From IMG/VR virus record IMGVR_UViG_3300021961_000298, positions 1 through 35,594 of that record: a DNA stretch of 35,594 nt; one strand, written 5' to 3'. This DNA is from a virus. Made by a program: the position numbers and the translations under genes. The notes beneath the pieces are model-generated. The model was given only the letters and a program-made list of their open reading frames with translations. It made no database searches and was not told the DNA's origin. Positions within the stretch are counted from its first letter, which is position 1; the number at the start of each line of letters is the position of its first letter. Positions 1 to 35,594 of this stretch are shown piece by piece.

Positions 1-1
1 C

Positions 2-64
2 AAACAATTCTATTCGTCATTGGGTATTGATGGGCTGACGGACGTTGATCCCCCGATTCGATAA
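2..64 (+). CDS. C-terminal end of an upstream gene (partial), possibly gp15
   Basis: One frame is open from the window edge to a TAA at 62-64 and gives about 20 residues ending DVDPPIR. Codon choice matches the genes that follow. In T4 the gene before 16 is 15 (tail sheath stabiliser), so by gene order this could be the tail of gp15. The fragment is too short to recognise by sequence. Confidence 0.4.
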   Translation, partial: KQFYSSLGIDGLTDVDPPIR

Positions 65-76
65 TGTGAGGCTGTG

Positions 77-541
77 ATGAACAAAGACACCGAACGCACA
101 TTAGATAATGTGTTTGAGATTGCGTCGTCAGAAGTGAGCGACGAACCCACCACCGCCATGGTATCTGCGGTTGAAATGTTGCCTGCGGCGGTCGCGGCTC
201 CCCCCGATGAAACCGAGGATGAACGGCAAGCGCGCGAAGATTTTCAATTCAGTCGGGGTGCGTTGAAAGCGGTCGCTGTCGAAGCGCAAAATACCCTCCA
301 TCGATCCGTGGATGTGGCGAATCAGACAGACACCCCTCGCTCGTTTGAAGCCGTCGCCGTGATGATCAGGGCCACGCTGGATTCCCACAAAGAGTTACAC
401 GACCTCCACGAAAAAGCGGCGAAAGTGCGGGCGATGAAAACGACCACCACCACATCAACCACCGTCAATGCCGATAAAGCGATTGTGTTTAGCGGTGGAC
501 CCGACGAACTGCTCAAACTCATCGATCCGAGCCGAAAATAA
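77..541 (+). CDS. 16: Terminase small subunit (gp16-like)
   Basis: The small subunit of the packaging motor recognises concatemeric DNA and regulates the large subunit gp17. The protein is 154 aa, against 164 aa in T4. The central part (about residues 45-115) has the gp16 pattern: an ARExF..xR helix, then a long helix with a PRSFE turn and an HKELHDLHEKA segment. The N-terminus is acidic and low complexity, and a TTTTTSTT linker precedes the C-terminus. ATG at 77 is preferred over the adjacent GTG at 74 because GTGAGG (66-71) lies 5 bases upstream of it. It sits directly before gp17, as in T4. Confidence 0.85.
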   Translation: MNKDTERTLDNVFEIASSEVSDEPTTAMVSAVEMLPAAVAAPPDETEDERQAREDFQFSRGALKAVAVEAQNTLHRSVDVANQTDTPRSFEAVAVMIRATLDSHKELHDLHEKAAKVRAMKTTTTTSTTVNADKAIVFSGGPDELLKLIDPSRK

Positions 542-544
542 ATA
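537..544 (+). promoter_or_regulatory. Late-type promoter motif AATAAATA before gp17
   Basis: AATAAATA overlaps the gp16 stop codon, 11 bases before the gp17 ATG. It differs from the T4 late consensus TATAAATA in the first base. Its position before a late gene supports the call, which rests on the motif only. Confidence 0.45.
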
Positions 545-555
545 TTGAGTAGAGT

Positions 556-2190
556 ATGGTCAAAGACAATGAGTTGATTCCCTTCAAGGGTAATGATCGC
601 CTGCCGCCGGCGGATGCCACCTATTCTTATACCGTTGAAGAACTCCGTGAGTTCGTCAAGTGTAGCAAAGACCCTGTGTATTTTATCAAGAACTACATGA
701 AGATTATTCAAGTCGATAAAGGCTTGGTGCCGTTCGAACTGTGGCCGTTTCAGGAACGCATGATCGAATGCTACAACGAGAACCGCTTTTCCATTACGAT
801 GTGTTCGCGACAGGTCGGTAAGTCCACCACAGTCATTGGGTATTTTCTGTGGTATGTGTTGTTCAACACGAACGTCCGTGTGTGTATCTCGGCCAACAAA
901 CAAAAGACGGCAACCGACTTGTTGGGGCGATTCAAACTCGCCTATGAAAATCTTCCGCGCTTTCTTCAGCAGGGTGTCGTCGGGTGGGCGAAGATGGAAA
1001 TTGCGTTAGCGAACGGCTCGACCGCGTTTGCCGCAGCCACCTCTTCCAGCGCCGTGCGTGGTGGTTCGTATAACGTGTTGCTGCTCGACGAGTTTGCGTT
1101 CGTGCCCGAAAACATTGCGAACGAGTTTTATGCGTCAACCTTTCCGACCATTACCTCGGGTAAAACCACCAAGTTGATTATTGTCTCCACCCCCAACGGC
1201 ATGAACTTGTTTCATAAGTTTTGGGCCGAAGCGCAGTCGGGGGATAATGACTTCAAGCCGCTCTTTGTCCACTGGAGCGAAGTGCCGGGTCGCGACGAGG
1301 CATGGAAAGAAGAAACCGCTCGAAACATCGGCGGCCCCGAAAAGTTTGCGCAAGAGTATGAATGTTCATTCCTCTCGACTTCCTATACCCTCATTCGTTC
1401 ACAGGTGCTTCAGACCCTCACCCACACGCAACCTATCGCGACCACTGACACGGGCTATTGTGAGTTTTTGCCCCCCGACCCCGAACGGGCGTATGTGATG
1501 ACGGTGGATACCGCGTCGGGGCAGGGGTTGGACTATTCGACCTTTGTCATTACCGATGTGAGCGAGATGCCGTATCGCATCGCCGCGACCTATGCGAACA
1601 ACCGCATCACCACGATGGAGTTTCCGCAGGTCATTATGGAATATGCGAAACGCTATCATAAGCCGTGGTTGATGGTGGAAGTCATGGACATCGGGCGCGA
1701 CGTGGCCTTTATTCTCTCGCGGGACCATGAGTATGACCGACTTATGACCGCCGTCACCGAAAAGCGATTGGGACAGCGGCTCACGTTCAATGCGAAGATG
1801 AATCGACATCTGGGGCTGCGTATGACCGCTGGCGTCAAGCGGTCGGGATGTGCGGTGCTCAAGACATTGGTGGAGAACCAACATGTGCTGTTGAATGATT
1901 ATCGCATTATTCAGCAACTGTCGGTGTTTGTCCAGAAGGGGGCGGTGTATATGGCCGAAGTCGGTCACCACGACGACTTGGTGATGCCGTTGGTCATGCT
2001 CGGATGGGCGTCGCTCCAACCCAACTTTGCCGAAATTACCAGCACACGGGCATTAGACACGTATACGCAAGTGATGACCAACAGCCGCGATAATCCGATT
2101 CCGGTGGTGGTGGACGATGAGGTGCCCAGTCCTATAGGGATATTGGGAAATATGAACGACGACGACGACCCCTATTGGATATTACGGTGA
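556..2190 (+). CDS. 17: Terminase large subunit (gp17-like), ATPase and nuclease
   Basis: The motor protein translocates DNA into the prohead and cuts it at headful. The protein is 544 aa, against 610 in T4. The ATPase domain has Walker A CSRQVGKST (residues 83-91), Walker B VLLLDEF (174-180) and a coupling motif STPN (211-214). The RNase H-fold nuclease domain has Asp318 in TVDTASGQGLDYS, a probable Glu375 in VEVMD and Asp473/474 in HHDDLVMPL, matching the T4 acidic triad. The C-terminal tail is acidic (NDDDDPYW). There is no strong ribosome site upstream; the gene follows gp16 after 14 bases and a late-type promoter motif. Confidence 0.97.
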   Translation: MVKDNELIPFKGNDRLPPADATYSYTVEELREFVKCSKDPVYFIKNYMKIIQVDKGLVPFELWPFQERMIECYNENRFSITMCSRQVGKSTTVIGYFLWYVLFNTNVRVCISANKQKTATDLLGRFKLAYENLPRFLQQGVVGWAKMEIALANGSTAFAAATSSSAVRGGSYNVLLLDEFAFVPENIANEFYASTFPTITSGKTTKLIIVSTPNGMNLFHKFWAEAQSGDNDFKPLFVHWSEVPGRDEAWKEETARNIGGPEKFAQEYECSFLSTSYTLIRSQVLQTLTHTQPIATTDTGYCEFLPPDPERAYVMTVDTASGQGLDYSTFVITDVSEMPYRIAATYANNRITTMEFPQVIMEYAKRYHKPWLMVEVMDIGRDVAFILSRDHEYDRLMTAVTEKRLGQRLTFNAKMNRHLGLRMTAGVKRSGCAVLKTLVENQHVLLNDYRIIQQLSVFVQKGAVYMAEVGHHDDLVMPLVMLGWASLQPNFAEITSTRALDTYTQVMTNSRDNPIPVVVDDEVPSPIGILGNMNDDDDPYWILR

Positions 2191-2204
2191 ACACAGAGGG
2201 TTTA

Positions 2205-2211
2205 CTAAATA
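2205..2211 (+). promoter_or_regulatory. Late promoter motif CTAAATA before gp18
   Basis: CTAAATA lies 61 bases before the gp18 start codon, in the gap between gp17 and gp18. A ribosome site GAGGAG follows just before the gene, so this promoter gives a normal leader. Confidence 0.6.
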
Positions 2212-2272
2212 TCTCCTGAGATTATTGGGCACACCCATGTGCAACCTATTTACGACTAACGAGGAGTAACCT

Positions 2273-4153
2273 ATGGCAACGCAAGTCAGTCCAGGCGTAG
2301 TAATTAACGAGATCGACCGGTCAGATTCCCTTGCTCAAGTGGCACTGACACAGGGTGCGATTGCGGGTCCGTTCGTGTGGGGGCCAATTGAAGATGTCGC
2401 GACGGTTTCGTCTGAAGCCGCGTTGGTATCTCAGTTTGGTAAGCCCAACAACGATACCGCCTCTACTTTTTTCACGGGCGCAAACTTCCTGTCCTATAGC
2501 AATACCCTGCGCGTGGTGCGTGTCGCGAATACGTCGGCGCTGAACGCCACGGACAATGGCACGGGATTGCTCGTCAAGAGCGAGTCGCACTATGTTAGCA
2601 CCATCGAAGGGGTGTCGGACAGCCGGACATGGGCCGCCAAGTATGCGGGTGTGTTAGGTAACTCACTTCGCGTCGAAGTGTGTGCGAGTGCCGAAGCCTT
2701 CCGCGTGGCGCCAGCCGTGGGGACAATCAACGTCAGTGCGACCGGCACCGCCGTGACGTTCAGCGCGGGCGTGAACAGCGTCAGCGTGGGCGACACGATT
2801 ATCGTCGGTTCCCAGAAGCGCACAGTGACGGCCAAGACCAGCAACACCTCGGTCACCATCAACGTGGCATTCAGCGGCACCGTTAGTGGTGCGGCCTTTA
2901 CTCGTGAGTGGAAGTATGCGAAGTTCTTCACCGCAGCCCCCGGCACCTCAACCTATGTGTCTACGCGCGGCGGTTCATTGGACGAACTCCACGTTGTGGT
3001 GGTGGACGAGGATGGGGCCATTACTGGTACGCCAGGAGCGTTACTGGAGAAGCACGAAGGACTGAGCAAGGCATCGGATGGTCGTGACGAGAGCGGTGCG
3101 TTGAATTACTACTCAGCAGTTATGAACGCCCGCTCGGCGTGGGTGTGGTTCTTAGATCATCCAACGGAGGGCGCCGATTGGGGCACCACGGCGACTGGCA
3201 CAACGTTTGATACGTTGGTCGCACCGTTGGCCACCTCACTCTCGGGGGGTGCCGCCGGCGAGACCGTGACGGACGCCCAACTCCAGACTGGGTTGGATAT
3301 CTTCAAGTCCGAAAGCGTGGAACTCTCATTCGTGCTTGGTGCGGACGCCAGTGCGGCGGTCGCGTCCTACATCATCAATGAGATTGTGGAACCGCGTAAG
3401 TATGCGATGGCGTTCTTGTCGCCGTCACGCGCGAGCGTGGTCGATAACGTCGGGTCGGAAGCCGAGGATATCGTGACGTTCCGTGAGTCGCTGCCGTCAA
3501 GCAGTTACGCGGTGTTGGATAGCGGCTGGAAGTACATGTACGACAAGTATAACCAAGTCTACCGCTATGTGCCGCTGAACGGTGATATTGCGGGTCTCGC
3601 CGCGCGCACCGATCAGGTGGCGGAGTCGTGGTTCTCCCCCGCAGGGTTCAACCGTGGTCAGTTGAAGATCGGAAACACGGTGAAGCTCGCGTACAACCCG
3701 AGTCAAGCGGATCGCGATACGCTGTATCTCAAAGGCATCAACCCCGTCGTGGCATTCCCCGGCGAAGGGACCGTGCTCTATGGTGACAAGACGTTACAAG
3801 CGAAGCCGAGTGCGTTTGACCGCATCAACGTCCGTCGGTTGTTTATTGCTTTAGAGAAGACCATCGACCGTTCGGCCAAGTATCAACTGTTTGAACAGAA
3901 CGACGCGTTCACCCGCAACCAGTTTGTGAACATTGTCGAGCCGTTCCTGCGGTCGGTGAAGGGTCGCCGAGGCATCACCGACTTCTACATTGTCTGTGAC
4001 GAAACGAACAACCCACAAGACGCGATAGATCGTAACGAGTTCCGTGCGGACATCTACGTCAAGCCGGTACGGAGCATCAACTTCATTCAGTTGAACTTTG
4101 TCGCGGTGCGGTCGGATGTGGCGTTCAATGAAGTTATTACGAATCTTGGCTAA
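2273..4153 (+). CDS. 18: Contractile tail sheath protein (gp18-like)
   Basis: This protein polymerises round the tail tube and contracts during infection. It is 626 aa, against 659 in T4. The N-terminus starts ATQVSPGVVINEIDRSD, the sheath-handshake arm typical of the family. The central part (about 130-215) is Ser/Thr/Val rich and variable, as in the protruding domains of T4 gp18. The C-terminal 140 residues are the conserved core, with IDRSAKYQLFEQND, a GRRGITDFYIVCDETNN stretch and FIQLNFVAV near the end. GAGGAG lies about 7 bases upstream of the ATG. gp19 follows, as in T4. Confidence 0.96.
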   Translation: MATQVSPGVVINEIDRSDSLAQVALTQGAIAGPFVWGPIEDVATVSSEAALVSQFGKPNNDTASTFFTGANFLSYSNTLRVVRVANTSALNATDNGTGLLVKSESHYVSTIEGVSDSRTWAAKYAGVLGNSLRVEVCASAEAFRVAPAVGTINVSATGTAVTFSAGVNSVSVGDTIIVGSQKRTVTAKTSNTSVTINVAFSGTVSGAAFTREWKYAKFFTAAPGTSTYVSTRGGSLDELHVVVVDEDGAITGTPGALLEKHEGLSKASDGRDESGALNYYSAVMNARSAWVWFLDHPTEGADWGTTATGTTFDTLVAPLATSLSGGAAGETVTDAQLQTGLDIFKSESVELSFVLGADASAAVASYIINEIVEPRKYAMAFLSPSRASVVDNVGSEAEDIVTFRESLPSSSYAVLDSGWKYMYDKYNQVYRYVPLNGDIAGLAARTDQVAESWFSPAGFNRGQLKIGNTVKLAYNPSQADRDTLYLKGINPVVAFPGEGTVLYGDKTLQAKPSAFDRINVRRLFIALEKTIDRSAKYQLFEQNDAFTRNQFVNIVEPFLRSVKGRRGITDFYIVCDETNNPQDAIDRNEFRADIYVKPVRSINFIQLNFVAVRSDVAFNEVITNLG

Positions 4154-4159
4154 CGTCAT

Positions 4160-4166
4160 CTAAATA
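4160..4166 (+). promoter_or_regulatory. Late promoter motif CTAAATA before gp19
   Basis: CTAAATA stands between gp18 and gp19, 18 bases before the gp19 ATG, with a purine-rich ribosome site (AAGGAGCAGGAGA) in between. Confidence 0.6.
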
Positions 4167-4184
4167 AGGAGCAGGAGACACGAT

Positions 4185-4787
4185 ATGGCATTTCCAAGTA
4201 TTACAGATTTTAAAGCTCAATTGCTCGATGGTGGGGCGCGCCCATCACTGTTTGAGATGGCGTTAACTTTTCCTGTGGGACTGGGGGGTAGTAATGAGGC
4301 ACGCGATAAAATGCGATTTCACTGCCGCATTTCAGAAATTCCTGGCACACAGCACAACCCGATCACGATCAAGTTTGCGGGTCGTGAAATCAAGTACGCA
4401 GGACAGCGCGTATTCAATAACCTCACACTGACCATTCTCAACGACGAAGGCTTTACCGTTCGTCGAGCGTTAGAGCGATGGTTTGAGGCAATGAATACCA
4501 GCGAAAGCAACGTTAGCCTTCTTTCAGGCGCAAACCAAGAAGGTGTGGTCGGCACGTATGCGGGTCAGGGCACGGTAACACAGTACAATAAGCAAGGAGC
4601 ACCGATTCGCGCTTATATGTTCGTTGATTTGTTCCCCGTGACGCTGGCACCCATCGCGTTGGATTGGTCAAACGATGGTGCGATCGAAGACTATACCTGC
4701 GAGTTTGCGTATCAGTACTGGGAAGCCGCACCCGTTAGTCAAGCGGGTGCCATTGCCCGCGCAGTAGTAAATGCTGTGACCGTGTAG
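4185..4787 (+). CDS. 19: Tail tube protein (gp19-like), copy 1
   Basis: The major inner tube protein of the contractile tail. It is 200 aa, longer than T4 gp19 (163 aa). Family signs are FKAQLLDGGARPSLFEM at the N-terminus, CRISEIPG..., the PITIKFAGREIKYAG strand pair, FNNLTLTILNDEGFTVRRALERW and a C-terminal YTCEFAYQYWE strand. It is followed by a strong intrinsic terminator, so the sheath-tube unit ends here. A second tube-like gene follows after the terminator. This copy is the better candidate for the main tube subunit because of its place right after gp18. Confidence 0.93.
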   Translation: MAFPSITDFKAQLLDGGARPSLFEMALTFPVGLGGSNEARDKMRFHCRISEIPGTQHNPITIKFAGREIKYAGQRVFNNLTLTILNDEGFTVRRALERWFEAMNTSESNVSLLSGANQEGVVGTYAGQGTVTQYNKQGAPIRAYMFVDLFPVTLAPIALDWSNDGAIEDYTCEFAYQYWEAAPVSQAGAIARAVVNAVTV

Positions 4788-4798
4788 TGTTGTATTTT

Positions 4799-4833
4799 AT
4801 AGGAAGGAGGACAAACGTCTTCCTTCCTATTTT
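4799..4833 (+). terminator. Intrinsic terminator after gp19
   Basis: A 13-bp stem is formed by 4799-4811 and 4818-4830 with one G-T pair and loop CAAACG, followed by TTT. It lies 11 bases after the gp19 stop. Confidence 0.85.
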
Positions 4834-4888
4834 GCCAATATAGTATGGGAGTTATGACTCCGTGTGCGCCACATAATTTGAGGAACCT

Positions 4889-5479
4889 ATGGCAGAGTCA
4901 ACACGATTCAGCATCAACAGCTTCAAAGACCGAATCGCCAGTGAAGGTGGTTTGTCTCGTGGTGTCTGGTTTAATTGCCAAATAACTCACCCCAATCCCA
5001 ATTTTTCATTTACCGACGATACGCATTCGTTATTGTGTAAAGCGGCGAATCTTCCGAGTGCGACCCTCGACCCCATCGAACTGAAGTACTTCACGCGTTC
5101 AGTGAAAGTGCCAGGGTCGCGTCAATTTGCACCAGTCACATTGACCTTTTATAACACACAGTCATATTCCGTTCGAAATATTTTTTTGACGTGGTTGTCG
5201 GTGTTTAATACTCCCGTAACTAATGTACGCAATGCCATTGAAAACGACAAGAACGGACAGGACGTTCAAGCATTTGGAAACACTGATAATTATGCAACAA
5301 TCACGTTATATCCTCGGGATGAAACACACAAAGAACTTGGTGAGTACCAATTTTTTTATGCGTTTCCCTCGTCTGTAAGTGGGTTGCAATACTCCTATGA
5401 AAATGACGGACAGATGCAAACGTATGACGTTGAATTTCAATATTTACACGCTACGTTTTTCCCCAAATTTGCATCCTAA
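4889..5479 (+). CDS. Tail tube-like protein (gp19 family), copy 2
   Basis: The protein is 196 aa with the same fold signs as the previous gene: N-terminal FKDRIASEGGLSRGVWFNCQI, then CKAANLPSATLDPIELKYF, VKVPGSRQFAPVTLTFYNT, the NIFLTWLSVFN helix and a C-terminal QTYDVEFQYLHATFF strand. It is clearly diverged from copy 1, and its codons are more AT-rich than those of its neighbours. A purine-rich TTGAGGAACCT precedes the ATG. A second tube-like protein could form a specialised ring at the baseplate or tail end, as other gp19-fold proteins do in T4, but that is inference. Confidence 0.85.
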   Translation: MAESTRFSINSFKDRIASEGGLSRGVWFNCQITHPNPNFSFTDDTHSLLCKAANLPSATLDPIELKYFTRSVKVPGSRQFAPVTLTFYNTQSYSVRNIFLTWLSVFNTPVTNVRNAIENDKNGQDVQAFGNTDNYATITLYPRDETHKELGEYQFFYAFPSSVSGLQYSYENDGQMQTYDVEFQYLHATFFPKFAS

Positions 5480-5482
5480 ATA
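5476..5482 (+). promoter_or_regulatory. Late promoter motif CTAAATA abutting the portal start codon
   Basis: CTAAATA overlaps the stop of the preceding gene and ends 5 bases before the portal ATG. In T4 late promoters the transcript starts about 6 bases after the motif, which here is the A of the ATG. No ribosome site is visible. Confidence 0.6.
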
Positions 5483-5487
5483 ATAGT

Positions 5488-7146
5488 ATGGCGATTAAAC
5501 TCTTTGGTTACACGATTCTCTCACAGAATGAAATCCTGAATCGCGCGTCGGCGCCGTCATTGGTCCCACCCAAGAACGAAGATGGGGCCGCCACGGTGCA
5601 CGAGAGCGGTCTGGGTGTCTTCGGTGGCTATGCCGTTGACTTCGATACCTATTCCGCCTACACCAACGAAATCGACCTCATCAACCAATACCGCGATTTG
5701 TCGCTTCAGCCCGAAGTGGATGAAGCGATTAGCGATATTGTCAATGAGATGATTATTCGCGATGACGGCGACAGCCCCGTCTCGATGAATGTGGATGAAC
5801 TGCCCACTGTGTATGATGACGCATTCCGTCAGCAGCTTCAGCAAGAGTTCAACTTTGTGCTGGACATGCTGCATTTCAAGGAACGCTGCCATAATATTGC
5901 GCGTCAGTTCTACGTCGATGGTCGTCTCTACTATGACCTCGTGATCGACGAAAAGAAACCCGAGAACGGCATCATTGAAGTTCGCAACATCGACCCTCGC
6001 ACCATTCGAGCGGTGCGTGAGATGCGCGATATGATGCATCTGGAAACCGGCGCCCGATTGCAAGAAGTCGTGGACGAATACTTCATGTATAATCCCTCGG
6101 GGTTTCGCAGTTTAGCCAACGTCGCCACCGGCCCCGGCGTGCGTGTGACGAAAGACCGCATCGCCTATATCAACTCCGGCATCTACACCCCCGGCAACGT
6201 GGTCGTGTTGTCCTATCTGCACAAAGCCATCAAGCCGTATAACCAACTTCGCATGGTCGAAGATGCGACGGTCATTTATCGCATCACTCGGGCCCCCGAA
6301 CGCCGCGTCTTCTACATCGATGTGGCCGACCTTCCGACAGCCCGCGCCGAGCAGTATGTGAATGCCGTCGCGACCCGCTATCGTAACCGTGTGGTGTATG
6401 ATAGTCACACCGGCGAAGTCCGCGACGACCGTAAGATTCAGTCGATGCTGGAAGACTTCTTCCTTCCGCGCCGCAGCAATGGTCGCGGCACCGAAGTGCA
6501 GCAGCTACAGGGTGGTCAGAACCTCGGAGAGATGGCGGACGTAGACTACTTCCGCAAGAAGCTCTACAAGTCGCTGGGCATTCCCGCGTCACGGTTGGAG
6601 TCCAGTGGATCACAGTTTCAGTTGGGCCGCACCACCGAAATCACCCGTGACGAAATTCGCTTCTCGCGATTTTTACAGCGTCAGCGGGATCGTCTGGCGG
6701 GGCTGTTTGACCGCATTCTCGAACGACATCTCACGCTCAAGGGCATTATTCGGTCACAAGAACAATGGCGTCAATTGCGGCATTATGTGCGCTATGAGTT
6801 CAATACGGACTCGTATTTTACCGAACTCAAGAAAATGGAAGTGCTCAAGGAACGCCTGAACGTCGTGCAGCAACTCGACCCCTATGTCGGCAAGTATTTC
6901 TCCGAACAATATGTCCGCGACCATGTGTTGCGGCTGACGGGTGAAGAGCAAGACCGCATCGAGGAAGAGAACAAGCAGAATCCTCCTACCCCACCACCAG
7001 GCGCGCTCGGCGCGCCAGGCGCAGAGCTGGGGCCGGAAGAACCGACCACGGATTCGACCACACCGGCATCTGAACCCCTCGGAAAAGAACCCGAGCCCGA
7101 TGCGGAGGAGTTCTTTTTTGGGGACACGCTGGACGCAGAGTCGTAG
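5488..7146 (+). CDS. 20: Portal vertex protein (gp20-like)
   Basis: This protein forms the dodecameric ring at the unique capsid vertex, through which DNA is packaged and to which the tail attaches. It is 552 aa, against 524 in T4. Recognisable segments are EIDLINQYRDLSLQPEVDEA, the AISDIVNEMII helix, FYVDGRLYYDLVID, EVRNIDPRTIRAVRE and FFLPRRSNGRGTEVQQLQGG followed by LGEMADVDYFRKKLYKSLG. The last 60 residues form a Pro-rich then acidic tail ending EEFFFGDTLDAES. The ATG follows the late-promoter motif by 5 bases and lacks a ribosome site, so initiation may be leaderless. Confidence 0.97.
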   Translation: MAIKLFGYTILSQNEILNRASAPSLVPPKNEDGAATVHESGLGVFGGYAVDFDTYSAYTNEIDLINQYRDLSLQPEVDEAISDIVNEMIIRDDGDSPVSMNVDELPTVYDDAFRQQLQQEFNFVLDMLHFKERCHNIARQFYVDGRLYYDLVIDEKKPENGIIEVRNIDPRTIRAVREMRDMMHLETGARLQEVVDEYFMYNPSGFRSLANVATGPGVRVTKDRIAYINSGIYTPGNVVVLSYLHKAIKPYNQLRMVEDATVIYRITRAPERRVFYIDVADLPTARAEQYVNAVATRYRNRVVYDSHTGEVRDDRKIQSMLEDFFLPRRSNGRGTEVQQLQGGQNLGEMADVDYFRKKLYKSLGIPASRLESSGSQFQLGRTTEITRDEIRFSRFLQRQRDRLAGLFDRILERHLTLKGIIRSQEQWRQLRHYVRYEFNTDSYFTELKKMEVLKERLNVVQQLDPYVGKYFSEQYVRDHVLRLTGEEQDRIEEENKQNPPTPPPGALGAPGAELGPEEPTTDSTTPASEPLGKEPEPDAEEFFFGDTLDAES

Positions 7147-7157
7147 TATAAAGTTTT

Positions 7158-7164
7158 CTAAATA
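7158..7164 (+). promoter_or_regulatory. Late promoter motif CTAAATA before the gp67-like gene
   Basis: CTAAATA lies 18 bases before the ATG of the small core-protein gene, with AAAGAGG as ribosome site between. Confidence 0.6.
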
Positions 7165-7182
7165 AGAGAAAGAGGCACACAA

Positions 7183-7338
7183 ATGGCATCAACATTGAAT
7201 TTACTACGAGCGGTTCGTGCAAAGGATTTCGTCGAAGCGAAAGCACAATTTTCGGCATTAATTCAAGATAAGATGCGTCTGGTGCTGGCGCGTGAATATC
7301 AGGAAACCGCGAAGTCTATCGCACAGAGCGAGAAGTAG
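7183..7338 (+). CDS. 67: Small prohead core protein (gp67-like)
   Basis: A 51-aa protein, MASTLNLLRAVRAKDFVEAK and onward, lies between portal and protease, where T4 has gene 67. The pattern of a short helix, a K/N-D-[FL]-V-A/E-A turn, F..L...K and a second amphipathic helix matches the N-terminal half of T4 gp67 as I remember it. T4 gp67 is 80 aa because of a long Asp/Glu tail, which is missing here. AGAGG precedes the ATG. It is expected to be part of the prohead scaffold core cut by gp21. Confidence 0.65.
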   Translation: MASTLNLLRAVRAKDFVEAKAQFSALIQDKMRLVLAREYQETAKSIAQSEK

Positions 7339-7343
7339 GATAT

Positions 7344-7994
7344 ATGGCGTATACACAAGTTCAAGTTATTGCGGATACCGATCGTCGCCATGTGGTGAAG
7401 CGCGTCAACCTCGCGAACACCGAAACGGACGCCTTGGTGGTCAACGCCGCTGCACTTTCCTATGCGGTGGTTGCGGTGACGACCGATGCGTCGGCCAATA
7501 ACTTCAAAGTCGGCGAAACCGTCAACTCCAGTAGCGGAGGCACCGCCACGGTGCAGGATGTGCTGAGTCCGACCAGAATCAATTTGATTAATGTATCGGG
7601 AACGTTTGCGAACGACGATACAATCACCGGAACGGAAACCTTGCGCACCCGCACACAGGACGGGGCCGTGGCACCCGAGACGTACTCGTTGCAGGTATCT
7701 CGTATCATTTACAATGTCAGTCAAAACGGAAAAGAAAAAGTTGAGTTGATGTGGGAAGGGACTGGCGGCGGAGCCAACAACCGCACCATTGCCGTATTGG
7801 CGGGGACGGGTGTATGGGAACTGGATTCGCACGGATCGCGCGTCCTCAATAATGCCAACACGCCCACGGGAAATATTACCCTGTCCACGCTGGATGTTGA
7901 CTCAAACTCATCATATACCATTATTCTTGACGTATCAAAGGTGGGTGGGTATGCCCATCCGTATCTGCAACGTAACGTGTTAGGACGGTACTAA
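7344..7994 (+). CDS. Virion structural protein of unknown role, between gp67 and gp21
   Basis: The protein is 216 aa, rich in Thr, Val, Asn and Gly with a beta-strand pattern. Residues about 45-95 hold a module with FKVGETVNSSSGGTATV followed by NVSGTFANDDTITG, a repeat-like insert seen in many phage virion proteins. The C-terminus ends GGYAHPYLQRNVLGRY. T4 has gene 68 here, but I see no clear similarity to gp68. It may be a head decoration or core protein; the place among prohead genes and the composition are the only evidence. AGTAGGA precedes the ATG and overlaps the previous stop codon. Confidence 0.75.
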   Translation: MAYTQVQVIADTDRRHVVKRVNLANTETDALVVNAAALSYAVVAVTTDASANNFKVGETVNSSSGGTATVQDVLSPTRINLINVSGTFANDDTITGTETLRTRTQDGAVAPETYSLQVSRIIYNVSQNGKEKVELMWEGTGGGANNRTIAVLAGTGVWELDSHGSRVLNNANTPTGNITLSTLDVDSNSSYTIILDVSKVGGYAHPYLQRNVLGRY

Positions 7995-7995
7995 T

Positions 7996-8694
7996 ATGGC
8001 CCTCAAACTTATTACCGAAACAGTAAACAACGTTCGTGCCTTGGTTGAAGAGGCCGAGGGTGCAACGAAGCCTTCCTATTTCATCGAAGGCATCTTCATG
8101 CAGGGAAACAAAAAGAATCAAAACGGTCGCGTCTATCCCACCGATACGTTGGTGCGAGAGATGCAACGCTATCAGAAAGAATATATCGATCGAAAGCGGG
8201 CATTTGGAGAGCTGGGTCATCCCGATAGCCCGACTGTGAATCTCGATCGGGTGTCGCATATGATTACGGAATTGCAGCAATCTGGTGATGACTTTGTGGG
8301 CAAAGCGAAAGTCATGGTACATACGCCGATGGGCAATATCGTGAAGGCCCTTATTGATGAGGGCGCCGAGTTAGGCGTATCTTCCCGTGGATTGGGGTCG
8401 TTGCGTGATGCCGATGGTATCATGGAAGTCCAAGACGATTTCTACTTTTCAACGGTGGATATTGTGGCCGATCCCTCCGCGCCCGACGCGTTCGTGCGCG
8501 GAATTATGGAAGGCAAAGCTTGGGTCTGGGAAAGTGGCGCGCTGAAGGAATGCGCACTGGAACAGATGGCTCAAAAGATTGAGCAGGTTCACATTCCGAC
8601 CGTCTCTGCGGAGGAGCGGTCGGCAGCGTTGAAAGAGTCGTTCCAACAGTTCCTTACGGCCATGCGTCGTGGGGTCAAGTCAAACATACGGTAA
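7996..8694 (+). CDS. 21: Prohead core protease (gp21-like)
   Basis: A serine protease of the herpesvirus assemblin-like fold (peptidase family S80) that processes the scaffold and capsid proteins during head maturation. It is 232 aa, against 212 in T4. Key parts are YFIEGIFMQGNKKNQNGRVY, the catalytic His75 in FGELGHPDSP, and the catalytic Ser in GVSSRGLGSL (Ser129 or Ser130). VDIVADPSAPDAFV follows, a conserved stretch of the family. The ATG is one base after the preceding stop, so translation is probably coupled. Confidence 0.95.
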   Translation: MALKLITETVNNVRALVEEAEGATKPSYFIEGIFMQGNKKNQNGRVYPTDTLVREMQRYQKEYIDRKRAFGELGHPDSPTVNLDRVSHMITELQQSGDDFVGKAKVMVHTPMGNIVKALIDEGAELGVSSRGLGSLRDADGIMEVQDDFYFSTVDIVADPSAPDAFVRGIMEGKAWVWESGALKECALEQMAQKIEQVHIPTVSAEERSAALKESFQQFLTAMRRGVKSNIR

Positions 8695-8696
8695 AG

Positions 8697-8703
8697 CTAA
8701 ATA
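8697..8703 (+). promoter_or_regulatory. Late promoter motif CTAAATA before gp22
   Basis: CTAAATA begins 2 bases after the gp21 stop and lies 36 bases before the gp22 ATG; GCGAGGAT serves as ribosome site. It probably drives gp22 and gp23. Confidence 0.6.
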
Positions 8704-8739
8704 TCCATTAGCGTTATTTACCTTTTTAGCGAGGATTAT

Positions 8740-10359
8740 ATGGCAACATCAGAAAAGCTGTTATCGGTAGCGGGTGGCGAGAAGCCGAGCAAGATTGAAG
8801 CGAACAAGGAAGATAGCTCTGTGCAGGAAGTCGGTGGTCCGGAAACCACATGGTCCACAGCACAGTATGCGAATTACAAGTTCGATGCGGCCGTCGGCGT
8901 GTCTCCCGATTCTTCTATTCCGACCGAAGTGGATGCTGAAAAGGCAGACAAGCTCGAAGAAGCCGAAATGTGCCCCGCGTGCGGAAAAGAACCCTGCGAG
9001 TGCGCCTCACTCAAGGAAGTCGAGGACACTGAGAAGAAAGCCGACGAGTCGGGTGAACTGCCGGCGGTAACCGAAACCGACGACGAAGAGGCTCCTATTG
9101 CTCCGATGGCCGAGACGGATGTCGAAATCACTGACACGGCGGTTGCGGACGAATCCGAGGACGATACGATGGAACTCGATTTGGCCGACCTGATTGACGA
9201 CGAACAGGATGTCGTGGAACTCCCCTCGATGGATGATGCCGAAATGTCCGAAACGGACATGGTGCCGTCTGAAGAGGGTGACGACGACGAAGAAGAAGAG
9301 ATGTTCACTCCCGCTGAAGAAGGAAAAGTTTGGGAAGAGGATGATGTCGAGCCGGTGAAGGTAGACATGGAAGAAGAAGGCGAAGAAGAGAAGAAGGACG
9401 AACTCGCCGAAGAAGAGGGTGAGGAAGAGAAGAAGGACGAACTCGCCGAAGAAGACGGCGAAGAAGAGAAGAAAGACGACCTCACTGAAGAAGACGGCGA
9501 AGAAGAGAAGAAGGACGAACTCGCCGAAGAAGAGGGCGAAGACGGCGAAGAAGAGAAGAAGGACGAGAAGCCCATGGTCGAAGGCAAGCTCCGTCTCTCA
9601 TTCAAGACGGCTGAAGTCGCCAAGCTCTTTGAGAACAACAGCGTGTTGACGGAAGACGACAAGCGTCAGTCGCGTGTGCTGTTCGAGAGTGCCATCAAGT
9701 CGGTCGCCAAGCAACTCGGTCAGCAACTGCAAGAAGCGTATCAAGCACGGTTTGACGCCGCGAAGAAGCAGCACGAAGAGAAGGTCGCTGCACAGCTTGA
9801 TTCGTATCTGTCGTATGTGGTCGAGCAGTGGGCGAAGGACAACAAGGTGGGCCTCCAGAACCAGTTACGTAATCGCCTCACCGAGAGCTTCCTCGCGGGC
9901 TTCAAGAAGCTGTGTGTGGAACACTACGTGGAAGTGCCTGAGTCAAAGGTGAACGTGGTGGAAGCACTGGCGAAGAATGTCAAGACCTTGAAGACGAAGT
10001 TGAAGAATGCCGAAGCACAAAACGTGAAGCTGCATGAAGAGTCAAAGAATGCAGTGACGCGCGAGCGCCTCGCATTGAAGAAGGAACACAAGGCGCGATT
10101 GATTGCAGAAGCCGCAGCCGCGGTGACCGCATCAGATCGTGGCGAATTCGTTCAGCGTGCGCAGACCGTCAAGTTTGCGACGACGAAGGAATTCAAGAAG
10201 GACTTGATTGCTTTGAGGGAGCAGTACTTTGGGGCCAAGAAGTCGGTTGAGCGATCGACGACCGAGCCCGTTGCTGCCCCGATCTTTGAGTCAAAGCAAG
10301 CGCAAACGAGTGTAGACACCTACATGAAGGTTGCAGATCGACTCACACGGCAGTCATAA
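8740..10359 (+). CDS. 22: Major prohead scaffold protein (gp22-like) with acidic repeats
   Basis: The internal scaffold round which the gp23 shell assembles, normally degraded by gp21. At 539 aa it is twice the length of T4 gp22 (269 aa). The C-terminal half (from about 285) is the family core: predicted coiled coil with LDSYLSYVVEQWAKDN, FLAGFKKLCVEHYVEVPE and a long Lys/Glu/Ala helix. The N-terminal half is an acidic extension. It holds a Cys cluster, CPACGKEPCEC (about residues 78-88), and four and a half tandem 13-residue EEEGEEEKKDELA units. The long reverse-strand Ser-rich frame opposite is an artefact of this composition. Confidence 0.93.
   Translation: MATSEKLLSVAGGEKPSKIEANKEDSSVQEVGGPETTWSTAQYANYKFDAAVGVSPDSSIPTEVDAEKADKLEEAEMCPACGKEPCECASLKEVEDTEKKADESGELPAVTETDDEEAPIAPMAETDVEITDTAVADESEDDTMELDLADLIDDEQDVVELPSMDDAEMSETDMVPSEEGDDDEEEEMFTPAEEGKVWEEDDVEPVKVDMEEEGEEEKKDELAEEEGEEEKKDELAEEDGEEEKKDDLTEEDGEEEKKDELAEEEGEDGEEEKKDEKPMVEGKLRLSFKTAEVAKLFENNSVLTEDDKRQSRVLFESAIKSVAKQLGQQLQEAYQARFDAAKKQHEEKVAAQLDSYLSYVVEQWAKDNKVGLQNQLRNRLTESFLAGFKKLCVEHYVEVPESKVNVVEALAKNVKTLKTKLKNAEAQNVKLHEESKNAVTRERLALKKEHKARLIAEAAAAVTASDRGEFVQRAQTVKFATTKEFKKDLIALREQYFGAKKSVERSTTEPVAAPIFESKQAQTSVDTYMKVADRLTRQS
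9370..9573 (+). repeat. Acidic 39-bp tandem repeat inside gp22
   Basis: Four 39-bp units (9370-9408, 9409-9447, 9448-9486, 9487-9525) and a partial fifth encode EEEGEEEKKDELA with minor changes. The unit keeps the reading frame. Confidence 0.9.
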
Positions 10360-10402
10360 ACGCTCATAACCATTAACCAAACACTTACTAGGAGAAATAG
10401 AA

Positions 10403-11743
10403 ATGTCAATTCTGAAGGCTAATCTCGAAAAGAAGTGGGCACCCCTGCTCGATCATCAGGGCATGCCCGCAATCAAGGACCAGTACCGTCGTGCAGTGAC
10501 GGCCGTGGTGCTTGAGAACCAAGAGCGCGAAGCTCGCAAGGCCGCGGGTATCACGGGCGACCTCCTCACGGAGTCGGTTCCCACGATGTCCGCCGGCACG
10601 GGCGGTTTCGGCGCCGGTGCAACGGCAACGGGTCCGGTGGCGGGTTTCGATCCGATTCTCATCGCGCTCGTGCGTCGTTCGATGCCGAACCTGATTGCGT
10701 ATGATATCTGCGGTGTCCAGCCGATGTCTGGTCCCACGGGTCTCATCTTCGCAATGCGTTCACGTTACGGCACACAGTCCGGTGACGAGGCGTTCTACGG
10801 TGAATCGAACACCGCGTGGTCCGCAGCGGGTCAGGGTGGTACGCACAGTGCCAACGCGAACCCGTTTGGTTCACTCACCACGTCCACGGGCGCGAACACC
10901 GCGTTCGGTGAGTCGCTTGGTGTGGCGAACAGCACGGGTGGTCTCCAGGCAACCAACGCAATTCCGCAGATGGCATTCAGCATTGAGAAGGTCACCGCAA
11001 CCGCAGTGACACGCGCCCTCAAGGCTGAGTACTCAGTGGAAATCGCGCAAGACCTGAAGGCGATCCACAACCTCGACGCAGAGACCGAACTCGCGAACAT
11101 TCTCTCGGCTGAAATCCTCGCGGAAATCAACCGTGAAGTGATTCGTAGCATCGGCATCTCGGCGGCGAACGGTGCGTCACAGACGGCGACACAGGGCACC
11201 TTCGACCTCGACGTGGACAGCAACGGTCGCTGGTCAGTCGAGAAGTTCAAGGGTCTGTTCTTCCAGATCGAGCGTGAAGCGAACGCCATTGCCAAGACAA
11301 CCCGTCGCGGCCGTGGTAACATCATCATCACCTCGTCGGATGTCGCGTCGGCTCTCGTGGCTGCGGGCGTGCTGGACTACACTCCGGCAATGCAGGCAGA
11401 CCTCGCGGTGGACGACACCAGCAACACGTTCGCTGGTACCCTGATGGGTCGCTACAAGGTGTATGTGGATCCGTATGCTCCGACTGGTGCAACGTCCGAA
11501 TACTTCGTGGTCGGCTACAAGGGCACCTCGCCCTACGATGCGGGTCTGTTCTACTGCCCGTACGTGCCGCTTCAGATGTATCGTGCGGTTGACCCCAATA
11601 GTTTTGTCCCGAAAATCGGATTTAAGACCCGCTACGCGCTGGTTGCGAACCCGTTCTCGGGTGGGGCGGCGCAGTCGGATGGTACCATCACGGCGGACTC
11701 GAACGTATACTACCGGAAAGTTAAGGTAAACAATTTATTTTAG
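10403..11743 (+). CDS. 23: Major capsid protein (gp23-like)
   Basis: The HK97-fold shell subunit. It is 446 aa, shorter than T4 gp23 (521 aa). The N-terminal pro-region ends at DLLTE, matching the gp21 cleavage rule (Leu/Ile-x-Glu), so maturation is predicted after Glu57. Family marks are FDPILIALVRRSMPNLIAYDICGVQPMSGPTGLIFAMRSRYG near 85-125, YSVEIAQDLKAIHNLDAETELANILSAEI, the NIIITSSDVASALVAAG stretch, and KVYVDPYAP...GYKGTSPYDAGLFYCPYVPLQMYRAV near the C-terminus. AGGAGAAA precedes the ATG. It is GC-rich with uniform codon use, as for a highly expressed gene. Confidence 0.97.
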   Translation: MSILKANLEKKWAPLLDHQGMPAIKDQYRRAVTAVVLENQEREARKAAGITGDLLTESVPTMSAGTGGFGAGATATGPVAGFDPILIALVRRSMPNLIAYDICGVQPMSGPTGLIFAMRSRYGTQSGDEAFYGESNTAWSAAGQGGTHSANANPFGSLTTSTGANTAFGESLGVANSTGGLQATNAIPQMAFSIEKVTATAVTRALKAEYSVEIAQDLKAIHNLDAETELANILSAEILAEINREVIRSIGISAANGASQTATQGTFDLDVDSNGRWSVEKFKGLFFQIEREANAIAKTTRRGRGNIIITSSDVASALVAAGVLDYTPAMQADLAVDDTSNTFAGTLMGRYKVYVDPYAPTGATSEYFVVGYKGTSPYDAGLFYCPYVPLQMYRAVDPNSFVPKIGFKTRYALVANPFSGGAAQSDGTITADSNVYYRKVKVNNLF

Positions 11744-11750
11744 CATTTGA

Positions 11751-11768
11751 CCTAATAGCGATATTAGG
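11751..11768 (+). other. Small perfect hairpin after gp23
   Basis: CCTAATA (11751-11757) pairs with TATTAGG (11762-11768) round a GCGA tetraloop. It has no T-run, so it is not a terminator by itself; it could protect the 3' end of the gp23 mRNA or pause polymerase before the terminator downstream. Confidence 0.45.
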
Positions 11769-11790
11769 TTCTGCTAGAGTAAAGGATGGG

Positions 11791-11824
11791 AGAGGGGCAG
11801 GAGCAATCCTGCCCCTTTCTTTTT
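11791..11824 (+). terminator. Strong intrinsic terminator after gp23
   Basis: GGGGCAGGA (11794-11802) pairs perfectly with TCCTGCCCC (11807-11815) round GCAA, followed by TTTCTTTTT. It isolates the capsid gene from the HNH gene downstream. Confidence 0.92.
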
Positions 11825-11825
11825 A

Positions 11826-11832
11826 CTAAATA
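11826..11832 (+). promoter_or_regulatory. Late promoter motif CTAAATA before the HNH gene
   Basis: The motif follows the gp23 terminator directly, 17 bases before the endonuclease ATG, with AAAGAGG as ribosome site. Confidence 0.5.
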
Positions 11833-11849
11833 TAAAAGAGGTTTCGCAT

Positions 11850-12536
11850 ATGTCTACTCATCATTGGCACCACATTATCCCGAAGCACGCCGGCGGCACA
11901 GACGACTCAAGTAATTTGGTTCGATTGACTGTCGCAGAGCACGCCGAAGCACATCGTCTTCTCTGGGAGCAGCACGGGAGACCCGAGGATAAACTCGCAT
12001 GGCTCTTGCTCGCAGGAAAGACTGACGAAGCCGAGTCCGCACGGATAGAATTGGCGAGACATGTGCAGAAACGGCGATGGAAAAAGCCGGGTGCGCGACA
12101 AGCACAGTCTGAGCGTATGAAAGGAAACGCGTTTGCTGTAGGTCATGAATGGACTCCCACCGAAGAAACCAAGCAACGAATATCTGTCGCACAAAAGGAA
12201 CGGTACGAACAACATCCGCATCTGCGTATTCGAGCCGCCCATACCGAAGAAACCAAACGGAAGATCAGTGAAAGCAAACGAAACAATCCGTATCGTCATT
12301 CCACGGAAGTAATACAACAAATTGCGGATAAGCGTCGAGGCAAACCTCAAACCGACCATCAGAAGCAACGCGCACGAGAGGCCAACGCCGCGCAGTGGGA
12401 GGTTATCACTCCGACCGGTGAAACCCTCATCATCACGAACCTTCGTCAATACTGCTTAGAGCACCATCTCAGCCAAGGAAATCTGGTCACCCACGGCCAC
12501 ACCAAAGGCTATCGTGCGACCAAACGCCCTACCTAA
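11850..12536 (+). CDS. HNH homing endonuclease with NUMOD3 motif
   Basis: A free-standing mobile endonuclease of 228 aa between capsid and tail genes. The HNH site is at the N-terminus: HHIIPKHAGGTDDSSNLVRL followed by EHAEAH, giving His-His, Asn and His in the usual spacing. DNA-binding parts follow: NUMOD3-like HTEETKRKISESKRNNP (about 130-146) with a weaker copy before it, and a C-terminal WEVITPTGETLIITNL...YCLEH segment common at the end of phage HNH enzymes. It is expected to cut an unoccupied allele nearby and spread its own gene; the target is not visible here. Confidence 0.9.
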   Translation: MSTHHWHHIIPKHAGGTDDSSNLVRLTVAEHAEAHRLLWEQHGRPEDKLAWLLLAGKTDEAESARIELARHVQKRRWKKPGARQAQSERMKGNAFAVGHEWTPTEETKQRISVAQKERYEQHPHLRIRAAHTEETKRKISESKRNNPYRHSTEVIQQIADKRRGKPQTDHQKQRAREANAAQWEVITPTGETLIITNLRQYCLEHHLSQGNLVTHGHTKGYRATKRPT

Positions 12537-12539
12537 ATA
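12533..12539 (+). promoter_or_regulatory. Late promoter motif CTAAATA abutting the next start codon
   Basis: CTAAATA overlaps the end of the HNH gene and ends 5 bases before the ATG at 12545, which is where a T4-type late transcript would begin. No ribosome site is visible. Confidence 0.6.
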
Positions 12540-12544
12540 TACCT

Positions 12545-13120
12545 ATGAGCAATCTCTCACTTCCCGCCGACACATTCAATATTTTTCCGCTTGACCCGAC
12601 CAATCATGTCATGCAGTTTTCACGACTGCCCATGACAACATTTGTGGTGCAGGAAGTAAGTCTGCCCGGTGTGACTGCACGGCCCTCAACCGTCAATGGG
12701 CCCGGCATGATGATACATCACCTCGCAGACAAACTCGTGTATGAACCGCTGACGGTCACGTTTATGATGGACGAAGAACTGCGCGCCTGGCGCGAACTCT
12801 ATGCGTGGTTACTGGGAGCGACGGGTGGATATGACCGCAGCGTTATTGTGGCCGAATTTATCGACGAACAGATCAATTATGTCTGGCCAGAAAAAGCCCA
12901 ATATCGTCAGGATATGGCCGCTCGCACGACTGCCGCGCTCACGATTATCAACCCCGCCAAAATTCCGATGTTGCGGGTCGTGTTCAACAATCTCTATATT
13001 ACAGGGCTGAGTGCGTTGTCGTTCTCGACCAAAGAAACCGATACGATTTCGAGCACGATGAGTTGCACCGCCACGTTTGAGTATGATTGGTATTCGGTCG
13101 TGGAATATCGGCGCGCGTAA
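12545..13120 (+). CDS. Tail tube-fold virion protein (third gp19-like protein)
   Basis: The protein is 191 aa. It has the pattern of gp19-fold phage tail proteins: FSRLPMTTFVVQEVSLPGVTA, then DKLVYEPLTVTFMMDEELRAWRELYAWLLG, MLRVVFNNLYITGLSALSFSTKE and a C-terminal SCTATFEYDWYSVV strand. Similarity to the two gp19 genes upstream is in layout more than in residues. It may form a ring at the tail end or baseplate. The start is fixed by the abutting promoter motif; initiation may be leaderless. Confidence 0.7.
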   Translation: MSNLSLPADTFNIFPLDPTNHVMQFSRLPMTTFVVQEVSLPGVTARPSTVNGPGMMIHHLADKLVYEPLTVTFMMDEELRAWRELYAWLLGATGGYDRSVIVAEFIDEQINYVWPEKAQYRQDMAARTTAALTIINPAKIPMLRVVFNNLYITGLSALSFSTKETDTISSTMSCTATFEYDWYSVVEYRRA

Positions 13121-13179
13121 CACACGATCAATGCCGGCATTTGTATGCGGCAATACTTGTCAATTCATAAGTAATAGGA

Positions 13180-13185
13180 TATACT
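13180..13185 (+). promoter_or_regulatory. Sigma70-type -10 box TATACT before the lipoprotein gene
   Basis: GGATATACT stands 7 bases before the ATG at 13193. A start 7 bases after the -10 box would place the transcript at the start codon. No convincing -35 is visible. Confidence 0.45.
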
Positions 13186-13192
13186 CGCACAT

Positions 13193-13537
13193 ATGAAAAA
13201 GTTGTGTATTGTCGCCATCCTATTCGTCGTATCAGCAACCCTCACGGGGTGTGCGTCTGTGGGTGCAACCATGCGAGGCGCCCTCCACGGGGCCGGCACT
13301 GGTGCCATTATTGGGGCGGCCGTAGGAGCGGTGACTGCCACCGATGCCGAAATATATGCCCCAGTGATGTTCCCGTATAGTTACATTGACTATGGGGAGT
13401 ACGCGAACTCCAGATACGCCGTACGATACCCGTCATGCCGGTTTATACCCCCAACACCCGTGTACTATCCCGATGGCACAATACTGTGGATGACGCCTCC
13501 CACCGACCCACGATGCTATATGAGAACACCACGGTAA
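13193..13537 (+). CDS. Small lipoprotein with glycine-zipper segment
   Basis: The protein is 114 aa. It has a lipoprotein signal peptide: MKK, a hydrophobic core (LCIVAILFVVSATL) and a lipobox LTGC with the acceptor Cys at residue 19. Residues about 27-48 (MRGALHGAGTGAIIGAAVGAV) are a Gly-zipper like those in small bacterial envelope lipoproteins. The rest is Tyr/Pro rich (YSYIDYGEY..., PTPVYYPDGT). It is probably anchored in the host envelope. Possible roles are superinfection exclusion or lysis help, but nothing in the sequence decides this. It may be of bacterial origin. A -10 box lies 7 bases before the ATG. Confidence 0.75.
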   Translation: MKKLCIVAILFVVSATLTGCASVGATMRGALHGAGTGAIIGAAVGAVTATDAEIYAPVMFPYSYIDYGEYANSRYAVRYPSCRFIPPTPVYYPDGTILWMTPPTDPRCYMRTPR

Positions 13538-13564
13538 ACATGCTATCCAATGGTCATACTGTGA

Positions 13565-13570
13565 TATACT
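13565..13570 (+). promoter_or_regulatory. Extended -10 promoter TGATATACT before uvsY
   Basis: TGTGATATACT carries the TGn extension and TATACT box. It lies 8 bases before the uvsY ATG, giving a leader of about 2 bases. The same string precedes the methyltransferase gene at 25364. Confidence 0.55.
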
Positions 13571-13578
13571 AATGCGCT

Positions 13579-14013
13579 ATGACTCTGGATGCACTGCATA
13601 CCACATGGGCCGCGGATGCCCAACTCGACTTTTCGCGACCTGATGCCGAACTGCGCAACATTCCACTGCTCCATTCCAAGTATTGGCAAATATATACGAC
13701 GGAACGGCAGCGTTATGTGGTCGTCAAACAAGAGCACGACGCCTTGAAACGCGCAAAAACGGATTGGTATACGGGTCGAATGAGCGATGACGAACTCAAG
13801 GAACGGGGCTGGGCCCCGCAGGGGCTGCGGATCGTGCGGCAAGAAGCGGATTCATATCTATCGGCCGACCCCGACCTCTCCCTCCTATCGGGAAAACTCG
13901 AAACGCAAAAAATGAAGCTTGACTTGATCGAGGACATTATCAAGCAAATCAATAACAGAAATTTTATTCTTCGCAATTATATCGAATACCTTCGATTCTC
14001 ACAGGGAGCCTAG
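13579..14013 (+). CDS. uvsY: Recombination mediator UvsY
   Basis: In T4, UvsY loads the UvsX recombinase on single-stranded DNA coated with gp32. The protein is 144 aa, against 137 in T4. Shared features are LHSKYWQIYTTERQRYVVVKQEHDALKRAKTDWYTGRMSDDEL (T4 has LYSKW and KARLDYYSGRGDGDE at the same places), then YLSADPDLSLLSGKLETQK and the C-terminal helix IIKQINNRNFILRNYIEYLRF. The paired helices suit a coiled-coil oligomer. No UvsX is in the window. Translation probably starts almost at the 5' end of its mRNA. Confidence 0.92.
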   Translation: MTLDALHTTWAADAQLDFSRPDAELRNIPLLHSKYWQIYTTERQRYVVVKQEHDALKRAKTDWYTGRMSDDELKERGWAPQGLRIVRQEADSYLSADPDLSLLSGKLETQKMKLDLIEDIIKQINNRNFILRNYIEYLRFSQGA

Positions 14014-14014
14014 C

Positions 14015-15349
14015 ATGAGCCTCGATGTGAAACCGCTTGGTATGCCGCGTAAAACGACCAGAATTCTGGTCTATCCAAATATTACGTTTGCGAAAGATAT
14101 CACCAAAGATTCGTTCGTGCAGTATTTGTATACGGTCATTCGTCATCTCAATACCTTACGCGATGACCTGTTCTTCACCATCTGGATGCCAGAACCTGTC
14201 GCCTCTCTGGATTTTCCAAATACCAAACAAGTGCTCTGGCCGCTCCCTACACACGCACCCGCGATGCGCGTTCACTTTGATGTCGAAGCGGCGAAGAAAC
14301 GGCTCTCACATCACGAAGATATCGATCTGGTCTGGTCGCATCTCCCCGAAGCCACCCACGCCCTCTATGCGACCATGATGAACCTTACGCATCATCGCCC
14401 CAAGTTCTTTGGGTATGCGCATTGGTTCGATGTGGCGCAGACCGCGACATGGGATGGTGCGAGTTTTCGGGAGAACATCAGCGGCATTCTCCACATGGAT
14501 CGCTGTTATCTCAATACCGACGCACAAAAACGATTGGTCATAGCCGAAGCTGCGAACACCTTCAGTGCTGCGGTGTGTGCGCGGCTCGACCAGACGCTCG
14601 TCGCTCAAGCCCTCGGTGTACCGTCTGAGTTGATTGTGGACGCCCCCATCCACGAGACCGCAAAGGTCATCGTCTATAACCACCGTCCAGACCCCTACAA
14701 GGACTTCCCCGCGTTTCTCAAAGCGATGCGAGACCTGCGCACACAGCGTCAGGATTTTACCGTGTGGATTCCGCTGCTCGATACGGCACCAGAGCCGTGG
14801 ATTGTGACGGACAAGGCGGATAAAGCAACGTATTATCAACGGTTGCGAGAATGTCGCGTGGCCGTCGCACCCAAGCAAACCTATGCGGGGTGGTCGCTCT
14901 CGGCTACTGATGCCATGATGAACGGGTGTCCGGTGATTTTTTATGATGCCGACTACTACAAGGAGTTGCATCCGACGGCGGACACATTCACGCACTGGAG
15001 TGATGCAAACGTCCTGCTTCATCGCTACTTGGATGATGAGACCTACCGTAACACGCGGGCGACAGAAGCGATTACTCAGGCGAGAAATCTTTCGACCGAG
15101 CAGCGCGTCGCAGAAATGAGTACGTATATTACGAATCTGATCACGACACTGCCGAGCCGGGATTCGGCGACCGTGCATCAGTTGGTGCACCTCATTCGTG
15201 CGAACGGTGCGATGACCAAGTCGGAGATAATGAAAACGTTGTCATGGGGTCGCGGCATTTCGTGGACGCCATACCGGCGTGCCTTGTTGCAGCATCCGAA
15301 TATTTTCGATACGGTGGGGGCAGACAGCATCTATCAGTGGGTAGACTGA
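14015..15349 (+). CDS. GT-B glycosyltransferase with C-terminal winged-helix-like tail
   Basis: The protein is 444 aa. The second half of the GT-B fold is clear: KVIVYNHRPDPYKDFPAFLKAM, FTVWIPLLD, then YYQRLRECRVAVAPKQTYAGWSLSATDAMMNGCPVIFYD, the nucleotide-sugar site of family 4-type transferases (an E-x7-E-like position is altered to S-x-T-D). The last 60 residues (from VHQLVHLIRANGAMTKSEIM) look like a winged helix and end YQWVD. The target could be phage DNA, a virion protein or host polysaccharide; the sequence does not say. AGGGAG precedes the ATG, one base after the uvsY stop, so the two are co-transcribed. Confidence 0.75.
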   Translation: MSLDVKPLGMPRKTTRILVYPNITFAKDITKDSFVQYLYTVIRHLNTLRDDLFFTIWMPEPVASLDFPNTKQVLWPLPTHAPAMRVHFDVEAAKKRLSHHEDIDLVWSHLPEATHALYATMMNLTHHRPKFFGYAHWFDVAQTATWDGASFRENISGILHMDRCYLNTDAQKRLVIAEAANTFSAAVCARLDQTLVAQALGVPSELIVDAPIHETAKVIVYNHRPDPYKDFPAFLKAMRDLRTQRQDFTVWIPLLDTAPEPWIVTDKADKATYYQRLRECRVAVAPKQTYAGWSLSATDAMMNGCPVIFYDADYYKELHPTADTFTHWSDANVLLHRYLDDETYRNTRATEAITQARNLSTEQRVAEMSTYITNLITTLPSRDSATVHQLVHLIRANGAMTKSEIMKTLSWGRGISWTPYRRALLQHPNIFDTVGADSIYQWVD

Positions 15350-15354
15350 AAATG

Positions 15355-15361
15355 CTAAATA
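15355..15361 (+). promoter_or_regulatory. Late promoter motif CTAAATA before the GIY-YIG gene
   Basis: CTAAATA lies 5 bases after the glycosyltransferase stop. The transcript would start just before the stem-loop at 15372 and so carry it in its leader. Confidence 0.55.
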
Positions 15362-15371
15362 ATAGTAGAGC

Positions 15372-15404
15372 GGGCAAGCATGAGGCTGAAACTCACACTT
15401 GCCC
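15372..15404 (+). other. Stem-loop in the leader of the GIY-YIG gene
   Basis: GGGCAAG (15372-15378) pairs with CTTGCCC (15398-15404); after a symmetric CA/CA internal loop, TGAG (15381-15384) pairs with CTCA (15392-15395) round GCTGAAA. No T-run follows, so this is not a plain terminator. It may control the endonuclease at RNA level, as leader hairpins do for T4 homing endonucleases. Confidence 0.6.
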
Positions 15405-15434
15405 TAAACGCTAACAACCTTCGTGGAGGCCGTT

Positions 15435-16325
15435 ATGTCTGCTATTATTTATCTCCTCACCAATACCGTCAACGGAAAACAATATGTGGGACAGACCAGT
15501 TATGGGCTGGAAAAGCGGTGGCGCGAGCATTGCCAGGATGCTCGACGTGGGTTCCCGCGATACCTGTATAACGCCATCCGTAAATACGGCCCTGATGCGT
15601 TTACTTACGAGATATTGGAGCACACGACCATCGAGGATGTGAATGCTCGTGAAACCTATTGGATATCGGAACTGAAGACATTGGAGCACGGCTACAATAT
15701 GACGGAGGGCGGGGGAGGCGTGAGAGGATGGGTGCCGAGTGAAGATACACGCGCGAAGATGAGCGCGGCCAAGACTGGCAAGACCTTCTCGGCCGAGACC
15801 CGAGCGAAGTTGCGTGCGGCCTTGACTGGCAAGACCCACTCCGCAGAGACACGAGCGAAGATGAGTGCGGCTCGGTCGGGAGAGAACAATCCGAACTATG
15901 GCAAGACCCACTCAGCCGAAACCCGAGCGAAACTGAGCGCGGCGAATATTGGCAAGAAACTCTCAGCCAAAACCCGAGCGAAGATGCGTGCGGCCCTGTC
16001 GGGAGAGAACAATCCGTTCTATGGCAAGACCCACTCAGCCGAAACCCGAGCGAAGTTGCGTGCGGCCCTGTCGGGAGAGAACCATCCGAACTATGGCAAG
16101 ACCCACTCAGCCGAAACCCGAGCGAAGATGCGTGCGGCCCAGACTGGCAAGACCTTCTCAGCCGAGACCCGAGCGAAGTTGCGTGCGGCCAAGTCGGGAG
16201 AGAACAATCCGTTCTATGGCAAGAAACTCTCCCCCGAATCCATCGCCAAACGCACCGCCACTCGCAAACTCCGTGCTCGTATGAAACGCATTGTTGCCCC
16301 CGAGGCCAGCATCTATGTCTGCTGA
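15435..16325 (+). CDS. GIY-YIG homing endonuclease with NUMOD3 array
   Basis: The protein is 296 aa. The N-terminal nuclease has IIYLL (GIY position, Tyr6), QYVGQ (YIG position, Tyr17), Arg28 in LEKRWREH and the metal-binding Glu73 in ARETYWI. From residue 102 a run of nine NUMOD3-like units fills nearly all of the rest and ends in a basic tail. ATG at 15435 is chosen over GTG at 15423 because GGAGG lies 5 bases before it and the domain starts there. The gene overlaps the start of uvsW by 11 bases, so uvsW translation may be coupled to it. Confidence 0.92.
15738..16271 (+). repeat. NUMOD3 tandem array (17- and 24-residue units)
   Basis: Eight units beginning S-A/E-x-TRAK and one degenerate last unit are arranged head to tail. 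Short units are 17 residues (51 bp). Long ones add ENNPxYG to reach 24 residues (72 bp). The order is short, short, long, short, long, long, short, long, then the degenerate end. Confidence 0.9.
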
Positions 16326-17655
16326 CATTACTATCGCCCCGCTGAATCATTCGAGAACCTACGTCTTTGCGGATGAAGGTATCACAAAGGAAATCGGCGA
16401 ACATTTCTCATTCGAAGTGCCCAGTGCCAAGTTCATGATCGCGTACAAACGTCGGCACTGGGATGGTCGCGTACGGTTATTTCATAAGCCCACATCCACC
16501 CTCCCCACCGGCCTCATTCCGCGATTGCTCCGCTTTGCGGGGAAGCAGGGCTATAGCGTCCATAACAAGCTCGCCGACTACCGCACCGACTGGTCATCGT
16601 TTGATACGGACGCCCTCCTCGCCAAATATCCAGTCGCCCACGACATTCGGGACTACCAGAAAGCGGCGATTACGTGGGCGCTGCATCATCAACGCGGAGT
16701 GCTGCTGTCACCCACCGCCAGCGGAAAATCCCTCATTCTCTACTATCTCATCCGTCAACGGATGTCGATGGGGCCCGTATTACTCATCGTGCCATCCATC
16801 TCTCTCGTCTCACAGATGGTGTCGGATTTTATTACATACGGATGGACGGACGCCGACGATTACATTCATAAGATTACGGGTGGAGTCGATAAACATACGA
16901 CGAAGCCCTGCGTCGTATCGACGTGGCAATCCATTCATCGTTTGCCAGAATCATGGTTCTATAGATTTACTGCGGTCTTTGGGGATGAAGCCCATACGTT
17001 CAAGGCGGAGAGTTTACAGTCCATTATGGCCGCGGTTCCTCACTGCGTGTTCCGTATTGGGTGCACCGGAACGCTTGATGATGCGAAAGCCAATAGTTTG
17101 ACGGTGGAATCCGCGTTCGGCCCCGCCCATCGTGTCGCCCGCACCGCTGACCTTCAGACACAGGGACATCTTACACCCATCAAAATCCAAGGCCACTTTC
17201 TACAATACGGCAAACACGATAAGTGGATGCTCAAAGAACACCATCGAAAGTATACCGAAGAAATGGACTACTTGGTACAGCATCCATCGAGAATGCGGTG
17301 GTTAGTCGATTTTTGCTCACAACTGTCGGGAAACGTCCTCATTTTATATCAGTATGTGGAAAAGCACGGAGTGCCGCTTTATCATGCGCTTCGAGAAAAA
17401 TTTGGCATTAATCGACCCGTGTATTTCGTATCAGGAGATGTCGATGGCGACCAGCGAGAACGCGTCAGGGCGCTCCTAGAAGCGTCAGAACACACCATCC
17501 TATCCTTCGGTGCGGTCGAGATTCGGTGCACGCCAGACGAGCGTATACCGCTGACAGACGGGTTCACCAAAGCCGCACACGAAATTACCGTCGAGGATGA
17601 CGTGGATGACCGCTGGATTACTGCTAATAGTAGCGGAAGTGGCATTCCTAAATAA
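16315..17655 (+). CDS. uvsW: UvsW helicase, N-terminal part of a split gene
   Basis: UvsW is the T4 superfamily 2 helicase for branch migration and fork regression. This part is 446 aa. It has an N-terminal DNA-binding region (EVPSAKFMIAYKRRHWDGRVRLF), motif I SPTASGKS (132-139), motif II DEAH (224-227), motif III TGT (251-253) and most of the second RecA domain up to ILSFG (395-399). Helicase similarity stops there, inside motif V. Residues 400-446 are foreign: VEIRCTPDERIPLTDGF and what follows look like the block B region of an intein/Hint domain, with Glu where the TxxH histidine should be. The missing end, from TLSTG, lies at 19604-19899. ATG at 16315 overlaps the GIY-YIG stop. Confidence 0.93.
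   Translation: MSADITIAPLNHSRTYVFADEGITKEIGEHFSFEVPSAKFMIAYKRRHWDGRVRLFHKPTSTLPTGLIPRLLRFAGKQGYSVHNKLADYRTDWSSFDTDALLAKYPVAHDIRDYQKAAITWALHHQRGVLLSPTASGKSLILYYLIRQRMSMGPVLLIVPSISLVSQMVSDFITYGWTDADDYIHKITGGVDKHTTKPCVVSTWQSIHRLPESWFYRFTAVFGDEAHTFKAESLQSIMAAVPHCVFRIGCTGTLDDAKANSLTVESAFGPAHRVARTADLQTQGHLTPIKIQGHFLQYGKHDKWMLKEHHRKYTEEMDYLVQHPSRMRWLVDFCSQLSGNVLILYQYVEKHGVPLYHALREKFGINRPVYFVSGDVDGDQRERVRALLEASEHTILSFGAVEIRCTPDERIPLTDGFTKAAHEITVEDDVDDRWITANSSGSGIPK
17648..17654 (+). promoter_or_regulatory. Late promoter motif CTAAATA inside the uvsW insertion
   Basis: CTAAATA overlaps the stop codon of the uvsW N-terminal frame, 57 bases before the ATG of the virion gene. A short GGGGA/TCCCC hairpin (17668-17682) lies between, and AAGGAG precedes the ATG. 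Confidence 0.55.
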
Positions 17656-17711
17656 CAGTGCGGGGAAATGTATCCCCACAGGACTAACTTTTAGACATAA
17701 GGAGCCTTCTC

Positions 17712-18533
17712 ATGGCACAAAGAATGTGGGGAACCGTTGACCGTGCGAACGACAGCCCGATTTGGGCGACGGCGCAGGTCAATAAGACATCGAATAGCGT
17801 CAACCAAGCGGCACTGTATAACAACACCACGGCGGATGCGTACGTGACGGGTGCGACCATCGGCACCTTCGGCGTCTCACGCGCCGAAATGTCGGATGCC
17901 GGTATCGGACAAGTTGCGAGTGTGACGGTTTCGACCGCAGGGTCGGGCTTCACTGTGCGTCCTACCGTGTCCTTCGCGGGGGGTGGACAGAGCGCGGCGG
18001 GTGCGACCGCTACGGCCACGGCCAAGGTGGTCAGTGCGACCATCACGGACGGCGGCACGAATTATGCACCGGGCGATGTGGTTCAGATTAACACGACGGG
18101 CGCAGCGGGTGCGACGGTTGCCGCAACGTTCAATGTCGCGACGGTCAATGCGGCGGCGAGTAACACCGTATTAACGCTGACCATCAACACCGCAGGCTCC
18201 TTCACCACGCTTCCGACCACGATCGTAGGAAACGAAACCACAGCGGTCACGGGTGCGGGTACCGGACTGGACGTGACTCTGTCCTTCGGGGTCAACGACG
18301 TGACGGTGACGGCGAACGGCACCAACTACACATCAGCACCCACTGTGACGTTCGGTGGTGCCGGTGGTAGTGGTGCGACGGCCACCGCGGCGCTTCGCTC
18401 GGAACAGAGCGGCGTGACCTCGGCGGGTTGGGTGTTGCGTAAAGCGTTCGGAAGCCGTGTGCAATACGAGACTCTTGTTGCCAGCAAGAACATCAGCGGC
18501 GACGGATCAGACGACGCGAAGTTGCCCGAGTAA
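17712..18533 (+). CDS. Virion structural protein, located inside uvsW
   Basis: The protein is 273 aa. It starts AQRMWGTVDRANDSPIWATA and ends with AGWVLRKAFGSRVQYETLVASKNI then GDGSDD. This frame of conserved ends is one I associate with structural proteins of T4-like cyanophages and relatives. The middle is made of Gly/Thr/Ala modules of the type GSGFTVRPTVSFAGGG and GTNYTSAPTVTFGGAG, short beta repeats common in phage surface proteins. It has its own late promoter motif, AAGGAG ribosome site and a strong terminator, so it is an independent unit. Its place inside the split uvsW is odd; codon use is like the other structural genes. Confidence 0.85.
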   Translation: MAQRMWGTVDRANDSPIWATAQVNKTSNSVNQAALYNNTTADAYVTGATIGTFGVSRAEMSDAGIGQVASVTVSTAGSGFTVRPTVSFAGGGQSAAGATATATAKVVSATITDGGTNYAPGDVVQINTTGAAGATVAATFNVATVNAAASNTVLTLTINTAGSFTTLPTTIVGNETTAVTGAGTGLDVTLSFGVNDVTVTANGTNYTSAPTVTFGGAGGSGATATAALRSEQSGVTSAGWVLRKAFGSRVQYETLVASKNISGDGSDDAKLPE

Positions 18534-18558
18534 CATATTCGCTCTTCGCGAATCACGA

Positions 18559-18596
18559 AAGGGGAGGCCTGCACGGGTCTCCCCTTTTTTATTTTA
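18559..18596 (+). terminator. Strong intrinsic terminator after the virion gene in the insertion
   Basis: An 11-bp stem, 18559-18569 with 18576-18586 (one G-T pair) round a 6-base loop, is followed by a T-rich tract TTTTTTATTTTAT. Confidence 0.92.
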
Positions 18597-18624
18597 TGTA
18601 AGTGAATGTAGACGCCAGTGATAT

Positions 18625-18632
18625 TATAAATA
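18625..18632 (+). promoter_or_regulatory. Perfect T4 late promoter TATAAATA before the HNH gene
   Basis: TATAAATA ends 5 bases before an in-frame GTG at 18638. It is the only full match to the T4 consensus noticed in the window and lies in AT-rich DNA of the endonuclease. Confidence 0.6.
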
Positions 18633-18637
18633 CTACT

Positions 18638-19555
18638 GTGGTCAATATAACATCTTACTTTATCAATAAACTTGGACCTCCGGTTGATTTGGATATTCTC
18701 AATGAATATCTTTCCCTCTGTGTGGAAACAGATGATGCCGGGTATACGGAGATTCATCACATTCTTCCACAATCGTTATTTCCTGAACACGCTAATGTTG
18801 ATTGGAATAAGGTAAGACTTTCATATCATTCCCATTGTTTGGCTCATGAGTTGTTATGGTGTGCGTATCCTATGGTATCTTCATTCTGGCGCCCATTGAA
18901 CTATATGAAGTCCCAGAATACCGAAATGCGGGCAAAATTCGCAGAATCTATGCGTCAATACTCAAACGCACGGTGGTTGGCAATAAAATCCGACCCTGAA
19001 AAAATGCGAGAATGGTCCGAAAGTAAACGACAGATGATGTTGGAGCGAATGCAAAAAGATCATCCAGCATATAAAGATATGTGTGCCAAAATTATCGCTC
19101 ACTACAAGACAGACCCCAATGCTCGCCATATTAGGTCGGTTGCGTCAAAGGAAATGTGGAAAGACCCCAAGATGCGGGAAAAGATTGTCTCCGGTATGCG
19201 ACAGATGCGAAATGGCCCCGAAGGAAAAAAATTGAATGATCGTGTGAAACAAATAATGAAGCAAAAATACCAAGATGAGGTATACTATGTGCAACACAAG
19301 GCACGTATGATTGAGGTAAATGCTCGTCAAGACAAAAAAGATAAGAATAGGCAAACTATATTAGAAAAATGGAAAGACCCAGAGTTTGCCGCCTTGATGA
19401 GACAAAAGATTTCAGATGGACGGAAAAATAGAAAATCATCATCTTCCGCTATGAAAGCATTATGGGCGGATCCAGTGAGGAAGGCCGAAATGCTAGAACG
19501 AAGAAAAAATACAAGGAAGAAAAAGAAGATTGAGGCGATTGATGAAACCAACTAG
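18638..19555 (+). CDS. HNH homing endonuclease inside uvsW
   Basis: The protein is 305 aa from GTG 18638 (an earlier in-frame GTG is at 18602). The HNH-type site is EIHHILPQSLFPEHANVDWN followed by VRLSYHSHCLAHELL, giving His-His, Asn and His. From about residue 100 it is Lys/Arg rich with repeated short helices of the form MKALWADPVRKAEML and SKEMWKDPKMREKI, a DNA-binding repeat type seen in phage endonucleases. It is far more AT-rich than its neighbours, a sign of recent arrival. The perfect late promoter 5 bases upstream favours the GTG at 18638 and implies a leaderless mRNA. It is the likely mover of the uvsW insertion. Confidence 0.85.
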   Translation: MVNITSYFINKLGPPVDLDILNEYLSLCVETDDAGYTEIHHILPQSLFPEHANVDWNKVRLSYHSHCLAHELLWCAYPMVSSFWRPLNYMKSQNTEMRAKFAESMRQYSNARWLAIKSDPEKMREWSESKRQMMLERMQKDHPAYKDMCAKIIAHYKTDPNARHIRSVASKEMWKDPKMREKIVSGMRQMRNGPEGKKLNDRVKQIMKQKYQDEVYYVQHKARMIEVNARQDKKDKNRQTILEKWKDPEFAALMRQKISDGRKNRKSSSSAMKALWADPVRKAEMLERRKNTRKKKKIEAIDETN

Positions 19556-19576
19556 TGTACAGAAAGAGAAGGTGCG

Positions 19577-19598
19577 GGACGCGATTCTAGTCGCGTCC
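19577..19598 (+). other. Perfect 8-bp hairpin at the 3' edge of the uvsW insertion
   Basis: GGACGCGA (19577-19584) pairs with TCGCGTCC (19591-19598) round TTCTAG, 5 bases before the deduced 3' junction. The loop holds the in-frame TAG (19588-19590) that closes the frame upstream of the uvsW 3' part. No T-run follows. Confidence 0.6.
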
Positions 19599-19611
19599 TA
19601 TTGACGGTACT

Positions 19612-19899
19612 TTGAGTACCGGCGTCAATATTAAGCGCCTGCATCATATTGTATTTGCATCACCCTCAAAAAGCCGCTATCGCGTGTTGCAGTCTATTGG
19701 TCGTGGGTTGCGCCTACACAGTTCGAAAAAAATCGTGTATGTGCATGATATCGTGGACGATGCACACCAGAAGTCGTATGTAAACTACGCATATAAACAT
19801 TGGGCACATCGTGCGAAGTTTTATCAGGAAGAACAGTTTCCGATGGAACTCTATGCCCATTCACTAGAGGCGCTCCCGCATGGAACACTCGCCCAATAA
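19612..19899 (+). CDS. uvsW: UvsW helicase, C-terminal part of a split gene
   Basis: Ninety-five residues from TTG 19612 complete UvsW. STGVNIKRLHHIVFASPSKSR is the rest of motif V, and LQSIGRGLRL is motif VI with the arginine finger. The C-terminal helices (VYVHDIVDDAHQKSYVNYAYKHW) match the T4 end. Similarity runs from about 19604. An in-frame TAG at 19588 blocks read-through from the insertion. There is no good start codon or ribosome site: only TTG 19612 or ATT 19600. That suggests joining to the N-terminal part by splicing, or a dead fragment. A fragment with motif VI alone cannot act as a helicase unless it complements the N-terminal part. Confidence 0.88.
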   Translation: MSTGVNIKRLHHIVFASPSKSRYRVLQSIGRGLRLHSSKKIVYVHDIVDDAHQKSYVNYAYKHWAHRAKFYQEEQFPMELYAHSLEALPHGTLAQ

Positions 19900-20371
19900 T
19901 ACCGACCTCGACGCCGTATTCAATGGCATTCCTGTTATTGTTCGCCTCATTACCGGCGACGACATTATTTGCGTATTATATCAACGAACGAATGATGCTG
20001 ATGATCCCCGCATGTTTATGGAGCGACCGCTTCGTCTTCTCGTGGCCGAAATAGGGATCGAACCCGCGGCCGAGACCACCATAGGAAAAACGAATACGCT
20101 GTATTCTAAAGTTCGCACGCGGTTCGACCGTTGGATTCCAATGACCGATGCCACTATGTTTCCTGTTTTTCCCGACCACATCGTCTCCATTGCTCCGATT
20201 GCCGATCAATATGTGCATCCGTATATGGAGTGGGCCGACCAACTCTATCAATACCCCGAGGAGTTGGTATCGCCTCAACTCGAAAAACAGGCCCCAAGCA
20301 CAGACGAGCTTCGAAAAACATACATTGATTTTTTGCTCCACAATTTTAATCCCAAAGGAAAACCCAATTAA
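19880..20371 (+). CDS. Hypothetical protein with Sm-like N-terminal region
   Basis: The protein is 163 aa. The N-terminal 55 residues (VFNGIPVIVRLITGDDIICVLYQRTN and then ERPLRLLV) have the five-strand rhythm of Sm-like folds, with the G-D-D-I-I turn after the second strand. The middle (VRTRFDRWIPMTDATMFPVFPDHIVSIAPIAD) adds strands, and the C-terminus is helical (TDELRKTYIDFLLHNF). I do not recognise a function. It overlaps the uvsW end by 20 bases with AGAGG before its ATG, and its stop overlaps the gp55 start, so it is translated with both. An RNA- or polymerase-linked role is possible but unproven. Confidence 0.75.
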   Translation: MEHSPNNTDLDAVFNGIPVIVRLITGDDIICVLYQRTNDADDPRMFMERPLRLLVAEIGIEPAAETTIGKTNTLYSKVRTRFDRWIPMTDATMFPVFPDHIVSIAPIADQYVHPYMEWADQLYQYPEELVSPQLEKQAPSTDELRKTYIDFLLHNFNPKGKPN

Positions 20372-21015
20372 TGGCTGAAAAACATTATGTTGATAATAAA
20401 AAATTATTCGCGGTGATGGTGAAATATAAGACGGCGTACGATACTTATAAGAAAGCCCAAAAGAAATCGACGCGCAAACTGAAGTCTCCAAAAATCCCCG
20501 AATATATTGGCGAGTGCTTATTAATGATCGCGAACCGACTATCCAATAAGCCGAATTTTGCCAGCTATACCTTTCGTGAAGATATGATCTCCGATGCGAT
20601 TGAAAATTGCATATTGTATATGCACAACTTCGACCCCAAAAAGAGTCAGAACCCGTTTGCCTATTTTACGCAAATCATTCACTATGCGTTTATTCGCCGT
20701 ATCGAGCGAGAAAAGAAACACTCATATACCAAATACAAATATGCCCTCCATCGTGCCCAGCAGAAAGAAGATTATGTCGTGGATCAAGGAGAGAGCTTTG
20801 ACGTTCGAGATCCGGCGTGGGCGTCCTATGAGAATGTGCATGATTTTATTCGCAGTTACGAAGAGAAACTGGATCGCGCACGAGTGGCACGACACCATGA
20901 CGATGCCGACGACGACAGCATCGTATCATTTGATATACTAGAAGATGATACGGTCGCGGAACTCGGTCTGGACGGCGTTCCGGAACGACTTGATGACCAT
21001 GAGGATGAGGAATGA
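20371..21015 (+). CDS. 55: Late-transcription sigma factor gp55
   Basis: gp55 binds host RNA polymerase and reads the -10 region of late promoters; in T4 it works with gp33 and the sliding clamp gp45. The protein is 214 aa, against 185 in T4. The sigma region 2-like core is NKPNFASYTFREDMISDAIENCILYMHNFDPKKSQNPFAYFTQIIHYAFIRRIEREKKH, very close in pattern to T4. The acidic C-terminus has SFDILEDD, placed like the SLDDLL clamp-binding end of T4 gp55. ATG overlaps the previous stop (TAATG). This gene is expected to read the CTAAATA motifs found across the window. Confidence 0.95.
   Translation: MAEKHYVDNKKLFAVMVKYKTAYDTYKKAQKKSTRKLKSPKIPEYIGECLLMIANRLSNKPNFASYTFREDMISDAIENCILYMHNFDPKKSQNPFAYFTQIIHYAFIRRIEREKKHSYTKYKYALHRAQQKEDYVVDQGESFDVRDPAWASYENVHDFIRSYEEKLDRARVARHHDDADDDSIVSFDILEDDTVAELGLDGVPERLDDHEDEE
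20934..20939 (+). promoter_or_regulatory. Possible extended -10 box inside gp55
   Basis: TTGATATACTAG matches the TGATATACT class and lies 72 bases before the gp47 ATG. It is inside coding sequence, so it may be chance; if real it would feed gp47 and gp46. Confidence 0.25.
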
Positions 21016-22112
21016 GTCGGATACCAATCATAACTGACACGCACTTCGGTGCCAGAGGCGATTCTGATGTGTTATATCGGGCGATGGAAGAGTTCTATAT
21101 GGACATCTTCTGGCCCGCGATTGATGCGGAAGGTGGAGTGACTGAACTACTCCATCTGGGTGATGTCACCGACCGCCGCAAGTTTATTGCCTATAGAACG
21201 CTCTCGTTTGCCAAGCATATGTTCTTTGAACCCGCTCGTGCGCGAGGTATTACGGTGCATTGGGTGCTAGGCAATCATGACCTCCCGTTCAAGCACAGCC
21301 TTCAACTGTCGAGTCATGAAGCGTTTCGTGAATACGACAACGTGCGGATCTATCAAGATGCGACCACGATACATGTACAGGATGTGCCGGTGCTGTTGGT
21401 GCCGTGGTTGTGCGATGAGAACATGAAGTCGTCCATGAAGGCCGTGTCGGAGTTCGACGGGTCGGTGGTCATGGGGCATTTCGAGTTCGGTGGGTTTGAT
21501 ATGTTTAGCGGCATTCAAAACTCTCACGGGATGTCCGTCGAGGCATTCAAGCAGTTCCCCTTAGTGTTGTCGGGGCATTACCATCACAAGTCCTCCCGCG
21601 ACAATATTCATTATCTCGGCGCGGCCCATGAGTTCATTTGGTCGGATGCGAATGATGACCGCGGCTTTCATTGGTGGACACCGCAGACACATCAACTGGA
21701 CTTTGTGCCGAACACGCATCGACTGTTCTACAAGTTTACCTATGACGATGCGAATCAACCCGGCACCTATGTGCAGGAACTTCTCGACCGCATGAAGCAG
21801 TCGAATGTGACGCAGAAGATTGTGAAGGTCGTCGTCAAGTCAAAAACGCAGCCGGTGTGGTATGATACGTTTGCGGATGCGGCGTTGAAACTGGGGGCGC
21901 ATGACTTGCAGTTTGTCGATGACACCGCGTGGAGTGGGGAAGATTTCGAGTCGGTCGAGCATGATCAAGCCCTTGATACCTTGACACTCATCAATCGGTA
22001 TGTAGAGTCTCTTCCGTGGGCCAATACCCATGTCCAGCGAGATGTGACCACGCTGATGTCGGAATTGTATCAGGAAGCGACCGACCAAGCCAAAACATTG
22101 GCGAGAAACTAA
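21012..22112 (+). CDS. 47: Recombination nuclease subunit gp47 (Mre11-like)
   Basis: The nuclease subunit of the gp46/gp47 complex, which resects DNA ends for recombination-dependent replication. The protein is 366 aa (T4 339). Calcineurin-type phosphoesterase motifs are all present: DTH (9-11), GD (50-51), GNHD (87-90), GHFE (155-158) and GHYHH (188-192). Its ATG overlaps the gp55 stop as ATGA, with GATGAGG as ribosome site. gp46 starts two bases after its stop, matching the paired expression expected for the complex. Confidence 0.96.
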   Translation: MSRIPIITDTHFGARGDSDVLYRAMEEFYMDIFWPAIDAEGGVTELLHLGDVTDRRKFIAYRTLSFAKHMFFEPARARGITVHWVLGNHDLPFKHSLQLSSHEAFREYDNVRIYQDATTIHVQDVPVLLVPWLCDENMKSSMKAVSEFDGSVVMGHFEFGGFDMFSGIQNSHGMSVEAFKQFPLVLSGHYHHKSSRDNIHYLGAAHEFIWSDANDDRGFHWWTPQTHQLDFVPNTHRLFYKFTYDDANQPGTYVQELLDRMKQSNVTQKIVKVVVKSKTQPVWYDTFADAALKLGAHDLQFVDDTAWSGEDFESVEHDQALDTLTLINRYVESLPWANTHVQRDVTTLMSELYQEATDQAKTLARN

Positions 22113-22114
22113 CT

Positions 22115-23812
22115 ATGTTACGATTCAAAAACATTCGATATAAAAACTTTCTGTCCACCGGCAATGCGTGGAACAAGTACGAGTTTGATAAGCACTCGCA
22201 TACCCTCATTGTCGGCACCAACGGTGCGGGCAAGACCACCGTGCTGGATGCGATTTGCTTTGCCTTGTATGGCAAACCGTTTCGCAACATCAACAAACCC
22301 ACCATTATCAATAGCGTCAATGAGAAGAATCTCGTGGTGGAGATTGAATTCGACACACAGAATAATCAGTATCTTGTTCGCCGCGGAATCAAACCGAATG
22401 TGTTCGACATTGTCTGTAATGGCACACCGATTCCCGAGTTTCCGTCTCTTGGTGAGATGCAAGACTACCTTGAAAAATACATCCTCAAATGTAACTTCAA
22501 GGCGTTCACCCAAGTGGTCATTCTCGGGGCTTCATCCTATGTGCCCTTTATGCGGCTGACCCCACAAGCCCGGCGCGAGATTCTGGAAGATGTGCTCGAC
22601 ATCGAAGTGTTTTCCTCGATGCAGTCATTGGTGAAAGATCGTCTGACCCAAACGAAGAACGATATTGGCACGGCCCAACATGCCGTGCAAGTCATCGAAT
22701 CACAACTCGCACTGGTGAAGAACTACGAAGCGCAGTGGGCACAACAGCAGCAGGAAAAGCGAACACTGATTGAATCGCAGATTACGAAGAACGACACCGC
22801 CGCCCAGCAACTCCACGAAGAACGCAATGCGCCGATTGAGAACGAAGCGAAGATGCGGGAGATGGTGGAGAAGATGCCGGAGTGGCAGGAGAAGCATACC
22901 AAGGCGACCAAGCTCGTCGCTCGGTTTGCGACCGAACGTCAGCATCTGTCGCATAGTCACACGTTCTTTAAAGACCACGACCAGTGCCCGATGTGTACGC
23001 AGACCATCGATGAGGACTTCAAGTCCAGTAAACTCGCGGGCAACGAAGCGGCCCTCGCGAAGATCGACACGGACTATCAGGAAGCCCAGCAGATTGCGAA
23101 CAAACTCGCCAAGCGATTGGATGTTGCACGACAGGCCCAGACACAACTTCAAGCGGTCGAAGTCAAACGCAAGCAGATTGAAGAGCGTATCAAGTCGCTT
23201 GCGAATGATACTACACGTCTCGCCCTCGAACGAGACCGCACCTTTGATGCGCCTCCGCCCCCACCTGCGGCGATTGGGGATTTGGAGTCCGCACAAGACG
23301 CGGTCAACGCGTTGGTGTATCAGAAGCAAGTGCAGGAACATGCGAATGCTTTGTTGAAGGATACCGGCATTCGCACTCGTATTATTCAGCAGTATCTGCC
23401 GATTATCAATCGCAACATCAATGCGTACTTGTCGGCCCTCAACTTTCCCGTATTGTTTACGCTGAATGAGCAATTCGAAGAGACGCTCAAGAGTCGGCAT
23501 CGTGATGTCTTCTCGTATGAGAACTTCTCGGAAGGCGAAAAGCGACGCATCGATCTGGCACTGGTGTTGACATGGCGGTCCATTGCTCGAATGAAGAACT
23601 CGGTTTATACTAATTTGCTCATTTTCGATGAGATCTTCGACAGTTCACTCGACCTTGCGGGCACCGAAGATTTTCTCGCGCTGTTACACACATTGGGAAC
23701 CGATACGAATACCTTTGTCATCTCACATAAGACCGATGCTTTGATTGACAAATTCCCGCATGTGGTTAGCGTGACAAAGGAAAAAGGATTCAGCGTTGTC
23801 CGCGCCCTCTAA
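22115..23812 (+). CDS. 46: Recombination ATPase subunit gp46 (Rad50-like)
   Basis: The SMC-type partner of gp47. It is 565 aa (T4 560). Walker A is GTNGAGKTT (34-42). Two long Gln/Lys/Glu coiled-coil arms flank the zinc hook CPMC (291-294). The signature NFSEGEKRR (470-478) and Walker B LLIFDEIFDS (501-510) follow, then the H-loop SHKTD. The frame is open for 33 codons upstream, but ATG 22115 (LRFKNIRYKNFLS) is the family start and follows the gp47 stop by two bases. Confidence 0.96.
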   Translation: MLRFKNIRYKNFLSTGNAWNKYEFDKHSHTLIVGTNGAGKTTVLDAICFALYGKPFRNINKPTIINSVNEKNLVVEIEFDTQNNQYLVRRGIKPNVFDIVCNGTPIPEFPSLGEMQDYLEKYILKCNFKAFTQVVILGASSYVPFMRLTPQARREILEDVLDIEVFSSMQSLVKDRLTQTKNDIGTAQHAVQVIESQLALVKNYEAQWAQQQQEKRTLIESQITKNDTAAQQLHEERNAPIENEAKMREMVEKMPEWQEKHTKATKLVARFATERQHLSHSHTFFKDHDQCPMCTQTIDEDFKSSKLAGNEAALAKIDTDYQEAQQIANKLAKRLDVARQAQTQLQAVEVKRKQIEERIKSLANDTTRLALERDRTFDAPPPPPAAIGDLESAQDAVNALVYQKQVQEHANALLKDTGIRTRIIQQYLPIINRNINAYLSALNFPVLFTLNEQFEETLKSRHRDVFSYENFSEGEKRRIDLALVLTWRSIARMKNSVYTNLLIFDEIFDSSLDLAGTEDFLALLHTLGTDTNTFVISHKTDALIDKFPHVVSVTKEKGFSVVRAL

Positions 23813-23813
23813 T

Positions 23814-25367
23814 ATGCGCACCATCTGCCTGCTCGCCGCCGGACTCGGCACCCGCATGGGGAAGTATGCGGAGATGACGAATAAAACGTTATTGCCCATC
23901 AACGGCAAAGCCATCATCTCGCATATCATCGACCAGTATCCCGTCGGCCCCACGCGATTTGTGGTCGCGCTGGGGCACAAAGGGAGCGATGTGCAGACCT
24001 ATCTCACATGGGCCCACCCGCATCTTCGACATGCGATTGACTATGTGTGGGTGGATAATTATGCGGGTCCAGGCTCGGGCCCGGCGTATTCGGTGCGTCA
24101 GTGTCAAGAGGTGATTGGGGAGGATGAATTCACCCTCATTACGTGTGATGGGTATTATGAATGTTTGTCCAGCATTCCTACGGGACGCAATGTGTTGGGT
24201 GTGGCACGTGTGGACCCATCACTGCAATCGCTCTATTGTAATGTGCAAGTCGAACAGGAAAAAATTGTCGCGATATATGACAAGCACCCCACGACCGCGA
24301 CACAGGTCGCTGCGTGTGGAGTCTACCATATTGCCGACACGGATACGTTCTTTCACCACCTTCAGGGCACGGAACTCTCCAGTGGATTCGCCGCGCTCCC
24401 GATGGGCGCCGTTGAAATCTTTTGGCGGGACTTGGGGTCGGACGTGTTCTATGACGCGTTTGTGCAAGAGCAGTTTGGTAGTGAGTCGTTTGACTACAGT
24501 AAAGAAAATGAACTCCTCTATGTGCTGCCCTCGAACAGCCCCTCATTTCCGAAGAAACGCGTCATCAAGTTTTTTGCGAATCGTGACATTACCGAGCATC
24601 GCGTCGTGCGCGCCCAGGCCCGCCCACAGTTTCCGGCGATTGATGGACACAACGGGTCGTTCTATACCTATCCGTTTGTGGACGGGCACACATTGTATCA
24701 GCAATACACCCCCGCACAGTTTTCGGGGTTCTTGGAGTGGCTGGAAACGCAATTGTGGAATCAGGTGCCGAAGAATTTGTATTTGACGAGTGATGAATGC
24801 GCGGCGTTCTATTGGACCAAGACGCAAGAACGACTGGCACAGTTTCGCGCGAAGTATCCCGACTATCATCCCTCGCGTATCAATGGCACCGAGATTCGCA
24901 GCACACTGGAAGAGGCATTACAGACGGTGAACTGGTCGCGACTCTGTCACGATAATCTTATTGAGCGCACGGCCTTTATTCACGGCGATTTGCAGTTCGA
25001 CAATATTGTCGTGACCCCGACAGGAGACCTCTGCTTGTTAGATTGGCGACAGGACTTCGCAGGGCAACTGTGGCACGGGGACAAGTATTATGACCTCGCC
25101 AAACTAAAAGCGGGGCTGATTCTCAATCACGACCTCATCAAGCGCCGCGCATTTTTCTACGACGAGCACGACCGTGAGGTCGTTTACGACGTGGCGGTGC
25201 GTCAGTCGCATACAGAGATGTTGCGCATTCTCGAATCACGCTATCCGTCGCCCATCATCGATGATATTGTCTCGCTCATCTTTCTGAATATGGCCCCGCT
25301 TCACAAAGCACCCTACGACCGCTTGCTGTTTGCCCTCGCTCTGCGTCGTTTGGCATCACCGTTGTGA
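23814..25367 (+). CDS. Fused nucleotidyltransferase and APH/choline-kinase-like phosphotransferase
   Basis: The protein is 517 aa with two enzymes in one chain. The N-terminal 230 residues are a GT-A nucleotidyltransferase: CLLAAGLGTRMGKY (5-18), NKTLLPING (23-31), and TCDGYY at the metal site (110-115). The C-terminal half is a kinase of the aminoglycoside/choline kinase type: Lys252 in VIKFF, the catalytic loop IHGDLQFDN (389-397) and LDWR (409-412). Such pairs phosphorylate a small molecule and activate it as an NDP or CDP derivative, as in bacterial surface-glycan decoration. The substrate is unknown. ATG 23814 is one base after the gp46 stop. Confidence 0.85.
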   Translation: MRTICLLAAGLGTRMGKYAEMTNKTLLPINGKAIISHIIDQYPVGPTRFVVALGHKGSDVQTYLTWAHPHLRHAIDYVWVDNYAGPGSGPAYSVRQCQEVIGEDEFTLITCDGYYECLSSIPTGRNVLGVARVDPSLQSLYCNVQVEQEKIVAIYDKHPTTATQVAACGVYHIADTDTFFHHLQGTELSSGFAALPMGAVEIFWRDLGSDVFYDAFVQEQFGSESFDYSKENELLYVLPSNSPSFPKKRVIKFFANRDITEHRVVRAQARPQFPAIDGHNGSFYTYPFVDGHTLYQQYTPAQFSGFLEWLETQLWNQVPKNLYLTSDECAAFYWTKTQERLAQFRAKYPDYHPSRINGTEIRSTLEEALQTVNWSRLCHDNLIERTAFIHGDLQFDNIVVTPTGDLCLLDWRQDFAGQLWHGDKYYDLAKLKAGLILNHDLIKRRAFFYDEHDREVVYDVAVRQSHTEMLRILESRYPSPIIDDIVSLIFLNMAPLHKAPYDRLLFALALRRLASPL

Positions 25368-25390
25368 TATACTATGCGTGATATACTATG
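25364..25390 (+). repeat. Direct repeat of GTGATATACTATG at a start codon
   Basis: GTGATATACTATG occurs at 25364-25376 and again at 25378-25390, period 14. The first copy overlaps the stop codon of the preceding gene; the ATG of the second copy is the methyltransferase start. The ATG of the first copy opens a five-codon frame (MRDIL) whose TGA overlaps that start. Confidence 0.8.
25368..25373 (+). promoter_or_regulatory. Extended -10 promoter TGATATACT before the methyltransferase
   Basis: The first repeat copy carries TGATATACT with the TGn extension. A transcript from it would start near 25380, 8 bases before the methyltransferase ATG. The second copy (25382-25387) abuts the ATG and is too close to serve it. 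Confidence 0.45.
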
Positions 25391-27013
25391 ACCGTGAAAC
25401 CACTGACCATTCCTGACCATTATACGTCCTGCCATTACACGACCAACCGTGCGTTGCTGAATAATCCCTCGGTGAATGCCACCTTTGACGAGGTGTTGCG
25501 TATGAACGATGCTGACTGGATTGCGTGGTTGGAGCGCGTGCGTCGTGCGGTATTGACGGCATGGAATACCGAGAATGTGCCGCCGCGCATCGGTCTCTCG
25601 GATGCGGAGATTGCCGACCAGTGGGATCGGTTTGTGGGTATGGACGCCTCAAAGTCGTGGGTGGTGTGCGATGATGGCGTCGAAGCCCTCTCCGTCCCGC
25701 CCGCGAGCCACAGTGTCATCTCGCAGTGGTTCCCGACCATGATGAAAACGCGCATCACCTATTCTGATAAGAAGGAAGGGTTGAGCATCTACGATATGTT
25801 TGCGGATGATGCGGTGTGGGCCCGCTATCGGAACTCGTATGCGACGCGACATTTCCGTCGTGATAGTTTCTTTGCGTATAGTCGTGCGATTCATACACAC
25901 GAGTCCGTGCCTGGCACCGCTGTGGTGCCGACGACCGCGTACGAATATCTGGTGACCCTCCGCGATCATCTTGCGAATGCGCCTAATGATTTGTTTGGTG
26001 GTGCCACCGCCGCGACCCACGGCGTGTGGTTGTCGCCCGCGATTGCCGATGAGGACTATGACGGCTACAGCACCAACATCAAAGACCGCTCCATCTGGAC
26101 GGTGACGCGAGACGAAGCCGTCGCATGGAAAGCGAGTGGCGCGTTTCCGTCGCATTGGTTCACCGCTGTGGATGCGTCACAAACCAAGAAATCACACTAC
26201 ATGGTGCGTCTCTATGAAACCGATATGCGTATCTTCCCGCACGGGTTTCGCAGTTTCCGTATCAGCATGTGTCAGTATGCGGTCAACTGGCCAGCAGTCG
26301 CCGCTCGTGCGTTATATGAACGCTATACCACGGGCATCAAGAATCCCGTTATTTGGGATCCGAGCAGCGGCTGGGCGGGTCGATTGGCCGGTGCGATTAC
26401 GTCGAGGACAAAGCCGACGTATATCGGTTGCGATCCCAACACGGATCATCTCTGGTCGGATGCGGACGGGACGGTGCATAGTAAGTATACCGAGATTGCG
26501 GCGTATCATGCGAGTCGGAGTGCCTTGGATGCGCCCCCGAAGGTGGTGTTTTTTCCGTGTGGGTCTGAGGTAATGAAAGACCAGCCGGCGTTTCAGGAAT
26601 ACAAAGGCAAGGTGGATGTCGTGTTCACGTCGCCGCCGTACTGGTTTCGTGAAGTATATTCAGACGATGAAGAACAGAGTGGCCGTAAGTTTTCGGCTTT
26701 TGATGATTGGTGCGAAGGATTCCTGCGACCAACATTGGAAACGGCTGCAAAATGGTTACGCCCCGGTGGGACACTTTTGTGGAATATTGCGGACATCAAA
26801 GTTGGTGGGAAATATATTCCGTTGGAACAGCGGAGTATTGAGTATGCGACGGCGGCGGGGTTGGTGCAGGGGGATACTATCCGTCTATTGCTCGCGAACA
26901 TGCCGGGTGGGAACCGCGTGAACGAAGATGGCACCGGCACCGCGAAGAATATCTGTAAGGTAGACGGTCGGCTGATTAAGTTCGAACCGATTTTCGTGTT
27001 TAGAAAGAACTAA
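25388..27013 (+). CDS. DNA methyltransferase (amino-methyltransferase type)
   Basis: The protein is 541 aa. The catalytic half has an SAM-binding motif VIWDPSSGWAGRL (321-333), followed by YIGCDPNTDH (345-354) for ribose contact, and the catalytic motif TSPPYW (414-419), typical of enzymes that methylate the exocyclic amine of adenine or cytosine. RPGGTLLWNIADIK follows. The first 300 residues have no motif I know and may hold the target-recognition part. Similar large proteins occur in T4-like phages of cyanobacteria. It has no partner endonuclease nearby, so a solitary role such as evading host restriction is likely. Confidence 0.85.
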   Translation: MTVKPLTIPDHYTSCHYTTNRALLNNPSVNATFDEVLRMNDADWIAWLERVRRAVLTAWNTENVPPRIGLSDAEIADQWDRFVGMDASKSWVVCDDGVEALSVPPASHSVISQWFPTMMKTRITYSDKKEGLSIYDMFADDAVWARYRNSYATRHFRRDSFFAYSRAIHTHESVPGTAVVPTTAYEYLVTLRDHLANAPNDLFGGATAATHGVWLSPAIADEDYDGYSTNIKDRSIWTVTRDEAVAWKASGAFPSHWFTAVDASQTKKSHYMVRLYETDMRIFPHGFRSFRISMCQYAVNWPAVAARALYERYTTGIKNPVIWDPSSGWAGRLAGAITSRTKPTYIGCDPNTDHLWSDADGTVHSKYTEIAAYHASRSALDAPPKVVFFPCGSEVMKDQPAFQEYKGKVDVVFTSPPYWFREVYSDDEEQSGRKFSAFDDWCEGFLRPTLETAAKWLRPGGTLLWNIADIKVGGKYIPLEQRSIEYATAAGLVQGDTIRLLLANMPGGNRVNEDGTGTAKNICKVDGRLIKFEPIFVFRKN

Positions 27014-27047
27014 TAGCCACACTTTTTTGTGTCTTTACGAATAGACA

Positions 27048-28100
27048 TCAGTGGGTGTAGATACCTGAGCCAACCTCAAGATAGAATTTTGCTTCGTTTG
27101 CTTCCTTGCGAAGTTTTGTTCTAAGCTGAAAAATTGGCACTTTAGTTTGTTTGTTGATGAACACAATATTATTTCCCTTCGACTCAATATCTAACTTAGT
27201 AATCTTTGTCAAAGCATCGAAATATTCTACCGTAATTTCTTTGATTTGACCCCCGCGAATATCCACCACGTTCGCCAAATCCGAACCAAAAATACTTTTC
27301 CGTAAAAACGAAAACGCATTTTTCGTGAATGTGCCGCTGTTAGAGATTGACTTGATTTCTTTTTGTAAATCAGAATACATGAGCTGTATCAATCTGAACT
27401 TTTCTTTTTGCTCTTTTGGCCCACTAAACGGTTTTGCTAACCGCACATATTTTTCTTTCGCGTCCCATTTAATACCCAATCCTGCTGCGATGCTGAGCAT
27501 TCCGTTATACGGCGATAAGTTTGCTACGGTTACTGAGCCGGATTTAAGCGAGAATGGTATCGACATTCGGTGAATTTTTTTATTTGTTGCTTTTGTTTTG
27601 ACGTATACGTCCAATGTAACGTCACCTTTAATTTCCCCACCACTGGATTCTCCGGCAATACCGTCCGCGACCACAATAAAATCGACAATCTCTGGCTTGT
27701 TGTTTTTGAGAAATTCATCAATCGCGGATTGGGCTTGTTTACCAAATCGCGTATTTTCTATACTTCGCACCAACTGATTAATTTTGTTGTCTATGTCACC
27801 AACATCTTTGGAGGATTCATAGAGCACTTGGTAACTTTTACCAAATGCACCAGAAACCGATTCTGGTTTGAGTCGCATTTCAAACCCAACGTTAAAAATG
27901 TCGGCGGGTTTTTTGGGCAATTGACGGGTAATATTTTTCGCAACAAACTGTCGAACTCTTCCATTTGCGAACATTATAGGGTCAATGCCAGTCCGAATCT
28001 TGTTTAGTTTATTCTTGTCTATCTTTCCATATGCTATGTACAAGGACAACCCAATGGTAAAAATGCCCTCAATCACATCACCTTCGTTTAATTTTGCCAT
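27048..28100 (-). CDS. Hypothetical protein on the minus strand, possible PD-(D/E)xK-like core
   Basis: The protein is 350 aa and AT-rich relative to its neighbours. The N-terminus EGDVIEGIFTIGLSLYIAYG is followed by DKNKLNKIRTGIDP. The middle has VVADGIAGESSGGEIKGDV then IPFSLKSGSVTVANLSPYNG, in which GDVTLDV and SLKS are spaced like the Asp and x-Lys strands of PD-(D/E)xK nucleases. I have an impression of related hypothetical proteins in T4-like cyanophages, with no known function. AGGTGAGGAA precedes its ATG, and a late-type motif lies upstream on the same strand. It is divergent from the next gene and convergent with the methyltransferase. Confidence 0.8.
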   Translation of the reverse strand: MAKLNEGDVIEGIFTIGLSLYIAYGKIDKNKLNKIRTGIDPIMFANGRVRQFVAKNITRQLPKKPADIFNVGFEMRLKPESVSGAFGKSYQVLYESSKDVGDIDNKINQLVRSIENTRFGKQAQSAIDEFLKNNKPEIVDFIVVADGIAGESSGGEIKGDVTLDVYVKTKATNKKIHRMSIPFSLKSGSVTVANLSPYNGMLSIAAGLGIKWDAKEKYVRLAKPFSGPKEQKEKFRLIQLMYSDLQKEIKSISNSGTFTKNAFSFLRKSIFGSDLANVVDIRGGQIKEITVEYFDALTKITKLDIESKGNNIVFINKQTKVPIFQLRTKLRKEANEAKFYLEVGSGIYTH

Positions 28101-28114
28101 ATATTCCTCACCTG

Positions 28115-28122
28115 TATTTATT
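28115..28122 (-). promoter_or_regulatory. Late-type promoter motif AATAAATA on the minus strand
   Basis: Read on the minus strand, AATAAATA lies 14 bases before the ATG at 28100, with AGGTGAGGAA between. It faces away from the + strand motif at 28126, so the 38-bp gap would hold divergent late promoters. Confidence 0.5.
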
Positions 28123-28125
28123 TCC

Positions 28126-28132
28126 CTAAATA
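28126..28132 (+). promoter_or_regulatory. Late promoter motif CTAAATA abutting the start at 28139
   Basis: CTAAATA ends 6 bases before the ATG. The transcript would start about one base before the start codon; no ribosome site is visible. Confidence 0.6.
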
Positions 28133-28138
28133 CCTCAC

Positions 28139-29263
28139 ATGGCTATTCGTTCTCTTTCTGAAGTCACCTCCACGACGGGGTATAAAATCGACCCCACCAA
28201 ATTCGAACGCGACCTCGTGCGGGCGCTGAATGGAGTGACGGGCTATTCACATTATCAATCCAAGTCGGCGGAAGTGTTAGCCCATAAAATTGCGGCCGCA
28301 CTCCGTCAACGAGGGGCTACCGGTGAAGCGCGTCAAGCCAGTGGTCAGAGCAGCGCCTCCAGCCTCACGCCGGTCTATCGTGAGCATGGGGTGAAAAGCG
28401 GAGAGCCCAAAGCCGATATTCTTGTCGGTGCGGCTCAATGTTCCATGAAGTATGCGAAAGCCGCCCAGATTGCGACCGCACAAGCGAACGAAACCCAAGC
28501 CGTGTTTGCCGCAGCATTTCAACATAATCCCGACTATACTCGACTGATTCGGCAGCAAATTATTCCGTTGATTCAGCATACCATGACGCGCGAGACGTTT
28601 TACAAGATTCGCGACAAATATAGCAAAAACAAAACCGAGTTTCAAAACATGTTGAGTCAGGTGCTTTCGCTGCATAGCAGTAAAGGCGCCGCGACCACTC
28701 AACAGCGAAAAGCCTTTCGAGATTTTCTCTCGGCCTTTGGTGTAGAGTTGCCGGTGCGTGGGGCCCTCTACACCTTTCTGGACTCACCGAGCACAAAGCA
28801 AACACTGTTTCATGAATTCGTCACGGGCGCCAATCGTTTTGTGCGCCCAGAATTTGTCGCGACGCATGTGCTCACATGGGATGAGACGGGTCGCGTCGGA
28901 TTTACCCCCGCAACGGCGTATGTCGAGGGACATCTCAATGCGTTTCAATATTCGATTCGTGATCGAGGTTCTCGACGCGCCGGGGCGTTTCGACTGTCAG
29001 TAGCGGAAGAATTACACCCCGAATGGCATGCCGTGTATCAAGAATTGACGGAGCATGTCACTCGCGAATTAGGGCAACTTGCGCTCGACGAAGGTCTGCT
29101 ATCCGATATGTGGGCCGGTGCGACAGAATTTATTACATGGATGGGTGGGCTTGTCAAACAGTTTATTGCGTTTTTAATTCGATTGTTTCAATCGGGTCTG
29201 GCGACGGTGATGGAATGGTTTGAGTATGAGGTCGGTAGTCTGTCATGGACTCCAACATTCTAA
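28139..29263 (+). CDS. Hypothetical protein with nuclease-like PKADI...SMK motif
   Basis: The protein is 374 aa. Near residues 87-110 it has SGEPKADILVGAAQCSMKYA then AAQIATAQANE. The spacing of Asp in PKADI and Lys in SMK, followed by a Gln-rich helix, recalls PD-(D/E)xK-type phage proteins of the pattern PKTDI...SLK...Q. The rest is helical. The last 60 residues hold an amphipathic to hydrophobic stretch, MGGLVKQFIAFLIRLFQSGL. A DNA-end or restriction-like role is only a suggestion. The start is placed by the abutting late promoter, implying leaderless initiation. Confidence 0.75.
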   Translation: MAIRSLSEVTSTTGYKIDPTKFERDLVRALNGVTGYSHYQSKSAEVLAHKIAAALRQRGATGEARQASGQSSASSLTPVYREHGVKSGEPKADILVGAAQCSMKYAKAAQIATAQANETQAVFAAAFQHNPDYTRLIRQQIIPLIQHTMTRETFYKIRDKYSKNKTEFQNMLSQVLSLHSSKGAATTQQRKAFRDFLSAFGVELPVRGALYTFLDSPSTKQTLFHEFVTGANRFVRPEFVATHVLTWDETGRVGFTPATAYVEGHLNAFQYSIRDRGSRRAGAFRLSVAEELHPEWHAVYQELTEHVTRELGQLALDEGLLSDMWAGATEFITWMGGLVKQFIAFLIRLFQSGLATVMEWFEYEVGSLSWTPTF

Positions 29264-29282
29264 CAAAAATAAAGGATACCTC

Positions 29283-29600
29283 ATGCCCCGAAAACCACGC
29301 CCCGTAGCAGCCGAGGGCGACGAGAATCAGGAAGTCGCACCACCCCTCGACCCTTCGGCGACCACGACCCTCGCTGACGATCCAAACCATCCAACCCGTT
29401 GGAAACATCGCCGGCGTCTGGCCTACATGGCCATGTGGAGTATGCTTGCGCTCACGGTCTATGTCGTGGGTCCGTGGATGCCTATGGACCGCCTCAACAC
29501 GCTCCAAGATGTGATTTCATGGTTTTACTTTTCGATGGCGAGTATTGTCGGTGCCTATATGGGTTTCGCCACATGGAGTGCAAAAACCACACGCGGTTAG
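29283..29600 (+). CDS. Small membrane protein with two transmembrane helices (possible holin)
   Basis: The protein is 105 aa. The first 35 residues are polar and acidic, then KHRRR leads into a helix LAYMAMWSMLALTVYVVGPWM and, after a short loop with PMDRLNTLQD, a second helix ISWFYFSMASIVGAYMGFATW. Size and layout would suit a holin or an inner-membrane accessory protein, but no lysin lies nearby to support this. ATG 29283 is preferred to upstream starts because AAAGGA lies 7 bases before it. Its end overlaps the convergent minus-strand frame by 4 bases. Confidence 0.75.
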   Translation: MPRKPRPVAAEGDENQEVAPPLDPSATTTLADDPNHPTRWKHRRRLAYMAMWSMLALTVYVVGPWMPMDRLNTLQDVISWFYFSMASIVGAYMGFATWSAKTTRG

Positions 29601-29899
29601 CGCGGAATGAAGAGATCGGGCAGGGTGGAGCGAATAGCACATGAAATTTCGCCGGTGCGTTTATCCGCACCGATCACCAACCACATCGGATTACCGACCC
29701 CCAGTCCTAACGAGCTGCTCGTCACCGCCATCGCAATATACCGCACATCATCCGTATACGCGGTCGAGTAGATGGGTTCGGTCGAGGCCGCGTTTTGTGT
29801 TTCCATACAGTTATCTAGGGCACAGCCTCGACGAATATCTGTTTGGCCAGCGCGGGTGAAAGACCGACACGCGTCGGACCGGCGGCAATAATCACACAC
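29597..29899 (-). CDS. Putative Cys-rich small protein on the minus strand
   Basis: From GTG 29899 a 100-aa protein starts CDYCRRSDACRSF and has Cys pairs continuing to GCALDNC (Cys at 2, 5, 11, 26, 31), a zinc-binding-like layout. The second half (from an internal ATG at 29806) is a beta-rich chain with MWLVIGADKRTGEISCAI. Codons in the second half are clearly of the phage type (GCG, ACC, GTG). No ribosome site is visible before either start, so the start is uncertain and the N-terminal part may not be translated. Function unknown. Confidence 0.45.
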   Translation of the reverse strand: MCDYCRRSDACRSFTRAGQTDIRRGCALDNCMETQNAASTEPIYSTAYTDDVRYIAMAVTSSSLGLGVGNPMWLVIGADKRTGEISCAIRSTLPDLFIPR

Positions 29900-30065
29900 G
29901 ACGAAGAGATAGAACACACTCGAATAGTGGCAGATAGCCGCACGCCCAGGCAGGGCAATAATAATTCCGAGGGTGGAATTTGTATAATTTTGCCGCACGT
30001 ACCATATGGCAAATCACAGAGACATCGCATAGACAATTATTTAGATTGCACGCGCAGCGTTTGTT
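29900..30065. other. Gap without a convincing gene
   Basis: Short frames exist on both strands but none has a ribosome site and good codon use. The right part holds the promoter of the ligase gene. Confidence 0.4.
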
Positions 30066-30068
30066 GTG

Positions 30069-30074
30069 TATAAT
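30069..30074 (+). promoter_or_regulatory. Consensus -10 box TATAAT before the ligase gene
   Basis: A perfect TATAAT lies 6 bases before the ATG at 30081. TTGCAC (30046-30051), 17 bases upstream of it, is a weak -35. The transcript would start at the A of the ATG. Confidence 0.55.
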
Positions 30075-30080
30075 AACATC

Positions 30081-31205
30081 ATGCATTCGAACACTGCCAC
30101 TCATTCGTACCCCACATTATATGGGCATAGCACCCACGGTGCCGTGAAGGTCTGGAACATTCGTGTCGAGAGTGTTGACGCAGCACGGGCAGCCGACATT
30201 GTGATTACGCACGGTCAGGAGCACGGCAAACAACAGGAAACTCGTCGCACGGTCACATCTGGCAAGAATATTGGTCGTGCGAATGCGACGACGCCGTGGA
30301 CACAAGCCTTGGCCGAAGCCGAGGCGTTCTGGCAAAAAAAACTCGATAAAAATTACAGCCCCACCAAGAGTGCCGCGACGCAGAAGCGGCAGCAGACGCG
30401 ACTCCCGATGCTGGCGTTGAAGTATGATGACCGCAGTCATGATGTCGTGTGGCCCGCCTTCGTGCAACCAAAACTCAACGGCGTGCGGTGCCTGATGGAA
30501 CGGGTGGGAGATGATATTGTGTTTCATTCCCGCGGCAACAAACAGTTTACGACGCTGAACCATCTCAAAGCCGATGCCCTCGCGGTGTTGCAGGATGGCG
30601 AGATGCTCGACGGCGAACTCTACTCGCACGGTGCAGTGACGTTTCAGGAACTCTGTTCGCTCATCAAGAATGAAAAGAAAAGTGATCCGGCGCGTGTCGC
30701 CCAGCACATTCAGTTTTGGAACTATGACCGCTGTGAGTCGGTGCCGTTCGTGAAGCGAGCCTCACGACTGGTCGAACACGGCAGCATCAAGCGAGTGCCG
30801 ACCTATCGGGTTGCGAATGAGAAGGAGATGCTGGACTACCATCAGCAATTTGAGGAGCAGGGGTATGAGGGGCTGATGCTACGCAGTGGTAATAGCGGCT
30901 ATCGGTTTCAGTATCGGTCGGTGTCTCTGCTGAAGTTGAAATCCTTCATGGACGGCGAGTTCGAGATTGTCGGTGCCGAAGAAGGGGTTGGTAAGTCAGC
31001 CGGGCAGGCGACATTCGTTTGCAAGACCAAGCAGGGGCAGACGTTTGGATGTCGCTGTAAAGGCACGGACGAGATGCGTCGGGAACAGTGGACGAACCGT
31101 GCGTCGTATATGAACAAGATGCTCACGGTCAAGTATCAGACCTTGAGTGATGATGGGGTGCCGATTTTTCCCGTCGGCATCGGCGTGCGAGATTATGAGG
31201 AATAA
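30081..31205 (+). CDS. ATP-dependent DNA ligase with N-terminal WGR-like domain
   Basis: The protein is 374 aa. Residues 1-95 form a WGR-like domain: PTLYGHSTHGAVKVWNIRVE, then IVITHGQEHGKQQ and GKNIGRANATTPWTQA. The ligase domain has the adenylated lysine Lys131 in QPKLNGVRCL, then DGELY, EGLMLRSG and KLKSFMDGEFEIVG, the usual order of motifs I, III, IV and V; the C-terminal half is an OB fold. Gene symbol 30 of T4 is not used because the layout differs. ATG 30081 is preferred to the GTG at 30066, which lies in the promoter. Confidence 0.9.
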   Translation: MHSNTATHSYPTLYGHSTHGAVKVWNIRVESVDAARAADIVITHGQEHGKQQETRRTVTSGKNIGRANATTPWTQALAEAEAFWQKKLDKNYSPTKSAATQKRQQTRLPMLALKYDDRSHDVVWPAFVQPKLNGVRCLMERVGDDIVFHSRGNKQFTTLNHLKADALAVLQDGEMLDGELYSHGAVTFQELCSLIKNEKKSDPARVAQHIQFWNYDRCESVPFVKRASRLVEHGSIKRVPTYRVANEKEMLDYHQQFEEQGYEGLMLRSGNSGYRFQYRSVSLLKLKSFMDGEFEIVGAEEGVGKSAGQATFVCKTKQGQTFGCRCKGTDEMRREQWTNRASYMNKMLTVKYQTLSDDGVPIFPVGIGVRDYEE

Positions 31206-31209
31206 CGCG

Positions 31210-31332
31210 ATGTTGCCAGACCTGAGAGCCGCAGCGATGACCTGTAAGACACATCCGAAGTATCAAGTGAAACGTCCCCCCCGCGCAGCGTGTGCCGTCT
31301 GTGCGCAGATGTGGGCGATGCGGAAGACGTAA
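31210..31332 (+). CDS. Small Cys-rich protein
   Basis: The protein is 40 aa. It holds CKTHPKYQVKRPPRAACAVC followed by AQMW, a C-x2-H-P-[KR]-Y...KRPPR...C-x2-C pattern that recurs in small phage proteins and probably binds zinc. GAGGAA lies 7 bases before ATG 31210 and overlaps the ligase end. Function unknown. Confidence 0.65.
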   Translation: MLPDLRAAAMTCKTHPKYQVKRPPRAACAVCAQMWAMRKT

Positions 31333-31333
31333 G

Positions 31334-31585
31334 ATGCGTTACTTTTCGTATAATGAACCTATCTGGGCGGAGAATGACGACCGCGATGCATACGGTCATG
31401 TCAAGATTCGTGGTAATCGCGTCATCACCAAGTCCGAGGACGAGATTCGTGCGGAATACTTTCCGTATTGGGAAGCACGGATGATTGACCGGTATGGCGA
31501 AGAGACGTATCGCCTCGCCTATAGTTTCGAAGACTGCCTCGACCAGTGGATCGTGACCAATTGGGCATGGCAAGTGGAGGACTGA
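31334..31585 (+). CDS. Small conserved hypothetical protein
   Basis: The protein is 83 aa, starting MRYFSYNEPIWAENDD, with ITKSEDEIRAEYFPYWEARM and the C-terminal YSFEDCLDQWIVTNWAWQVE. The last segment resembles a short family I recall from T4-like phages in which a WIVxxWA helix ends the protein. Its ATG follows the previous stop by one base, so translation is coupled. Function unknown. Confidence 0.7.
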   Translation: MRYFSYNEPIWAENDDRDAYGHVKIRGNRVITKSEDEIRAEYFPYWEARMIDRYGEETYRLAYSFEDCLDQWIVTNWAWQVED

Positions 31586-31586
31586 T

Positions 31587-31832
31587 ATGACACCGTATGA
31601 AACGCGTGAAGAATTACGCATCGCCCTCCATCGACGCTTGTGTGGTCGATGTGGGCAGGCCTATGCGCAACATAAACCTGTGACGGTCTCGCGTCTATGG
31701 TCGGGCGACGTGTGGCCACACGTCGCGGTCGTGTGCCCCACGGCCCTGTTTGTGGAGGCCCCCACCCCGACGCCCGCGACACAACTCTCGTTGCCGTTTG
31801 AGTCGGTGCAACTGCGATTGCCCCTCGAATAA
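31587..31832 (+). CDS. Small protein with CxxC
   Basis: The protein is 81 aa with CGRCGQAYAQHKP near residue 19 and a Leu/Pro-rich C-terminus (LSLPFESVQLRLPLE). A single CxxC could bind metal with partners or be redox active. The ATG comes one base after the preceding stop. Function unknown. Confidence 0.6.
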   Translation: MTPYETREELRIALHRRLCGRCGQAYAQHKPVTVSRLWSGDVWPHVAVVCPTALFVEAPTPTPATQLSLPFESVQLRLPLE

Positions 31833-31835
31833 ATA
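31828..31835 (+). promoter_or_regulatory. Late-type motif AATAAATA abutting the metalloprotease start
   Basis: AATAAATA overlaps the previous stop codon and ends 6 bases before the ATG at 31842. A TGAGGC between them could act as a weak ribosome site if transcription begins further upstream. Confidence 0.5.
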
Positions 31836-31841
31836 TGAGGC

Positions 31842-32516
31842 ATGACCCATCGACACGCGGCGCTCGTCGCCAGTATCACCGTCGTGCTGACCGCGGCCCT
31901 CGCCTACTCCACCCTGAATCCGCCGGCACCGGCGTTCGATCCACTGGATGACACGATGCTCGCGGCACAGTCCCCCGCGCCCTGTGTGACCCCTCCGCTC
32001 TCGTCGCACAGTGTCGCGCCACAGACCACCCTCATCTATCGGTATGTCGGTCGATGGGACCGCGACGCCCAGGCGTGCACGACACGGGCGTTTGCGACAT
32101 GGAATACCTACTTGGACACGACCCCGCTCGGCATTCGGTTTGCGCCGTATCCCGAGGAGGCGCCGGCGTCACTGGTGCAGCACATCAGCGTGATCCACAC
32201 GTTTCTGCCCCACAACACGGCCGGCGCGATTACCGAGGTCACGCGAGATTCACGCGGGTATGCCGCTGGCGTGGGCGTGCTCATCAACAATAACTCCGAC
32301 ACCGTCTCGTCGTGTCTGGGCTACTATAAAGTGGCGATGCACGAACTCGGACATGTCTTGGGGTTGTCGCATCCTCGGGGGGACCACGCCTCGTCCATCA
32401 TGAATGATATGGCCGGGAAGAATGATCTCAATGAGGCAATGCCGATTGCCCCTACATGGTGTGACCTGACCCAAATTCAGGTCGCGAGTCGTCAACCGTT
32501 GTTTCCCAAACCATAA
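31842..32516 (+). CDS. Exported metzincin-type zinc metalloprotease
   Basis: The protein is 224 aa. An N-terminal hydrophobic segment (AALVASITVVLTAALAYS, 6-23) is a signal peptide or anchor. The catalytic part has AMHELGHVLGLSHPRGDH: zinc ligands His167, His171 and His177 and the general base Glu168, with a Met-turn candidate at Met187 in SSIMNDM. This is the metzincin pattern of matrixin-like enzymes. RYVGRWDRDAQACTTRAFATWN earlier is the usual N-terminal strand-helix of that fold. Two Cys pairs may be bridged outside the cell. It is probably exported from the host; substrates could be envelope proteins or proteins met by released virions. Confidence 0.85.
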   Translation: MTHRHAALVASITVVLTAALAYSTLNPPAPAFDPLDDTMLAAQSPAPCVTPPLSSHSVAPQTTLIYRYVGRWDRDAQACTTRAFATWNTYLDTTPLGIRFAPYPEEAPASLVQHISVIHTFLPHNTAGAITEVTRDSRGYAAGVGVLINNNSDTVSSCLGYYKVAMHELGHVLGLSHPRGDHASSIMNDMAGKNDLNEAMPIAPTWCDLTQIQVASRQPLFPKP

Positions 32517-32523
32517 CCTGTGG

Positions 32524-32529
32524 TATACT
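32524..32529 (+). promoter_or_regulatory. Extended -10 promoter TGGTATACT
   Basis: TGTGGTATACTAAT matches the class seen before uvsY and the methyltransferase. Here an AAGGAG ribosome site follows, so the leader is normal. Confidence 0.5.
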
Positions 32530-32545
32530 AATCAACAAGGAGCGT

Positions 32546-32998
32546 ATGATAATGAGTGAGTTTAATCTTGATTTTATTCTGGGCATGGTGTCCGGCATGG
32601 CCACCATCGGGGCCATCAAATTCTTGAGTCGAAGTTTTTGGTCCCCCGACACGACACAGCCGTTGCAGGTCTCGACGCCCACGCCGAAGAACGTGACGGT
32701 GACGGTGCCACCGACGCTACTTTCGGTGCCCAGACTCACTTCGGCAGATTCGAACACACTGCGAGACACCGCGAAACCGCGTTCGGTCCCGATGGTCAAG
32801 GTCGATAAGCAGGTCATTTCGTCGTGGGTGTCGAATGAAATTGCGACCGCACGGCAGAAGACAGCCCGTGCCACCTCGGCCAAGTCCACCAAGTCCATCA
32901 AGTCCACCAAGTCCACCACGTCCTCGACCCCCTCGCGGAAGCCAGGGCGTCCCACCAAGCGGTCCTCAACCAAGACGTCGCGCCGCCGTCGCGCCTAA
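32546..32998 (+). CDS. Membrane-anchored protein with basic Lys/Ser tail
   Basis: The protein is 150 aa. Residues 10-27 (FILGMVSGMATIGAIKFL) form one transmembrane helix. A Pro/Thr/Val linker follows. The C-terminus is a histone-H1-like low-complexity tail made of KSTKSIKSTKSTTS repeats and an AT-hook-like RKPGRPTKR before RRRRA. It could tether DNA or an acidic partner to the membrane. ATG 32546 or 32552 both suit AAGGAG (32537-32542). Function unknown. Confidence 0.65.
   Translation: MIMSEFNLDFILGMVSGMATIGAIKFLSRSFWSPDTTQPLQVSTPTPKNVTVTVPPTLLSVPRLTSADSNTLRDTAKPRSVPMVKVDKQVISSWVSNEIATARQKTARATSAKSTKSIKSTKSTTSSTPSRKPGRPTKRSSTKTSRRRRA
32880..32930 (+). repeat. 9-bp coding repeat (AAGTCCACC type)
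   Basis: AAGTCCACC and close variants occur five times in tandem and encode the K-S-T/I units of the basic tail. The period matches that of the 9-bp repeats at 35245-35316. Confidence 0.7.
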
Positions 32999-32999
32999 G

Positions 33000-33332
33000 A
33001 TGTCACGGCTCTGGTCGCGTCTGTGCTGTGCGCTCGGGTGGCATCCCGGCGTGTTTCGTCAATGGGAATGGCGTCTGCATGCGCCGGCGTGGAAAGAAAC
33101 GACGGACCATTGGACGTGTATTCGCTGTCTGCGTGAGCTGCCCACGGTTCCGGCATCGCTGCCGCGCTATCGCGTCGATCGACCGCACATGGATCACGGG
33201 CTGGTGGCTGCGGTCAATCGGGCGTCGGCACACATGGAAGCGCATGGCATGACCGATGTGCGGGTCTTAGGAGGCGATCCCGCCACGCGCGTTCGATGTC
33301 AGTCCTCCACGGAGTCCCCGTCACAGTTTTGA
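33000..33332 (+). CDS. Small hypothetical protein with CxxC
   Basis: The protein is 110 aa, starting MSRLWSRLCCALGWHPG, with HWTCIRCLRELP in the middle (C-x2-C and a nearby CC, possibly metal binding). The C-terminal part (HGLVAAVNRASAHMEAHG) is one helix. The ATG begins one base after the preceding stop; no ribosome site is seen, so translation is probably coupled. Function unknown. Confidence 0.55.
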   Translation: MSRLWSRLCCALGWHPGVFRQWEWRLHAPAWKETTDHWTCIRCLRELPTVPASLPRYRVDRPHMDHGLVAAVNRASAHMEAHGMTDVRVLGGDPATRVRCQSSTESPSQF

Positions 33333-33334
33333 TT

Positions 33335-33586
33335 ATGTCCAAAAAGAAATCCTTCACGAAAAAGCACTACTACGCCGCCCCTGACTATACCCCCACCCCA
33401 CCGCTCGACGAGGAGACGTCTCGACACACGCACTGGGTCCACGACTGTGACCGCTGGCGCGGGCTGGTGCTGACGGGTCGCTATGCCCACTGGTGCCCCC
33501 AGTGGGACGGTCTGCCGATGGACGAAACCTGCCCCGAGTGGCCGTGTCAGTGCGGTATTGAGCAGGTGGTGGATGATGCGGAGTAG
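33335..33586 (+). CDS. Small conserved phage protein rich in Trp and Cys
   Basis: The protein is 83 aa. After a basic start (MSKKKSFTKKHYY) it has DRWRGLVLTGRYAHWCPQWD then GLPMDETCPEWPCQC. The HWCPxWDxLPxDETCPE string is one I recognise from small hypothetical proteins of many phages; three Cys near the end may bind metal. ATG 33335 fits the domain start. Its end overlaps the next gene by 14 bases. Confidence 0.65.
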   Translation: MSKKKSFTKKHYYAAPDYTPTPPLDEETSRHTHWVHDCDRWRGLVLTGRYAHWCPQWDGLPMDETCPEWPCQCGIEQVVDDAE

Positions 33587-34583
33587 GTCGATCGCGTCGC
33601 TGGCACGGGTCGGTCTCGGGTGCAGTCTCGCGCTGGTGGTCTCGGCCTGTGGATCCAGCCCGACCGCACCGACCGCGCCCGTCGCGAGTCAGGTCTCCAC
33701 GGGGGTCGCGACCCCGACCCCGACCCCCACACCGACGCCGACGCCCACACCGACCCCCACGCTCCCTCCCGCGCCGCCGGGGCGCTGCCCCTCGCTACCG
33801 GACGCGTCGAGCATCGAGCACGCCACCTATGTCCTCTGCTTTCTGCCCCGCTATGTGGAGGATGCGCGACGGGCCGAGACCCTGTTGACGTCGGTGGTCG
33901 CGTCGATGGCCCAGAAATATCGCGCCACCTATCGCGGCGCCCCCTGTGTCATCACGTTGTATGGCACCCCGACCCCGCTGGCCTCGACGTCGCAAGCGAC
34001 GGCCGAAACCAAGTTCAATGGCACTCCGTGGCTGGAGTGGTGTCGTGTGCACCTGCTGACGTGGTCCGCCCCCGAGTGGGCCACGGCGGGGCGCAGTAGT
34101 TGGGGCGGTCTCAAGACGCGGGACTATTGGGATGCCTTACTGGTGAATGAATGGAGCACGGTGTTTCATGGACTGGCCAGTCGCGAGAAAGTCGATGGGC
34201 TGAGATATGAGAGCATGCCCAATTGGTGGCGACAGGGGTTGGAAGGGTATGACGGATTTCGGTATAGCACGCCCGAGGCCTATACCTATTTTGTGCAGGA
34301 TCTTCGTCGAGGGCGCGCAGGCGTGCAGTTGCTCCAGACATTTGTGGGGGTGGGATCGGGGGCCGATGGGCAGGCGGTCGTGTTGGTCGCCCATGATTAT
34401 GTCGATGGTCTGGCACTGGTCTCGTTTTTGACCGACACGTATGGGGAGGCGCTGCATGCCCGCATTCTCGCGTCTCGGCGTGACAAGTTTCATGTGATCC
34501 TTGAAGAAGAGACGGGGCAGTCTGTGGGCGCACTGGTGGCGGCCTATACCGCATGGCTCACCCAGTCCGCCCCGCCCTTGTGA
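33573..34583 (+). CDS. Lipoprotein with Thr-Pro linker and degenerate peptidase-like domain
   Basis: The protein is 336 aa. The signal peptide ends in a lipobox LVVSAC with the acceptor Cys26. A TPTPTP run (about 47-63) forms a stiff linker. The globular part has ALLVNEWSTVFHGL and, 24 residues later, MPNWWRQGLEGYDGF. These look like the HExxH and P-x-W-x-x-E-G-L motifs of peptidase MA-type zincins, but Asn, Thr and Gln stand where zinc ligands should be. It may be a pseudo-enzyme that binds peptide or glycan. It would sit on the outer side of the host membrane. ATG 33576 is an equal start choice. Confidence 0.75.
   Translation: MMRSRSIASLARVGLGCSLALVVSACGSSPTAPTAPVASQVSTGVATPTPTPTPTPTPTPTPTLPPAPPGRCPSLPDASSIEHATYVLCFLPRYVEDARRAETLLTSVVASMAQKYRATYRGAPCVITLYGTPTPLASTSQATAETKFNGTPWLEWCRVHLLTWSAPEWATAGRSSWGGLKTRDYWDALLVNEWSTVFHGLASREKVDGLRYESMPNWWRQGLEGYDGFRYSTPEAYTYFVQDLRRGRAGVQLLQTFVGVGSGADGQAVVLVAHDYVDGLALVSFLTDTYGEALHARILASRRDKFHVILEEETGQSVGALVAAYTAWLTQSAPPL
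33708..33766 (+). repeat. Hexanucleotide-type repeat coding for (Thr-Pro)n
   Basis: ACCCCG, ACCCCC and ACGCCG units follow each other and encode nine to ten Thr-Pro pairs; copy number changes keep the frame. Confidence 0.8.
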
Positions 34584-34590
34584 TGACCCG

Positions 34591-34632
34591 CTGACCATGA
34601 TACGTGGTCATATGACCATCAATACTGGTCAT
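34591..34632 (+). promoter_or_regulatory. Two tandem hairpins from alternating TGACCA/TGGTCA
   Basis: TGACCA occurs at 34592 and 34613, TGGTCA at 34605 and 34626. Each pair encloses a 7-base loop (34598-34604 and 34619-34625), with two bases between the hairpins. The second stem extends to ATGACCA/TGGTCAT. The unit lies 20 bases before a late promoter and may be an operator, or an RNA element at the 3' end of the lipoprotein mRNA. Confidence 0.6.
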
Positions 34633-34651
34633 GCGCGTGCTGCTCGATTCG

Positions 34652-34658
34652 CTAAATA
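34652..34658 (+). promoter_or_regulatory. Late promoter motif CTAAATA abutting the secreted-protein start
   Basis: CTAAATA ends 7 bases before the ATG at 34666, giving a leader of about 2 bases; no ribosome site is visible. Confidence 0.55.
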
Positions 34659-34665
34659 TTGGTCT

Positions 34666-35184
34666 ATGCGAGCGTTCTGTTTGACGGTCGGTCTCTTTCT
34701 GCTGTGGACCGTGCCGGTGTCGGCCCAAGGCCCCACCGCCATGCGTCTGCCGCAGGGTCGGTCGCTGGTGCTGTCGCGCACCCCCATGACGTCCTCGGCG
34801 GTGCTGATCGGGGGTCTTTCGACGCTGTCGGGCATTCCGCTGCCCGACGCCCGCGTCCAAGTGCGGTCGCTGGCTACAGGGCGCACGGTCGGAGCCGTCC
34901 AGACCACGAGCACGGGGACGTTCACGTTTGCGTCGCTCCCCACGGGTACCTATCTGGTCGAGTATCTGGATTCGCACGGGGGCATTGCCGCGGTCACGCA
35001 TCCGATCATGCTCCGTGCGGGAGAGTCGGTCGCGACGCTGCTGCGCGTCACCACTCCCGCGATGACCGCGCCGGCGTCCTCGATGCCGTGGCTGCGCCTC
35101 GATGAGGTGCTCCAGACGGCCTCGAATCTGGGGGTGACCGCCTGGCGCGCACCCGAGGTCGTGGTCGCGAGTCCTCTTCGCTAA
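34666..35184 (+). CDS. Secreted protein with carboxypeptidase-regulatory-like beta domain
   Basis: The protein is 172 aa. A signal peptide (AFCLTVGLFLLWTVPVSAQG) has a likely cut after SA at about residue 20. Residues 45-125 form a transthyretin-like beta sandwich: SGIPLPDARVQVRSLATGRT, TTSTGTFTFASLPTGTYLVEY and GESVATLLRV, the strand pattern of the CarboxypepD_reg family. The C-terminus is Pro/Ala rich. It has no catalytic motif and may bind a surface component. The start is placed by the signal peptide and the abutting promoter. The long frame on the other strand is a shadow. Confidence 0.75.
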   Translation: MRAFCLTVGLFLLWTVPVSAQGPTAMRLPQGRSLVLSRTPMTSSAVLIGGLSTLSGIPLPDARVQVRSLATGRTVGAVQTTSTGTFTFASLPTGTYLVEYLDSHGGIAAVTHPIMLRAGESVATLLRVTTPAMTAPASSMPWLRLDEVLQTASNLGVTAWRAPEVVVASPLR

Positions 35185-35594
35185 TCGAGTCTCCCTTCTC
35201 CCTGTGAAGGGGAGGGGTCGGGGATGGTCGGAATGGCGCATCGTGGTCGGAATGGTCGGAATGGTCGGAATGGTCAGGATGGTCGGGGTGAACGGTGTGA
35301 ACGGTGTGAACGGTGTGCTAGGTGGAGCCGTGTGGACGAATGTGGAGTAGAGCATCAGACTCCTGCTGTGTCGAGAGGGTGAGATCGCGTGATAGAAAAA
35401 TCCCCTATTCTTTCCCCTTCCCTGCTCCGCCATCCCCACCGCGCACATCGAGCCATCCTGCTCCCTTCCTCTTGTCTCACTCGCGCCATATCGCATTCTA
35501 CGCGGTCTGGCACGGTGTCGCAATTTCGGCATTCCTCTTCATCGTGCGCACACGGTCACACGGTCACAAATCGGCACTCCGGTGGGGAGTCTTG
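35185..35594. other. Noncoding end of the window
   Basis: No frame with a start, ribosome site and phage-like codons is visible. It begins with an imperfect GC-rich inverted repeat (CTCCCTT at 35191-35197 with AAGGGGAG at 35207-35214), possibly a terminator without T-run, then the 9-bp repeats, then pyrimidine-rich sequence. A gene could start beyond the edge. Confidence 0.5.
35245..35316 (+). repeat. 9-bp minisatellite (GGTCGGAAT then GAACGGTGT)
   Basis: Eight 9-mers follow without gap: GGTCGGAAT three times, GGTCAGGAT, GGTCGGGGT, then GAACGGTGT three times. One more GGTCGGAAT lies at 35226-35234. Confidence 0.9.

Follow-up and report, generated by a model that had tools for sequence, protein, structure and literature searches.

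The uvsW DNA-repair helicase gene of the window (the whole stretch of 35,594 nucleotides that was analysed, IMG/VR record IMGVR_UViG_3300021961_000298) is split at helicase motif V into an N-half and a C-half, and sequence comparison identifies this arrangement as an ancient two-gene form. It is rather likely that the split is occupied by a mobile HNH cassette with a programmed ribosome bypass of 4-7 nt, in parallel to T4 gene 60/mobA. The features of the region are as follows.

15423..16325, + strand: GIY-YIG homing endonuclease with NUMOD3 repeats (Pfam GIY-YIG 1.5e-11, NUMOD3 1e-63; phrog_314)
16315..17655, + strand: uvsW N-half, comprising RecA1 and most of RecA2, with the Hint-like tail at its end and its own stop codon (UvsW_N, ResIII, UvsW PHROGs)
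17494..17652, + strand: conserved tail TILSFGAVEIRCTPDERIPLTDGFTKAAHEITVEDDVDDRWITANSSGSGIPK of about 45 aa, resembling Hint block B (alignments, hhalign, AF2, PDB fold search)
17712..18533, + strand: virion structural protein gene, which in the window's lineage sits between the uvsW halves (phrog_460 head closure 2.5e-11, baseplate/virion PHROGs)
18561..18590, + strand: intrinsic terminator-like hairpin with T-run, after the structural gene (from the sequence; common to L082)
18602..19555, + strand: ORF of an HNH homing endonuclease, with GTG 18638 as its probable start codon (phrog_655 8e-20, phrog_12434 2e-18)
19542..19601, + strand: C-half head MKPTSVQKEKVRDAILVASY, the frame in which the C-half opens (every split allele has a homologous head)
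19576..19599, + strand: RNA hairpin with 10 bp stem and tetraloop, immediately followed by the Tyr codon UAU and UGA (fold, covariation)
19602..19605, + strand: 4-nt gap TGAC, opening with an in-phase stop and presumed to be bypassed (same junction in other loci)
19606..19899, + strand: uvsW C-half coding sequence with motif V GTLSTG and motif VI QSIGRGLR (UvsW PHROGs 9690/17901/16)

The interruption of uvsW at motif V, reported in the preliminary description, is confirmed by profile matches of both parts. In the N-part, similarity to UvsW_N/ResIII and to the UvsW PHROGs extends to approximately residue 404 of the 454-aa ORF (counted from TTG 16291); in the C-part, similarity to the same PHROG 9690 begins at profile position 220. 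The best PDB match of the N-half structure model is T4 UvsW (2oca, E=9.2e-28). Motifs I and II are in the N-half and motifs V and VI in the C-half, and thus the window encodes a two-gene SF2 helicase. The match to UvsW had been placed as ending at S-F-G. The break is real, but the last native residues are approximately EASEHTI, and LSFG belongs to the conserved tail. Positions 17507-19603 can indeed be removed in frame. However, the joined junction, EHTILSYGTLSTG, is two residues shorter than uninterrupted uvsW.

The same split, with homologous tail and head, occurs in Vibrio and Dickeya Ackermannviridae (Vibrio 144E46.1, K469, LIMEstone1) and in many metagenomic phages. Intact alleles, which were to be sought among close relatives, do exist (80 loci examined). 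A relative with 98% identity (L082/L096) is split too and contains the structural gene, without the HNH gene and without the 4-nt gap. The split alleles reveal a conserved two-gene UvsW. When the insert of the window was compared with the phage collection at the DNA level, there was no match.

The 2.1 kb between the uvsW parts are composite and consist of the tail, the structural gene with its terminator, the HNH gene and the C-half head. The structural gene is found at the same place in L096-L106. The HNH ORF has a conserved EHHIL..WN..H..H motif, and in a locus search its closest relatives were mostly found at this exact uvsW site. Comparison of the window with L082 shows that positions 18593-19632 are exchanged, that is, the HNH gene is present or absent at a fixed site with conversion of the flanks. 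In L101 a leftover of the 3' end of the HNH gene persists, and the gene is absent from several gap-bearing alleles (L104, L106, L112, L113, L213, L217). The GIY-YIG gene overlaps the uvsW start and is a neighbour only, outside the split.

The tail is present on all split N-halves examined, with the consensus xFGxxxIxVxxxxxVPLxNGxxKxAxDITxDDDVxDxW common to the other split alleles. Alignment with block B of one chosen intein gave an hhalign probability of 92.7. The AF2 model of the tail (pLDDT 85) has inteins, Hint, hedgehog and BIL domains as its best nine Foldseek matches in PDB, all of them weak (E>=2.3). Comparisons with Pfam, NCBIfam, PHROG and PDB sequences gave no meaningful match, the Hint relationship being suggested by fold comparison only. 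The tail alignments contain no block A, nucleophile or other splicing residues. Of the decayed intein considered in the preliminary description there remains a tail that seems to fold like a part of the Hint domain and is probably a relic; the splicing residues are absent. A genuine split intein occurs at motif II of uvsW in some relatives (L108).

The 3' part had been described as having an upstream in-frame stop and no good start. The stop is there, close upstream of TLSTG in the +1 frame, but a start exists in another frame, namely ATG 19542 with GAGG upstream. From this codon the head is read up to UGA, and 4 nt further on the uvsW sequence continues with GTLSTG. The preliminary description overlooked this start as well as the stop-codon gap and its preceding hairpin. 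Between the preceding in-frame stop and GTxSTG, four of 13 gap alleles, the window included, have no ATG, GTG or TTG, and in five of the 13 the sole candidate start is a TTG inside the stem. No conserved alternative start was found after the gap, although an ATG is present in the +1 frame in the L108 group. Past the gap, dN/dS among the gap-bearing lineages is 0.03-0.14, with synonymous sites near saturation, and sequence comparison thus places the downstream C-half under strong purifying selection. This contradicts decay of the 3' part, the dead gene named as the refuting outcome, and rules out recent decay of the gap alleles.

Gaps of 4, 6 or 7 nt are located at the same Tyr/Gly junction in at least 20 metagenomic contigs: 4 nt in L101-L108, L112-L116 and L125, 7 nt in L128, L132 and L213-L229, and 6 nt in L219. 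All variants (TGAC, TGAGTAC, TGAGGAC, TGAGGTC, TGAGAAC, TAGGTGC, TAGTAA) have the stop first, right after the Tyr codon. The length is 1 mod 3 in six of the seven; the exception, L219, has a truncated endonuclease gene. The candidate landing triplet pairs with tRNA-Tyr at two or more of its three positions in six of the seven variants (P=0.0013), and is identical to the take-off codon in full only in TGAGTAC. The presence of the gap has changed at least seven times on the N-half tree. No isolate phage was found to have it, and a search for the gap pattern in prokaryote genomes gave six matches, none with uvsW. A sequencing or assembly error was rejected as its source because the junction recurs in many independent contigs. 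Recoding of UGA as a sense codon would leave the 1-mod-3 alleles out of frame. Another TATTGACGG, at 25551, is out of frame within an intact ORF and is attributed to chance.

In the gap alleles, the gap lies directly behind a covarying hairpin of 10-14 bp. In the window its MFE is -16.9 (synonymous-shuffle p<0.0005). Hairpin energies are -16 to -27 kcal/mol in the first 13 gap alleles (synonymous-shuffle p<=0.014), and seven more alleles have p<=0.01. Gap-free and intact alleles largely have no such hairpin: the region yields -3.7 to -10.8 kcal/mol in gap-free split alleles, and the mean z is 0 in 46 intact alleles. Compensatory pairs occur at six stem positions across lineages; they were counted from individual folds, as the MAFFT alignment of the hairpins failed to register the 5' arms.

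These observations suggest the following model. A mobile cassette would have split uvsW at motif V, contributing a Hint/intein-like beta module on the N-half, a free-standing HNH gene and a new start of the C-half; in many alleles the C-half also holds a 4-7-nt non-coding gap between the motif V Tyr and Gly codons. Ribosomes would initiate at ATG 19542, synthesize a head of approximately 20-26 residues up to VASY and reach the stop. The strong mRNA hairpin, refolding behind the ribosome, would drive it across the gap. Peptidyl-tRNA-Tyr would re-pair at the triplet preceding GGN, and translation would continue with GTxSTG, producing the junction DAILVASYGTLSTGVNIK. The two UvsW proteins may assemble into a working helicase, and the gap, breaking the HNH recognition site, may protect the cassette, as proposed for the T4 gene 60 gap and MobA. 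Counting against this model are the 1-mod-3 length of six of the seven variants, as a +1 frameshift would require, the position of the hairpin 5' of the stop, the rarity of a full match between landing triplet and take-off codon, the gap alleles without the HNH gene and the fact that the gap was found in no isolate. We lean slightly towards the view that minimal bypass elements (4-7 nt, stop first, one 5' hairpin) are widespread and travel with the HNH cassette into motif V of uvsW. The proposed elements range from phages of T4-like size to relatives of >600-kb phages.

Among the three possibilities offered in the preliminary description, the gene split by a homing endonuclease is the one supported, its halves presumably complementing each other. 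That a group I or group II intron is removed from the mRNA by splicing is very improbable. The T/G-type boundary and in-frame joinability are suggestive, and the same arrangement in LIMEstone1 was annotated as putative intron I-LimI (PMC3296691). However, Rfam gave no credible match at gathering or E<10 over 17300-19900, and the joined product is two residues short. Moreover, in short-spacer alleles the minimal intervening sequence is approximately 170-240 nt and protein-coding, the supposed intron would include the structural gene and its own terminator, and the protein-conserved tail spans the proposed 5' splice site. It is hardly more credible that a functional split intein ligates the halves at the protein level. 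This would agree with the similarity of the tail to block B and with the real split intein at motif II, but the tail has neither block A nor nucleophile, and the head has neither a C-terminal HN nor a C/S/T +1 junction before VASY.

Another possibility retains the split and the cassette and has the C-half expressed by a programmed +1 frameshift, which the hairpin would stimulate at UAU-UGA. The 1-mod-3 lengths of six of the seven variants, with the 4- and 7-nt gaps one codon apart, are as expected, and the RF2 +1 site likewise has a C after its UGA. We nevertheless regard this as unlikely. The shift would add one or two residues (D, ED, EY, EV, EN, RC) to motif V, resulting in DAILVASYDGTLSTGVNIK in the window, whereas the ASxGxxSTG spacing is exact throughout the 80 intact uvsW loci examined. 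The 6-nt gap of L219, UAG UAA, keeps the frame and therefore cannot be rescued by a +1 shift; L218 uses UAG, and tRNA-Tyr would pair poorly with AUU. The last triplet of the gap is most constant at the third position and most variable at the first, opposite to coding sequence. Termination-reinitiation at the AUU overlapping the stop (UAUUGA) is improbable: although this AUU is in frame with GTxSTG in 1-mod-3 alleles having TAT before the gap, AUU is very rare as a start codon, the scheme fails in L219 (frame) and in L217 and L228 (TAC precedes the gap), and it gives no reason why the head, with its hydrophobic AILVASY strand, is conserved. There is similarly little chance that the gap alleles are broken, with the C-half a pseudogene and the helicase lost or otherwise supplied. 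The raw sequence does show a broken frame, but the same junction, stop-first rule and covarying hairpin recur in many diverged lineages, and the low dN/dS with near-saturated synonymous sites speaks against this reading.

The putative bypass in uvsW can be compared with several known systems. In T4 gene 39/mobA/gene 60, a 50-nt ribosomal bypass is linked to a homing endonuclease, with a proposed protective role (PMC5009743, PMC3014915, PMC11194080). As there, an insertion that brings an HNH homing endonuclease divides a replication gene, and a small non-coding gap with the stop codon first lies near the start of the downstream gene, accompanied by mRNA stem-loop structure. The gene, however, is uvsW and not topoisomerase, the gap is 4-7 nt and not 50, one hairpin is situated immediately 5' of the take-off codon, and this codon is Tyr instead of Gly. 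Here the phages are very diverse, the upstream half has a Hint-like tail, and the bypass is a putative one.

In Aeromonas phage Aeh1, nrdA is split by mobE and gene 43 into 43A/43B, and the halves were shown to be functional (PMC2988022). This is likewise fission associated with homing endonucleases with both halves retained, although the genes are different and no stop-codon gap was reported. In Dickeya phage LIMEstone1 (HE600015), uvsW is split at the same place with homologous tail and head and an HNH gene between, but there is no gap and no strong hairpin, and the HNH is more distant. The split-gene reading would better explain at least one annotated putative intron, I-LimI. Fractured genes that have split inteins and free-standing endonucleases are also broken around the endonuclease, and Hint-like sequence marks the break; in the present case the Hint part is fragmentary and has no splicing residues, whereas L108 has a true example at motif II of uvsW. 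The mobile bypassing elements of Magnusiomyces mitochondria are short blocks skipped in translation with imperfect landing codons allowed (PMC5009743), as would be the case here, but they reside in many mitochondrial genes and are not associated with an HNH cassette of phages.

T4 gene 60 is essentially the sole proven case of programmed bypassing in phages, and the question whether T4-related phages have others was raised in a review (PMC3014915; also PMC5009743). The uvsW set contains natural alleles with and without the gap, covarying hairpins and three gap lengths, and the intact form of the gene is known; therefore it can be tested directly how the ribosome acts and whether homing endonucleases and translational gaps are linked as proposed. 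If the model is true, uvsW would join T4 gene 60 as the second natural case of the phenomenon, evolving independently of it and offering many natural variants for study.

The two pieces of uvsW in this complete 35,594-base IMG/VR record from a T4-like phage are arranged with their neighbours as follows.

15423-16325, homing endonuclease of the GIY-YIG type carrying many NUMOD3 repeats, overlapping the uvsW start
16315 (ATG) to 17655 (stop), uvsW N-half, matching UvsW up to ...ASEHTI (about 17502), then a tail of 45-50 residues
17712-18533, virion structural gene, followed by a terminator-like hairpin
18602-19555, HNH endonuclease ORF, between the structural gene and the uvsW C-half
19606 to 19899 (stop), uvsW C-terminal part, GTLSTG...

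The structural gene with its own terminator sits inside a split replication helicase, as it also does in the phage loci L096-L106. A perfect T4-type late promoter motif, TATAAATA (18625-18632), lies directly 5' of the probable HNH start, GTG 18638. The GIY-YIG gene has a parallel in T4 segE, which adjoins uvsW and targets it; a second, related copy is found in L082 (1097-1760). Positions 13120-13557 are a further segment unlike L082, though the phages are 98% identical, which suggests more mobile or recombining genes near uvsW.

The C-half starts at ATG 19542 with GAGG upstream, reads MKPTSVQKEKVRDAILVASY and then meets UGA. The native GTLSTG resumes four bases past the end of this head, at 19606. 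The same junction, TAT-TGAC-GG, occurs in L101, L104, L106, L107, L108, L112-L116 and L125, and a wider pattern search permitting any insert of 1-31 nt between the Tyr and Gly codons added the uvsW gaps TGAGTAC, TGAGGAC, TGAGGTC, TGAGAAC, TAGGTGC and TAGTAA. Every allele with a gap is from a metagenomic contig. The gaps found are 4, 7 or, only in L219, 6 nt long, and each opens with a stop codon lying in the reading frame of the head; the L219 gap, UAG UAA, is in frame with both head and C-half. All 80 intact uvsW loci examined have ASxGxxSTG without an indel. The preliminary description had joined the halves by removing 17507-19603; the arithmetic holds, but the product would be two residues short of uninterrupted uvsW.

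The last head codons before the gap form a stem of 10-14 bp ending at the Tyr codon or a few bases from it. Its fold energy over 36 nt is -16.2 to -26.7 kcal/mol in the 13 gap alleles first examined, and protein-preserving codon shuffles gave p <=0.014 for each of these and p <=0.01 for seven more. Stem positions -2 to -9 are paired in 13/13, and paired changes on both sides between lineages keep the pairing at positions -1, -4, -7, -9, -10 and -12. This first set represents about seven lineages, since the four alleles of the window group are near-identical over the hairpin stretch and count as about one. Gap-free split alleles have -3.7 to -10.8, with a weaker hairpin kept in two (L099 and L100), and 46 intact alleles average -3.6 (mean z 0). 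The non-uvsW matches of the wider search have no such hairpin.

Compared past the gap, the gap-bearing lineages give dN/dS values of 0.03-0.14 wherever computable, and their synonymous sites are close to saturation. Synonymous changes are far rarer in the head (pS 0.07-0.44 vs 0.64-0.99), as expected from RNA constraint and/or co-transfer. Judged by these sequences, the C-half of gap alleles is apparently in use. In several alleles, that of the window among them, the stretch from the previous stop to GTxSTG contains no ordinary start codon. A +1 frameshift into the C-half is possible for alleles whose gap is 1 mod 3 in length; it is not possible for L219. Ribosome bypass would account for the variable gap length, the 6-nt case included, as well as for the invariant stop, the restored motif V and the 5' hairpin. 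It would also explain the near-constant C ahead of GG. The landing triplet pairs with tRNA-Tyr at two or more positions in 6/7 gap variants (P about 0.0013, assuming uniform triplets).

The split itself is old, and other phages share it. A 98%-identical contig, L082/L096, has the N-half, tail and structural gene as in the window; the HNH gene is absent, and the C-half is a normal ORF beginning MARPTSVSTCSVKNAVLVASYGTFSTG. Loci L097-L106 have the layout of the window but are HNH-free, with N-halves 55-70% identical. In Vibrio phage 144E46.1 and related isolates the halves overlap by ATGA, and tail and head are homologous. In Dickeya phage LIMEstone1 an HNH gene lies between the halves. More distant metagenomic phages (L107, L108, L112-L116, L125, L128, L132, L138, L143) have this same tail at the site wherever the N-half is covered, and most have an HNH relative there. 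L138 has an additional ORF (2632-3435) between tail and HNH gene, positioned like the structural gene of the window. At uvsW motif II, L108 (8466-11249), L125 and L218 carry a true split intein together with a free-standing endonuclease; in phages with this cassette, uvsW has thus been struck at two sites.

In the AlphaFold model of the N-half (pLDDT 86) the tail is confidently folded as beta-beta-beta-beta-alpha, its first strand occupying the place of the native strand preceding motif V. The nine best PDB matches of the tail alone (pLDDT 85) are inteins, hedgehog and BIL domains, all with weak E-values, and it aligns to block B of the L108 intein, one template picked after the resemblance was noticed. 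Splicing residues are absent. From these models we read the tail as a probable intein-derived remnant retained as a cap or interface.

Searching with the HNH family gave mostly uvsW loci as closest matches, and wherever the junction is readable the main HNH subfamily occurs only with gap alleles. LIMEstone1 and L143, the two alleles that have an HNH gene but not this gap, encode divergent enzymes. In L143 (4690-4730) the C-half of the split uvsW has a 1-nt indel in GVFSTG (CTTTC run), either an error or another decoding case. By analogy, we infer that the gap may serve as self-protection from the HNH enzyme. On supported branches of the N-half core tree, the number of changes is at least three for intact versus split and at least seven for the gap trait; the window and L096 are 99% identical over this core, yet differ in gap status. 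Such a pattern is what one expects of a mobile cassette. L101 keeps the final codons of an HNH gene ahead of its C-half. In L219 (2105-2485) the HNH gene is cut down to its 3' part, and head, hairpin and gap are retained.

No report of uvsW as a split gene, or of frameshift or bypass in it, was found in open-licence full texts, and publication elsewhere is possible. The HNH arrangement of LIMEstone1 (L121, HE600015, ORF122-124) is annotated only as a putative intron, I-LimI (PMC3296691); it is most likely this split-gene cassette in a gap-less form and not an intron. A mobile-cassette model has been reviewed for gene 60 and mobA (PMC5009743). In T4 gene 60 the codon after the take-off codon is a stop, and a stem-loop on the 5' side folds again in the wake of the ribosome (PMC11194080, PMC5009743).
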